A DNA stretch of 64,000 nt from Cytobacillus oceanisediminis (GTDB taxonomy: Bacteria > Bacillota > Bacilli > Bacillales > Cytobacillaceae): the NCBI RefSeq assembly GCF_022811925.1, contig NZ_CP065511.1, positions 248,001 through 312,000 of the forward strand. Direction: 5' to 3'. Positions within the stretch are counted from its first letter, which is position 1; each line of letters starts with the position of its first letter. Positions 1 through 64,000 of the stretch are shown one piece after another. The translations under genes were made by a program, and so were the position numbers. Below the pieces are notes generated by a model. It worked only from the letters and a program-made list of their open reading frames with translations, made no database searches and was not told where the DNA came from.

Positions 1-213
1 AAACGAACAAAGTCTGTCGCATTCCCCCGGCAGATTGCCATGTATCTATCAAGGGAATTAACCGACTTTTCTCTTCCTAAAATAGGGGAGGAATTTGGCG
101 GAAGGGACCATACGACCGTCATTCATGCCCATGAAAAAATTTCAAAGATGATTCAGTCAGATTCACAATTTGAAAAGCAGCTGAAAGAAATCAATGAAAT
201 GCTAAAGGTATAA
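1..213 (+). CDS. dnaA: Chromosomal replication initiator DnaA, C-terminal fragment
   Basis: Open at the left edge; the last 70 codons are present, ending with TAA at 211-213. This is domain IV, the double-stranded DNA-binding domain that reads DnaA boxes. The family signature [15 protein letters not shown] is visible (about codons 34-48 of the fragment), as is the preceding [11 protein letters not shown] helix. DnaA binds oriC boxes and, with ATP, opens the duplex. It is followed by a box-rich intergenic region and dnaN, the standard Bacillus origin arrangement. Only the start is missing because of the window edge; nothing suggests truncation in the genome. Confidence 0.97.
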
Positions 214-389
214 TGTGTATAACTTGACCAAACTTACACACAGTCTGTCCACATGTGGATAGGCTGTGTTTCCTTTCAAAAAATACAGTTATCCACATAC
301 TAACAGGCCCTACTAGTACTTCTACTATTTTTTATAAAAAAATATATATATTCAATACGCCATTAAAATATGCTTGGAGGATTTAAAAA
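214..389. other. oriC: oriC unwinding region between dnaA and dnaN (DnaA boxes, DnaA-trios, AT-rich element)
   Basis: A perfect DnaA box TTATCCACA lies at 289-297. One-mismatch boxes on the reverse strand lie at 214-222 (TGTGTATAA) and 254-262 (TGTGGATAG), and a weaker forward one at 245-253. After the perfect box comes a short GC-rich patch (306-310), then an array of CTA/GTA/CTT triplets at 310-328 resembling the DnaA-trio element of the B. subtilis origin, then a run of A/T at 326-355. This order (box, GC patch, trios, AT-rich stretch) is the known basal unwinding architecture in B. subtilis. The dnaN promoter or leader must also lie here. The upstream half of a bipartite origin (before dnaA) is outside the window. 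Confidence 0.85.
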
Positions 390-1526
390 ATGAGATTTAT
401 AATCCAGCGCGACCGTTTGGTCCAAAGCGTCCAGGATGTTATGAAAGCTGTAACAAGCAGAACGACTATTCCCATCCTAACGGGGATTAAAATCGTCGCT
501 TCTGAAGAAGGGGTCACATTAACGGGAAGCGACTCTGATATTTCAATCGAATCTTTTATTCCTAAAGAAGAAGCAGGAGAAGAAATTGTCGAGATCAAAC
601 AGGCTGGTGCCATTGTGCTCCAAGCGAAGTTCTTCAGTGAAATCGTTAAGAAGCTTCCGACTGACAGTGTAGAGATTAGCGTTGAAAACCATTTGCAGAC
701 AGTCATCCGCTCAGGTAAATCCGAATTCAATCTTAATGGTCTGGATGCTGAGGAATATCCTCACTTGCCTCAAATCGAGGAAGAAAATGTGTTTAAAATC
801 CCTACAGACCTATTAAAAGCAATGGTTCGCCAAACGGTTTTCGCAGTGTCCACCTCAGAAACACGCCCTATCTTGACAGGTGTAAACTGGAAGGTCGAAA
901 ACGGGACATTAACCTGTATTGCAACAGATAGCCACAGGCTGGCATTAAGAAAAGCGCAAATCGAAACAAATGCCAGCGAAAGCTACAATGTGGTCATTCC
1001 AGGAAAAAGCTTAAGTGAATTAAGCAAAATTCTTGATGACAACAATGATTTAATCGATATCGTTATTACTGAAAACCAGGTTCTCTTTAAGGCCGAACAT
1101 CTGCTGTTCTTCTCAAGACTGCTGGAAGGCAATTACCCGGATACATCCAGATTGATCCCTTCAGACAGCAAAACAGATGTTGTCGTCAATACAAAGGAAT
1201 TCCTGCAGGCTATTGACCGTGCCTCATTATTGGCAAAAGAAGGCCGAAACAATGTGGTCAAGTTCTCAACAATTGATGGCGGAGTAATTGAAATTTCATC
1301 CAACACTCCTGAAATCGGAAAAGTTGTCGAGGAAGTGCAGAGCAAATCCGTAGAAGGCGAAGAATTGAAAATCTCCTTTAGCGCGAAATTCATGATGGAT
1401 GCCCTAAAAGCACTTGAAGGCTCTGAAATTACAATCAGCTTCACCGGCGCCATGAGACCATTCATCATCAAACCTTTAAACGATGAATCAATTCTGCAAT
1501 TGATCCTGCCAGTAAGGACGTATTAA
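390..1526 (+). CDS. dnaN: DNA polymerase III beta subunit (sliding clamp)
   Basis: 378 residues, the same length as the B. subtilis clamp as I recall it. The protein forms a dimeric ring that tethers replicative polymerase to DNA and also serves repair polymerases and YabA. The three repeated clamp domains are recognisable: the N-terminal MRFIIQRDRLVQSVQDV start, the central segment with TRPILTGVNW near residue 157, and the C-terminal end MRPFIIKP...ILPVRTY typical of the family. A strong ribosome site (TTGGAGGA, 374-381) precedes the ATG. It lies directly after dnaA and oriC, normally co-transcribed with dnaA. Confidence 0.98.
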   Translation: MRFIIQRDRLVQSVQDVMKAVTSRTTIPILTGIKIVASEEGVTLTGSDSDISIESFIPKEEAGEEIVEIKQAGAIVLQAKFFSEIVKKLPTDSVEISVENHLQTVIRSGKSEFNLNGLDAEEYPHLPQIEEENVFKIPTDLLKAMVRQTVFAVSTSETRPILTGVNWKVENGTLTCIATDSHRLALRKAQIETNASESYNVVIPGKSLSELSKILDDNNDLIDIVITENQVLFKAEHLLFFSRLLEGNYPDTSRLIPSDSKTDVVVNTKEFLQAIDRASLLAKEGRNNVVKFSTIDGGVIEISSNTPEIGKVVEEVQSKSVEGEELKISFSAKFMMDALKALEGSEITISFTGAMRPFIIKPLNDESILQLILPVRTY

Positions 1527-1531
1527 GAAAA

Positions 1532-1566
1532 AAGCTGCCGGTTGTGCCGGCGGCTTACTTTTTTTG
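1532..1566 (+). terminator. Rho-independent terminator after dnaN
   Basis: Stem AGCTGCCGG / CCGGCGGCT (one G-T pair) with a short loop, followed by a T-rich tract at 1556-1565, just after the dnaN stop. Confidence 0.8.
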
Positions 1567-1778
1567 GTGAAACAGATCTCTAAAACTGTACCCCTGGCCG
1601 CAAGAATATTGGCCAATTGCAGGGGAATAATGAAAATAACCAGCTGCAGGCGAGTTTTCTTTGTGTATCTGCGATTTATTTAGTAAAATAGAATATTAGA
1701 TACCATTCTGAAATTGTTTTGCCAAAGTGCAGATTTCACTGCAGCACTTGAAGTCGGACAATGGGAAAGAGTGAAAAT

Positions 1779-2000
1779 ATGACGGAAATTCAAATTGATA
1801 CTGAATATATTACGCTGGGCCAATTTTTAAAAGCCGCTGATGTGATTCAAACAGGCGGAATGGCCAAATGGTTCCTGAGTGAATACGAAGTCTTCGTCAA
1901 TGGGGAACAGGATCAAAGACGGGGAAGAAAGCTAAGAACCGGGGATATAATCGAAATCCCGGACGTGGGTGAATTTACGATCGTCCAGCCCGCTAAATAA
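1779..2000 (+). CDS. yaaA: S4 domain-containing protein YaaA (RlbA-like)
   Basis: 73 residues from the ATG at 1779. An in-frame ATG at 1761 would add six residues but has a poorer ribosome site and the homologue as I remember it begins near IDTEYITLGQF. Nearly the entire protein is an S4-like RNA-binding fold: GQFLKAADVIQTGGMAKW, then FLSEYEVFVNG, then RRGRKLRTGD. Members of this short S4 family sit between dnaN and recF in Bacillaceae and are thought to bind RNA, possibly the ribosome; the exact role is not established from sequence. The preceding gap of about 210 bp holds only the dnaN terminator and a CCCCTG/CAGGGG inverted repeat near 1590-1625. Confidence 0.92.
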   Translation: MTEIQIDTEYITLGQFLKAADVIQTGGMAKWFLSEYEVFVNGEQDQRRGRKLRTGDIIEIPDVGEFTIVQPAK

Positions 2001-2020
2001 ATTAATTAAAAAGTTTATAA

Positions 2021-2161
2021 TTTTGAACTTCGATAACTGTCTAGCTCCGGCGCCTACCCCCTCGAGGTCACAAGCCAATCCTCCCAAAAAGGCAAAGAAC
2101 GCCTTTTCGAGAGGCTCGTCTTGTGCTTGTCGGGGGTGGGCAAGGCGCCTCCGCTTTTCTT
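2021..2161 (+). repeat. Dispersed structured repeat, copy upstream of recF
   Basis: Member of a family found at least six times in this window. It opens with TTTTGAACTTCGATAACTG and ends CTCCGCTTTTCTTA. It can fold as nested helices: GGCGCC (2049-2054) with GGCGCC (2144-2149), CCCCC (2057-2061) with GGGGG (2132-2136), CACAAG (2069-2074) with CTTGTG (2120-2125), and AAAAGGC (2087-2093) with GCCTTTT (2101-2107) round a 7-nt loop. It ends nine bases before the recF ribosome site, so it forms much of the recF leader. Function is unknown to me. Confidence 0.8.
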
Positions 2162-2185
2162 ATTATCTAAAAGGATGTAGCGTCT

Positions 2186-3304
2186 ATGCATATAGAGCAG
2201 TTGCTATTAAAAAATTACCGGAATTACGAAGAGCTTGAAGTAAATTTCGAAAATAAAGTAAATGTGATATTGGGAGAGAATGCCCAGGGAAAGACAAATG
2301 TCATGGAATCGATCTACGTGCTGGCAATGGCAAAGTCCCATCGGACATCAAATGACAAAGATCTTATTCGCTGGGATCAGGAATATGCTAAAATAGAAGG
2401 AAGGGTCCAAAAAAGGCAAGGATCCCTGCCCATGCAATTAGTCATCAGCAAAAAAGGCAAAAAAGCCAAATGCAATCATATAGAGCAGCAGAAATTAAGC
2501 CAGTATGTGGGCAATATGAATGTTGTGATGTTCGCGCCTGAAGATCTCCATCTTGTGAAAGGGAGCCCTCAAGTAAGGCGTCGTTTTATTGATATGGAGA
2601 TTGGGCAGGTTTCACCTGTCTATTTGCATGATATCAGCCAGTATCAGAAAATCCTCCAGCAGCGCAACCACTACCTGAAAATGCTCCAGATCAAAAAGCA
2701 GACCGACCATACCATGCTTGAGATTTTAACAGAGCAATTCATTGAGATGGCTGCAAAGATTGTTTCAAAGCGTTACGAGTTCCTCAGACTCCTCGAGAAT
2801 TGGGCACAGCCGATTCATGAAGGGATTTCAAGAGGGCTTGAGACCTTAAAAATTGAGTACAAGCCTTCTGCCGAGGTATCAGAAGAACAAGATTTGTCGA
2901 AAATGGTTAAAGTATACCAGGATAAATTTGAAAAAGTGAAGAACAGGGAAATAGACCGTGGCGTTACCATGTTTGGGCCGCATCGCGATGACCTGATTTT
3001 TCATGTGAATGGGCGCGATGTGCAAACATTCGGTTCACAAGGGCAGCAAAGAACGACAGCTCTGTCGGTTAAGCTTGCCGAAATCGAACTGATCCATTCT
3101 GAAATTGGAGAATATCCCATTCTGCTGCTGGATGACGTCCTCTCGGAATTGGATGATTATCGCCAATCCCATTTATTGAATACCATTCAAGGGAAAGTAC
3201 AGACGTTTGTCACTACTACGAGCGTTGATGGAATAGACCACCAGACACTTAAAGAAGCAGCAGCGTTCAGTGTTGAGGCAGGGAGAATCAAGAAGATTCA
3301 GTGA
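2186..3304 (+). CDS. recF: DNA replication and repair protein RecF
   Basis: 372 residues, matching the usual family length. RecF is an ABC/SMC-type ATPase that with RecO and RecR loads RecA at single-strand gaps. The Walker A motif GENAQGKT is at residues 30-37; the ABC signature region ([18 protein letters not shown]) and Walker B ([13 protein letters not shown]) are intact near residues 282-325. The N-terminal [14 protein letters not shown] is typical. The ribosome site AAAGGATG (2169-2176) supports the ATG at 2186. A structured repeat forms its leader; remB follows after 9 bp. Confidence 0.98.
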
Positions 3305-3313
3305 GGTGATCGC

Positions 3314-3562
3314 ATGTACATCCATATAGGTGAAGATGTGTTGGTCCGGGCAAGGGATATTGTCGCCATTATTGATAAAGAAACAGCCCTTGCTTCCGAG
3401 TATGCGGAAGAGCGTAAGGAGAACCTGGAGGAGTCAGTTGTGAACCTCGCTAAAGGTTCCTATAAATCTGTGGTCGTCACAACAGAAAAGATCTATTTTT
3501 CTCCGCTATCCTCAGGTACGTTAAAGAAACGATCCCATAAATTAAGTGTTCACGAATTTTAA
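3314..3562 (+). CDS. remB: Extracellular matrix regulator RemB (DUF370 family)
   Basis: 82 residues. The opening MYIHIGEDVLVRARDIVAI and the closing SVVVTTEKIYFSPLSSGTLKKR are the signatures of the RemA/RemB family. RemA activates biofilm matrix and osmoprotection operons in B. subtilis as a DNA-binding ring; RemB (YaaB) is the paralogue always found between recF and gyrB. The start at 3314 follows GAGGTGATCGC, and the gene is nine bases from recF, so it is in the same transcript. The 130-bp gap to gyrB has only a weak GGCT/AGCC hairpin with a T run at 3655. Confidence 0.93.
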   Translation: MYIHIGEDVLVRARDIVAIIDKETALASEYAEERKENLEESVVNLAKGSYKSVVVTTEKIYFSPLSSGTLKKRSHKLSVHEF

Positions 3563-3684
3563 AGAAATGCAGGACTGCCGGAAGAACTTCCCTAATGGAA
3601 CGAAAGGCAAGTCAGTGAAAACTACAGTTTGGCTCATCTCAGGAAGCCAGGCTTTTTTATAGATTAGTGAAATGGAAAGTGTAG

Positions 3685-5622
<1,938 letters not shown>

Positions 5623-5624
5623 TT

Positions 5625-5699
5625 GTAAAAGCAAGCCTACAGCACAGGCCAAGCGCCTTCGCTTTCTTTCAGGATAGAGGTTCTCTATCCTGCTTTTAC
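5625..5699 (+). terminator. Nested inverted repeats after gyrB, terminator-like, containing a repeat remnant
   Basis: A perfect 9-bp outer pair GTAAAAGCA (5625-5633) / TGCTTTTAC (5691-5699) encloses a perfect 9-bp hairpin AGGATAGAG (5671-5679) / CTCTATCCT (5683-5691) with a 3-nt loop. The two helices share base 5691, so they cannot both fully form. The interior GGCCAAGCGCCTTCGCTTTC (5648-5667) resembles the right end of the dispersed repeat family. Termination between gyrB and gyrA is plausible but the T run is short. Confidence 0.55.
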
Positions 5700-5853
5700 A
5701 TAATTGGTTTATTCTTTTTATTTAATGCCCCATGTGCGTCTAATTTATGAAAAAAAGCAGGATCTGTATGGAAAGACCATGCAGGTTTCAGCTATACGAA
5801 GTGACAAACGGATGACAGTTCATCCTGCGTCTCTTTAAAGGAGGTTCCTTTAA

Positions 5854-8379
5854 ATGGCCGATACACCGAATTCTCAAGTAAAAGAAATAAATATTAGCCA
5901 GGAAATGCGTTCATCATTCCTGGACTACGCCATGAGTGTAATTGTTTCACGTGCCCTTCCGGACGTACGGGATGGTTTAAAGCCGGTTCACCGAAGAATC
6001 TTATATGCAATGCATGATTTAGGGATGCATTCTGATAAGCCATTTAAAAAATCGGCCCGTATCGTTGGGGAAGTAATCGGTAAATACCACCCGCACGGTG
6101 ACTCCGCAGTATATGACACGATGGTGCGTATGGCTCAGGATTTCAACTATCGCTATATGCTCGTTGAAGGACACGGAAACTTCGGTTCTGTCGATGGTGA
6201 CGCTGCAGCTGCGATGCGTTATACTGAGGCCCGCATGTCCAAAATCTCTATGGAGCTTTTGCGCGATATTAATAAAGACACGATTGATTACCAGGATAAC
6301 TATGATGGTGCTGAGAAAGAACCAGTCGTAATGCCGGCGCGGTTCCCAAACCTTCTCGTAAACGGAACGTCTGGAATTGCCGTTGGTATGGCGACCAATA
6401 TTCCGCCTCATCAGCTTGGTGAAGTAATTGATGGAGTACTTGCCATCAGCCAGGAGCCGGACCTCACTGTTCAGGAGCTCATGGAAATCATTCCAGGTCC
6501 AGACTTCCCGACTGCAGGTCTCATTCTTGGACGAAGCGGCATCCGCAAAGCTTACGAAACAGGCCGCGGTTCCATTACATTAAGGGCCCAAGTAGAAATC
6601 GAGCAGAAGTCCAATGGAAAAGAAGTTATCATTGTAAATGAAATTCCTTACCAGGTGAATAAAGCTAAGCTGATTGAAAAAATTGCCGAACTGGTTCGGG
6701 ATAAACGAATTGATGGCATTACCGATTTGCGTGATGAATCAGATCGAAACGGTATGCGTATCGTAATCGAAGTCCGTAAAGATGCGAATGCCAATGTTCT
6801 GCTGAACAACCTTTATAAGCAGACGGCCCTTCAGACAAGCTTTGGCATAAACCTGCTTGCGCTTGTAGATGGCCAGCCAAAAGTTCTGAATCTCAAACAG
6901 TGTCTGCAGCATTATCTGGATCACCAAAAAGTCGTAATCCGCCGCAGAACAGAATTCGAATTGAAAAAGGCAGAAGCCCGTGCACACATTTTGGAAGGTT
7001 TGAGGATTGCCCTTGATCATCTGGATGAAGTAATCAACCTTATCCGCAGTTCTCAGACAACAGATATCGCACGTGAAGGCTTAATGACCAAGTTCAATCT
7101 TTCTGAAAAACAGGCCCAGGCGATCCTTGACATGCGTCTGCAGCGTTTGACTGGCTTAGAGCGCGAAAAGATTGAAGACGAATATTCAAGCCTTGTAGCA
7201 TTAATTGCCGAATTAAAAGCTATTTTGGCTGATGAAGAAAAAGTATTGGAAATTATCCGGGAAGAATTAACCGAAGTAAAAGAGAGATTCAACGATAAAC
7301 GCCGTACAGAAATAGTTGCCGGCGGCATCGAACAAATTGAAGACGAAGATCTAATCCCGCGTGAGAATATTGTTCTTACGTTAACTCATAAGGGATACAT
7401 CAAGCGTCTTCCTGTCTCGACTTACCGTGCCCAAAAACGCGGAGGCCGGGGTATTCAGGGAATGGGAACCAATGAGGATGACTTTGTTGAACACCTCATT
7501 ACCACTTCCACACACGATACTATCCTATTCTTCACGAACAAAGGAAAGGTGTATCGCGCTAAAGGTTATGAAATTCCTGAATTCAGCCGTACTGCGAAAG
7601 GAATTCCAATCATTAACCTTCTTGGAGTGGACAAAGATGAATGGGTAAATGCGATTATTCCTGTTGAAGAATTTGCCGATGATTGGTTCCTGTTCTTCAC
7701 CACTAAACAAGGGATTTCCAAGCGTTCACCATTATCATCCTTTGCCAATATCCGCAATAATGGCTTAATTGCCCTGAATCTGCGCGAAGATGATGAATTA
7801 ATTTCGGTGCGTCTGACAGATGGCAGCAAGGAGATCATTATTGGAACCAGCCATGGCATGCTGATCCGATTCCCTGAAGAAGATGTTCGTTCTATGGGAA
7901 GAACAGCTACTGGTGTTAAAGGAATCAACTTAAGCGAAGGTGATGAAGTCGTTGGCATGGAAGTCCTTGAGGATGACAGCCAGATTCTGATCGTAACCAA
8001 AAACGGTTATGGAAAACGCACTCCTGCCGAAGAATACCGTGTTCAGGGCAGAGGCGGTAAAGGAATCAAGACCTGCAACATCACAGATAAGAACGGAAGC
8101 CTCGTTTCCATGAAAGCTGTCACAGGAGAAGAAGACGTTATGCTTATTACAACAGGCGGCGTACTAATCCGTATGGCAGTGAACGATATTTCCACTATGG
8201 GAAGAAACACGCAAGGTGTCAGACTCATCCGCATAAATGAAGATGCTGACGAAGCGGTATCCACTGTTGCAAAAGTTGAAAAAGAAGAGGAAAAAGATGA
8301 AGAAGAATTAACAAAGCCTCTTGAAGATGCTGATTCACTTCCTGAAGAAGAAGTAAATGGAGATAATAGCGAAGAATAA
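5854..8379 (+). CDS. gyrA: DNA gyrase subunit A
   Basis: 841 residues. The breakage-reunion subunit of gyrase. The catalytic tyrosine is Y123 in [11 protein letters not shown]. The quinolone-resistance region reads [12 protein letters not shown] with Ser84 and Asp88, that is, the sensitive residues. The C-terminal beta-pinwheel carries the gyrase box ([12 protein letters not shown], about residues 527-538) and ends in a long acidic tail ([21 protein letters not shown] and on) common in Bacilli. An excellent ribosome site AAAGGAGGT (5837-5845) precedes the ATG. Two further small hairpins in the gap (5771-5791; 5811-5826) could be part of its leader. Confidence 0.98.
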
Positions 8380-8384
8380 TTTTT

Positions 8385-8414
8385 AAGGAACACAGATTTG
8401 TGTTCCTTTTTTTT
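8385..8414 (+). terminator. Rho-independent terminator after gyrA
   Basis: Stem AGGAACACA / TGTGTTCCT with a 4-nt loop and an 8-T tail, six bases after the gyrA stop. Confidence 0.92.
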
Positions 8415-8466
8415 GTCCAAATAATGTAAAATAGTATAAAAGACTCATTACATTTGGAGTGTGGAT

Positions 8467-9549
8467 ATGGTGCGTGTACCTATACAGGAATTAAGAGAAG
8501 GCTGTATTTTATCAGAAGATGTTTTCAGCTTGACGAATCGCCCTATTATCAGACAAAAAACAGTGCTGACGAAGGAACTGCTGGATATTATGAAAATATT
8601 CCTGATTGATGAAGCAGAAGTTGAAACCACCATGGTTAACGGAAAGCCTTTTGCTTCTGCCGGAAGCTTGGAAGAAGCTGAAGAAGTAATAGAATCAAAT
8701 GAATCAAGTTTTTTAAATACATTCTTAACAGGCGTTCAAAATTTCAAAAGAGAATTTATGTCCTGGCAATCAGGCCTTCCGGTGGATATTGCAAAAATAA
8801 GAAACATTATGATTCCACTGATTGAGAAAATGGATAAAAACCCCTCCGGAATTTTCTCTCTGCATCATCTTTCTACGAATGAAGATTATTTATACCAGCA
8901 TTCTGTAGCTGTGGGAATGATCAGTGCTTTTATAGGTAAAAAACTGAGTTTGAATAAGGGGGAAATTGTGCAGCTTGCCCTGGGAGGCTGCCTGGCAGAT
9001 GCGGGGATGGCGAAAATAAACTCATCCATCCTGCATAAAAGCAGTTCATTAAACTCCGAAGAATTTGAAGAAATTAAAAGGCATTCAACCCTTAGCTTTA
9101 AAATGGTTCAAAATATATCTCTATTAAGAGAAAGCACTAAGATCGGTATTATCCAGCACCATGAGCGGCTGGACGGCAGCGGCTATCCGTTTGGAGAACA
9201 AGGCAGCAAAATCAATCAGGCTGGTAGAATCATCGCGGCAGCGGATGCATTTCATGCCATGACCTCCCAAAGGCTCTACAGACGGAAGCAATCTCCATTT
9301 AAAGTGCTTGAAATGCTGATTCAGGATAGCTTCGGCAAATATGATATCCCATCCATTCAAGCGCTGGGTTCCGGCATCATGAACTTTTCCATTGGCAGCA
9401 TGGTGAAGCTCTCAGATGGCCAGACTGCAGAAATACTTTTTATAGAAGATAAATCACCTACGAGACCGCTTGTGAAACTAGAGGAAACCGGCGACATAAT
9501 TCATTTAGAGAAAAACCGCCAGTTATTTATTGATGAAGTATTAAAATGA
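8467..9549 (+). CDS. HD-GYP domain protein with a degenerate HD motif
   Basis: 360 residues from ATG 8467, seven bases after GGAG; the GTG at 8461 overlaps that site. The N-terminal ~110 residues (MVRVPIQELREGCILSEDV) resemble the region that precedes HD-GYP domains. HD-GYP proteins hydrolyse cyclic di-GMP. Here YQHSVAVGMISAFIG is near 143-157, HHERLDGSGYP near 231-241 and AAADAFHAMTSQRLYRR near 259-275. The hallmark HD pair is replaced by LADAGM (176-181), so the metal-binding His is Ala and the usual following Lys is Met. It may therefore be a regulatory or altered-specificity protein. No signal peptide or membrane segment is seen. It lies alone between gyrA and rrn1, a slot I do not remember being occupied in B. 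subtilis. Confidence 0.85.
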   Translation: MVRVPIQELREGCILSEDVFSLTNRPIIRQKTVLTKELLDIMKIFLIDEAEVETTMVNGKPFASAGSLEEAEEVIESNESSFLNTFLTGVQNFKREFMSWQSGLPVDIAKIRNIMIPLIEKMDKNPSGIFSLHHLSTNEDYLYQHSVAVGMISAFIGKKLSLNKGEIVQLALGGCLADAGMAKINSSILHKSSSLNSEEFEEIKRHSTLSFKMVQNISLLRESTKIGIIQHHERLDGSGYPFGEQGSKINQAGRIIAAADAFHAMTSQRLYRRKQSPFKVLEMLIQDSFGKYDIPSIQALGSGIMNFSIGSMVKLSDGQTAEILFIEDKSPTRPLVKLEETGDIIHLEKNRQLFIDEVLK

Positions 9550-9664
9550 CTGCATACCGCGGTCTTTTTTTAATTAGCTCTGCTAAGGCTGGATGCTGAA
9601 TACAACAGACAAATTTAACAGACCTTATTTTTTAAAAAAAGATATAGAATCTATTAAAAAGTGC

Positions 9665-9694
9665 TTGCAATTAATAGATAAGAGCTGGTATACT
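9665..9694 (+). promoter_or_regulatory. rrn operon 1 promoter P1 (SigA)
   Basis: TTGCAA (9665-9670), an 18-bp spacer and TATACT (9689-9694). The 337-bp gap 9550-9886 contains no gene: only the two rRNA promoters, a leader hairpin GTCGC/GCGAC (9783-9796) and the boxA. Confidence 0.75.
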
Positions 9695-9747
9695 TATTCA
9701 AGTCAGCAAGAGATGAACATCATCATTTGATGAGATAAAAAAACTTG

Positions 9748-9776
9748 TTGACATTGATTATCAGAAATGATATATT
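9748..9776 (+). promoter_or_regulatory. rrn operon 1 promoter P2 (SigA)
   Basis: Consensus -35 TTGACA (9748-9753), 17-bp spacer, -10 TATATT (9771-9776). The counterpart before rrn operon 2 has the same arrangement. Confidence 0.88.
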
Positions 9777-9801
9777 AATTAAGTCGCCTCAAGCGACCGA
9801 T

Positions 9802-9833
9802 TGATCTTTGAAAACTGAACGAACAAAAACGTC
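9802..9833 (+). promoter_or_regulatory. rrn1 leader: boxA antitermination site and 16S processing half-stem
   Basis: TGATCTTTGAAAA is a boxA-like sequence for Nus-factor antitermination. The following AAAACTGAACGAACAAAAAC is complementary to GTTTTGTTCGTTCAGTTTT at 11439-11457 after the 16S gene, forming the long helix normally cut by RNase III to release pre-16S. Confidence 0.75.
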
Positions 9834-9886
9834 AACGTTAATCTTTAGTCTTTTTTGAAAAGACAACTTATGAGCTTAATCAACTC

Positions 9887-11420
<1,534 letters not shown>

Positions 11421-11499
11421 TTACATGAAACGTGACGCGTTTTGTTCGTTCAGTTTTGAGAGTTCAATCTCTCATATTTTAATACTTTACCTATTATGT

Positions 11500-11576
<77 letters not shown>

Positions 11577-11587
11577 TCTCATATAAT

Positions 11588-11663
11588 GGGGCCTTAGCTC
11601 AGCTGGGAGAGCGCCTGCTTTGCACGCAGGAGGTCAGCGGTTCGATCCCGCTAGGCTCCACCA
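11588..11663 (+). tRNA. trnA: tRNA-Ala (TGC), rrn operon 1
   Basis: 76 nt including encoded CCA. Acceptor GGGGCCT/AGGCTCC with a G-T pair, anticodon loop TTTGCAC (TGC), T arm GGTTCGATCCC. Eleven bases after tRNA-Ile. Confidence 0.97.
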
Positions 11664-11690
11664 ACCATAACGATTCCATTCGTTATTTTT

Positions 11691-11906
11691 TGTTCCTTGA
11701 AAACTAGATAATGTTAATGAAGAAGCAATAACCGAGTAATCGCCATCTTAGTTTTTTTCTCTTATTTAAAAATAAGTAAGAGCACAAACCATGAGGGCAA
11801 TGAGAAGCAAGAAGATCAAGGAAGCGACCGAACGAGCACCGGAGCATACGAGTACGTGAGGAGCACAATGACGGAGCTGACGCAGAGATTCGCCGTTTAT
11901 CATTGG
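11691..11906 (+). other. 23S leader with boxA, 23S processing half-stem and rrn spacer module
   Basis: TGTTCCTTGAAAA (11691-11703) is a boxA-like site before 23S. AAAACTAGATAATG with GAAGAAG and CCGAGTAAT pairs with complementary blocks at 14825-14865 after 23S (RNase III stem). From about 11795 to 11905 lies a module (GAAGCAAGAAGATCAAGGAA ... GCTGACGCAGAGATTC) that recurs at 33541 and, diverged, at 33121 in rrn operon 2. Confidence 0.65.
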
Positions 11907-11914
11907 CCGAAGTA

Positions 11915-14812
<2,898 letters not shown>

Positions 14813-14892
14813 GTTATATGGTTATTACTCGGCAAACACTTCTTCATGCATTATCTAGTTTTGAGGGAACGAAGTTTCTTCAAACCAAATAG

Positions 14893-15008
<116 letters not shown>

Positions 15009-15015
15009 CATATGA

Positions 15016-15043
15016 AAGAGCACCTGATGGGTGCTCTTTTTTG
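15016..15043 (+). terminator. rrn operon 1 terminator
   Basis: Stem AAGAGCACC / GGTGCTCTT, loop TGATG, followed by T6. The ~75 bp beyond it are similar to the sequence beyond the rrn operon 2 terminator. No gene is seen in 15044-15337. Confidence 0.93.
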
Positions 15044-15337
15044 TGTGTTTGGTTGATTTACTGAATCCTAATATATTTTTCGGGCTTTCCTTTTTAAGGG
15101 AATATATCTATATGCGCCATTTTTTCATTTTATGCGCCACTTCTTATTCCGCCTCTGTATTAATTTCCATATATGTTCTTTACAAAGAAGAATTGTGCTA
15201 AATGTTCGATAAACTTTAATACATGCTAGATAAGCCCCACGGAATGCCTCAAATAAAACCTTCCACTCCGCTCCCTCCTGAATGCCAGCAAAGACTCCAG
15301 GTAAACACGAACAAGAGATCATTGGTCCCTATCCAGC

Positions 15338-16297
15338 TTAATATTTCTTATCAGCCAAATACTGATAAATCAAATATGGTCCCTTTGCAGAAGTAATTTG
15401 AAGAAATGTTTGAATAAAAGGATAGTCTTTATTCGGCATCATTTTGATGAGTTCGCTCCACCATTCTGTTTCATAGCGGGCAATCATGCTTAAGTTATAC
15501 AGCAGCAGGAAATGAATAAGAAGTTCAGGAAAATCAATCAGGCCGTCTTTAGCCAGCGGGAAGAAAAACTTTCCAGTATCAGGGCTATATCTTAACGGCT
15601 TGAAATTATATGTATTCAGGTTTTTTGTAAAAAATTTAAGTTGTGAATCCGCTGATTCCTGAAAACTTATATTAAAGTCTGATTTTGACTGCAGATATTC
15701 AACAAAGCGGGACTCGGTCATATGAAAGCGATCAAGGATTATATTTGGCAAAATGAATACATCCTTTTCCAGCTCTGCTTCGAGAAAAGTAGTTCGGCCC
15801 TCTGTCTGGCTGTACAAATAATTAAGCTCTGGAATCTGCCCAAATAACTCCCCCATTGTTGTTTTTTCGCCTTCCAAATGTTTCATGTGGAACAATTTTT
15901 CTCCCATATAAGGGAAAAGCCCGCTTTTTTGAAATTTCACTTCGTCCTGAAAAAAATTGTATTGCTGCTTTTTTCTTTTTCTGGTGGAAACACCATGTGC
16001 CAAAACAGAAGTGGTCTCCGGATAATTAGGATCCACTGTCAGTATGCAGGCCTTCACAAGGTGAACAAGTCCATAAAAAAAGAGAATCGGCTTGATAACC
16101 AATGGCGCCTTCTCTGCCTGCTCGTAGTATACTTGTCCGTGTTCTAGATAGTATATAAAAGGGTAACTGTTTTCATAGCTCTTTTGTTCAGCATGATCCA
16201 GGTTTTGATTTTGGTAGCATTTCTTTAAAAATTCCTGCGACGTGTTCGCAGAAAAGAAGTATAAAAAGGAGTTTTTAAGGTCAAATGAATGTATCAC
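15338..16297 (-). CDS. yaaC: YaaC family protein
   Basis: 319 residues, transcribed against its neighbours. The position (between rrn and guaB, on the reverse strand) and length agree with yaaC of B. subtilis; I recognise it from that and from the general sequence (MIHSFDLKNSFLYFFSANTS, KPILFFYGLVHLVKACIL, LIHFLLLYNLSMIARYETEW). It has no catalytic motif I can name and its function is unknown. The helix KPILFFYGLVHLVKACILTV is hydrophobic but no signal peptide is present. GTG start with GGAGG eight bases before. It is divergent from guaB with about 110 bp between. Confidence 0.88.
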   Translation of the reverse strand: MIHSFDLKNSFLYFFSANTSQEFLKKCYQNQNLDHAEQKSYENSYPFIYYLEHGQVYYEQAEKAPLVIKPILFFYGLVHLVKACILTVDPNYPETTSVLAHGVSTRKRKKQQYNFFQDEVKFQKSGLFPYMGEKLFHMKHLEGEKTTMGELFGQIPELNYLYSQTEGRTTFLEAELEKDVFILPNIILDRFHMTESRFVEYLQSKSDFNISFQESADSQLKFFTKNLNTYNFKPLRYSPDTGKFFFPLAKDGLIDFPELLIHFLLLYNLSMIARYETEWWSELIKMMPNKDYPFIQTFLQITSAKGPYLIYQYLADKKY

Positions 16298-16370
16298 AGC
16301 GAAACCTCCGAATCTTTTGAAAAATCCAACATATTAATCCGTCCTTGACAGTATTTTGTCCAATTGATAA

Positions 16371-17873
<1,503 letters not shown>

Positions 17874-17880
17874 CGAATAC

Positions 17881-17914
17881 AAAGCAGGAGAGGGAAACCT
17901 TTTCTGCTTTTTTT
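17881..17914 (+). terminator. Rho-independent terminator after guaB
   Basis: AAAGCAG (17881-17887) pairs with CTGCTTT (17904-17910), with inner AGAGG/CCTTT pairing, followed by T7. The rest of the gap to dacA shows nothing but a probable promoter region. Confidence 0.9.
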
Positions 17915-18155
17915 TCGTCTCTGATAAGGATGATGGCTGTTTTTAGCATCCTGCAGTGGAAATCATCAGCCAGTTTAACAGAGTCATCATTTATCCTAAA
18001 ATACCCGGGAATCAAACCTAGGAAAATACTAATGCATACCAGTGGGCCAAACATGCCACCAGAGAGGCAGGAATAGGTAATTACTCTATCTATTCTTTGC
18101 ATCGGAGTTATGATAAAATAACAAAAGTGTATTAAAACGTTGGAGGGCAGTAAAA

Positions 18156-19511
18156 TTGAAGAAAACATTGTACCGTAAGTCTATCGCTGGATTCCTTGCC
18201 TTGGTCATGATATTAGGTCTTTTACCTGGTATAAATAAAGCTCATGCAGAAGATATCTTAAATATCAATGCAGATGCTGCTATTTTAGTAGATGCAGAGA
18301 CCGGAAAAATTTTATATCAAAAAAATGCGGATAAAGTACTGGGCATTGCCAGTATGACTAAAATGATGACAGAATACCTGCTTCTTGAAGCAGTTGAAGA
18401 AGGTAAAGTGAAGTGGGAACAGGAATATGCAGTAAGTGAATATGTTTGGAAAGTTTCACAGGATCGCAATCTATCAAATGTCCCATTAAGAAGAGACGGC
18501 AAATACAATATCCGTGAATTGTATGAAGCAATGGCTATCTACTCTGCAAATGGTGCAACGATCGCGATTGCAGAAACAATTGCCGGTTCAGAAACTAACT
18601 TTGTTAAAATGATGAACGAGAAAGCTGCAGAGCTTGGATTAAAAGAATATAAGTTTGTGAATTCCAGCGGTTTAAACAACCGTGACTTAAAGGGATCTCC
18701 TCCTGCAGGCGGCCCTGAAGATGAAAACGTGATGTCAGCAAGAGATACAGCCATGCTGGCCAAAGAATTGATTAACCGATTCCCTGAAGTATTGGAAACA
18801 GCAAGTACCCCTAGAAAGACGTTCAGAGAGGGTACAGATGATGAAATTAAAATGGAAAACTGGAACTGGATGCTTCCGGAGCTAGTATATGGCTATGAAG
18901 GTGCTGATGGCCTTAAAACGGGTACTACTGACTTTGCCGGGTACTGCTTCACAGGTACTGCCATGAGAGACGGCAACCGCTACATCAGTGTTGTCATGAA
19001 CGCGAAAGGTGCGAATGGCCAGGCTACTTATAAATCCAGATTCGATGAAACTAAGAAAATGTTCGACTTTGGTTTCAGCAACTTCACAAAAGAAGAAATC
19101 GTTCCTGCCAATTATCAGGTGAAAGGCCAGAAAACAGTGCCTGTTATAAAAGGGAAAGAAGACAAAGTCAAAATTTCTTCTAAAGAGGCAATCGAAATGG
19201 TAGTGAGAAATGGGGAAAAGGAAAACTTTAAGCCCGTTCTTGTTCTGGATAAAAAGAAATTAAATGAAAATGGCGAATTGACCGCTCCTATTAAAAAAGG
19301 AGAAAAAATCGGCTACTTAACGATTGAGTCCAAAGAAGACGGCAAGCTTGAGTTCTTGTCCGATAAAGGAAAAGGCAATATCCAAGTGGATGTTGTAGCC
19401 GCTGAAAGTGTTGAAAAAGCCAACTGGTTCGTGCTGACTATGCGCAGCATCGGCGGTTTCTTCGGAGATGTTTGGGGAAGTGTTTCCTCCACTGTAAAAG
19501 GTTGGTTTTAA
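18156..19511 (+). CDS. dacA: D-alanyl-D-alanine carboxypeptidase (PBP5)
   Basis: 451 residues from a TTG codon nine bases after GGAGGG (18142-18147). The enzyme removes the terminal D-Ala from peptidoglycan pentapeptides. A signal peptide covers residues 1-31 (cleavage after AHA). Penicillin-binding motifs are intact: S66-M-T-K69, S130-A-N132 and K254-T-G256. The C-terminal PBP5-type domain is followed by an amphipathic anchor at the very end ([19 protein letters not shown]...VKGWF). Same position as in B. subtilis, between guaB and pdxS. Confidence 0.97.
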
Positions 19512-19513
19512 GA

Positions 19514-19548
19514 AAAAGGGCTTTCCTGTCTTGACAGGAGCCCTTTTT
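19514..19548 (+). terminator. Rho-independent terminator after dacA
   Basis: Stem AAAGGGCT-TT-CCTGTC / GACAGG-AGCCCTTT with T tail at 19544-19548. Confidence 0.9.
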
Positions 19549-19672
19549 CATTGCATATTTTCAATAGGGAAAATTCCGAGTAAAATAATTTATTTTCCTT
19601 TTTTTGAAAAATTATTTTTATCATAATATTTAACCCATCCAAAGCAGATGGTATTTACGAAGGGGGATAAAC

Positions 19673-20554
19673 ATGAAGACAGGTACAGATCGTGTTAAAC
19701 GGGGAATGGCAGAAATGCAAAAAGGCGGCGTTATTATGGACGTTGTTAACGCCGAGCAGGCAAAAATCGCAGAAGAAGCTGGTGCAGTAGCAGTTATGGC
19801 ACTTGAGCGCGTTCCTTCTGATATCCGTGCAGCTGGCGGTGTGGCACGCATGGCAGATCCGCGTATTGTGGAAGAAGTAATGGGTGCAGTTTCAATCCCG
19901 GTAATGGCAAAAGCTCGTATCGGCCATATTGTAGAAGCTCGTTTGCTTGAAGCGATGGGTGCCGATTACATAGATGAGAGTGAAGTTTTAACTCCTGCTG
20001 ATGAAGAATACCATCTAAATAAAAGAGACTACACAGTGCCGTTCGTCTGCGGATGCCGTGATTTAGGCGAAGCAGCACGCCGTATTGGCGAAGGTGCTTC
20101 CATGCTTCGAACAAAGGGTGAGCCTGGAACAGGTAACATCGTTGAAGCTGTCCGCCATATCCGCAAGGTGAATGCACAGGTGCGCAAGGTTGTCGGCATG
20201 AACGAAGATGAATTAATGACGGAAGCTAAGCTTCTGGGAGCGCCATATGAGCTTCTTTTGGAGATCAAGAGCCTTGGACGCCTTCCAGTGGTAAACTTCG
20301 CAGCAGGCGGCGTTGCAACACCTGCAGATGCAGCTCTAATGATGGAGCTAGGTGCTGACGGAGTGTTTGTAGGATCAGGTATCTTCAAATCTGAAAACCC
20401 TGCGAAATTTGCACGTGCCATTGTGGAAGCAACTACACATTACCAGGACTACAAATTAATTGCTGAACTTTCAAAAGAACTTGGCACACCGATGAAGGGA
20501 ATTGAAATTTCTTCATTGGCTCCTGAAGCTCGTATGCAGGAGCGCGGCTGGTAA
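19673..20554 (+). CDS. pdxS: Pyridoxal 5'-phosphate synthase lyase subunit PdxS
   Basis: 293 residues. Makes PLP from ribose 5-phosphate, glyceraldehyde 3-phosphate and ammonia delivered by PdxT. Catalytic residues are present: Asp23 ([10 protein letters not shown]), Lys80 ([10 protein letters not shown]) and the second lysine Lys148 ([10 protein letters not shown]). The phosphate-binding glycines ([19 protein letters not shown]) are intact. AAGGGGG precedes the ATG. pdxT follows after 12 bp, giving a two-gene operon. Confidence 0.98.
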
Positions 20555-20566
20555 GGAGAATTGAAT

Positions 20567-21154
20567 ATGATAAAGGTTGGAGTATTAGGGCTGCAGGGCG
20601 CGGTCAGAGAGCATGTTCTTTCTGTAGAAGCATGCGGCGCAGTAGCTGTAGTCATCAAACGCAAAGAGCAGCTCGATGAGGTGGACGGGCTTATCTTGCC
20701 GGGCGGCGAAAGCACGACCATGAGACGCTTGATTGATAAATATGATTTTATGGACAGCCTTAAGGAGTTTGCGCAATCAGGAAAGCCGATGTTCGGGACA
20801 TGTGCAGGATTAATTCTCCTTGCAAGTAATATCATTGGCTATGATGAGCCGCATATCGGTGTGATGGATGTCCATGTGGAAAGAAATTCATTCGGACGCC
20901 AGCGCGAAAGCTTCGAGGCGGATCTTGATATTGCCGGAGTGGCAGAAGATTTTGCGGCTGTATTCATTCGGGCACCGCATATTGTGGAGGCTGGCGAGAA
21001 TGTTGAAATCCTGGCCAAGCACAACGGCCGGATTGTGGCTGCGCGCGAAGGCAGATTCCTCGGATGCTCATTCCATCCGGAACTAACGGATGACCATCGC
21101 CTGACAGGCTATTTCGTTGAAATGGTCAAAGATTCCAAGCAATTAACAATTTGA
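20567..21154 (+). CDS. pdxT: Pyridoxal 5'-phosphate synthase glutaminase subunit PdxT
   Basis: 195 residues from the ATG at 20567, eight bases after AAGGAG; the TTG at 20561 is too close to that site. It hydrolyses glutamine and passes ammonia to PdxS in the 12+12 PLP synthase. Catalytic triad: Cys79 (FGTCAGL), His170 and Glu172 ([10 protein letters not shown]). The [12 protein letters not shown] segment forms the oxyanion region. Operon with pdxS. Confidence 0.98.
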
Positions 21155-21163
21155 ATATTTTGG

Positions 21164-21192
21164 TTGCAAAAGGAACATAATTGTAGTACATT
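21164..21192 (+). promoter_or_regulatory. SigA promoter of the serS T-box transcript
   Basis: TTGCAA (21164-21169), 17-bp spacer, TACATT (21187-21192), just upstream of the T-box leader. Confidence 0.6.
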
Positions 21193-21198
21193 ATGAAT

Positions 21199-21460
21199 TA
21201 CAAAATTCTTATAGCTAAAAAGCAATGAGAGGAACTAGTAACAGGAACTTTGTTCTAAAAGAGAGCCGGTGGATGGTGGGAACCGGTGAATAAACCCTGT
21301 GAATCCATCCTCGAGCAAAGCATGGAACACCCGGTACTGTCCGGGAAAAGTAAATGCTTTCGGTTAAAACCGTTATGGATTTAAGGTGGAAAGCTCAGGC
21401 TTTCAACTAGGGTGGCAACGCGGGTAACTCTCGTCCCTTTTTTGGGGACGGGAGTTTTTT
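21199..21460 (+). ncRNA. T-box leader controlling serS
   Basis: About 260 nt of structured leader. The conserved T-box AGGGTGGCAACGCGGG is at 21409-21424 and is followed by a terminator, ACTCTCGTCCC / GGGACGGGAGT with T6 (21427-21460). The upstream part contains the stem I region; a TCC triplet after GAA near 21302 is a candidate serine specifier but I have not folded it. Uncharged tRNA-Ser would pair with the specifier and T-box and prevent termination. A serine tRNA ligase directly downstream supports this. Confidence 0.92.
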
Positions 21461-21481
21461 GTGTTTCAAACTATTTTTTAG

Positions 21482-22771
<1,290 letters not shown>

Positions 22772-22774
22772 TTG

Positions 22775-22804
22775 AAGAGCGGATTTTGATCCGCTCTTTT
22801 TTTG
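22775..22804 (+). terminator. Rho-independent terminator after serS
   Basis: Stem AAGAGCGGAT / ATCCGCTCTT with a 4-nt loop and a 7-T tail. Confidence 0.93.
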
Positions 22805-22815
22805 TAAAAATAATG

Positions 22816-22844
22816 TTGACATACTTATTTAGAAATGATATAGT
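22816..22844 (+). promoter_or_regulatory. SigA promoter of tRNA-Ser
   Basis: TTGACA (22816-22821), 17-bp spacer, TATAGT (22839-22844), 15 bases before the tRNA. Confidence 0.85.
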
Positions 22845-22859
22845 ATTTCTTGTCGATGC

Positions 22860-22952
22860 GGAGGAATACCCAAGTCCGGCTGAAGGGATCGGTCTTGAAA
22901 ACCGACAGGCGGGTCAAACCGCGCAGGGGTTCGAATCCCCTTTCCTCCTCCA
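22860..22952 (+). tRNA. tRNA-Ser (TGA)
   Basis: 93 nt with a long variable arm. Acceptor GGAGGAA/TTCCTCC, anticodon loop CTTGAAA (TGA), T arm GGGGTTCGAATCCCC, CCA encoded at 22950-22952. The discriminator base before CCA is T, whereas Bacillus serine tRNAs normally have G there. Lies directly after serS with its own promoter. Confidence 0.95.
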
Positions 22953-22995
22953 TTTTAATTGGCATCTAACACGCGCATAAATATTGGAGATACAT

Positions 22996-23023
22996 AAAAC
23001 CGCTGGTGATCAGCGGTTTTTTT
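22996..23023 (+). terminator. Terminator after tRNA-Ser
   Basis: Stem AAACCGCTG / CAGCGGTTT with loop GTGAT and T7. Confidence 0.9.
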
Positions 23024-23074
23024 GTTATATAATTTTTTCGCTATGTGTGGAGTGTTAAGTTAATCCTCCGCGAA

Positions 23075-23185
23075 GTGGCCGATAAATTGAAAAAGTGACC
23101 GATAAATTAGTGCTTTGACCGATATCCTGTGAAAGTGACCGATAAAAAGAGAATCTGACCGATATATGTGTGGAAGTGGCCGATA
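23075..23185. repeat. Six-unit direct repeat with exact 20-bp period (core TGACCGATA)
   Basis: A 10-bp core kTGrCCGATA starts at 23075, 23095, 23115, 23135, 23155 and 23176, giving spacings of 20, 20, 20, 20 and 21. The 10 bases between cores differ from unit to unit. Core versions are GTGGCCGATA (first and last), GTGACCGATA (twice), TTGACCGATA and CTGACCGATA. A 20-bp period is not a multiple of three, so this is not a coding repeat, and 10-bp variable parts are too short for a CRISPR. It sits in a 340-bp gap between tRNA-Ser and the convergent dck gene that otherwise holds only two terminators. Confidence 0.85.
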
Positions 23186-23271
23186 ATACTATTTTTTGAA
23201 GGACCGCGGGGAGAATTTCGTCAGCGATCCTCATTTCTGCTGAGTATTCGGAGCCATTAATTAAAAGAACA

Positions 23272-23304
23272 GCAAAAAACCGCCGAAAATGGCGGTTATT
23301 TTTT
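23272..23304. terminator. Bidirectional terminator between the tRNA-Ser region and dck
   Basis: AACCGCC (23278-23284) / GGCGGTT (23291-23297) with an A run before and T run after, so it works on both strands. It overlaps the dck stop codon. Confidence 0.85.
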
Positions 23305-23964
23305 TAATAATTGAGTTTGTCTTAAAAAATATGAAATGCGTTCCACAATCGGCTCAATGGACTGCTCATTCTGAATGATGTCATAGTCATTGATATTCAG
23401 GCGCAGGACCGGGCATGCGTTAAAGCTGTTAATCCAATTTTCGTAGCGCTGGTGCATTTCTTCCCAGTAGGAAATAGGCGTCTGCTGCTCCATCGGACGG
23501 CCGCGCTCCTGGATGCGGGAAAGAATGTCATCAAGCGATCCTTCAAGATAAATAAGCAGATCAGGGTGCGGGAAGTATGGTGTCATCACCATCGCATCAA
23601 ATAAGCTGGTGTAAGTTTCGTAATCTACCTTGGACATGGTGCCTTTTTCATAATGCATTTTCGCAAAAATGCCTGTGTCTTCATAAATGGATCGATCCTG
23701 AACAAAGCCGCCGCCATATTCGAAGATGCGTTTCTGATCCTTGAACCGTTCCGCCAGGAAATATACCTGCAGGTGGAAGCTCCAGCGGTTGAAATCTGCA
23801 TAGAATTTATCCAGGTAAGGGTTCGTATCAACCTTTTCGAAAGAGGTTCGGAACCCCAGTGCGTCCGCAAGCGCATTGGTCATCGTTGATTTTCCGACTC
23901 CGACGGTTCCGGCAATCGTTATCACTGCGTTCGAAGGAATCTCGTATTTCTGCCTTAGATTCAT
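23296..23964 (-). CDS. dck: Deoxyadenosine/deoxycytidine kinase
   Basis: 222 residues. Phosphorylates deoxyadenosine and deoxycytidine in nucleoside salvage. P-loop GTVGVGKS at residues 19-26, the nucleoside-binding VQDRSIYEDTGIF segment, and the LID arginines in SRIQERGRPME. The ATG overlaps the dgk stop by four bases and GAGGAG lies upstream inside dgk, so the two kinases are translationally coupled. Closest to YaaG of B. subtilis from memory; distinguished from dGK by the GTVGVGKST loop. Confidence 0.95.
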   Translation of the reverse strand: MNLRQKYEIPSNAVITIAGTVGVGKSTMTNALADALGFRTSFEKVDTNPYLDKFYADFNRWSFHLQVYFLAERFKDQKRIFEYGGGFVQDRSIYEDTGIFAKMHYEKGTMSKVDYETYTSLFDAMVMTPYFPHPDLLIYLEGSLDDILSRIQERGRPMEQQTPISYWEEMHQRYENWINSFNACPVLRLNINDYDIIQNEQSIEPIVERISYFLRQTQLLKK

Positions 23965-24602
23965 AAGTGTATGCTCCTCTTTTTTAATGATATCGACAAT
24001 GTATCGAATATATGCATTAAGTCTGCTTCGTTTTTCACAAAATCCAGCTGATCTCCATTGAAACGGATCACTGGAATATCCGGATGCTGCCTTTCGAACT
24101 CATTCATAGCCGTTTCATAATCAAGGGATAATTGCTCGAGATATAATGGACTGATATTCTTTTCAATTTCACGGCCCCGCAGCTCGATTCGGTCGAGCAG
24201 TGTTTCGAGGCTTGCATTGAGATAGATAATGACATTTGGCTTTGGCATATCACCCGTCAGAATGTCATAGATCTTCAAATACTTCTGATATTCATTCTGA
24301 TTTAATGTGCGCTGGGCGAAAATCAGATTCTTGAATATATGATAATCAGCCACAACAGGCTTATTTTGAGCTAAGTAGTGATTGTTGATATCAACCAGCT
24401 GTTTGTAGCGGTTGCAGAGGAAAAACATTTCAGTCTGAAAGCTCCATTCTTCAATGTTTTCATAGAATTTACCCAAAAAAGGATTTTCATCAACAATTTC
24501 TTTTAACAGTGCGTACTGAAATTTCTCAGAAATCGCTTTAGCGAGAGATGTTTTCCCAACGCCAATCGGCCCTTCTACTGTAATAAAAGGTATTCCCCCC
24601 AT
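23961..24602 (-). CDS. dgk: Deoxyguanosine kinase
   Basis: 213 residues. Phosphorylates deoxyguanosine to dGMP; pairs with the downstream dck as a heterogeneous salvage operon. P-loop GPIGVGKT at residues 11-18, EEWSFQTEMFFLCNRYKQ near 51-68, VVADYHIFKN near 83-92, and a LID segment DRIELRGREIE. AGGAGG lies nine bases upstream of the ATG on the reverse strand. Order dgk-dck as in B. subtilis yaaF-yaaG. Confidence 0.95.
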   Translation of the reverse strand: MGGIPFITVEGPIGVGKTSLAKAISEKFQYALLKEIVDENPFLGKFYENIEEWSFQTEMFFLCNRYKQLVDINNHYLAQNKPVVADYHIFKNLIFAQRTLNQNEYQKYLKIYDILTGDMPKPNVIIYLNASLETLLDRIELRGREIEKNISPLYLEQLSLDYETAMNEFERQHPDIPVIRFNGDQLDFVKNEADLMHIFDTLSISLKKRSIHL

Positions 24603-24756
24603 ATTGATCGTCCTCCTGCATTGCTTATTTATCTATAGAAACCGTTTATAGGTACGTTCCAAAACGACACAAAGCTTATTTTAACACAGTATAGAGTGGA
24701 AGGGATATGGAATTTAAGCTGGAAATATGAAAATAAGCATATAAAATCTGAATAAT

Positions 24757-24786
24757 AAAAAAACAGCTGCCTGGACGCGGCAGCTG
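24757..24786 (-). terminator. Terminator after sleL (reverse strand)
   Basis: Read on the minus strand: CAGCTGCC / GGCAGCTG with a 7-nt loop, then T7 (A run at 24757-24763 on the plus strand). Confidence 0.9.
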
Positions 24787-24794
24787 CTGATAGA

Positions 24795-26082
24795 TCACGC
24801 TCTTTTTGTAACATCGAAGTTTTCCGTAATCAGGAGCCAATTTTGCGGGAAAGAAAGGCCGAGTTTCCAGTAGCTCATTCCCCGCAGCTTCAGTTCTTTG
24901 ATTAAATCGAATTTTGCCTGGATGGAGCGGGCATCCTCAAACCAGACCTCATGTCTTTTCCCGTCTGGTGCAGTGTAGTTGAAAAATGGAGCCTGTGCCT
25001 GGTAATCCAAAACCTGCACTACTGGACCATCGGAAACAGCCATTGCCGGGCCTCCGCTGTAGCCCCATTCATAGGTCATGATTACCACAAAATCAACAAT
25101 CTCCCCATGGGCTTTATAATCATGGGCCTCATACCAGAGGCCTTGCTGTTCTGCGCTTGTTTTCGGCGCCAAGGCTGTAGAAATCAGCCAGCCTTCCTGC
25201 CCGAACCTTGCCTTCGCTTTTCTGAGAAAATTGTTATAGGCTTCCCGGTCAGCCGGGCGCAGAAACTCGAAGTCAAAATGAATATCCCTGAAGCCATATT
25301 TTTTTGCTGTGGCTGTAATGTTATCCAGGAATTTATTCTGAATCGCCATATCATTTAACAATATCCTGCCGAGTTCATCACTGAACTGATCATTTTCCTG
25401 ATTGGGCTTCCCGGTCAGCCGGGCGCAGAAACTCGAAGTCAAAATGAATATCCCTGAAGCCATATTTTTTTGCTGTGGCTGTAATGTTATCCAGGAATTT
25501 ATTCTGAATCGCCATATCATTTAACAATATCCTGCCGAGTTCATCACTGAACTGATCATTTTCCTGATTGGTAATAACCATCATCAATACATTATTATTG
25601 GCTCTCGCTATGGCAGGGAAATCATTTAGAAGCGGCTCCTTCAAAGAACCATCACGAAGGGCCTGGAAACTGAATGGCGCCAGATATGTCAGATAAGGCG
25701 CAGCCTCTCTTGCGCTCTCCTCCAGTTCAGGGGCGACTGTATTGCCTCTTGGCTCCACATAGGCATTGAACTCTGCTTTCGTTTTCGGGCGTGGCGGGAT
25801 ATAAAGACGGAAACCCACCTGCAGAGGCTGGCTTACCGATATGCCATTGACAGATGCCAGCTGCTGATAAGAAATGCCGAATCTTCTTGAAATCGAGTAA
25901 AGGCTGTCACCGGGCTGAACCCAATAAAAGCTTCCTATTATCGGAATAACAAGCGTCTGGCCGATCACCAGATTATTTGGATTGGGAATTTCATTTGCCT
26001 CTATTAGATCTTCAACCGTCGTTCCATATGCCTGGGCAATGCCGAACAAGGACTGGTTTTGCTGGACCACATGAATCTGCAA
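24795..26082 (-). pseudogene. sleL: Spore cortex-lytic/N-acetylglucosaminidase SleL (YaaH), frameshifted by a tandem duplication
   Basis: Two LysM domains (about residues 1-48 and 49-95: VVQQNQSLFGIAQAYGTTVE; YWVQPGDSLYSISRRFGI) precede a GH18 domain with catalytic DIHFDFEFLRP. Such enzymes cleave spore cortex during germination. The likely start is TTG at 26082, seven bases after AGGGAGG; a GTG at 26106 overlaps that site. The reading frame breaks because 166 bp are present twice (25239-25404 and 25405-25570). Removing one copy restores a single frame of about 373 residues. Compared with the ~427-residue B. subtilis protein I also miss about 56 residues between GGPAMAVSDGPVVQVLDY and QAQAPFFNYT. 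Either a true pseudogene or, more likely given the paired loss and gain, an assembly error. Confidence 0.85.
25239..25570. repeat. Exact tandem duplication of 166 bp inside sleL
   Basis: The segment starting GGCTTCCCGGTCAGCCGGGC at 25239 starts again at 25405, with an offset of 166 through ...TTTTCCTGATTGG. 166 is not a multiple of three, so the second copy is out of frame. No difference was seen between the copies. Confidence 0.93.
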
Positions 26083-26128
26083 TCTATCTCCCTCCCTGAA
26101 AAACACGTCTTAGAACACTACTGCCATT

Positions 26129-26704
26129 TTATGAAGGAAACATAGAAGAAATGTTATAATTGTTTTCAGAGAAAGAAGATATATTGGCCTTTAATACGTT
26201 TTCCGCCATTTTTAAAGCATTTTCATTATCGTGATCATCATTAGAAGCGGTGCAGTCATGCGGTATATGTAAATGATATTCTCTCATATAGGCATCATTG
26301 GCCGAAAATAGGACACAGATATTGCCGGCGATTCCAGTTATGACAAGCATATTGACGCCCAGCTGGTGCAAAAGGGTATTTAAGGCAGTGCCATAAAAAG
26401 CGGAATGCTTTGGTTTTATTAAAAAATAATCATCCGGTGACAGGTGCATCTCAAGAAGGATAGGCGCACTGACAGGATTGCGGCAATGATTTAAAATCGT
26501 ATCCAGATCAGCCTGCCAGAGATTATAATGATCATTCACATAAATGACCGGGAGATCCTGCTCATGAAAAGCAGTCTTTAATTCATTGATGGGTTTTGCG
26601 ATATTTAATGCTTTTTCAGCAAGGATCTTTCCATGGTGAAAATTAAAGTCGTTAATCATGTCAATAATGATAAGAGCCGGTTTATAGGTTTGCGGATTTT
26701 TCAT
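26129..26704 (-). CDS. yaaI: Isochorismatase-family cysteine hydrolase (YaaI)
   Basis: 191 residues. Alpha/beta cysteine hydrolase with the family triad: Asp15 (LIIIDMINDF), a lysine in FLIKPKHSAFYGT (about 97) and Cys130 (GIAGNICVLFSAND). Family members hydrolyse amides or isochorismate; the substrate here cannot be inferred. AAAGGAGCG precedes the ATG on the minus strand. Sits between sleL and the divergent tadA as yaaI does in B. subtilis. Confidence 0.9.
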   Translation of the reverse strand: MKNPQTYKPALIIIDMINDFNFHHGKILAEKALNIAKPINELKTAFHEQDLPVIYVNDHYNLWQADLDTILNHCRNPVSAPILLEMHLSPDDYFLIKPKHSAFYGTALNTLLHQLGVNMLVITGIAGNICVLFSANDAYMREYHLHIPHDCTASNDDHDNENALKMAENVLKANISSFSENNYNISSMFPS

Positions 26705-26780
26705 AGTATCGCTCCTTTAAGGGTATTTTTTGTAAAAGGGGCGGCTTTTACACAGATGTTAAGAGAAGGAATGAAGATAA

Positions 26781-27317
<537 letters not shown>

Positions 27318-27320
27318 GCA

Positions 27321-27349
27321 TTGCTTTTTTGCCTGAATGTTAGTATACT
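27321..27349 (+). promoter_or_regulatory. SigA promoter of the SRP RNA gene
   Basis: TTGCTT (27321-27326), 17-bp spacer, TATACT (27344-27349). The mature RNA starts about 45 bases on, consistent with a processed precursor. Confidence 0.7.
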
Positions 27350-27393
27350 TATAAATGCGTCGGACAAAGACGCAACTAAATATGGTATCAACT

Positions 27394-27664
27394 TTGCCGT
27401 GCTAGGCGGGGAGGTAGCGGTGCCCTGTACTCGCAATCCGCTCTAGCGAGGCTGAATCCCTTCCCGAGGCTGATGTCCTGTAGGGCCTGCCTTAAGTAAG
27501 TGGTGTTGACGCCCGGGTCCTGCGCAATGGGAATCCATGAATCATGTCAGGTCCGGAAGGAAGCAGCATTAAGTGGAAGCTCCCATGTGCCGCAGGGTTG
27601 CCTGGGCCGAGCTAACTGCTTAAGTAACGCCTATGGGCGTCAGTCGACGGAAGGTGCACGGCAG
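27394..27664 (+). ncRNA. scr: Signal recognition particle RNA (scRNA, large Bacillus type)
   Basis: About 271 nt, the long Gram-positive form with an Alu domain. The diagnostic helix 8 sequence GTCAGGTCCGGAAGGAAGCA is at 27547-27566; GGGTTGCCTGGGCCGAGCTA follows. The Alu-domain GGGGAGGTAGCGGTGCCCTG is near the 5' end, and the 5' TTGCCGTGC pairs with 3' GCACGGCAG. It works with Ffh and FtsY in membrane targeting. Confidence 0.97.
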
Positions 27665-27679
27665 TTTATATTGTAATTA

Positions 27680-27710
27680 AAACTCATCCTTTAGCGGGGT
27701 GGGTTTTTTG
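27680..27710 (+). terminator. Terminator after scr
   Basis: AACTCATCC / GGGTGGGTT (two G-T pairs) with a 7-nt loop and T6. Confidence 0.85.
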
Positions 27711-27797
27711 TTGTAATTATTTGCTCTAGGTTTTGTAAAAAGGAATTTAGATACGTTATAATAGATGAAGGACTATACATAGGAAGGGGGCGTGTCA

Positions 27798-29495
27798 GTG
27801 AGTTATCAAGCTTTATATCGTGTTTGGCGTCCGCAGCAGTTTATCGATGTTGTCGGGCAGGAACATGTGACAAAGACTTTGCAAAACGCCCTGCTTCAGG
27901 AGAAGATATCACACGCCTATTTGTTTTCCGGCCCCCGTGGAACAGGTAAAACAAGTGCAGCAAAAATTCTTGCAAAGGCTGTTAACTGTGAGAAGGCACC
28001 TGTCACTGAACCGTGCAATGAGTGTGCAGCCTGCAGAGGCATTACAGACGGTTCGATCCCTGATGTCATTGAAATTGATGCTGCATCGAATAATGGTGTA
28101 GAAGAAATCAGGGATATCAGGGACAAAGTGAAATATGCCCCGAACGCTGTAAAGTATAAGGTTTACATCGTCGATGAGGTGCATATGCTTTCCATCGGAG
28201 CTTTCAATGCCCTGTTAAAGACGCTTGAAGAGCCGCCTAAGCATGTCATTTTTATTTTAGCCACAACGGAGCCTCATAAAATTCCGCTAACGATTATTTC
28301 CCGATGCCAGCGATTTGATTTTAAACGGATTACGGCTCAGGCGATAACAGGGAGAATGAAGCTGATTGCGGATGAAACAGATGCAGCATATGAGGACCAG
28401 GCACTGCAGATCATCGCGAGAGCTGCAGAAGGCGGTATGCGTGATGCTCTTAGCTTGCTTGATCAGGCAATTTCCTTCAGCCAGGATCGCGTTACAGTTG
28501 AAGATGCCCTGTCTGTGACAGGTGCTGTGTCGCAAGGGTTTCTAAATAAACTGGCAAGAGCGGTTAAAGAAAGGGATGCCGCAGCCGGGCTGGAATTTCT
28601 GGAAGAGCTTCTTTTTCAGGGGAAAGATCCATCCCGCTTTATAGAAGACTTTATCCTGTATTACCGGGATATGCTTTTATATAAAGCAGCTCCAAGGCTG
28701 GAGGAATCATTGGAAAGAGTCATGCTAGATGAGGACTTCCAGCAGCTTGCCCAGGAAGTGGAGCCGGAAGAGCTCTATGAACTGATTGGGGTGCTGAACA
28801 AAGCCCAGCAGGAAATGCGATGGACCAACCATCCGAGAATTTTCCTGGAAGTGGCGATTGTGAAGCTGTGCCAGCTTGAACAGAATGAGAAATCAGGACA
28901 GTCTGCAGACATCAAGCCGCTGATGCAAAAAATCGAACAGCTTCAGCATGAGCTGGCGGAATTAAAGAAAAACGGCATAGCGGTGAAAGAGGATGGAGCT
29001 CCTGCTGTACAGAAAAAGCCGCAGAGAAGTTCACGCAAAGGATTCCAGGCACCAGTTGGAAAAGTGAATGAAGTACTGAAGCAGGCAACGAAAAACGACC
29101 TGGTGGCTGTTAAAAGCCGCTGGGGCGAAATGCTGAACCTGCTTGTTCAAAACCAGATGCGCTCTCAGGCGGCGCTTCTTAATGAAGCAGAACCTGTTGC
29201 CGCATCCGAAACAGCTCTTATCGTAAAGTTCAAATATGAAATCCACTGTCAGATGGCCATGGATAATGCGAAATTCCTGGATACACTGGCGAATGTCCTA
29301 TTTGAGCTATTAGGAAAAAAATTGCAGCTGGTCGGCATTCCGGATGAACAATGGCAAAGTGTCAGGGAGGATTTCCTGCGCAGCCAGCGTGACGGAGATG
29401 AGTCTGGCGAGGGCTTCGGCAGAACTGAGGAAGAGCCCCATGTGGCTGAAGCGGTCAAGTTATTTGGCGCTGAACTAATTGAAATTAAAGAATAG
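27798..29495 (+). CDS. dnaX: DNA polymerase III subunit gamma/tau
   Basis: 565 residues from the GTG at 27798, seven bases after GGGGG; a GTG at 27792 is too close. The start MSYQALYRVWRPQQF is the family N-terminus. Clamp-loader AAA+ ATPase: Walker A GPRGTGKT (45-52), four-cysteine zinc module (C...PCNECAAC), Walker B VYIVDEVHML, sensor ILATTEPHKIP. The C-terminal tau part (after ~370) carries polymerase and helicase contacts and ends AVKLFGAELIEIKE. Followed by yaaK and recR in the conserved order. Confidence 0.98.
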   Translation: MSYQALYRVWRPQQFIDVVGQEHVTKTLQNALLQEKISHAYLFSGPRGTGKTSAAKILAKAVNCEKAPVTEPCNECAACRGITDGSIPDVIEIDAASNNGVEEIRDIRDKVKYAPNAVKYKVYIVDEVHMLSIGAFNALLKTLEEPPKHVIFILATTEPHKIPLTIISRCQRFDFKRITAQAITGRMKLIADETDAAYEDQALQIIARAAEGGMRDALSLLDQAISFSQDRVTVEDALSVTGAVSQGFLNKLARAVKERDAAAGLEFLEELLFQGKDPSRFIEDFILYYRDMLLYKAAPRLEESLERVMLDEDFQQLAQEVEPEELYELIGVLNKAQQEMRWTNHPRIFLEVAIVKLCQLEQNEKSGQSADIKPLMQKIEQLQHELAELKKNGIAVKEDGAPAVQKKPQRSSRKGFQAPVGKVNEVLKQATKNDLVAVKSRWGEMLNLLVQNQMRSQAALLNEAEPVAASETALIVKFKYEIHCQMAMDNAKFLDTLANVLFELLGKKLQLVGIPDEQWQSVREDFLRSQRDGDESGEGFGRTEEEPHVAEAVKLFGAELIEIKE

Positions 29496-29517
29496 AAAAT
29501 AGCTGGAGGTATGTAAA

Positions 29518-29841
29518 ATGCGCGGTGGAATGGGAAATATGCAAAATATGATGAAGCAAATGCAGAAAATGCAAAAGAAGATGGCACAGGCACAGGAAGA
29601 GCTTGGCGAAAAAAGAATTGAAGGAACAGCTGGCGGCGGAATGGTGACTGTCATTGTATCCGGACATAAACAAGTATTAGAAGTAAATATTAAAGAAGAA
29701 GTTGTTGATCCGGAAGATATTGAAATGCTTCAGGACCTTGTTCTGGCGGCAACTAACGATGCGCTGAAAAAAGCGGATGACTTAACAAACGACACAATGG
29801 GCCAATTTACTAAAGGAATGAACCTGCCGGGAATGTTTTAA
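29518..29841 (+). CDS. yaaK: YbaB/EbfC family nucleoid-associated protein
   Basis: 107 residues. Small DNA-binding protein with an N-terminal Met/Gln-rich helix ([20 protein letters not shown]) and the YbaB core ([40 protein letters not shown]). Forms tweezer-like dimers; exact role in Bacillus is unclear. Located between dnaX and recR as in most bacteria. GGAGG lies eight bases before the ATG. Confidence 0.95.
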
Positions 29842-29910
29842 TCAAACGTCCTGAAAGAGTGCTTTCTTGCATGTTTTATCTATAATAGAGATATGCACGA
29901 AAGAACGGAC

Positions 29911-29991
29911 AGGCTGAGCGCCAGCGAACATAGTCTGATGGGAATCTTCATCAGGCCGTCATGCTCGCGGCGCTTTTCCTTTTCATATAGG
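29911..29991 (+). promoter_or_regulatory. Structured recR leader, possibly a diverged repeat copy
   Basis: A hairpin CTGATG / CATCAG (29936-29957) lies between GAGCGCC (29918-29924) and GGCGCTTTTCC (29969-29979), whose ends GGCGC/GCGCC can pair. The right end GGCGCTTTTCCTTTT resembles the right end of the dispersed repeats. A TATAAT at 29880-29885 could serve as a -10. Annotation as a repeat member is uncertain. Confidence 0.4.
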
Positions 29992-30003
29992 AGGAAATTA
30001 TAC

Positions 30004-30600
30004 ATGCATTATCCTGAACCGATATCAAAGCTGATTGACAGCTTTATGAAATTGCCCGGAATCGGCCCAAAAACTGCTGCGCGTCTGGCGTTTTTTGTTT
30101 TGAGTATGAAAGAAGATACTGTGCTGGATTTTGCTAAGGCACTTGTCAATGCGAAAAGAAATTTATCTTACTGCTCTGTCTGCGGCCATATCACTGATCA
30201 GGACCCGTGTTATATTTGTGAGGATCAGAGACGCGACCGGTCAGTAATCTGTGTGGTCCAGGATCCGAAAGACGTTATTGCCATGGAAAAGATGAAGGAA
30301 TATAACGGACTGTATCATGTCCTTCAAGGAGCGATTTCTCCGATGGATGGGATTGGCCCTGAAGATATCAATATTCCTGATTTATTGAAAAGGCTTCAGG
30401 ATGAGACGGTCCAGGAGATTATTCTTGCCACCAATCCGAATATTGAAGGGGAAGCAACAGCCATGTACATCTCCCGCCTGATCAAGCCGTCCGGCATAAA
30501 GGCTACCCGGATCGCCCATGGCCTTCCGGTAGGCGGAGACCTGGAATACGCGGATGAAGTAACGCTCTCAAAAGCGTTAGAGGGAAGAAGAGAAGTTTAA
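30004..30600 (+). CDS. recR: Recombination mediator protein RecR
   Basis: 198 residues from the ATG at 30004, preceded by AGGAGG (29990-29995). Upstream in-frame codons back to 29893 are leader, not protein. RecR clamps DNA with RecF/RecO for RecA loading. Helix-hairpin-helix ([15 protein letters not shown], about 17-31), the C4 zinc finger ([16 protein letters not shown]), the TOPRIM region ([16 protein letters not shown]) and the C-terminal Walker-like [16 protein letters not shown] are all intact. Confidence 0.98.
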
Positions 30601-30617
30601 GCACGGAGGCGGAATAT

Positions 30618-30836
30618 ATGTTTTTTCGCAGGAAAAAATGGCTTCGCAGCGAGTTTGATGAGAAACTTCTGGAGCAGCTGAACAGATTGAAAACAGATTG
30701 GAACAACCAGAAATCGCTGGTGGAAAAAAGCTTTGATCCATCCCCGGAGGCAATCAGCCAGGCCAAGCTGGCCGAAGCGAAATACTTTTTTCTATTCAGG
30801 GAAGCTAAAAAGAGAAATGTAAGAGTCAGAATGTAG
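30618..30836 (+). CDS. yaaL: YaaL family protein (DUF2508)
   Basis: 72 residues. Short basic, charged helical protein MFFRRKKWLRSEFDEKLLEQ with conserved end AKLAEAKYFFLFREAKKR, as in YaaL of B. subtilis. Function is unknown. CGGAGG eight bases before the ATG; 17 bp after recR and before bofA, as in B. subtilis. Confidence 0.9.
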   Translation: MFFRRKKWLRSEFDEKLLEQLNRLKTDWNNQKSLVEKSFDPSPEAISQAKLAEAKYFFLFREAKKRNVRVRM

Positions 30837-30957
30837 TTTGTTCCCGTTAAGGAAAGAAAATCAATCATTACAAAATACTTGTCCTTCTCTAAGGTCTTTT
30901 TTGTACGCGCTAATCATAAATTAGTAGTACAAGTTTCCTGAGAGGAGGATTTTTCTT

Positions 30958-31221
30958 TTGGACCCTATTGCAGTAATCTCCATTTTAGGAGGGTTAATCT
31001 TATTGCTTCTATTTATAGGAGCCCCATTAAAACCAGTAAGGTTCATAGGGCAGGGAGCCATTAAACTGATCATAGGAGCCCTCTTTTTATTTTTCTTAAA
31101 TGCATTTGGCAATCAGGTTGGCATACATGTTCCCATAAACCTTGCCACTTCGGCCATTTCCGGATTTCTAGGCATTCCTGGATTGTTTGCGCTTGTTGCC
31201 ATACAGACATGGATTATGTAA
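30958..31221 (+). CDS. bofA: Inhibitor of pro-SigK processing BofA
   Basis: 87 residues from TTG, eight bases after AGAGGAGG. Integral membrane protein that with SpoIVFA holds the SpoIVFB protease inactive in the mother cell outer forespore membrane. Two membrane segments are clear (about 6-22 ISILGGLILLLLFIGA and 32-48 IKLIIGALFLFFLNAF). The C-terminal HVPINLATSAISGFLGIPG is the family hallmark. It would be SigE-driven, but I could not fix a promoter in the 120-bp gap. Confidence 0.95.
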   Translation: MDPIAVISILGGLILLLLFIGAPLKPVRFIGQGAIKLIIGALFLFFLNAFGNQVGIHVPINLATSAISGFLGIPGLFALVAIQTWIM

Positions 31222-31225
31222 TTGG

Positions 31226-31252
31226 ACAGCCGTTCGAAGCGGCTGTTTTTAT
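31226..31252 (+). terminator. Terminator after bofA
   Basis: Stem ACAGCCG / CGGCTGT with loop TTCGAAG and a T-rich tail. Confidence 0.9.
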
Positions 31253-31277
31253 TTATTAAATTTTTTTAGTGATTCTG

Positions 31278-31306
31278 TTGACATTTAATATTGCTGGTGA
31301 TAATAT
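31278..31306 (+). promoter_or_regulatory. rrn operon 2 promoter P1 (SigA)
   Basis: TTGACA (31278-31283), 17-bp spacer, TAATAT (31301-31306). A GTCGT/ACGAC hairpin follows at 31315-31328. Confidence 0.8.
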
Positions 31307-31355
31307 ATTAAAGGTCGTCACCACGACGCAATGAAAAAACATCTTAAAAAAGATG

Positions 31356-31384
31356 TTGACATTGAATCGTGAGAATGATATATT
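31356..31384 (+). promoter_or_regulatory. rrn operon 2 promoter P2 (SigA)
   Basis: TTGACA (31356-31361), 17-bp spacer, TATATT (31379-31384), followed by a boxA (TGATCTTTGAAAA, 31411-31423) identical to that of operon 1. Confidence 0.88.
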
Positions 31385-31496
31385 AATAAAGTCGCTTCTG
31401 AGCGGCGGATTGATCTTTGAAAACTGAACGAACAAAAACGTCAACGTTAATTCTTTAGTCTTTTTTGAAAAGACAACTTATGAGCTTAATCAACTC

Positions 31497-33044
<1,548 letters not shown>

Positions 33045-33109
33045 TTACATGAAACGTGACGCGTTTTGTTCGTTTAGTTTTGAGAGATTAAATCCTCTAA
33101 CTTACTTTT

Positions 33110-33236
33110 AAAAAAATGAGAGAAATGAGAAGCAAATAGATCAAGGAAGCGACTGAACGAGCACCGGAGCGTACTGAGGTACGTGAGGAGCGCAGTGAGA
33201 GAGCTGACGCAGAGATATGCAGCTTATCATTTTTCG
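33110..33236 (+). other. Extra spacer module between 16S and tRNA-Ile in rrn operon 2
   Basis: The 16S to tRNA-Ile gap is 213 bp here and 87 bp in operon 1. The extra ~125 bp (GAAATGAGAAGCAAATAGAT ... GCTGACGCAGAGATATGC) is a diverged copy of the module before both 23S genes (11795; 33541). It contains a CGTAC/GTACG hairpin and repeated GAGC words. Confidence 0.75.
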
Positions 33237-33249
33237 AATCCTATTATGT

Positions 33250-33326
<77 letters not shown>

Positions 33327-33337
33327 TCTCATATAAT

Positions 33338-33413
33338 GGGGCCTTAGCTCAGCTGGGAGAGCGCCTGCTTTGCACGCAGGAGGTCAGCGGTTCGATCCCG
33401 CTAGGCTCCACCA
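33338..33413 (+). tRNA. trnA: tRNA-Ala (TGC), rrn operon 2
   Basis: 76 nt, identical to the operon 1 copy by eye; anticodon TGC, encoded CCA. Confidence 0.97.
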
Positions 33414-33666
33414 ACCATAACGATTCCATTCGTTATTTTTTGTTCCTTGAAAACTAGATAATGTTAATGAAGAAGCAATAACCGAGTAATCGCCATCTTA
33501 GTTTTTTTCTCTTATTTAAAAATAAGTAAGAGCACAAACCATGAGGGCAATGAGAAGCAAGAAGATCAAGGAAGCGACCGAACGAGCACCGGAGCATACG
33601 AGAGTACGTGAGGAGCACAATGACGGAGCTGACGCAGAGATTCGCCGTTTATCATTGGCCGAAGTA

Positions 33667-36567
<2,901 letters not shown>

Positions 36568-36651
36568 AAGTTATATTTGGTTATTACTCGGCAAATGCTT
36601 CTTCATGCATTATCTAGTTTTGAGGGAACGAAGTTTCTTCAAACCAAATAG

Positions 36652-36767
<116 letters not shown>

Positions 36768-36774
36768 CATATGA

Positions 36775-36800
36775 AAGAGCACCTGATGGGTGCTCTTTTT
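36775..36800 (+). terminator. rrn operon 2 terminator
   Basis: Stem AAGAGCACC / GGTGCTCTT with T5, same as operon 1. Homology between the two operons continues about 70 bp beyond it. Confidence 0.92.
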
Positions 36801-36885
36801 CTATATGTATGGATGATTTACTGAATCAAAATTGGGCTCTCCCTTTTAAGGAAATATTTCTATATGTGCCATTCCGTCCAATATA

Positions 36886-36915
36886 AAAAAATAAAAAGCC
36901 CCTATCAAAGGGCTT
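36886..36915 (-). terminator. Terminator after csfB (reverse strand)
   Basis: On the minus strand AAGCCC / GGGCTT with an 8-nt loop, followed by T5-A-T7. Confidence 0.8.
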
Positions 36916-36920
36916 ACATT

Positions 36921-37124
36921 TCAAGAAAATATCTCCGGCATGGTTATTTTCCGCAGTTTCTTTAAGTAATAATTATATTTTGGATTGCTTGTATCCGTGG
37001 TGATTAAATCTTTTTCACAATCTGTGCAGATAAAAGAAGTGTATAGATGTATTCCCCTGGTTTTTGCCTGCTCGCATATGACACATTCTTCCCCTGCATG
37101 TTTTTTTGCTAATAGCGAACCCAA
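36921..37124 (-). CDS. csfB: Anti-sigma factor CsfB/Gin
   Basis: 67 residues from TTG, six bases after GGAGGTG. Gin binds SigG (and SigE) to keep it inactive early in the forespore. Family pattern: CVICEQAKTRGIHLYTSFICTDCE, with two CxxC pairs forming a zinc knuckle, then TSNPKYNYYLKKLRKI. A SigF-type promoter lies upstream. The gene is on the reverse strand, facing the rrn terminator, while I recall it being co-directional with its neighbours in B. subtilis. Confidence 0.93.
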   Translation of the reverse strand: MGSLLAKKHAGEECVICEQAKTRGIHLYTSFICTDCEKDLITTDTSNPKYNYYLKKLRKITMPEIFS

Positions 37125-37145
37125 TCACTCCACCTCCATACACTT

Positions 37146-37174
37146 ATTCTGCCCAGATCAATGGTATTGTATAC
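37146..37174 (-). promoter_or_regulatory. Probable SigF promoter of csfB
   Basis: On the minus strand: -35 GTATA (37174-37170), 15-bp spacer, -10 GGGCAGAAT (37154-37146), matching the forespore consensus GYATA-N15-GGnnAnnnT. The start would fall just before the csfB ribosome site. The -35 is inside the palindrome ATTGTATACAAT (37166-37177). Confidence 0.65.
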
Positions 37175-37390
37175 AATTTTTAGAATATTCATTGGCGGGT
37201 TTTTTGAGGTTACTTGATTAATATTGTATGATGGAAATCTAATTTGGGTGTATGTCTATAAAGGATTTCTTTCATAAATTTGCCTGATGCTTCAGGGACT
37301 GGCACAGATATCGCCCTCATGTTTCTTTTATAGCAAGCACATACTTGTTTTGTTAAAATAAGAGAAGAATCTTAGGAAAGTGATGAAGAT

Positions 37391-38827
37391 ATGAATCACG
37401 AACACACTCCATTATGGGATCAATTAAAAAAACATGCTTCCCATCAGCCGGTATCTTTTCATGTGCCGGGACATAAGAACGGTCATCTTTCAGGCGGTGA
37501 AGGAACAGATTATTTTAAAGATATTTTAAAGCTCGATGCTACTGAGCTCAGCGGACTGGATGATTTGCATTCTCCTGAAGGAGTCATTTTGGAGGCGCAA
37601 AAGCTGCTTGCAGATTTGTATGGGGTTCCAAAAAGCTTTTTCCTTGTTAACGGATCGACCTCAGGGAATCTCGCCATGGTCATGTCAGCCGCAAAGGAAA
37701 ATGAGACTGTACTTGTCCAGCGGAATTGCCATAAATCCATTCTTAATGGCATTACATTGGCTAAGGCTAAGCCTGTCTTCTTAGCACCGGAGTTTAATGA
37801 AGAGTGGGGCGTTGCCGGGGGAGTAGCTTTAGAGACCGTTAAAGAGGCAATCAGACAATATCCGGATGCAAAAGCACTGATCTTAACTTATCCCAATTAT
37901 TACGGAATGGTGTTCAACCTTGAGGGTATTATTCAGTACGCCCATGATCAAGGAATTCCAGTACTGGTGGATGAAGCGCATGGAGCGCATTTGATCGGGG
38001 GAAATGATTTTCCTGCGTCGGCCGTTCAGCTTCACGCAGATCTGGTTGTACAATCGGCACATAAGACTTTGCCTGCTATGACGATGGGGGCTTATCTGCA
38101 TTTTAATAGCCGTTTTATAAAGGAAGAAAGAGTGTCCAAATATCTGGGGATTCTCCAATCAAGCAGCCCTTCCTATCCCATTATGGCATCTCTTGATTTG
38201 GCAAGAGCCTATTTAGCTTCCTTTTCGGCAAAGGATGAGGAAGTACTGCTTGGAAAAATCGGGCAGTTCAGGAAGAAACTAAGCAAGATAATAGGAATTA
38301 AAGTTCTGAATTTTGAACATCAAAACGGTGACCCTTTAAAAGTGACCATCCAGTCGGAAACCGTTCTTAGCGGGTTTGAACTGCAGACTCTTCTGGAGAA
38401 GCACGGGATCTTTACGGAAATGGCGGATCCCTATAATGTCCTATTTGTTTTGCCTCTTTTGAAGAACGATATGGATTATCCATTTGACCGGGTTATTGAA
38501 TGTTTGAAAGAGGAATTGAAATCATTCGGACCGGCAGACCGCCAAGAAAAAATCACTTTCAGTAAAAAGCCTGTTTCCGGCCTTGCCCTTGAGCAAAAGG
38601 AACAGAGTCAACACACCATTAAAACGGTGGCACTGGAAGAGGCGGCCGGCAAAATATGTGCTCAGCAGGTAATTCCTTATCCGCCAGGCATTCCGCTCTT
38701 ATACCCGGGTGAAATCATTGAGGGTAAAGATATAGCAAACATCAGAATTCAAATTCAGGCCGGAGCACGGTTTCAAAATGGAGACAATATAAAAAAAGGC
38801 AGCATCAACGTTTATCAGGATCTATAA
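37391..38827 (+). CDS. yaaO: Aminotransferase class I/II-fold PLP decarboxylase YaaO (Orn/Lys/Arg decarboxylase family)
   Basis: 478 residues. Fold type I PLP-dependent decarboxylase of basic amino acids. The PLP lysine is in [16 protein letters not shown] (about residue 222), with DEAHGAH just before; the N-terminal signature FHVPGHKNG (23-31) and the glycine-rich VNGSTSGN (85-92) fit the family. Shorter than the large E. coli enzymes and lacks their N-terminal wing. Which amino acid is decarboxylated cannot be read. Ribosome site GGAAAGTGATG is moderate. Upstream gap 37125-37390 has the csfB promoter and nothing else clear. Confidence 0.93.
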
Positions 38828-38847
38828 CAGCAGCTGGAGGAAGTAAA

Positions 38848-39474
38848 ATGAAAAAAGGTAAGTTTATTACGGTCGAAGGACCTGAGGGTGCCGGAAAAAC
38901 AACGATTATTGATATGCTGGCAAGCAATCTGGCAAAGGAAGGCTATCAGGTTCTTCAGACAAGAGAGCCTGGCGGAATTGAGATTGCAGAGCAGATCAGA
39001 AGTGTCATACTTGATAAAAATAATACAAAGATGGATCCAAGAACAGAGGCTCTGCTTTATGCTGCAGCCAGAAGGCAGCATCTGGCTGAAAAAGTAAAGC
39101 CAGCGATGGATAAGGGATTTATCATATTATGTGATCGGTTTATTGATAGTTCTCTTGCTTATCAGGGCTATGCAAGGGGCCTTGGCATTGATGAAGTCTA
39201 CTCTATAAACAGCTTTGCCATTGAAGGCATGATGCCTGAACTGACGCTGTATTTTGATATTGAACCGGAGGCCGGGCTGGATCGAATCAATCAGCATAAA
39301 GGACGGGAAGTGAACCGCCTGGACCTGGAAAAGCTCGACTTTCACCACAAAGTGCGGGAAGGCTATTTGAAGCTAATGGAGCTTTACCCGGAGCGCATCT
39401 TTAAAATCGATGCTTCGAGGCCATTGGAGGAAGTGTATCAGCAGGCGGAGAGCAAGCTGAAAGAACTAATATAA
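38848..39474 (+). CDS. tmk: Thymidylate kinase
   Basis: 208 residues. Phosphorylates dTMP to dTDP. P-loop GPEGAGKT at residues 11-18, DR motif [18 protein letters not shown] (about 95-112), and the LID region [27 protein letters not shown] before the ATG. 20 bp after yaaO; a terminator follows before darA. Confidence 0.98.
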
Positions 39475-39482
39475 AAAATTCG

Positions 39483-39513
39483 CCTTAAAGATCATATTTC
39501 TTTAAGGTTTTTT
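39483..39513 (+). terminator. Terminator after tmk
   Basis: Stem CCTTAAAGA / TCTTTAAGG with a 7-nt loop and T7. Confidence 0.88.
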
Positions 39514-39609
39514 TGATAAGCTTGCCAGCCAGTTTTCAAAATAATTTTTCCGGTATTCCCTTAATTTCTGCTTGAAGATAAAATAATTGATATAATAAAA
39601 GTAAGATAA

Positions 39610-39972
<363 letters not shown>

Positions 39973-40014
39973 TAAATATAAAGGGAGCTTAATGCCCTTT
40001 GCGGAGGATTAGGT

Positions 40015-40455
40015 ATGAAAATTAATCAGGAACTTCGGCTCAAGATGGAAAATGTCCGCAATGAGCAGAAGCAGGCTGCTGGGAACGGCGTTAAGTTTTC
40101 TGAAATGGTGCAGAAGCAGGACCAGAAAATGCAGGCTTCTCAGCTTCAGGGTCTGTTAAAGGACATAGATGCCGCTGGAGAACGGCTGGCCCGCTCCAGA
40201 ACCTTTAAGGATTTAGCCAAATTTAAAACGCTTGTGAAGCGGTTTGTGAAGGAAGCCGTTGACTTTGGGATGGAGCTGAAGCAATCGCACAGCTGGAACC
40301 AGCATGGACAGGGCCGGTCTCTGAAAGTGGTAGAAACGGTTGATGAGAAGCTATCAGAGCTGACGGATGAACTAATGAAAAAAGAAGAATCATCTATCGA
40401 TATATTGGGGAAAGTCGGCGAGATTAAGGGACTTTTAATAAATTTATATATGTAA
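40015..40455 (+). CDS. yaaR: YaaR family protein (DUF327)
   Basis: 146 residues, helical and charged. The region LKDIDAAGERLARSRTFKDL through HQHGQGRSLKVVETVDEKL-like text (FKTLVKRFVKEAV...NQHGQGRSLKVVE) is typical of YaaR. No known function; always next to darA in Bacilli. GGAGGATT before the ATG. Confidence 0.9.
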   Translation: MKINQELRLKMENVRNEQKQAAGNGVKFSEMVQKQDQKMQASQLQGLLKDIDAAGERLARSRTFKDLAKFKTLVKRFVKEAVDFGMELKQSHSWNQHGQGRSLKVVETVDEKLSELTDELMKKEESSIDILGKVGEIKGLLINLYM

Positions 40456-40468
40456 GTGAGTGATCGTT

Positions 40469-41476
40469 GTGGGAAAAACGTGGGAACAGCTGGAGGCCTT
40501 ACAGCCAGTTGTATTGAAAATGTTTAAAAATAGCATAGTGAAGGATCGGCTGGCCCACGCCTACTTATTTGAAGGGATGAAAGGAACGGGAAAGCGGGAA
40601 GCAAGCATGCTTTTGGCGAGAAGCCGATTCTGTCTTGAGCCGCTTGAAGGGTATGTTCCATGTGAAACATGTTCAAACTGTAAGAGGATTAACAGCGGCA
40701 ATCATCCGGATGTTCATATTCTCGAGCCGGACGGGCTTTCTATCAAAAAGAATCAGATTCAAAGCCTGCAGGAGGAGTTTTCAAAGACCGGGGTTGAATC
40801 AAAGCGAAAACTTTATGTGATTGTACATGCTGACAGAATGACAGTTAACGCTGCCAACAGTTTGCTTAAATTTCTGGAGGAACCCCATTCAGAGACGACC
40901 GCTGTGTTGACTACCGAGCAGTCTCAGCAGATGCTTCCTACTATTCTATCCCGCTGCCAGACCATTTCTTTTAAACCATTATCTCCTGCGGAAATGATTC
41001 AGCAATTAAAAAATAATGGAGTGGATCCTGCCCAGGCACCATTACTTGCACAAATTACCAATAATTTGGATGAAGCTTTGCAATATAGTTCTGATGATTG
41101 GTTTGTACAAGCACAAAAAATAGTGTTAAAATTATATGAAGTGGTGAAGAAGAATCCGCTTGAGGCGATGGTTGCCCTTCAGGAGGATTGGTTCTTGCAC
41201 TTTAAAGAAAAAGAGCAGATTGATCGCGGCTTGGATCTATTACTTCTTATTTTTAAAGATTTACTATATATTCAGCTTGGGAAACAAGACCAGGTTGTCC
41301 ATCTGAACGAACGAAATCGTTTAGAGCAGTTTGCGCTGCAATCTTCTACAAAGCGTCTGACGGAACAGATGACGGCTGTTTTGGAAGCCAAAAGAAAATT
41401 ACAGGCAAATATGAATCCGCAGCTGTTGATGGAACAGCTTGTGCTAAAATTGCAGGAGGGATCTTCCTTTGTATGA
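40469..41476 (+). CDS. holB: DNA polymerase III subunit delta'
   Basis: 335 residues from GTG 40469; GTG at 40460 would add three residues. MGKTWEQLEALQP aligns with the start I recall in B. subtilis. Clamp-loader AAA+ subunit with a P-loop-like GMKGTGKR (36-43), zinc cysteines in CFLE...CETCSNC-like order, and the helix ADRMTVNAANSLLKFLEEP with sensor TEQSQQMLPTILSRCQ. Overlaps ricT by 8 bp, so they are translationally coupled. Confidence 0.96.
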   Translation: MGKTWEQLEALQPVVLKMFKNSIVKDRLAHAYLFEGMKGTGKREASMLLARSRFCLEPLEGYVPCETCSNCKRINSGNHPDVHILEPDGLSIKKNQIQSLQEEFSKTGVESKRKLYVIVHADRMTVNAANSLLKFLEEPHSETTAVLTTEQSQQMLPTILSRCQTISFKPLSPAEMIQQLKNNGVDPAQAPLLAQITNNLDEALQYSSDDWFVQAQKIVLKLYEVVKKNPLEAMVALQEDWFLHFKEKEQIDRGLDLLLLIFKDLLYIQLGKQDQVVHLNERNRLEQFALQSSTKRLTEQMTAVLEAKRKLQANMNPQLLMEQLVLKLQEGSSFV

Positions 41477-42296
41477 TGTAGTAGGAGTGCGCTTTAAAAA
41501 AGCGGGCAAGATTTATTATTTTGATCCCGGAGATCTCTCAATACAAAAGGATGACTTTGTCATTGTCGAAACTGTCCGAGGCGTAGAATACGGAAAAGTG
41601 GTAATTGCCCCGAAGCAGGTCGATGAGCATGATGTTGTCCTTCCATTAAAAAAGGTTCTTCGTATTGCAGATCAAAAGGATCGCATGATTGTCGAGGAGA
41701 ACAAGCAGGCCGCCAAAGAAGCATATGAGGTCTGCTGTGAAAAGGTCCATACACATCAGCTTGATATGAAGCTGGTCGATGTTGAATATACATTTGATCG
41801 AAATAAGGTCATTTTCTATTTTACGGCTGATGGCCGGGTTGACTTCCGCGAGCTTGTCAAAGACCTCGCAGCCATCTTCCGGACAAGGATAGAACTTCGC
41901 CAGATTGGTGTGAGGGATGAAGCAAAAATGCTGGGCGGAATTGGCCCATGCGGAAGAATGCTCTGCTGTTCCACCTTCCTGGGTGATTTTGATCCTGTAT
42001 CCATTAAGATGGCAAAGGACCAGAATCTATCGTTGAACCCAACGAAAATATCAGGTTTGTGCGGACGCTTAATGTGCTGCTTGAAGTATGAAAATGATGA
42101 GTACGAAGCAGCAAAAGAACAGCTCCCGGACCTTGGGGAATGGATTCAGACCCCTGATGGAGCTGGAAAAGTGGTAGGCTTGAATATATTGGAGCGTGTT
42201 CTGCAGGTCGATGTGAAAGAAGCGGAGCGCGTCCTCGAATATACATTGGATGAAATTTTAAAACAAGGTGCTGTATCAGTTCAGTCCACAGATTAA
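41469..42296 (+). CDS. ricT: RicT (YaaT/PSP1 family) regulator of RNase Y
   Basis: 275 residues from TTG, eight bases after AGGAGGG located inside holB. RicT with RicA and RicF forms the Fe-S Y-complex that steers RNase Y mRNA processing and affects sporulation and competence. PSP1 domain is seen from MYDVVGVRFKKAGKIYYFDP; the cysteine cluster GPCGRMLCCSTFLGDF and ISGLCGRLMCCLKYENDEY (about 160-205) supplies Fe-S ligands. Confidence 0.97.
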   Translation: MYDVVGVRFKKAGKIYYFDPGDLSIQKDDFVIVETVRGVEYGKVVIAPKQVDEHDVVLPLKKVLRIADQKDRMIVEENKQAAKEAYEVCCEKVHTHQLDMKLVDVEYTFDRNKVIFYFTADGRVDFRELVKDLAAIFRTRIELRQIGVRDEAKMLGGIGPCGRMLCCSTFLGDFDPVSIKMAKDQNLSLNPTKISGLCGRLMCCLKYENDEYEAAKEQLPDLGEWIQTPDGAGKVVGLNILERVLQVDVKEAERVLEYTLDEILKQGAVSVQSTD

Positions 42297-42308
42297 GAGG
42301 TGGAAGTC

Positions 42309-42683
42309 GTGGATAAAAAAGAAATCTTTGACTCAGTGAGTAATATGGAAACCCAAATTGGAGAGTTATATCAGCAGCTTGGTGAGTTAAAGCAGCATTT
42401 GGCAGAAATACTTGAAGAGAATAACTCTTTGAAGCTGGAAAATGAACATTTAAGACGCCATTTAGACATATCTGCGGAAAAGGAAAGCACATCGGCGAAA
42501 AAAGGCAAATCAGAGCAGTCTGCTGATGCTGCAGATGATGATAAGGTGATTGATATTGGCGAAGGCTATGATAACCTTGCCCGCCTTTATCAGGAAGGCT
42601 TTCACATTTGCAATCTCCATTTTGGCAGCCCTCGAAAAGAGGGAGACTGTTTGTTTTGCTTGTCTTTCCTGAATAAGAAGTAA
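42309..42683 (+). CDS. yabA: Replication initiation control protein YabA
   Basis: 124 residues from GTG 42309, five bases after GAGGTGG (GTG 42300 overlaps that site). YabA bridges DnaA and the DnaN clamp to restrain re-initiation. N-terminal leucine-zipper coiled coil (about 5-60, tetramerisation), a low-complexity linker ([16 protein letters not shown]) and the C-terminal zinc motif FHICNLHFG...GDCLFCLSF. It sits 12 bp after ricT. Confidence 0.96.
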
Positions 42684-42687
42684 ATTT

Positions 42688-42718
42688 TAGCCTTCCTGAT
42701 GATAGGAAGGCTATTTTT
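42688..42718 (+). terminator. Terminator after yabA
   Basis: Perfect 10-bp stem TAGCCTTCCT / AGGAAGGCTA, loop GATGAT, T5. Confidence 0.88.
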
Positions 42719-42758
42719 CCATAGAAGCAAAGAATCAGAGAAGCATGGAGGATCAAGA

Positions 42759-43499
42759 ATGGATTTTTTAAAAGAAGGGGAGCGGCTGGACTATTTGCTG
42801 GCTGAAGATATGAGAATTATTCAAAGCCCGGCCGTTTTTTCTTTTTCACTGGATGCTGTCCTGCTGGCCCGGTTTGTATATGTGCCGATTCAAAAAGGCA
42901 ATCTTATTGATTTGTGCAGCGGAAATGGCGTGATTCCGCTATTTTTAAGCACAAGAACAAAGGGGGTCCTTACAGGCGTTGAAATTCAGGAACGTTTGCA
43001 TGATATGGCGGTCAGAAGCATTGAATACAATAATCTTCAAGACCGGATTAAGATGATTCACGGAGATATTAAAGAAATACATCAGGTTTTAGGATATGGA
43101 AAATTTGATGTTGTCACTTGCAACCCGCCCTATTTTCCTACTCCTTCCCGGGAGGAAATCAATGTGAATGAACATTTGGCGATTGCCCGCCATGAAATAC
43201 TCTGTACATTGGAAGATGCGATTAAAGCGTCAAGCGGGCTTGCGAGACAGGGCGGCAAGGTGGCATTTGTACACAGGCCGGGAAGGTTCCTGGACATTGT
43301 GACGCTCATGCGCAAGTATAAGCTTGAGCCGAAAAGGGTGCAATTCGTCTATCCAAAGGCCGGAAAAGAAGCGAATACCCTGCTGATTGAGGCAGTGAAA
43401 AATGGCAATCCGGACCTGAAAATCCTGCCTCCTTTATTTGTATATAATGAAGAAAATGAATACACATCTGAAATGAGAGAGATTTTATATGGAGAATAG
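42759..43499 (+). CDS. yabB: tRNA1(Val) (adenine(37)-N6)-methyltransferase family protein YabB
   Basis: 246 residues from ATG 42759, eight bases after GGAGG. AdoMet-dependent methyltransferase: [16 protein letters not shown] (motif I, about 48-63), VEIQERL, and the N6-adenine signature NPPYF (about 127-131). The family methylates A37 or other RNA positions; the substrate in Bacillus is inferred. Overlaps yazA by 11 bp. Confidence 0.93.
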
Positions 43500-43773
43500 C
43501 CATTATTTTTACGTTCTCCATTGCCGTGATGGCAGCTTGTACGCGGGCTACACCAATGATCTTGAAAAACGGGTGAAGGCCCATAATGAAGGAAAAGGGG
43601 CGAAGTATACAAGAGGCAGAGGGCCGGTGGACCTGGTCTTCTCCCGATCCTTTTCTGAAAAGGGCGAAGCGATGAGAGCCGAATATGAATTTAAGCAATG
43701 GCCCCGGAAAAAGAAAGAAGAGTTTTTAATGAAAGAGACTGGTGGTACATATGTGGCAGCAAAAAAGCTTTGA
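43489..43773 (+). CDS. yazA: GIY-YIG nuclease superfamily protein
   Basis: 94 residues. GIY-YIG core: [28 protein letters not shown], with the variant Y-V-L / Y-A-G motif, catalytic Arg (KRVKAHN) and Glu (AEYEFKQW). UPF0213 family; physiological role unknown. Start overlaps the yabB end; ribosome site lies inside yabB (TATGG-AGA area is weak). Confidence 0.93.
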
Positions 43774-44629
43774 ACATGAAGAAACAAAAGGAATCCTTTA
43801 TTTAGTCCCGACTCCAATCGGCAATCTGGAAGACATGAGCTTCAGAGCAGTTAGGATTCTGAAAGAAGCTGACTTTATTGCGGCGGAGGATACGCGCAAT
43901 ACAAAGAAGCTCTGCAATCATTTTGATATTGCAACACCCATCATCAGCTATCACGAACATAATAAGGAGGCAAGCGGACAGAAGCTGCTTGATAAAGTGG
44001 CCAATGGCGCAAAGATTGCCCTTGTCAGTGATGCGGGAATGCCTGCGATTTCAGACCCGGGCTTTGATCTTGTAGTGGCGGCTGCTGAAGAAAAATTGAC
44101 AGTGGTGCCCCTTCCTGGTGCGAATGCTGCATTAACCGGCCTGATTGCTTCCGGCATTGATACACAGCCCTTTTATTTCTACGGTTTCCTGAACAGGCAG
44201 AAGAAAATTAAGAAACAGGAGCTGGAGAATCTCTCGAAGCTGAAAGCAACCATCATCTTATATGAAGCTCCCCACCGCCTGAAGGAAACCCTCTCGCTGA
44301 TGTCGGATATTATGGGGAACAGGAATATCGCGTTATGCCGCGAACTGACGAAGAAATATGAAGAATTTATCCGGGGAACTGTAGGAGAAGCAATGGAATG
44401 GGCCTCAAACGGCGAGGTAAGAGGAGAATTTGTGATTATTATTGAAGGAACTTCCGAGGCTGTGCAGGATGAAGAAACAGCCTGGTGGGAGAATCTTTCG
44501 GTTGAAGATCATGTTAGACATTATATAGAAGAAACTGGACTCTCGAGCAAAGAAGCCATTAAGCAAACGGCAAAAGATCGGGGATTAAATAAGCGGGATG
44601 TTTATCATGCTTATCATATTGAGGAATAA
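43751..44629 (+). CDS. rsmI: 16S rRNA (cytidine(1402)-2'-O)-methyltransferase
   Basis: 292 residues from ATG 43751; overlaps yazA by 23 bp. GTG 43742 is an alternative. Tetrapyrrole-methylase fold: LVPTPIGNLEDMSFRAV (about 16-32), AAEDTRNTKKLCNHF, LVSDAGMPAISDPG (about 94-107) and PLPGANAALTGLIASG. Methylates the ribose of C1402 at the ribosomal P site. Confidence 0.97.
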   Translation: MWQQKSFEHEETKGILYLVPTPIGNLEDMSFRAVRILKEADFIAAEDTRNTKKLCNHFDIATPIISYHEHNKEASGQKLLDKVANGAKIALVSDAGMPAISDPGFDLVVAAAEEKLTVVPLPGANAALTGLIASGIDTQPFYFYGFLNRQKKIKKQELENLSKLKATIILYEAPHRLKETLSLMSDIMGNRNIALCRELTKKYEEFIRGTVGEAMEWASNGEVRGEFVIIIEGTSEAVQDEETAWWENLSVEDHVRHYIEETGLSSKEAIKQTAKDRGLNKRDVYHAYHIEE

Positions 44630-44630
44630 A

Positions 44631-44664
44631 AAAAGCTTCTCACACGCGTGAGAAGCTTTTCTTC
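44631..44664. terminator. Bidirectional terminator between rsmI and abrB
   Basis: Perfect 13-bp stem AAAAGCTTCTCAC / GTGAGAAGCTTTT, loop ACGC, with A runs before and T runs after, serving both convergent genes. Confidence 0.93.
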
Positions 44665-44668
44665 ATTA

Positions 44669-44953
44669 TTATTTTGCTAATTCAAAAGTGTTTTGAATTT
44701 CTTTTAACAGCTGTTCTGCACCGTCACGGCTTAGAATTAATTTGCCGTTAGCTAAAGAGATATTTTCATCAGATACTTCCCCAGTAACTTGGCAAGTCAT
44801 GTTTGGCTTGTACTTTTTAAGGATGATTCTTTCGTCATCTACGTAGATTTCTAAAGCGTCCTTTTCAGCAATTCCAAGTGTACGTCTTAATTCAATAGGG
44901 ATAACTACGCGGCCAAGCTCATCAACTTTACGAACAATACCTGTGGATTTCAT
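44669..44953 (-). CDS. abrB: Transition-state regulator AbrB
   Basis: 94 residues. N-terminal swapped-hairpin DNA-binding domain MKSTGIVRKVDELGRVVIPIELRRTLGI nearly identical to B. subtilis AbrB; GTGEV-like CQVTGEVSDENISLANGKL follows, then the C-terminal dimer helix. Represses post-exponential genes such as spoVG during growth. GAGAGGAG precedes the ATG on the minus strand. Tandem Spo0A boxes lie upstream. Confidence 0.98.
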   Translation of the reverse strand: MKSTGIVRKVDELGRVVIPIELRRTLGIAEKDALEIYVDDERIILKKYKPNMTCQVTGEVSDENISLANGKLILSRDGAEQLLKEIQNTFELAK

Positions 44954-45005
44954 AATAAAAGTCTCCTCTCAAATCTCCAATAATATTTTTCTCTATCTAT
45001 GTTGT

Positions 45006-45022
45006 TTCGTCATTATTCGACA
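45006..45022 (-). promoter_or_regulatory. Tandem Spo0A boxes upstream of abrB
   Basis: Minus-strand TGTCGAA (45022-45016) followed by TGACGAA (45012-45006), in the same tandem arrangement as the Spo0A boxes of the B. subtilis abrB promoter. Spo0A-P would repress abrB here. Confidence 0.8.
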
Positions 45023-45202
45023 AAATCTTTATTACATTTATAATACCAGCCATTCCCATATACGTCAATTACTTTATTTTGAATTCAAATAGAAAATTTT
45101 AGGATATCACTTGAAGTGTTGATATGACAACGTTTTTAAGAAATAAAGAAGGTTTAATTAAGAAGAGGAAAGAACCATTCAAAAATTAGCGATATGACTC
45201 TT

Positions 45203-45217
45203 TTCGACATTTCGACA
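45203..45217. promoter_or_regulatory. Second tandem pair of Spo0A-type boxes
   Basis: TTCGACA at 45203-45209 and 45211-45217, an 8-bp period; reverse complement TGTCGAA is a perfect 0A box. About 250 bp upstream of abrB and just before a possible plus-strand promoter (TATACT at 45233, TATAAT at 45243). Target is uncertain. Confidence 0.55.
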
Positions 45218-45248
45218 AAATTCTACAATTGTTATACTTTTACTATAA

Positions 45249-45487
45249 TAATATTCGTAAGTTAATTTCCTTTTTTAGGGTAGAAAATAAAAAAATTTAA
45301 TTTAAGAAGAATCCTGCCATTCCTTTCTGCCTATTGGTTGCACAATTTCAAGTTTTTAGGTATATTTTGATGGTATAAGAGGTTATGCTGACGAATATAA
45401 CTTCTTGTAAAATATTGATATAGCAGGCCCAATAACGGCACGATTTTCTGATTGATACTCTCGTCCAAATTGGGCGGGATTTTTTTA
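45249..45487 (+). ncRNA. Candidate structured RNA ending in a Rho-independent terminator
   Basis: No gene in this part of the 840-bp abrB-metS gap. A 10-bp hairpin AAGAGGTTAT (45377-45386) / ATAACTTCTT (45397-45406) with loop GCTGACGAAT is followed by a terminator TCTCGTCC / GGGCGGGA at about 45459-45479 with T7. A TATAAT (45243-45248) preceded by AT-rich DNA could start it; no good -35 at 17 bp is seen. Could be an sRNA or an attenuator; not a T-box as the AGGGTGG motif is missing. Confidence 0.4.
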
Positions 45488-45504
45488 CAGAGATAAGAAA
45501 GTAT

Positions 45505-47757
<2,253 letters not shown>

Positions 47758-47784
47758 TATTATTTATTTCTTCTGTTAAACATA

Positions 47785-47836
47785 AAAACATAGAAGTGTT
47801 AAGCGTATACCGTGAGCATTTCTATGTTTTTTATTT
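47785..47836 (+). terminator. Terminator after metS
   Basis: AAAACATAGAA pairs with TTTCTATGTTTT across an 18-nt loop that could add further pairs; T run to 47828. Confidence 0.7.
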
Positions 47837-47971
47837 TTGGAAAAAATTATTCTTGAAAAGTAATTTCTGGTGAGTTTATTAAATTTGAACCATACTGCCA
47901 GCACATTATTTTTGTTACATAGCTGACATAATAGTAATAGAAAAATAATATGAAGAAAAAGGAGTTTTTTG

Positions 47972-48739
47972 ATGTTTTTCGACACACATGCACACCTTAA
48001 TGCCGAACAATATAACGAAGATTTACAAGAGGTGATTGATCGGGCCCAGAATGAAGGGATTTCCAACATCGTGGTCGTTGGATTTGACCGGCCAACGATT
48101 GAAAAAGCGATGGAGCTGACTGAAAAATACGATTTCATCTACGCAAGTGTGGGATGGCATCCGGTTGATGCCATCGATATGACAGAGGATGATCTTCAAT
48201 GGATCGAAGAGCTTTCCAGCCATCCAAAAGTGGTTGCACTGGGAGAAATGGGCCTGGATTATTATTGGGACAAGTCTCCGAAGGATATTCAACAGGAAGT
48301 CTTCCGAAAGCAGATCCGTCTGGCGAAAAAAGTTAAGCTTCCAATCGTTATCCATAACCGTGATGCGACAGCCGATATAGTCGAAATCCTTAAGGAAGAA
48401 GGAGCGGGAGAAGTAGGAGGCATCATGCATTGCTTTAGCGGCAGCCATGAAATTGCCAAAGAGTGTGTGGATATGAACTTTTTTATTTCACTTGGAGGCC
48501 CGGTGACATTCAAGAATGCAAAAAAGCCAAAAGAAGTAGCCGATGTTATTCCGCTTGAAAAGCTATTAATTGAAACAGACTGTCCATATCTTACCCCTCA
48601 TCCATTCAGAGGAAAACGGAATGAACCTAGTTATGTCAAGTTAGTTGCAGAGCAGATTGCAGAAATAAAAGGACTTTCGGTAGAAGAAGTTGCACAAGCA
48701 ACCACAGAAAATGCAAAAAAATTATTCGGCATAAACTGA
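47972..48739 (+). CDS. tatD: TatD family metal-dependent hydrolase
   Basis: 255 residues from ATG 47972, seven bases after AAAAAGGAG. TIM-barrel metallohydrolase, usually a DNase: metal ligands in MFFDTHAHLN (His6, His8), GEMGLDYYWD, PIVIHNRDAT, IMHCFSGS and ETDCPYLTPHPFRG. It follows metS as yabD does in B. subtilis. A single Spo0A-like TGTCGAA at 48750 lies after the stop and may be chance. Confidence 0.95.
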   Translation: MFFDTHAHLNAEQYNEDLQEVIDRAQNEGISNIVVVGFDRPTIEKAMELTEKYDFIYASVGWHPVDAIDMTEDDLQWIEELSSHPKVVALGEMGLDYYWDKSPKDIQQEVFRKQIRLAKKVKLPIVIHNRDATADIVEILKEEGAGEVGGIMHCFSGSHEIAKECVDMNFFISLGGPVTFKNAKKPKEVADVIPLEKLLIETDCPYLTPHPFRGKRNEPSYVKLVAEQIAEIKGLSVEEVAQATTENAKKLFGIN

Positions 48740-48910
48740 TATCTCTTTTTGTCGAAACCTGTTGGGGCTTGTCCAAATTTTTTCTGATTCTAAAAAGTTC
48801 TACATGTCTCCTTCTTCTCATAGGATAACCATGTCGATAAGTCTCTCTTTCCTTTCTCCTGTTTTTTTTGCATAATAGGAAATACGTTTACGAGAGAGCT
48901 TGCCATTTAC

Positions 48911-48980
48911 TAGAAAAGCGGAAGCGCCTTGCCCACCCCCGACACCTCGAGAGGGTAGGCTGCTTGCGCTAGACAGTTAG
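48911..48980 (-). repeat. Dispersed structured repeat, short inverted copy
   Basis: Read on the minus strand it begins CTAACTGTCTAGCGCAAGCA, continues with CCTACCCTCTCGAGGTGTCG and GGGGTGGGCAAGGCG, and ends CTTCCGCTTTTCTA: a 70-bp form opposite in orientation to the others. CCCTCTCGAGG and TACCC/GGGTGGG allow folding. Confidence 0.7.
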
Positions 48981-49370
48981 AAAAAGGTGCTGTTCTAGCA
49001 CCCCCTGCTGATCGAGCGGAGGGCGTTTGCTGCTAGTTGAGGAGCGTGACAGATAAAGAACCGGCAGTCTGAAGGCTTGAGGAACTTCCGGAATCGCTCC
49101 CGATTGCTGAACGCCTGGTCGGCAGAAATTAAGGGATTACCAAAAAGACGTAAAAATCCCTAAATCAAAAAAAGAAGGATTTTTCACATGAGTGTGGAAA
49201 AGTATAAATCCAAGGCAAGCATCATCGAAAACGGGGCATTTGCAAGAAGGCATGCATAGAGAGGAGCTGTCTTTCATACATAGAGATAGAGTGCAGTTCT
49301 ATGGATACAGGCAATCATAGCCCGATGCCTGCATTCCGCCAGCCTTTCGGAAGCTGGAAAATTGAAAGAG
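48981..49370. other. Gene-free stretch upstream of yabE
   Basis: No credible ORF. Seen: a hairpin GGTGCT/AGCACC (48987-49003), a GC-rich block with several imperfect inverted repeats to about 49130, and AAAAATCC/GGATTTTT (49153-49184), which looks like a weak terminator. I cannot assign it; it may be decayed repeat sequence or an uncharacterised leader. Confidence 0.4.
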
Positions 49371-49399
49371 TTGACAGTCGGCAAGATACTCTATATAAT
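49371..49399 (+). promoter_or_regulatory. Near-consensus SigA promoter of yabE
   Basis: TTGACA (49371-49376), 17-bp spacer, TATAAT (49394-49399). It sits downstream of the first in-frame start candidate (49362), which shows that the true start is later. Confidence 0.9.
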
Positions 49400-49430
49400 C
49401 ACTCCGAGAGAAAAGGAGGCGTTTTTCATC

Positions 49431-50636
49431 GTGATTCAAAACATGAAAAACCTGTTATCCAAGTCTTTGAGTAAAAAGAAATTGGCCATTTTTTCTGCTA
49501 GTTTAGTAGTCTTTGCTGCTGCCTGTGGTTTCATTGCATATGAAACGACAAAGAAAACAGTAGCACTGACGATAGATGGCCAAGAGAAAGTCATCAAAAC
49601 GCATGCATCAACGATTCAAGATATATTCGATGATCTAGATATTTCACTTCGCTCAGAAGATTATGTGTTTCCCTCGGTAAACACAGAGGTTAAGGACAAT
49701 ACAGAAATTGTCTATGAACCGGCTAAACAGGTGAAAGTTGTAACAGATAACGAGAAGAAAACGATTTGGACGGCTGCAAAGACGGTCGGGGACGTTTTAA
49801 AAGAACAGAATATTACTCTGACTGAACATGATAAGGTTCAGCCAAAGCCAGAGGATAAAATTAAAAGCAACCTGGAAATTCAAGTAGAGAAAGCATTCGC
49901 TTTAACGCTTAATAATGGCGGCAAAGAGAAGCAGGTTTGGTCAACTTCGACTACGGTCGCTGACTTTTTATCACAGCAGGGAATCAAGATCAATGATTTA
50001 GACCGTGTTGAACCAAAGTTGGAAGAGACAGTCAAAGCCAATGACAATATAAAAGTCATTCGAGTTGAAAAAGTCACCGATGTAGTGGAAGAACCAATTA
50101 ATTTCGCAGTTGTGACAAAGAAAGATAATAGCTTGGCTAAAGGCACTGAAAAGGTGATGAATGCTGGAAAAGAAGGCCTAAAGGCGAAAGAATTTGAAGT
50201 CGTCCTGGAGAATGGCAAGGAAGTTTCCAGAAAGCTGATCAGTGAAAAGCAAGTGAAAGAGAAGCAGGATAAAGTCGTTGCTGTCGGAACAAAGGTGGCT
50301 GCAGCAACACAGGTGGTTTCCCGCGGAACAAGCAGCAAGGCAAGCGGAAAAGAAATATATGTATCGTCAACAGCCTATACGGCCAATTGCAGCGGATGCT
50401 CAGGCAGAACCGCTACTGGATTGGATCTGCGTGCCAATCCGGGTGCTAAGGTAATAGCTGTTGATCCAAGTGTCATTCCCCTTGGAACGAAGGTCTATGT
50501 TGAAGGCTATGGCTATGCCGTTGCAGCAGATACGGGCGGTGCTATTAAAGGTAACAAAATCGATGTATTCTTCTCTTCCAAATCAGAAGCTTACAAATGG
50601 GGAAGAAAGACCGTAAAGATTAAAATACTGAATTAA
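49431..50636 (+). CDS. yabE: Resuscitation-promoting factor-like cell wall protein (DUF348, G5 and 3D domains)
   Basis: 401 residues from GTG 49431, downstream of AAAGGAGG (49412-49419). N-terminal membrane anchor or signal (about 17-38, LAIFSASLVVFAAACGFIAY). Three DUF348 ubiquitin-like repeats (VALTIDGQEKVIKTHAS; VVTDNEKKTIWTAAK; LTLNNGGKEKQVWSTS), a G5 domain (about 220-295) and a C-terminal 3D/RlpA-like barrel with STAYTANCSGCSGRTATG and ADTGGAIKGNKIDVFF whose Asp residues are the 3D motif. Such proteins act as peptidoglycan muralytic enzymes during growth or outgrowth. Confidence 0.95.
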   Translation: MIQNMKNLLSKSLSKKKLAIFSASLVVFAAACGFIAYETTKKTVALTIDGQEKVIKTHASTIQDIFDDLDISLRSEDYVFPSVNTEVKDNTEIVYEPAKQVKVVTDNEKKTIWTAAKTVGDVLKEQNITLTEHDKVQPKPEDKIKSNLEIQVEKAFALTLNNGGKEKQVWSTSTTVADFLSQQGIKINDLDRVEPKLEETVKANDNIKVIRVEKVTDVVEEPINFAVVTKKDNSLAKGTEKVMNAGKEGLKAKEFEVVLENGKEVSRKLISEKQVKEKQDKVVAVGTKVAAATQVVSRGTSSKASGKEIYVSSTAYTANCSGCSGRTATGLDLRANPGAKVIAVDPSVIPLGTKVYVEGYGYAVAADTGGAIKGNKIDVFFSSKSEAYKWGRKTVKIKILN

Positions 50637-50644
50637 TTTTTGTG

Positions 50645-50671
50645 ATGCAGGGGCTTTCCCCTGCATTTTTT
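50645..50671 (+). terminator. Terminator after yabE
   Basis: Perfect stem ATGCAGGGG / CCCCTGCAT, loop CTTT, T6. Confidence 0.92.
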
Positions 50672-50846
50672 ATTTCATTGCAGAGAAGGTTAATAATTAA
50701 CATTTTTCATTTCTCAGCTGCATCATATATAATAAGAACTATTCTTTATTACTATATTCTTCTTACATCTATTTAGACGAATTACATTACAGAAATGTTT
50801 CAATTTTTTTTCAATTTTTTTATATTTTATTTTTTATGGAGGAAAC

Positions 50847-52278
<1,432 letters not shown>

Positions 52279-52285
52279 TAAAGGC

Positions 52286-52319
52286 AAGCCCTGCTGAGAA
52301 CAGCGGGCTTTTTTTTTTG
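52286..52319 (+). terminator. Terminator after rsmA
   Basis: AAGCCCTGCTG / CAGCGGGCTT (one G-T), loop AGAA, T9. Confidence 0.92.
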
Positions 52320-52325
52320 CCTCAA

Positions 52326-52466
52326 ATTTTGAACGTCGATAACTGGCTGGCACCACAAGGAACACCTCGTCAGCTTCATTATCTCACGACTAAAAGCATA
52401 GCTTTTAGGAGGAGCACCTGCCCCCTCGGGAAGTAGGGGGTGGGCAAGGCTTTTCCGCTTTTCTAA
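52326..52466 (+). repeat. Dispersed structured repeat, diverged copy upstream of yabG
   Basis: Starts TTTTGAACGTCGATAACTGG, ends GGGGGTGGGCAAGGCTTTTC then CGCTTTTCTA. The left end is altered (TGGCTGGCACCACAAGG) but CCCCC (52432) with GGGGG (52446) and the hairpin AAAAGC-ATA-GCTTTT (52393-52407) remain. Confidence 0.65.
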
Positions 52467-52474
52467 TTCTACGC

Positions 52475-52502
52475 ACATGTTTATAGACGAATGCATAATT
52501 TA
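52475..52502 (+). promoter_or_regulatory. Possible SigK promoter of yabG
   Basis: -35 AC (52475-52476), 17-bp spacer, -10 CATAATTTA (52494-52502), fitting AC-N16/17-CATAnnnTA. yabG is a late mother-cell gene in B. subtilis. Confidence 0.5.
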
Positions 52503-52577
52503 TGACATAAATAATAAATCACAAACAAGAGACCAGAAGCAGCCCGCGTTTACCCTCGGGCAATTGGAGTGACGACA

Positions 52578-53462
52578 TTGACTATAAATACGATGGATAT
52601 CGTCGGAAGAATTTCGTATCACTGTGATATTTTATTCCGCGTGATTGATATTAAAGAACAGGGCGGCAAAAAAATGGCCGTATTATTCGGAGAGGATATT
52701 CGTCTCGTTGCGGATGCTCCCTGTGAAGATTTAATCGTCATAAACCAGGCGCAGCGGATGAAGTTTGAGCAGGAGTATAGGTCGCTTGAGGAACAGTCTT
52801 TCCAGCTATTCAGGCAAGACCTCGCTCTTTTAAGGGAGAAGCAGGAGTATGAGGTGACTGACGGCTACAGCAAGACGCTTAACTATTTTCAGATACCAGG
52901 CAGGGTGCTTCACCTGGATGGTGATCCATCTTATTTAAAGAAATGCTTAAGTGTCTATGAAAAAATAGGCATACCCGTAACAGGAATCCATTGCAATGAA
53001 AAGGAAATGCCGATGAAAATCGGACAGCTCATCGATCATTACAGGCCTGATATCCTGGTTGTAACAGGTCATGATGCCTATTCAAAGGCAAAGGGGAAGA
53101 AATCGGATATCAATGCTTACAGGCACTCCAGGGAGTTTGTGCAGACGGTGAGGGAAGCACGCAAAAAAATACCGCACCTTGATCAGCTTGTCATTTTTGC
53201 TGGAGCATGCCAGTCCCATTTCGAATCGCTGATCCATGCAGGCGCCAACTTTGCCAGTTCTCCTTCTAGGGTGAATATCCATGCCCTTGACCCCGTATAC
53301 ATTGTTGCGAAAGTCAGCCTTACTCCATTTATGGAAAGAATCAATTTATGGGATATCTTAAGAAATACATTAACGGGTGAAAAGGGGCTCGGAGGAATAG
53401 AAACCCGGGGAGTACTGAGAACAGGAATGCCTTACAATGACGATGATTTAAACGAATCCTAA
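52578..53462 (+). CDS. yabG: Sporulation-specific cysteine protease YabG
   Basis: 294 residues from TTG 52578, eight bases after GGAG; the GTG at 52569 overlaps that site. YabG trims spore coat proteins late in sporulation. Conserved text: PGRVLHLDGDPSYLKKCL, DILVVTGHDAYSKAKGK (likely catalytic His) and FAGACQSHFESLIHAGANFASSPSRVNIHALDP (likely catalytic Cys). C-terminus NTLTGEKGLGGIETRGVLRTGMPY is strongly conserved. Confidence 0.95.
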   Translation: MTINTMDIVGRISYHCDILFRVIDIKEQGGKKMAVLFGEDIRLVADAPCEDLIVINQAQRMKFEQEYRSLEEQSFQLFRQDLALLREKQEYEVTDGYSKTLNYFQIPGRVLHLDGDPSYLKKCLSVYEKIGIPVTGIHCNEKEMPMKIGQLIDHYRPDILVVTGHDAYSKAKGKKSDINAYRHSREFVQTVREARKKIPHLDQLVIFAGACQSHFESLIHAGANFASSPSRVNIHALDPVYIVAKVSLTPFMERINLWDILRNTLTGEKGLGGIETRGVLRTGMPYNDDDLNES

Positions 53463-53466
53463 TCAG

Positions 53467-53502
53467 CAGGCCGTTTGCGATATATAGCGGCTTGTTTTTT
53501 TA
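53467..53502 (+). terminator. Terminator after yabG
   Basis: AGGCCG / CGGCTT with one G-T pair around a 15-nt loop, then T7. Rest of the 318-bp gap to veg is AT-rich and holds the veg promoters. Confidence 0.6.
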
Positions 53503-53688
53503 TGCTTTTCCCGGAAAAATAAGAATTTATTAAGCATTTTTCGAGGAATTTCGCGCGGGTGAAATTCGACTATTTCCCAGGTAATGAAGGGCAGTCTGAT
53601 AAGGCTTTCAAAAACTATACATAATCTTTGCCATTTAAGGCAATCCTAAAATTGTTGAAAATTAGAAGAAAAAGTAGAACAAAACATA

Positions 53689-53718
53689 TTGACATTTATT
53701 TTTAAACACTGTTATAAT
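53689..53718 (+). promoter_or_regulatory. veg upstream SigA promoter
   Basis: TTGACA (53689-53694), 18-bp spacer, TATAAT (53713-53718), in an A/T-rich region that would act as an UP element. Confidence 0.8.
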
Positions 53719-53730
53719 TTATATTTTTGT

Positions 53731-53759
53731 TTGACAGTATTGTGTCAGTGTGATATACT
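53731..53759 (+). promoter_or_regulatory. veg proximal SigA promoter
   Basis: TTGACA (53731-53736), 17-bp spacer, TATACT (53754-53759), immediately before the ribosome site. The veg promoter is a classic strong promoter in B. subtilis. Confidence 0.9.
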
Positions 53760-53780
53760 TAACATAGTGAGGTGGACCGA

Positions 53781-54044
53781 ATGGCAAAAACATTATCAGA
53801 TATTAAAAAAGCTCTTGATTCAAATCTTGGGAAAAGGCTCCTGCTTAAAGCAAATGGCGGGCGCAGAAAGACCATTGAACGCTCAGGAGTTCTGGCAGAA
53901 ACGTATCCTTCAGTATTTGTGATTGAGTTAGATCAGGATGAAAATGCATTTGAACGGGTATCTTACAGCTATGCAGATGTTTTAACAGAAACGGTTCAAA
54001 TTACATTCTATGAAGACACATCAGGACAGGTTGCTTTAAGCTAA
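53781..54044 (+). CDS. veg: Veg protein, biofilm formation stimulator
   Basis: 87 residues from ATG 53781, five bases after GAGGTGG. Very highly conserved small protein ([55 protein letters not shown]). In B. subtilis Veg promotes matrix production by interfering with SinR; SH3-like fold. Two strong promoters lie just upstream; a terminator follows. Confidence 0.97.
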
Positions 54045-54059
54045 TATATATGACAGCGG

Positions 54060-54087
54060 GCGGTGAACAAATTGTTTACTGCTTTTT
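54060..54087 (+). terminator. Terminator after veg
   Basis: GCGGTGAACA / TGTTTACTGC (two G-T pairs), 3-nt loop, T5. Confidence 0.8.
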
Positions 54088-54104
54088 GTTTGCCTTTTTT
54101 CAGA

Positions 54105-54236
54105 GCCGTCTAGCGTAAGCAGCCTACCTCATCGAGGTGTCGGGGGTCAACACTATGGATGGGCTTCCTTGGATACTCTTCGCACGAACAAGCGGTTTTG
54201 GCTTGTTCCGCGAAGTCGCTTTCGCTTTTCTTAATG
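54105..54236 (+). repeat. Dispersed structured repeat, copy between veg and sspF
   Basis: AGCCGTCTAGCGTAAGCAGC opens it, then CCTACCTCATCGAGGTGTCG and GGGGGTC, and it ends GTCGCTTTCGCTTTTCTTA. Left half matches the inverted copy at 48911. An insert contains a hairpin GAACAAGC (54186-54193)/GCTTGTTC (54201-54208). The right end abuts the sspF promoter region. Confidence 0.7.
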
Positions 54237-54261
54237 AATGTAAGGCTCCTTTCACATACTA
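54232..54261 (+). promoter_or_regulatory. Possible SigG promoter of sspF
   Basis: -10 CATACTA (54255-54261) fits the forespore SigG consensus CATnmTA; a TAATG at 54232-54236, 18 bases upstream, is a fair -35. The -35 lies at the end of the repeat element. Confidence 0.5.
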
Positions 54262-54290
54262 TACATACCGCAGTGCGAAAGGGGATGTTA

Positions 54291-54467
54291 ATGTTGGGCA
54301 GAAGACGGGGCGTTATGTCAGATGGTTTAAAAGAAGAAATTGCGAAAGAGCTTGGCTTTTATGATGTGGTCCAAAAGGAAGGCTGGGGCGGCATCCGTGC
54401 CAAAGACGCCGGCAATATGGTTAAGCGGGCTATCGAAATTGCGCAGCAGAACCTTCTTAACAAATAG
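54291..54467 (+). CDS. sspF: Small acid-soluble spore protein, SspF type
   Basis: 58 residues from ATG 54291, six bases after AAAGGGG. SASP of the alpha/beta-like SspF class: [20 protein letters not shown] then [30 protein letters not shown]. SASPs coat spore DNA in the forespore. In-frame codons upstream to 54159 are the repeat and promoter, not protein. Same veg-sspF-ispE order as B. subtilis. Confidence 0.95.
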
Positions 54468-54509
54468 CATTCGCACAGATTATGTTTAAGCATTAATATG
54501 CACTGCGTC

Positions 54510-54535
54510 AGCCGAAGCGTATGCTTCGGCTTTTC
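54510..54535 (+). terminator. Terminator after sspF
   Basis: Perfect stem AGCCGAAGC / GCTTCGGCT, loop GTAT, short T tail. The rest of the ~250-bp gap to ispE has no gene; ACAGGCCAAAGTGCTTCGCT (54715-54734) looks like a scrap of the dispersed repeat. Confidence 0.85.
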
Positions 54536-54784
54536 TGTTTGTCAAATAGTGATAACTTCTATTCCAAGCCACCTGAGCTTTTATGTTTATTTTGTGGTAA
54601 AATAGGACAAAAAATGGAGACGCTCTAGAAGAAAAGCACAATGCTGCCGCTTATTTCCGGTTAAAATAAAGTCAATACTGAATGATGGTATGGCTTTCCC
54701 TTCAGAATGAGCCGACAGGCCAAAGTGCTTCGCTTGTGGAGCTGGACAGGAGTCCGATTTATAGGAAAGAAGTAGGTGGAAATG

Positions 54785-55654
54785 TTGAAGGTCATGGTTA
54801 AGGCGCCTGCTAAGATCAATTTGTCATTAGATGTTTTGCATAAACGGAAAGATGGCTATCATGAAGTGGAAATGATAATGACAACGATTGATTTGGCAGA
54901 CCGCCTGGAATTAACACTTTTAGATAAGGACGAGATAAAGATTATCTCTCATAACCGTTTTGTTCCGGATGATCAGCGGAATTTGGCTTATCAGGCTGCA
55001 CACCTTCTTAAGGAACGGTTTCAAGTGAAAAAAGGTGTGTCCATTACAATAGAAAAAGCGATTCCGGTTGCTGCGGGACTTGCTGGAGGCAGCAGCGATG
55101 CAGCGGCAGCTCTAAGAGGTCTTAACAAGCTGTGGGATTTGGGGCTTTCATTGAATGAGCTTGCCGAAATCGGTACGGAAATCGGTTCAGATGTTTCTTT
55201 TTGTGTATACGGAGGAACTGCATTAGCTACAGGAAGAGGAGAAAAGATTCAGGAGCTTCCTGCTCCTCCAACCTGCTGGGTCATACTGGCTAAGCCGTTC
55301 ATCGGCGTATCGACTGCTGATGTTTATAGAAGACTGGATGTAGAGCAGGTACAGCATCCGAATACTGCAGGAATGATCGAAGCGATAAATGCGGGCAGCT
55401 ATGATGATGTCTGCCGGAACATGGGGAATGTTCTGGAGGATGTAACACTAAATATGCACCCCGAGGTGCTGCAAATAAAAGACCAGATGAAACGATTTGG
55501 TGCGGATGCTGTTCTGATGAGCGGCAGCGGACCGACCGTCTTTGGGCTTGTGCATCATGATTCAAGAATGCATCGGATTTATAATGGCCTTAGAGGGTTT
55601 TGCGACCAGGTTTTTGCGGTCAGAATGCTCGGAGAAAGACATAAGCTTGATTAA
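54785..55654 (+). CDS. ispE: 4-diphosphocytidyl-2-C-methyl-D-erythritol kinase
   Basis: 289 residues from TTG 54785, which gives [17 protein letters not shown] and a five-base spacing from AGGTGG; ATG 54782 and GTG 54776 are alternatives. GHMP kinase of the MEP isoprenoid pathway. ATP loop [21 protein letters not shown] (about 93-113), substrate motif [10 protein letters not shown], and C-terminal [11 protein letters not shown]. Upstream of purR in the conserved order. Confidence 0.96.
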
Positions 55655-55697
55655 ATCCGTATATTAATGGTATATTATCGTTAAAATATTCGGATTT
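55653..55697 (+). promoter_or_regulatory. Inverted pair of PurBoxes at the purR promoter
   Basis: AAATCCGTATATT (55653-55665) and AATATTCGGATTT (55685-55697) are inverted copies resembling the PurBox AWWWCCGAACWWT, separated by 19 bp. TATATT at 55671 could be the -10 between them. Suggests PurR autoregulation. Confidence 0.75.
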
Positions 55698-55713
55698 AAA
55701 TGGGGGTTCCACA

Positions 55714-56532
55714 ATGAAATTTCGCAGAAGCGAACGGTTGATAGATATGACCAATTATTTATTGAACCATCCGCGTCAGCTGGTATCCTTAACTTTCTTT
55801 TCAGAAAGGTATGGTTCTGCCAAGTCTTCGATCAGTGAAGATCTCACAATCATCAAAGAAACATTTGAGCAAAGAGGAATAGGCACGCTGCAAACAGTTT
55901 CCGGAGCAGCAGGCGGCGTAAAGTTTCATGTTAAAGTAACCGATGATGAAGCCCGGCCATTTGTAGATGAGCTCTGCAGCTTAATTGCCAGTCCGGAAAG
56001 GCTTCTTCCCGGCGGCTATCTTTATATGACAGACATTCTTGGAGATCCTTTAATTGTACAGCGTGCAGGAAGGCTTTTTGCCTCAGCCTTTGCAGATAAG
56101 CCTGTTGATGTGGTCATGACGGTAGCTACAAAAGGGATTCCGCTTGCTTATGCTGCCGCTAATTATCTCAATGTGCCTGTTGTCATCGTAAGACGGGACA
56201 GCAAGGTGACAGAAGGATCCACGGTAAGCATTAACTATGTGTCAGGTTCCGCCAAAAGGATTCAGACCATGGTTCTTTCAAAAAGAAGCCTGGCAGAGGG
56301 ATCTAATGTCTTAATCATTGACGATTTTATGAAAGCTGGGGGAACGGTTAATGGCATGGTCAGCATGCTGGAAGAATTCAAAGCAAACCTCGCTGGCATT
56401 GCTGTCCTGGTCGAGGCAGAAAAAGCAGAAGAACGGCTGGTTGATGAGTACCTTTCTCTTGTGCGTCTATCCGATGTTGACGTGAGGGAAAAGAAAATCA
56501 ATGTAAGTGAAGGCAACTATTTTAAAAAATAA
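55714..56532 (+). CDS. purR: Pur operon repressor PurR
   Basis: 272 residues. N-terminal winged helix (about 1-74: RSERLIDMTNYLLNHPRQLV ... KSSISEDL) and a type I phosphoribosyltransferase-like effector domain whose PRPP loop reads VLIIDDFMKAGGTVNGM (about 199-215). PRPP relieves repression of purine genes. Ribosome site GGGGG. Preceded by PurBoxes and followed by ridA, as in B. subtilis. Confidence 0.97.
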   Translation: MKFRRSERLIDMTNYLLNHPRQLVSLTFFSERYGSAKSSISEDLTIIKETFEQRGIGTLQTVSGAAGGVKFHVKVTDDEARPFVDELCSLIASPERLLPGGYLYMTDILGDPLIVQRAGRLFASAFADKPVDVVMTVATKGIPLAYAAANYLNVPVVIVRRDSKVTEGSTVSINYVSGSAKRIQTMVLSKRSLAEGSNVLIIDDFMKAGGTVNGMVSMLEEFKANLAGIAVLVEAEKAEERLVDEYLSLVRLSDVDVREKKINVSEGNYFKK

Positions 56533-56556
56533 TCATATTTTTTAGGGGGAGAATTC

Positions 56557-56934
56557 ATGAAAGTCATTCAAACGAATCACGCGCCTGCAGCAATTGGGCC
56601 ATATTCTCAGGGGATTACTGTAAATAACCTATTCTATAGCTCAGGGCAAATTCCGCTTACGGCAGAAGGCGTTATGGTTGATGGTGATGTAAAAGAACAG
56701 ACGCATCAGGTATTTAAAAACCTTCAGGCAGTGCTTGAAGAAGCGGGCGCGTCATTAGATACCGTGGTGAAGGCAACGGTATTTATCAAGGACATGAACG
56801 AGTTTGCAGCCATCAATGAAGTGTATGGGGAATATTTCAGCACACACAAGCCTGCGCGCTCCTGTGTAGAAGTGGCACGCCTGCCAAAGGATGCATTGGT
56901 AGAAATTGAAGTAGTGGCCCTCGTAAATAAATAA
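56557..56934 (+). CDS. ridA: RidA family reactive intermediate deaminase (YabJ)
   Basis: 125 residues. Hydrolyses enamine/imine intermediates such as 2-aminoacrylate; in B. subtilis linked to purR regulation. Conserved: [43 protein letters not shown] and the catalytic Arg in [29 protein letters not shown] precedes the ATG; 24 bp after purR. Confidence 0.97.
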
Positions 56935-56946
56935 CCGCGTTTATTT

Positions 56947-56974
56947 CGCTCGTTCGTGTGAACGGGCGTTTTTT
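56947..56974 (+). terminator. Terminator after ridA
   Basis: CGCTCGTTC / GAACGGGCG with one G-T pair, loop GTGT, T6. Confidence 0.9.
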
Positions 56975-57045
56975 ATTACAGAAAAGTGCTTTAGCAGTCA
57001 ATGTTTTACTTTGAACAAAATATTCAAAAAATATTTTCTATCTAA

Positions 57046-57074
57046 GAAGGAGATTCAGGAAATATGTTGAATTT
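57046..57074 (+). promoter_or_regulatory. SigH promoter of spoVG
   Basis: -35 GAAGGAGAT (57046-57054), 11-bp spacer, -10 GTTGAATTT (57066-57074). The spacing and -10 equal those of the SigH-dependent spoVG promoter of B. subtilis. The A/T-rich stretch just upstream (57001-57040) corresponds to the AbrB-binding region there. Confidence 0.85.
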
Positions 57075-57116
57075 ATACAATTAGGATTATATCTTCTCGA
57101 AAAGGTGGTGAACAGA

Positions 57117-57407
57117 ATGGAAGTGACAGACGTAAGATTACGCCGCGTTAACACGGATGGACGAATGAGGGCAATCGCATCTATTACGCTGGATCATGAA
57201 TTTGTTGTTCATGATATTCGTGTGATCGATGGGAATAATGGCTTATTTGTAGCTATGCCGAGCAAACGTACTCCGGATGGGGAGTTTAGAGATATCGCGC
57301 ACCCAATCAATTCAGGAACGCGCGGTAAAATCCAGGAGGCTGTATTAGCCGAGTACCACCGTTTAGGTGAATTAGAAGTGGAATTTGAAGAAGCCGGTGC
57401 TTCCTAA
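57117..57407 (+). CDS. spoVG: Septation/RNA-binding regulator SpoVG
   Basis: 96 residues from ATG 57117, six bases after [50 protein letters not shown] and [16 protein letters not shown] are near-invariant. SpoVG is a nucleic-acid-binding regulator linked to sporulation septum control. A SigH promoter and AbrB-type region lie upstream, connecting it to the abrB gene in this window. Confidence 0.97.
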
Positions 57408-57420
57408 GAAAATATATCAA

Positions 57421-57455
57421 CAAGGGCCTACTACATAAGTAAGGCTCTTTTTTAT
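57421..57455 (+). terminator. Terminator after spoVG
   Basis: AGGGCCT / AGGCTCT with one G-T pair and T6. Confidence 0.75.
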
Positions 57456-57472
57456 TTTAACTGTGAAAAATT

Positions 57473-57520
57473 CAAGCTCTGAGACCCCTGTTACTGGCGG
57501 TGCTTAGGGCTTTTTTCTTT
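57473..57520 (+). terminator. Second terminator-like hairpin upstream of glmU
   Basis: AAGCTCTGAG / CTTAGGGCTT (two G-T pairs) with a 22-nt loop and T6, about 150 bp before glmU. May be a backup terminator or part of a leader. Confidence 0.5.
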
Positions 57521-57679
57521 CTTGTTCATTACCCCTTCTGTAAAAATATTAAACCATTTCTTCAGAAAATACCGTTAATGGTAATGACAAATATATGTAC
57601 TTTGTCATCATTTCTTGAAATAAGAGCCCATTTAAGATATATTCGTTATGGATAAAAAGGTTAAATTGGAGGCCTGTAA

Positions 57680-59053
57680 ATGTCTAAACGATACGCGGTC
57701 ATTTTAGCCGCAGGCCAGGGGACAAGAATGAAGTCAAAGCTTTACAAAGTCCTTCACCCTGTTTGCGGCAAACCGATGGTTCAACATGTTGTTGATCAAG
57801 TTACAAAGCTTAACATAAAAGAAATTGTCACCATTACTGGACATGGAGCGGAAATGGTGGAGCAGCAGCTTGGCTCAAGCAGCAAATATGCTCTTCAGGA
57901 GGAGCAGCTTGGCACCGCTCATGCCGTTATGCAGGCTCGCGATATGCTTGAAGGCAAAGAGGGCGTGACGCTCGTAGTCTGCGGAGATACACCGCTCATC
58001 AAACATGAAACAATGGAAGCGCTTTTCAAGCATCATGAAGAGCTATCTGCCAAAGCGACTATTTTAACAGCCCATGCGGAAAACCCATTCGGATATGGAC
58101 GTGTGATCCGAAATGACATGGGGATGGTTGAAAAAATCGTTGAACAGAAAGATGCTTCCGAGGAAGAACGGAAGATAAAAGAAATCAATACTGGAACCTA
58201 TTGCTTTGATAATAAGGCCCTGTTTGAAGCCTTAAACAAAGTTACAAATGATAATGTGCAGGGCGAATATTACCTTCCGGATGTGATTGAGATTCTGAAA
58301 AATGAAGGGGAAGTCGTTACAGCTTACCAAACGGCTGATTTTGGTGAAACCCTGGGTGTCAATGACCGGGTAGCCTTATCGCAGGCAGAATCCTTCATGA
58401 AACAGAGGATTAATGAAGAACATATGCGTAATGGTGTTACCATTATCGATCCGTCCAACACATATATTGGAGCGGATGTGAAAATTGGCTCTGATACAGT
58501 TCTTTACCCTGGAACAATCATTTCCGGCAATACAGTCATCGGTTCCGAATGTGTTATCGGACCTCATACAGAGATTTCTGATTGCCATATTGGGGAAGGC
58601 ACAGTGATCCGCCAGTCTGCGGCACATGACAGCCATATTGGTTCACAAGTGAATATTGGGCCGTTTGCTCACATTCGTCCGCAATCAGATATTCATGATG
58701 AAGTGAAAATCGGCAACTTTGTAGAAGTGAAGAAATCTGTTTTCGGAAAAGGAAGCAAAGCCTCTCACCTGAGCTATATTGGCGATGCAGAAGTAGGCAA
58801 GGATGTTAACCTGGGCTGCGGCTCAATCACAGTCAATTATGACGGCAAAAATAAGTACCTGACCAAAATCGAAGATGGTGTATTCGTTGGATGCAACTCC
58901 AATCTCGTTGCACCGGTAACGATCGGAGAAGGTGCATATGTGGCAGCAGGATCGACGATTACAGAAGATGTGCCGGGAGAAGCCCTATCCATTGCCCGTG
59001 CACGCCAGGTGAACAAGGAAAACTACACGCAAAAATTAAACATTAAGAAATAA
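57680..59053 (+). CDS. glmU: Bifunctional UDP-GlcNAc pyrophosphorylase / glucosamine-1-phosphate acetyltransferase
   Basis: 457 residues. Last two steps to UDP-GlcNAc. N-terminal uridyltransferase: [20 protein letters not shown] (6-25) and QLGTAHAV. C-terminal left-handed beta helix of hexapeptide repeats (about 252-440: [20 protein letters not shown] ...) with the acetyltransferase His in GPFAHIRP and [16 protein letters not shown] precedes the ATG. Followed by prs after 44 bp in the conserved pair. Confidence 0.98.
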
Positions 59054-59097
59054 ACCGAACTTTCTATATGTAAGAAATAAATCGATGGAGGCCCAAA

Positions 59098-60054
59098 ATG
59101 TCAAACCAGTATTTAGATCCAAACTTAAAGGTGTTCAGTTTAAATTCAAACCGCAAGCTAGCTGCAGAAATCGCCAATGTGATTGGTGTGGAGCTTGGTA
59201 AATGTTCCGTAACGCGCTTCAGCGACGGCGAAATCCAAATTAACATTGAAGAAAGCATCCGCGGATGCGATGTATATGTGATCCAGTCAACTAGCTCTCC
59301 TGTCAATGAGCATTTAATGGAGCTTTTGATCATGATCGATGCTCTTAAGCGTGCATCTGCCAAGACCATCAACATCGTAATGCCTTATTATGGCTATGCC
59401 CGCCAGGACCGCAAAGCAAGAGCGCGTGAGCCGATTACAGCTAAGCTTGCAGCAAACCTTTTGGAAACTGCTGGTGCAACCCGTGTGATTACACTTGACC
59501 TGCATGCGCCGCAAATTCAAGGATTCTTCGATATTCCGATCGATCATTTAATGGGTGTGCCAATCCTTTCTGATTACTTTAAGAACAAAATGATGGATGG
59601 CGACATCGTAATCGTGTCTCCAGACCACGGCGGTGTAACACGTGCACGTAAAATGGCTGACCGCTTAAAAGCGCCGATTGCCATCATTGACAAGCGCCGT
59701 CCAAGGCCAAATGTCGCTGAAGTCATGAACATTGTAGGTAACATCGATGGAAAAACTGCCATCTTAATCGACGATATCATTGATACTGCCGGAACCATTA
59801 CATTAGCAGCAAATGCCCTGATTGAAAACGGTGCATCAGAAGTCTATGCATGCTGTACGCACCCGGTTTTATCTGGACCTGCCATCGAACGAATTGAAAA
59901 CTCAACAATCAAAGAATTGGTTGTGACAAACTCAATCACTCTTCCAGAAGAGAAGAAAACAGACAAGATTGTCGAACTTTCCGTAGCACCGCTAATCGGT
60001 GAAGCGATCATCCGAGTTCATGAAGAGCAATCTGTCAGCACTCTTTTTGATTGA
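59098..60054 (+). CDS. prs: Ribose-phosphate pyrophosphokinase
   Basis: 318 residues. Makes PRPP, the effector sensed by PurR. Visible: [20 protein letters not shown], the flexible loop [20 protein letters not shown] (about 97-116), catalytic [12 protein letters not shown] and the PRPP-binding [14 protein letters not shown] (about 219-232). GGAGGCC before the ATG. A strong terminator follows. Confidence 0.98.
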
Positions 60055-60074
60055 TCGGTAATTAAATAACTTAT

Positions 60075-60113
60075 CCAGGCTTGCTGTAAAGCAAGCCTGG
60101 TCTGCGTTTTTTC
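60075..60113 (+). terminator. Terminator after prs
   Basis: Perfect 10-bp stem CCAGGCTTGC / GCAAGCCTGG, 6-nt loop, T6 a few bases on. Confidence 0.85.
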
Positions 60114-60144
60114 TGAATAATAATAAACCTGAAAAAACAAAAAC

Positions 60145-60170
60145 GTTTAGACTTCCTCATTTTAGGGCAT
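60145..60170 (+). promoter_or_regulatory. SigB promoter of ctc
   Basis: -35 GTTTAG (60145-60150), 14-bp spacer, -10 GGGCAT (60165-60170). ctc is a classical SigB general-stress gene in B. subtilis. Confidence 0.85.
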
Positions 60171-60218
60171 TTTTTTATATAGACAAGAATTTTTCTAAAT
60201 GAGGAAGGGGACGTATTT

Positions 60219-60869
60219 ATGACAGCTGTATTGCAAGCAAAAGAAAGAAAAGGTTCACGCAACTCTAATTTAACCTCACTGCGCAGAGAAGGAAATATTC
60301 CGGCAGTCGTGTATGGTTCAAAGCTGCAGAGCAAATCCATCTATTTAAGCGAGGCGGATTTTCTTAAAACAATAAAAGAAGTAGGCAGAAACGGCGTGTT
60401 TTCATTAGATGTGGATGGCAGCAAACATGAAGTGGTGCTTGGTGACTACCAATCCAATCCGATTAAAAATGAAATTGTCCATGCCGATTTTCTTGCGGTG
60501 GATATGAATAAGGAAATGACTGCAGATGTACGCGTCATCTTGACTGGAGATGCAGCAGGAGTAAAAGATGGAGGCGTTATGCAGCAATCCATGCATGAAG
60601 TCTCTGTCACAGCGACACCGAATAATATTCCATCTTCTGTTGAAGTGGATGTAACGAATCTGCAGGTGAATGAGACCTTAACAGTCGCTGATATCAAGGC
60701 CGATCGAGGCTATGAAATCAATAATGAAGATGACGAGGTTATCGCTTCCATCCTTCCTCCAAGACAGGAAGAAGAAATCAACAGCGGTGAAGAACAGGAA
60801 GCAGGCACACCTGAAAATGAAGAAGGCAGAGAAACAACAGCAGATGAAGATAAAACAGGTGAAGAATAA
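60219..60869 (+). CDS. ctc: 50S ribosomal protein L25/general stress protein Ctc
   Basis: 216 residues. Two-domain L25 (TL5/CTC type) that binds 5S rRNA. N-terminal RNA-binding half MTAVLQAKERKGSRNSNLTS, RREGNIPAVVYG; C-terminal beta domain with NNIPSSVEVDVTNLQVNETL; a long acidic tail (EEEINSGEEQEAGTPENEEG). Ribosome site AGGAAGGGG is moderate. Carries a SigB promoter. Confidence 0.97.
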   Translation: MTAVLQAKERKGSRNSNLTSLRREGNIPAVVYGSKLQSKSIYLSEADFLKTIKEVGRNGVFSLDVDGSKHEVVLGDYQSNPIKNEIVHADFLAVDMNKEMTADVRVILTGDAAGVKDGGVMQQSMHEVSVTATPNNIPSSVEVDVTNLQVNETLTVADIKADRGYEINNEDDEVIASILPPRQEEEINSGEEQEAGTPENEEGRETTADEDKTGEE

Positions 60870-60889
60870 GCTCGAGGGAAGCTATTCTT

Positions 60890-60925
60890 GCAGGGGCTTG
60901 GCAATTATGTCCAGCCCCTGTTTGC
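60890..60925 (+). terminator. Terminator after ctc
   Basis: CAGGGGCTTGG / CC-AG-CCCCTG with a 9-nt loop and T3; strong stem, weak tail. Confidence 0.65.
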
Positions 60926-61057
60926 TTGGTATTAGAATAAGAAAGCAGTGTAAATGGGGGATTCAATGAGTCTGAACCCGGTACACCTTCCGACAGAAAC
61001 TTCTTATCGAACAACACACTTTCTACTATAATGAAAAAGAGAATGAAAAAAGTTCAG

Positions 61058-61096
61058 AGCGCGCGTCTGGTTAATTACTAGACGTCTGCGCTTTTC
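61058..61096 (+). promoter_or_regulatory. Inverted repeat in the pth leader
   Basis: AGCGCGCGTCT (61058-61068) pairs with AGACGTCTGCGCT (61080-61092) apart from a small bulge, followed by TTTTC. The GCGCTTTTC end resembles the end of the dispersed repeats. It lies 20 bases before the pth start and could influence its expression. Confidence 0.5.
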
Positions 61097-61113
61097 GAAT
61101 ATGGGGTGAGAAA

Positions 61114-61674
61114 ATGAAATTAATTGTAGGGTTGGGGAATCCCGGCAAGCAATATGATAAGACGAGGCACAATATTGGCTTTGATGTAATTGATGTTTTA
61201 TCGGACCGGCTGAATATTCCTTTGAATCAGGCCAAGCTGAAGGGAGTATTTGGAACAGGCTATGTGAACGGAGAGAAAGTATTTCTGCTTAAACCTCTTA
61301 CATATATGAATTTATCCGGAGAGTCCATTCGGGCTGTTATGGATTATTTCGAGATTAATGATGATGAATTTGTGGTCATTTATGATGATCTGGATCTTCC
61401 TGTAGGCAAGATACGGCTCCGCCAGAAAGGGAGCGCAGGAGGCCATAATGGGATCAAATCTACAATCGCGCATCTGGGAACACAGGAATTTAACAGAATA
61501 CGAGTTGGCATCGACCGTCCGCCGAGCGGCATGAAGGTGCCGGACTATGTGCTGAGCCGCTTTACTAAAGAAGAACAGGCCATTATGGACGAAACGGCTA
61601 AAAAGTGCGCAGATGCCTGTGAGGAATGGTTCAGAAAACCATTTTTACAGGTAATGAACGATTTTAATCAATAA
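61114..61674 (+). CDS. pth: Peptidyl-tRNA hydrolase (SpoVC)
   Basis: 186 residues. Releases tRNA from prematurely ended peptidyl-t[23 protein letters not shown] with catalytic His19, [38 protein letters not shown] (catalytic Asp about 92) and [19 protein letters not shown] precedes the ATG. Known as spoVC in B. subtilis because a mild allele blocks sporulation. Confidence 0.97.
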
Positions 61675-61803
61675 TCTTCATATTTTATCAATCTTATCAT
61701 AGTATAATGTATCTCTTATTGCCGGCAGCTGCGGGATGCATGAATAAGTTCCCTGCCCGAAGTCCATACTAGAATTATGGACAGTTTAACGGGAGGGACA
61801 GGC

Positions 61804-62034
61804 ATGGCTATTCACTATCATTGCCGTCATTGCGGAACAAAGATTGGTTCTATAGAGAACAGCTCTGTTTATTCAGAGCAGCTTGGCTTCCATAAGCTTA
61901 ACGATCAGGAACGCCAGGAAATGATTTCCTATGATCAAACAGGAGATATGCATGTGAAAGCAATCTGTGAGGATTGCCAGGAATCACTGGAACGCAATCC
62001 GGATTATCATCAGCAGGACTTCATTATTCATTAA
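61804..62034 (+). CDS. fin: Anti-sigma-F factor Fin
   Basis: 76 residues from ATG 61804, after GGGAGGGAC. Zinc-finger protein that antagonises SigF in the forespore to allow the switch to SigG. Two CxxC pairs: HYHCRHCGTKIGSIE (7-10) and AICEDCQESLERNPDYH. Length equals B. subtilis YabK. Upstream in-frame codons to 61777 have no ribosome site. I could not define a SigF/SigG promoter. Confidence 0.94.
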   Translation: MAIHYHCRHCGTKIGSIENSSVYSEQLGFHKLNDQERQEMISYDQTGDMHVKAICEDCQESLERNPDYHQQDFIIH

Positions 62035-62037
62035 CAA

Positions 62038-62064
62038 GCTTTGGAGACGATCCAAAGCATTTTT
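62038..62064 (+). terminator. Terminator after fin
   Basis: Stem GCTTTGG / CCAAAGC, 7-nt loop, then ATTTTT. Confidence 0.85.
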
Positions 62065-62274
62065 CTATTTCTATTTTGAGGCAATCATTGTTTTTGATAG
62101 AAACCGTTCTATAGATTCTTGTTGCATCCATATTTAATTTAGTAAGATTAATGATAGTTAAAATGAATTTTGCAGACTGTCAGTTATCTGGCTCGATGGG
62201 CCTGGAATGGCATCTGCTTTTTGGCGGTTGAACTGCCTGAGCGCCATGTGCGCTTTTTAAGATAAAAATCCTTG

Positions 62275-62337
62275 TAACTTTGAACCTATTTAGCTCCAGC
62301 GCCAGTCCCCTTGAGGTGTCGAGGCGCTTGCGCTTTT
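62275..62337 (+). repeat. Dispersed structured repeat, short copy (first of pair upstream of mfd)
   Basis: AACTTTGAACCTATTTAGCT, CCAGCGCCAGTCCCCTTGAG, GTGTCGAGGCGCTTGCGCTT. Minimal 60-bp form: AGCGCC at the left and GGCGCT at the right pair, with CCCTTGAGG inside. A still shorter scrap (GAGCGCCATGTGCGCTTTTT) precedes it at 62239-62258. Confidence 0.75.
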
Positions 62338-62351
62338 AAAAGATAAAGGGA

Positions 62352-62433
62352 AACTTTGAACGTTGAGAACTGTCTAGCTCCAGCGCCTATCCTCTCGAGA
62401 AGTCGGGAGTGGCCAGGGCGCTTGCGCTTTTCG
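62352..62433 (+). repeat. Dispersed structured repeat, second copy upstream of mfd
   Basis: AACTTTGAACGTTGAGAACT, GTCTAGCTCCAGCGCCTATC, CTCTCGAGAAGTCGGGAGTG, GCCAGGGCGCTTGCGCTTTT. Tandem with the previous copy and ending seven bases before the mfd ribosome site (TAGGAGG). Confidence 0.78.
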
Positions 62434-62450
62434 TATTAGGAGGGGCTTTC

Positions 62451-64000
62451 ATGTTAGGTCTTAAAGAGATTATTAGCCGGCAGGATGATGTAAGTTCCAT
62501 CTTGTCTGGCATAGAGGAAGGACTAAGGGAGCAGATGCTTGCCGGATTATCAGGATCGGCACGCACCTTGTTTTTGTCTTCCATATATGAGCAATCGGGA
62601 AGGCCGATGCTTGTTGTAACACACAACCTTCTGCAGGCACAGAAGCTATATGATGATATCGTCAATCTGGCAGGAGAAGCGGAAGTGTTTTTGTATCCTG
62701 CAAATGAATTGATTGCAGCGGAAATTGGGATTGCAAGCCCGGAGTTAAAAGCCCAGCGGATTGAGGCTTTAAATTATTGGAGCAAACATAAGACGGGAAT
62801 CATGATTGTCCCAATGGCCGGGTTAAGAAAGATTCTCCCGCCTCCAGGCCACTGGAAGAAATACCAGCTGTCTTTAAAAATTGGCGATGAATTGACTGAT
62901 GATCAATTAAAAAGATTTGTCCAGATGGGCTATGTCCGTTCTGAAATGGTTTCTTCGCCGGGAGAATTCAGTGTCAGGGGAGGAATCATTGATATCTATC
63001 CATTGACTGAGGCTGATCCGGTTAGGATTGAGCTATTTGATACAGAAGTTGATTCGATCCGGACTTTTTCTTTGGAGGACCAGAGATCAAAAGAAAAATT
63101 AAACGAGATTTCGATTGGGCCAGCAACCGAAATCCCTCTTGATTCAGAGCACTTCCAGACAATAATTGAAAAACTGGAAAAAGGTTTGGGATCAAGCCTG
63201 AAAAAACTGAAAGACGATAAAGCGAAAACACAGCTGGCCCAGAATGTTGGCTATGAATTAGAACAGCTGCGAATGGGAAACAAGCCTGAACAGCTTTTCA
63301 AATACCTATCGTTTGCCTTTGAGGAAGGAAGTAGTTTAGTAGACTATCTCCCTGCCAATGGCTTAATTTTCATTGACGAAATCAGCCGTGTTCAGGAAAT
63401 GAACGACTCCCTTGATAAGGAAGAGGCCGAGTGGTATACAAGTCTTTTAGGTGAGGGCCAGATTATACATGATGTGAAGGTTTCCCACACCTTAAAAGAG
63501 TTTCTGCACCGTTCAAAGCATCCGATTACGTATATGTCGCTGTTCCTGAGACATGTACCGAATACAAATCCGCAAAACATCATTAATGTTACCTGCAAAC
63601 AGATGCAGAATTTCCATGGACAAATGCATGTGCTGAAAAGCGAGCTGGACAGATGGAAAAAAGGCAGATATTCGGTCGTATTCCTGGGTCCAGACGAAGA
63701 GCGGATCAAAAAGCTGCAAAGAGTGCTTGAGGACTATGAGATTGAAGCGGCATTTGTGAATGAGGATGATAAGATTTTAACAGGGAAAATCCAAATTACA
63801 GAGGGTAGTCTGCAGACCGGCTTTGAGCTTCCAAGCCAAAAGCTGGCAGTTATTACGGAAGAAGAGCTTTTTAATAAACGCACAAAAAAGAAAGCCCGCA
63901 GGCAAAAGCTTTCGAATGCAGAAAGGATTAAAAGCTATTCCGAACTGAAGGTTGGAGACTATGTCGTTCATGTTAATCACGGGATCGGAAAATATTTGGG
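62451..64000 (+). CDS. mfd: Transcription-repair coupling factor Mfd, N-terminal part
   Basis: 516 codons then the window ends; full proteins are about 1170 residues. ATG 62451 follows AGGAGG (62439-62444). Mfd removes stalled RNA polymerase and recruits UvrA. Seen are the UvrB-like domain 1 (RTLFLSSIYEQSGRPMLVVT, GEFSVRGGIIDIYPLTEADP) and the start of the RNA-polymerase-interacting domain (KVGDYVVHVNHGIGKYLG). The helicase motor lies outside. Three structured repeats make up its leader. Confidence 0.97.
   Translation, partial: MLGLKEIISRQDDVSSILSGIEEGLREQMLAGLSGSARTLFLSSIYEQSGRPMLVVTHNLLQAQKLYDDIVNLAGEAEVFLYPANELIAAEIGIASPELKAQRIEALNYWSKHKTGIMIVPMAGLRKILPPPGHWKKYQLSLKIGDELTDDQLKRFVQMGYVRSEMVSSPGEFSVRGGIIDIYPLTEADPVRIELFDTEVDSIRTFSLEDQRSKEKLNEISIGPATEIPLDSEHFQTIIEKLEKGLGSSLKKLKDDKAKTQLAQNVGYELEQLRMGNKPEQLFKYLSFAFEEGSSLVDYLPANGLIFIDEISRVQEMNDSLDKEEAEWYTSLLGEGQIIHDVKVSHTLKEFLHRSKHPITYMSLFLRHVPNTNPQNIINVTCKQMQNFHGQMHVLKSELDRWKKGRYSVVFLGPDEERIKKLQRVLEDYEIEAAFVNEDDKILTGKIQITEGSLQTGFELPSQKLAVITEEELFNKRTKKKARRQKLSNAERIKSYSELKVGDYVVHVNHGIGKYL

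Follow-up and report, generated by a model that had tools for sequence, protein, structure and literature searches.

Six-core arrays at two-turn spacing, dispersed in Bacillales chromosomes, as candidate sites for a head-to-tail DNA-binding protein

The array and its locus

In a gap behind a tRNA gene of Cytobacillus oceanisediminis six short direct repeats follow each other with striking regularity, and the question is whether such a row is a site at which a protein acts, the remains of a mobile element or simply the outcome of slippage. The stretch of DNA analysed (the window) comprises 64,000 nucleotides, and the array occupies positions 23076–23185. A first-pass annotation had described six units of a ten-base core at 20-bp steps, the last step being 21 bp, with ten unrelated bases between the cores. 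We confirm the six units and the steps 20-20-20-20-21. Nine bases, TGRCCGATA, are found in all six units, but the leading K of the ten-base form in only five, unit 5 being preceded by C. With a nine-base core the spacers are 11 bp long (the last one 12 bp) and, far from being unrelated, they follow a loose position-specific consensus across the family described below.

The features of the locus are as follows.

22996–23024, plus strand: terminator-like hairpin with T run following tRNA-Ser, bounding the extra stretch on the left (sequence reading)
23031–23075, plus strand: leader of the element, resembling other copies (comparison of copies), left end approximate
23076–23084, plus strand: core 1, TGGCCGATA
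23096–23104, plus strand: core 2, TGACCGATA
23116–23124, plus strand: core 3, TGACCGATA
23136–23144, plus strand: core 4, TGACCGATA
23156–23164, plus strand: core 5, TGACCGATA, then the last spacer of 12 bp
23177–23185, plus strand: core 6, TGGCCGATA
23186–23273, plus strand: tail, within the stretch missing from empty sites, right end approximate
23274–23306, no strand assigned: terminator-like hairpin belonging to the convergent operon, at the right boundary

As had been annotated, the site is non-coding: it lies 3′ of tRNA-Ser (22860–22952) and its hairpin and is followed by a convergent gene (23296–23964), whose 3′ end faces it. The hairpin at 22996–23024 is kept in relatives without the array. 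The consensus of the leader runs roughly CACTATGTG..TGGAATGTTGATA..ACGCGAAG, and the tail has no clear counterpart among other copies. The first genes of the window are presumably dnaN, recF, gyrB and gyrA (recognised without a family search); oriC is therefore expected just before base 1, and the annotated distance of about 23 kb from oriC is right. In the gap between tRNA-Ser and the convergent gene (23025–23275) other extra stretches are present in the genomes G019, G007, G002 and G004 (loci L167, L170, L176 and L177); these look like other interspersed repeats, so that the gap appears to be a landing site.

A dispersed family and its architecture

The genome-wide search suggested in the first-pass annotation revealed that the array is not unique. 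For pairs of cores 10–12 bp apart the own genome gave 53 matches, 26 on the forward and 27 on the reverse strand, and none with the pattern written backwards. By our own grouping these matches fall into 20 loci, all on the chromosome contig, 16 consisting mainly of TGACCGATA at 20/21 bp and four mainly of TGGCCGATA at 21 bp. Within the genus 24 of 36 genomes have a pair match and 12 have none; with one further genome from another family the survey counts 25 of 61 genomes, the backwards control giving one match in G002, four in G044 and none elsewhere. A stricter pattern searched throughout the order was matched by 8 of 397 genomes, three of them by a single pair. Scanning named genomes for three cores yielded at least 117 stretches; with nine metagenome records set aside, the matches listed come from Cytobacillus with relatives, from Sporosarcina and Bacillus litorisediminis, and from a small number of other Bacillales. 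In Sporosarcina and a few other Bacillales the core is the same and the spacers differ. Six of the metagenome matches (L047, L060, L064, L075, L092 and L099) were judged to be unrelated simple or coding-like repeats and were dropped, and L130, L131 and L142 were left out without reading their sequences. Furthermore, 18 viral matches, two-core only except for one three-core row, were set aside as chance. The name Pseudomonas sp. ISL-84 is doubtful, as the flanks in its records are close to Cytobacillus, and genome G011, whose places and matches are identical to those of the C. oceanisediminis 2691 record, belongs to the genus of the window. The window array is one copy of a chromosomal element that is dispersed and for the most part inherited vertically. 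Searching the literature for the exact sequence gave only chance-looking titles among the matches listed, and topic searches named no such family among the matches listed.

The canonical element in Cytobacillus consists of a leader of about 45 bp, often ending in ACGCGAAG, and the array. Six units are present in 53 of 107 arrays and the exact order 20-20-20-20-21 in 30 of the 107, counts which are not independent because orthologous copies are included, and which refer to a set with step lengths confined to 19–22 bp, leaving out the other-Bacillales loci L042, L051, L069, L094, L111, L123, L138 and L143 and still containing a few Sporosarcina-like arrays. When steps of 13–29 bp were permitted, 547 of 556 were 20 or 21 bp long; detection by exact cores with gaps of 10–12 bp favours intact cores and this step length, and the registers were defined on the own genome. 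The Cytobacillus spacers 1 to 5 are position-specific, roughly TATTGAAAAAG, AAATTGAAATC, TATTGAAAAAG, AAATnAAAATC and AACnTGnnAAAG. In Sporosarcina all 106 steps are 21 bp (extension allowed from 17 to 25 bp), the spacer identity is 0.46, and five units are present in 18 of 30 arrays, usually after an opening unit that differs slightly (TGACGATAAC...). Two loci, L024 and L146, are hybrids in which a TGACCGATA array is followed by degenerate TTGGCCGGTA-type units.

Inheritance in place and constraint on cores and spacing

The places orthologous to the 20 own-genome arrays were located in six relatives, 111 of them in all. In the reference genome G000 the window element is filled, as it is, with other spacers and another tail, in Cytobacillus sp. 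NCCP-133; a one-unit remnant is left in G011, and the site is empty in G001, G003, G005, G008 and G010. The first-pass annotation had held that absence from close relatives would speak against a binding array; the site is indeed absent in most relatives read, though the family recurs. At L018 a leader remnant is kept at the empty sites of G001 and G003, which indicates loss. On the other hand, L201 looks like a gain: G000 and G011 carry the array there, and five relatives have a clean empty site. Between two C. oceanisediminis genomes the flanks of 11 arrays were searched in the other genome and ten stretches were read. Seven arrays are at the same site in the second genome, four of them with exactly 20-20-20-20-21, and two (L100 and L118) are one-core remnants with the leader kept; for one there was no core in the stretch read, where only one flank was found, and for one there was no flank match in the other genome. 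So the arrays are old; for the most part they were inherited where they stand, and change affects mainly entire units. As they shrink, vanish or decay in several lineages, any function must be dispensable.

This history bears on the main rival to a binding site, namely that the arrays are relics of a dispersed non-autonomous element whose copies decay in place, the cores being sites of the mobilising enzyme. Some transposon ends do carry several recognition sites of about 20 bp. The leader and the unit order common to copies at unrelated loci, the many truncated copies, the patchy filling of L201 and of the window site, and the dispensability just mentioned would all fit a relic. We nevertheless regard it as improbable, if the most credible of the alternatives. 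Comparison of leaders with tails revealed neither a shared right end nor inverted ends among the copies: the scores were 15.5 for the own tail, 15.3 for the tails of other copies and 14.5 for shuffled tails (72 of 101 copies retained once similar tails were removed). Tails compared with each other scored 17.1 versus 15.7 when shuffled, an excess which we put down to the A/T runs of terminators. Target duplication was not seen by eye in six aligned loci, no transposase was found among 16 family-matched neighbour genes (20 sent, 16 of 20 loci), and clustering of 579 nearby reading frames gave no recurrent neighbour beyond orthologous loci and broad unnamed clusters; on these grounds the more specific candidate of an IS or MITE end array was rejected. 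In addition, nine of the 11 arrays or their remnants are at the same site in the two close genomes, the other two being not fully comparable. Finally, a relic should gather short indels as the tails do, yet the arrays gather fewer.

The comparison of rates was made between genome pairs without the reference and only at loci where each genome has two or more units, since empty sites otherwise inflate core change. In 9 of 15 pairs the cores change about half as fast as the spacers (p < 0.01), an advantage of only about two-fold. The strongest cases are G005–G008 (core 52/458 versus spacer 95/444 changes, p = 3e-5), G008–G010 (36/287 versus 81/279, p = 9e-7) and G008–G011 (46/358 versus 86/317, p = 2e-6); G001–G005, G001–G008, G001–G011, G005–G010, G005–G011 and G010–G011 follow with p values from 0.0002 to 0.009. 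The difference is not significant in the remaining six pairs, G001–G003, G001–G010 and G003 with G005, G008, G010 and G011. All pairs with G003, a genome itself without an array match, rest on two loci, and in two of them the cores are nominally faster (13/71 versus 6/70 in G001–G003 and 17/71 versus 12/72 in G003–G005).

Spacing was assessed from indels. Against the reference G000 we counted 12 short indels in 5340 bp of array and 88 in 6478 bp of leader and tail, that is 2.2 per kb in arrays, 15.5 in leaders, 11.7 in tails and 5.5 in flanks; this six-fold rarity relative to leader and tail is to be read with the caveat that changes of G000 itself are counted repeatedly and that its arrays are intact by choice. 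Without the reference the effect is smaller, array indels being 2.6- to 5.8-fold rarer in all four pairs tried (p 0.006 to 0.035). Among the longer indels within arrays, 41 of 50 correspond to entire units (20–22, 40–42, 60–63, 81 or 102 bp). The spacers change like the tail in sequence and less in length, and this greater steadiness of length is the strongest evidence that spacing matters. From the alignments the core and the two-turn register look constrained, the spacer sequence much less.

An ordinary minisatellite, kept regular by slippage and unit-level recombination alone and with no binding function, would explain the common gains and losses of whole units as well as the 40-bp dimer expansions in L084 and L100. 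It would not lead us to expect that the spacers should diverge as the tail does, and the cores and the spacing less, that unit number and order recur at unrelated loci, or that Sporosarcina has the same core with other spacers, and we consider it quite unlikely; in particular, decay of a once-perfect 20-bp minisatellite, which the first-pass annotation had named as possible counter-evidence, fits badly. Cores that lie on the same face of the helix, are directional and constrained in spacing, and are separated by freer spacers are what a head-to-tail protein array needs. Thus, with rather more belief than doubt, we suggest that the array is a binding array for a putative cooperating head-to-tail DNA-binding protein, several copies of which would sit head to tail on one helix face. 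Of the cooperative same-face array proposed in the annotation, the phasing, the recurrence and the apparently constrained spacing have stood; binding and cooperativity are what we infer from this pattern.

Genomic position, known systems and a possible role

Where the arrays lie may hint at what they do. Placed relative to genes, 122 arrays are in 39 convergent, 8 divergent and 75 co-directional gaps, versus 45, 79 and 235 among 359 other gaps of the same loci (orthologues are counted; a further 28 of the 150 arrays could be assigned to no gap). The arrays are therefore enriched between convergent genes and depleted between divergent ones. An earlier count with other gene thresholds (n = 112) gave 55 co-directional, 30 convergent and 11 divergent arrays and 16 that overlap a reading frame. 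The scarcity in divergent gaps would likewise be expected if insertions at such places were merely eliminated. In several of six aligned own-genome loci the element lies, judged by eye, between or beside terminator-like hairpins, and in five of 12 loci picked for an Rfam scan an array follows a 5S rRNA gene at a distance of 130–225 bp (four of these loci are in strain 15_TX and one is in CGMCC 1.10115). The window itself, behind its second rRNA operon (about 36730–36850), is without the array that 15_TX (L141) and ISL-84 (L134) carry at the matching place. NCBIfam matched 16 of 20 neighbour genes (16 of 20 loci covered), and their functions are unrelated, including mreB-like, phosphotransacetylase, ychF, purF, catalase and transporters; one TGGCCGATA array sits 8 bp behind purF.

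The excess in convergent gaps and the copies behind rRNA operons suggest that the action is probably local and architectural or insulating. The nucleoprotein complex would then be a site that deals with torsion or read-through rather than the regulator of a particular gene; the insulating role is speculative. Carried further, the arrays would be sites throughout Bacillales chromosomes at which six cores at two-turn spacing and a putative head-to-tail protein mark boundaries of topology or transcription, where units converge and downstream of rRNA operons, and for which the literature matches listed gave no name. In this full form the proposal is tentative and rather doubtful.

The position behind genes would also allow the arrays to be part of read-through RNA and to act there as a structure or a repeated protein-binding site. 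This we hold to be very improbable, as both orientations relative to the neighbouring genes occur, folding of six stretches from four loci was not unusual (z −1.1 to 1.6) and Rfam gave no match over the arrays in the loci scanned.

The first-pass annotation had also considered a replication iteron and a chromosome-organising site. The former is not supported: one 221-bp Cytobacillus stretch had no match among 72,556 records of plasmids and 50,697 of phages, the own-genome arrays are confined to the chromosome contig, and the 16 named neighbours are unrelated to rep or par, which led us to reject a plasmid centromere as well. The latter gains something from 17 of 20 own-genome loci lying in the origin-proximal half, but this bias is weak, as Sporosarcina thermotolerans has only 9 of 15 loci there (if its origin is at position 0) and the Cytobacillus sites are shared by descent. 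Nor is there the strand bias for which a check had been advised, 9 of 16 TGACCGATA arrays being co-directional with replication (hand count, terminus assumed opposite the origin).

REP/BIME, BOX and bcr are small interspersed intergenic repeats, REP being palindromic. The arrays are direct repeats without a folding signal in the six stretches, which sets them apart from REP/BIME.

The following comparisons draw on excerpts of the papers cited. As described there, the STAR elements of staphylococci are interspersed intergenic direct repeats of unknown function, with stable loci within a species, variable unit number and a patchy distribution between species; their 14-bp GC-rich repeats, of consensus T(G/A/T)TGTTG(G/T)GGCCC(C/A), are at least 40 bp apart, with spacers distinct for each locus (PMC3532100). 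Our arrays are likewise intergenic direct repeats in Firmicutes with stable loci, varying unit number and patchy distribution. Unlike STAR they are built from a 9-bp core with a period of 20/21 bp, with a leader, six units in a canonical order and a loose spacer consensus across the genus; by reading, the core TGRCCGATA does not agree with the STAR consensus, and spacers of 11–12 bp are far shorter, so that we rejected membership in this family. The TAACTGA repeats of Beggiatoaceae are also intergenic direct repeats at many loci, patchy and with an unknown binder (PMC4679880), but from the excerpt these are tandem heptamers mostly just upstream of start codons.

Rows of direct repeats bound by proteins are known. 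ParR centromeres such as that of pSK41, with 20-bp repeats, are bound cooperatively (PMC9426499), but the ParR site described lies on a plasmid beside parM, whereas the arrays are chromosomal, at about 20 loci whose neighbours are unrelated. RemA (PMC8481266) and BldC (PMC5859096) coat rows of direct repeats at promoters, RemA with footprints of 7 bp and 3-bp gaps and BldC head to tail with protomers on 9-bp repeats; the arrays differ from the sites so described in their period of 20/21 bp. Closest in geometry are the LytTR operators, 9-bp direct repeats 10–13 bp apart in pairs or triplets, bound by the LytTR domain (PMC11347149), to which the 9-bp cores 11–12 bp apart in our arrays correspond, but the arrays typically have six units and lie mostly outside divergent gaps.

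LytTR was the one candidate family tried as binder, and it gained no support from co-occurrence, as its genes do not track the arrays: 36 of 37 genomes have LytTR genes, whether they carry arrays or not, and G002, with 104 pair matches, has no LytTR open frame of about 216 aa among its matches. The core TGRCCGATA is, we presume, also unlike the LytTR consensus. A LytTR gene does lie between two arrays (G000:C1:1114665-1114952; open frame of 216 aa, about 216–226 aa in many relatives), and the frame of about 216 aa is missing among the matches of the array-free G003 just as among those of the array-rich G002.

If the binding reading is true, the family makes a chromosomal DNA-binding factor of environmental Bacillales directly accessible to testing and bears on whether small interspersed repeats of Firmicutes are functional sites or relics, as a fixed register with drifting spacer sequence would be a natural signature helping to tell the two apart.

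Two minor observations concern annotation. The reverse strand of the array contains TATCGGTCA, which is stop-free in all frames, and arrays may thus create long spurious reading frames that get annotated as proteins. Elsewhere in the window, at 25239–25571, a stretch of 166 bp is perfectly duplicated in tandem (2.0 copies, 100%) and so splits a gene, which we take to be LysM-glycosidase-like, into two overlapping frames; this is either a recent duplication or an assembly artefact.
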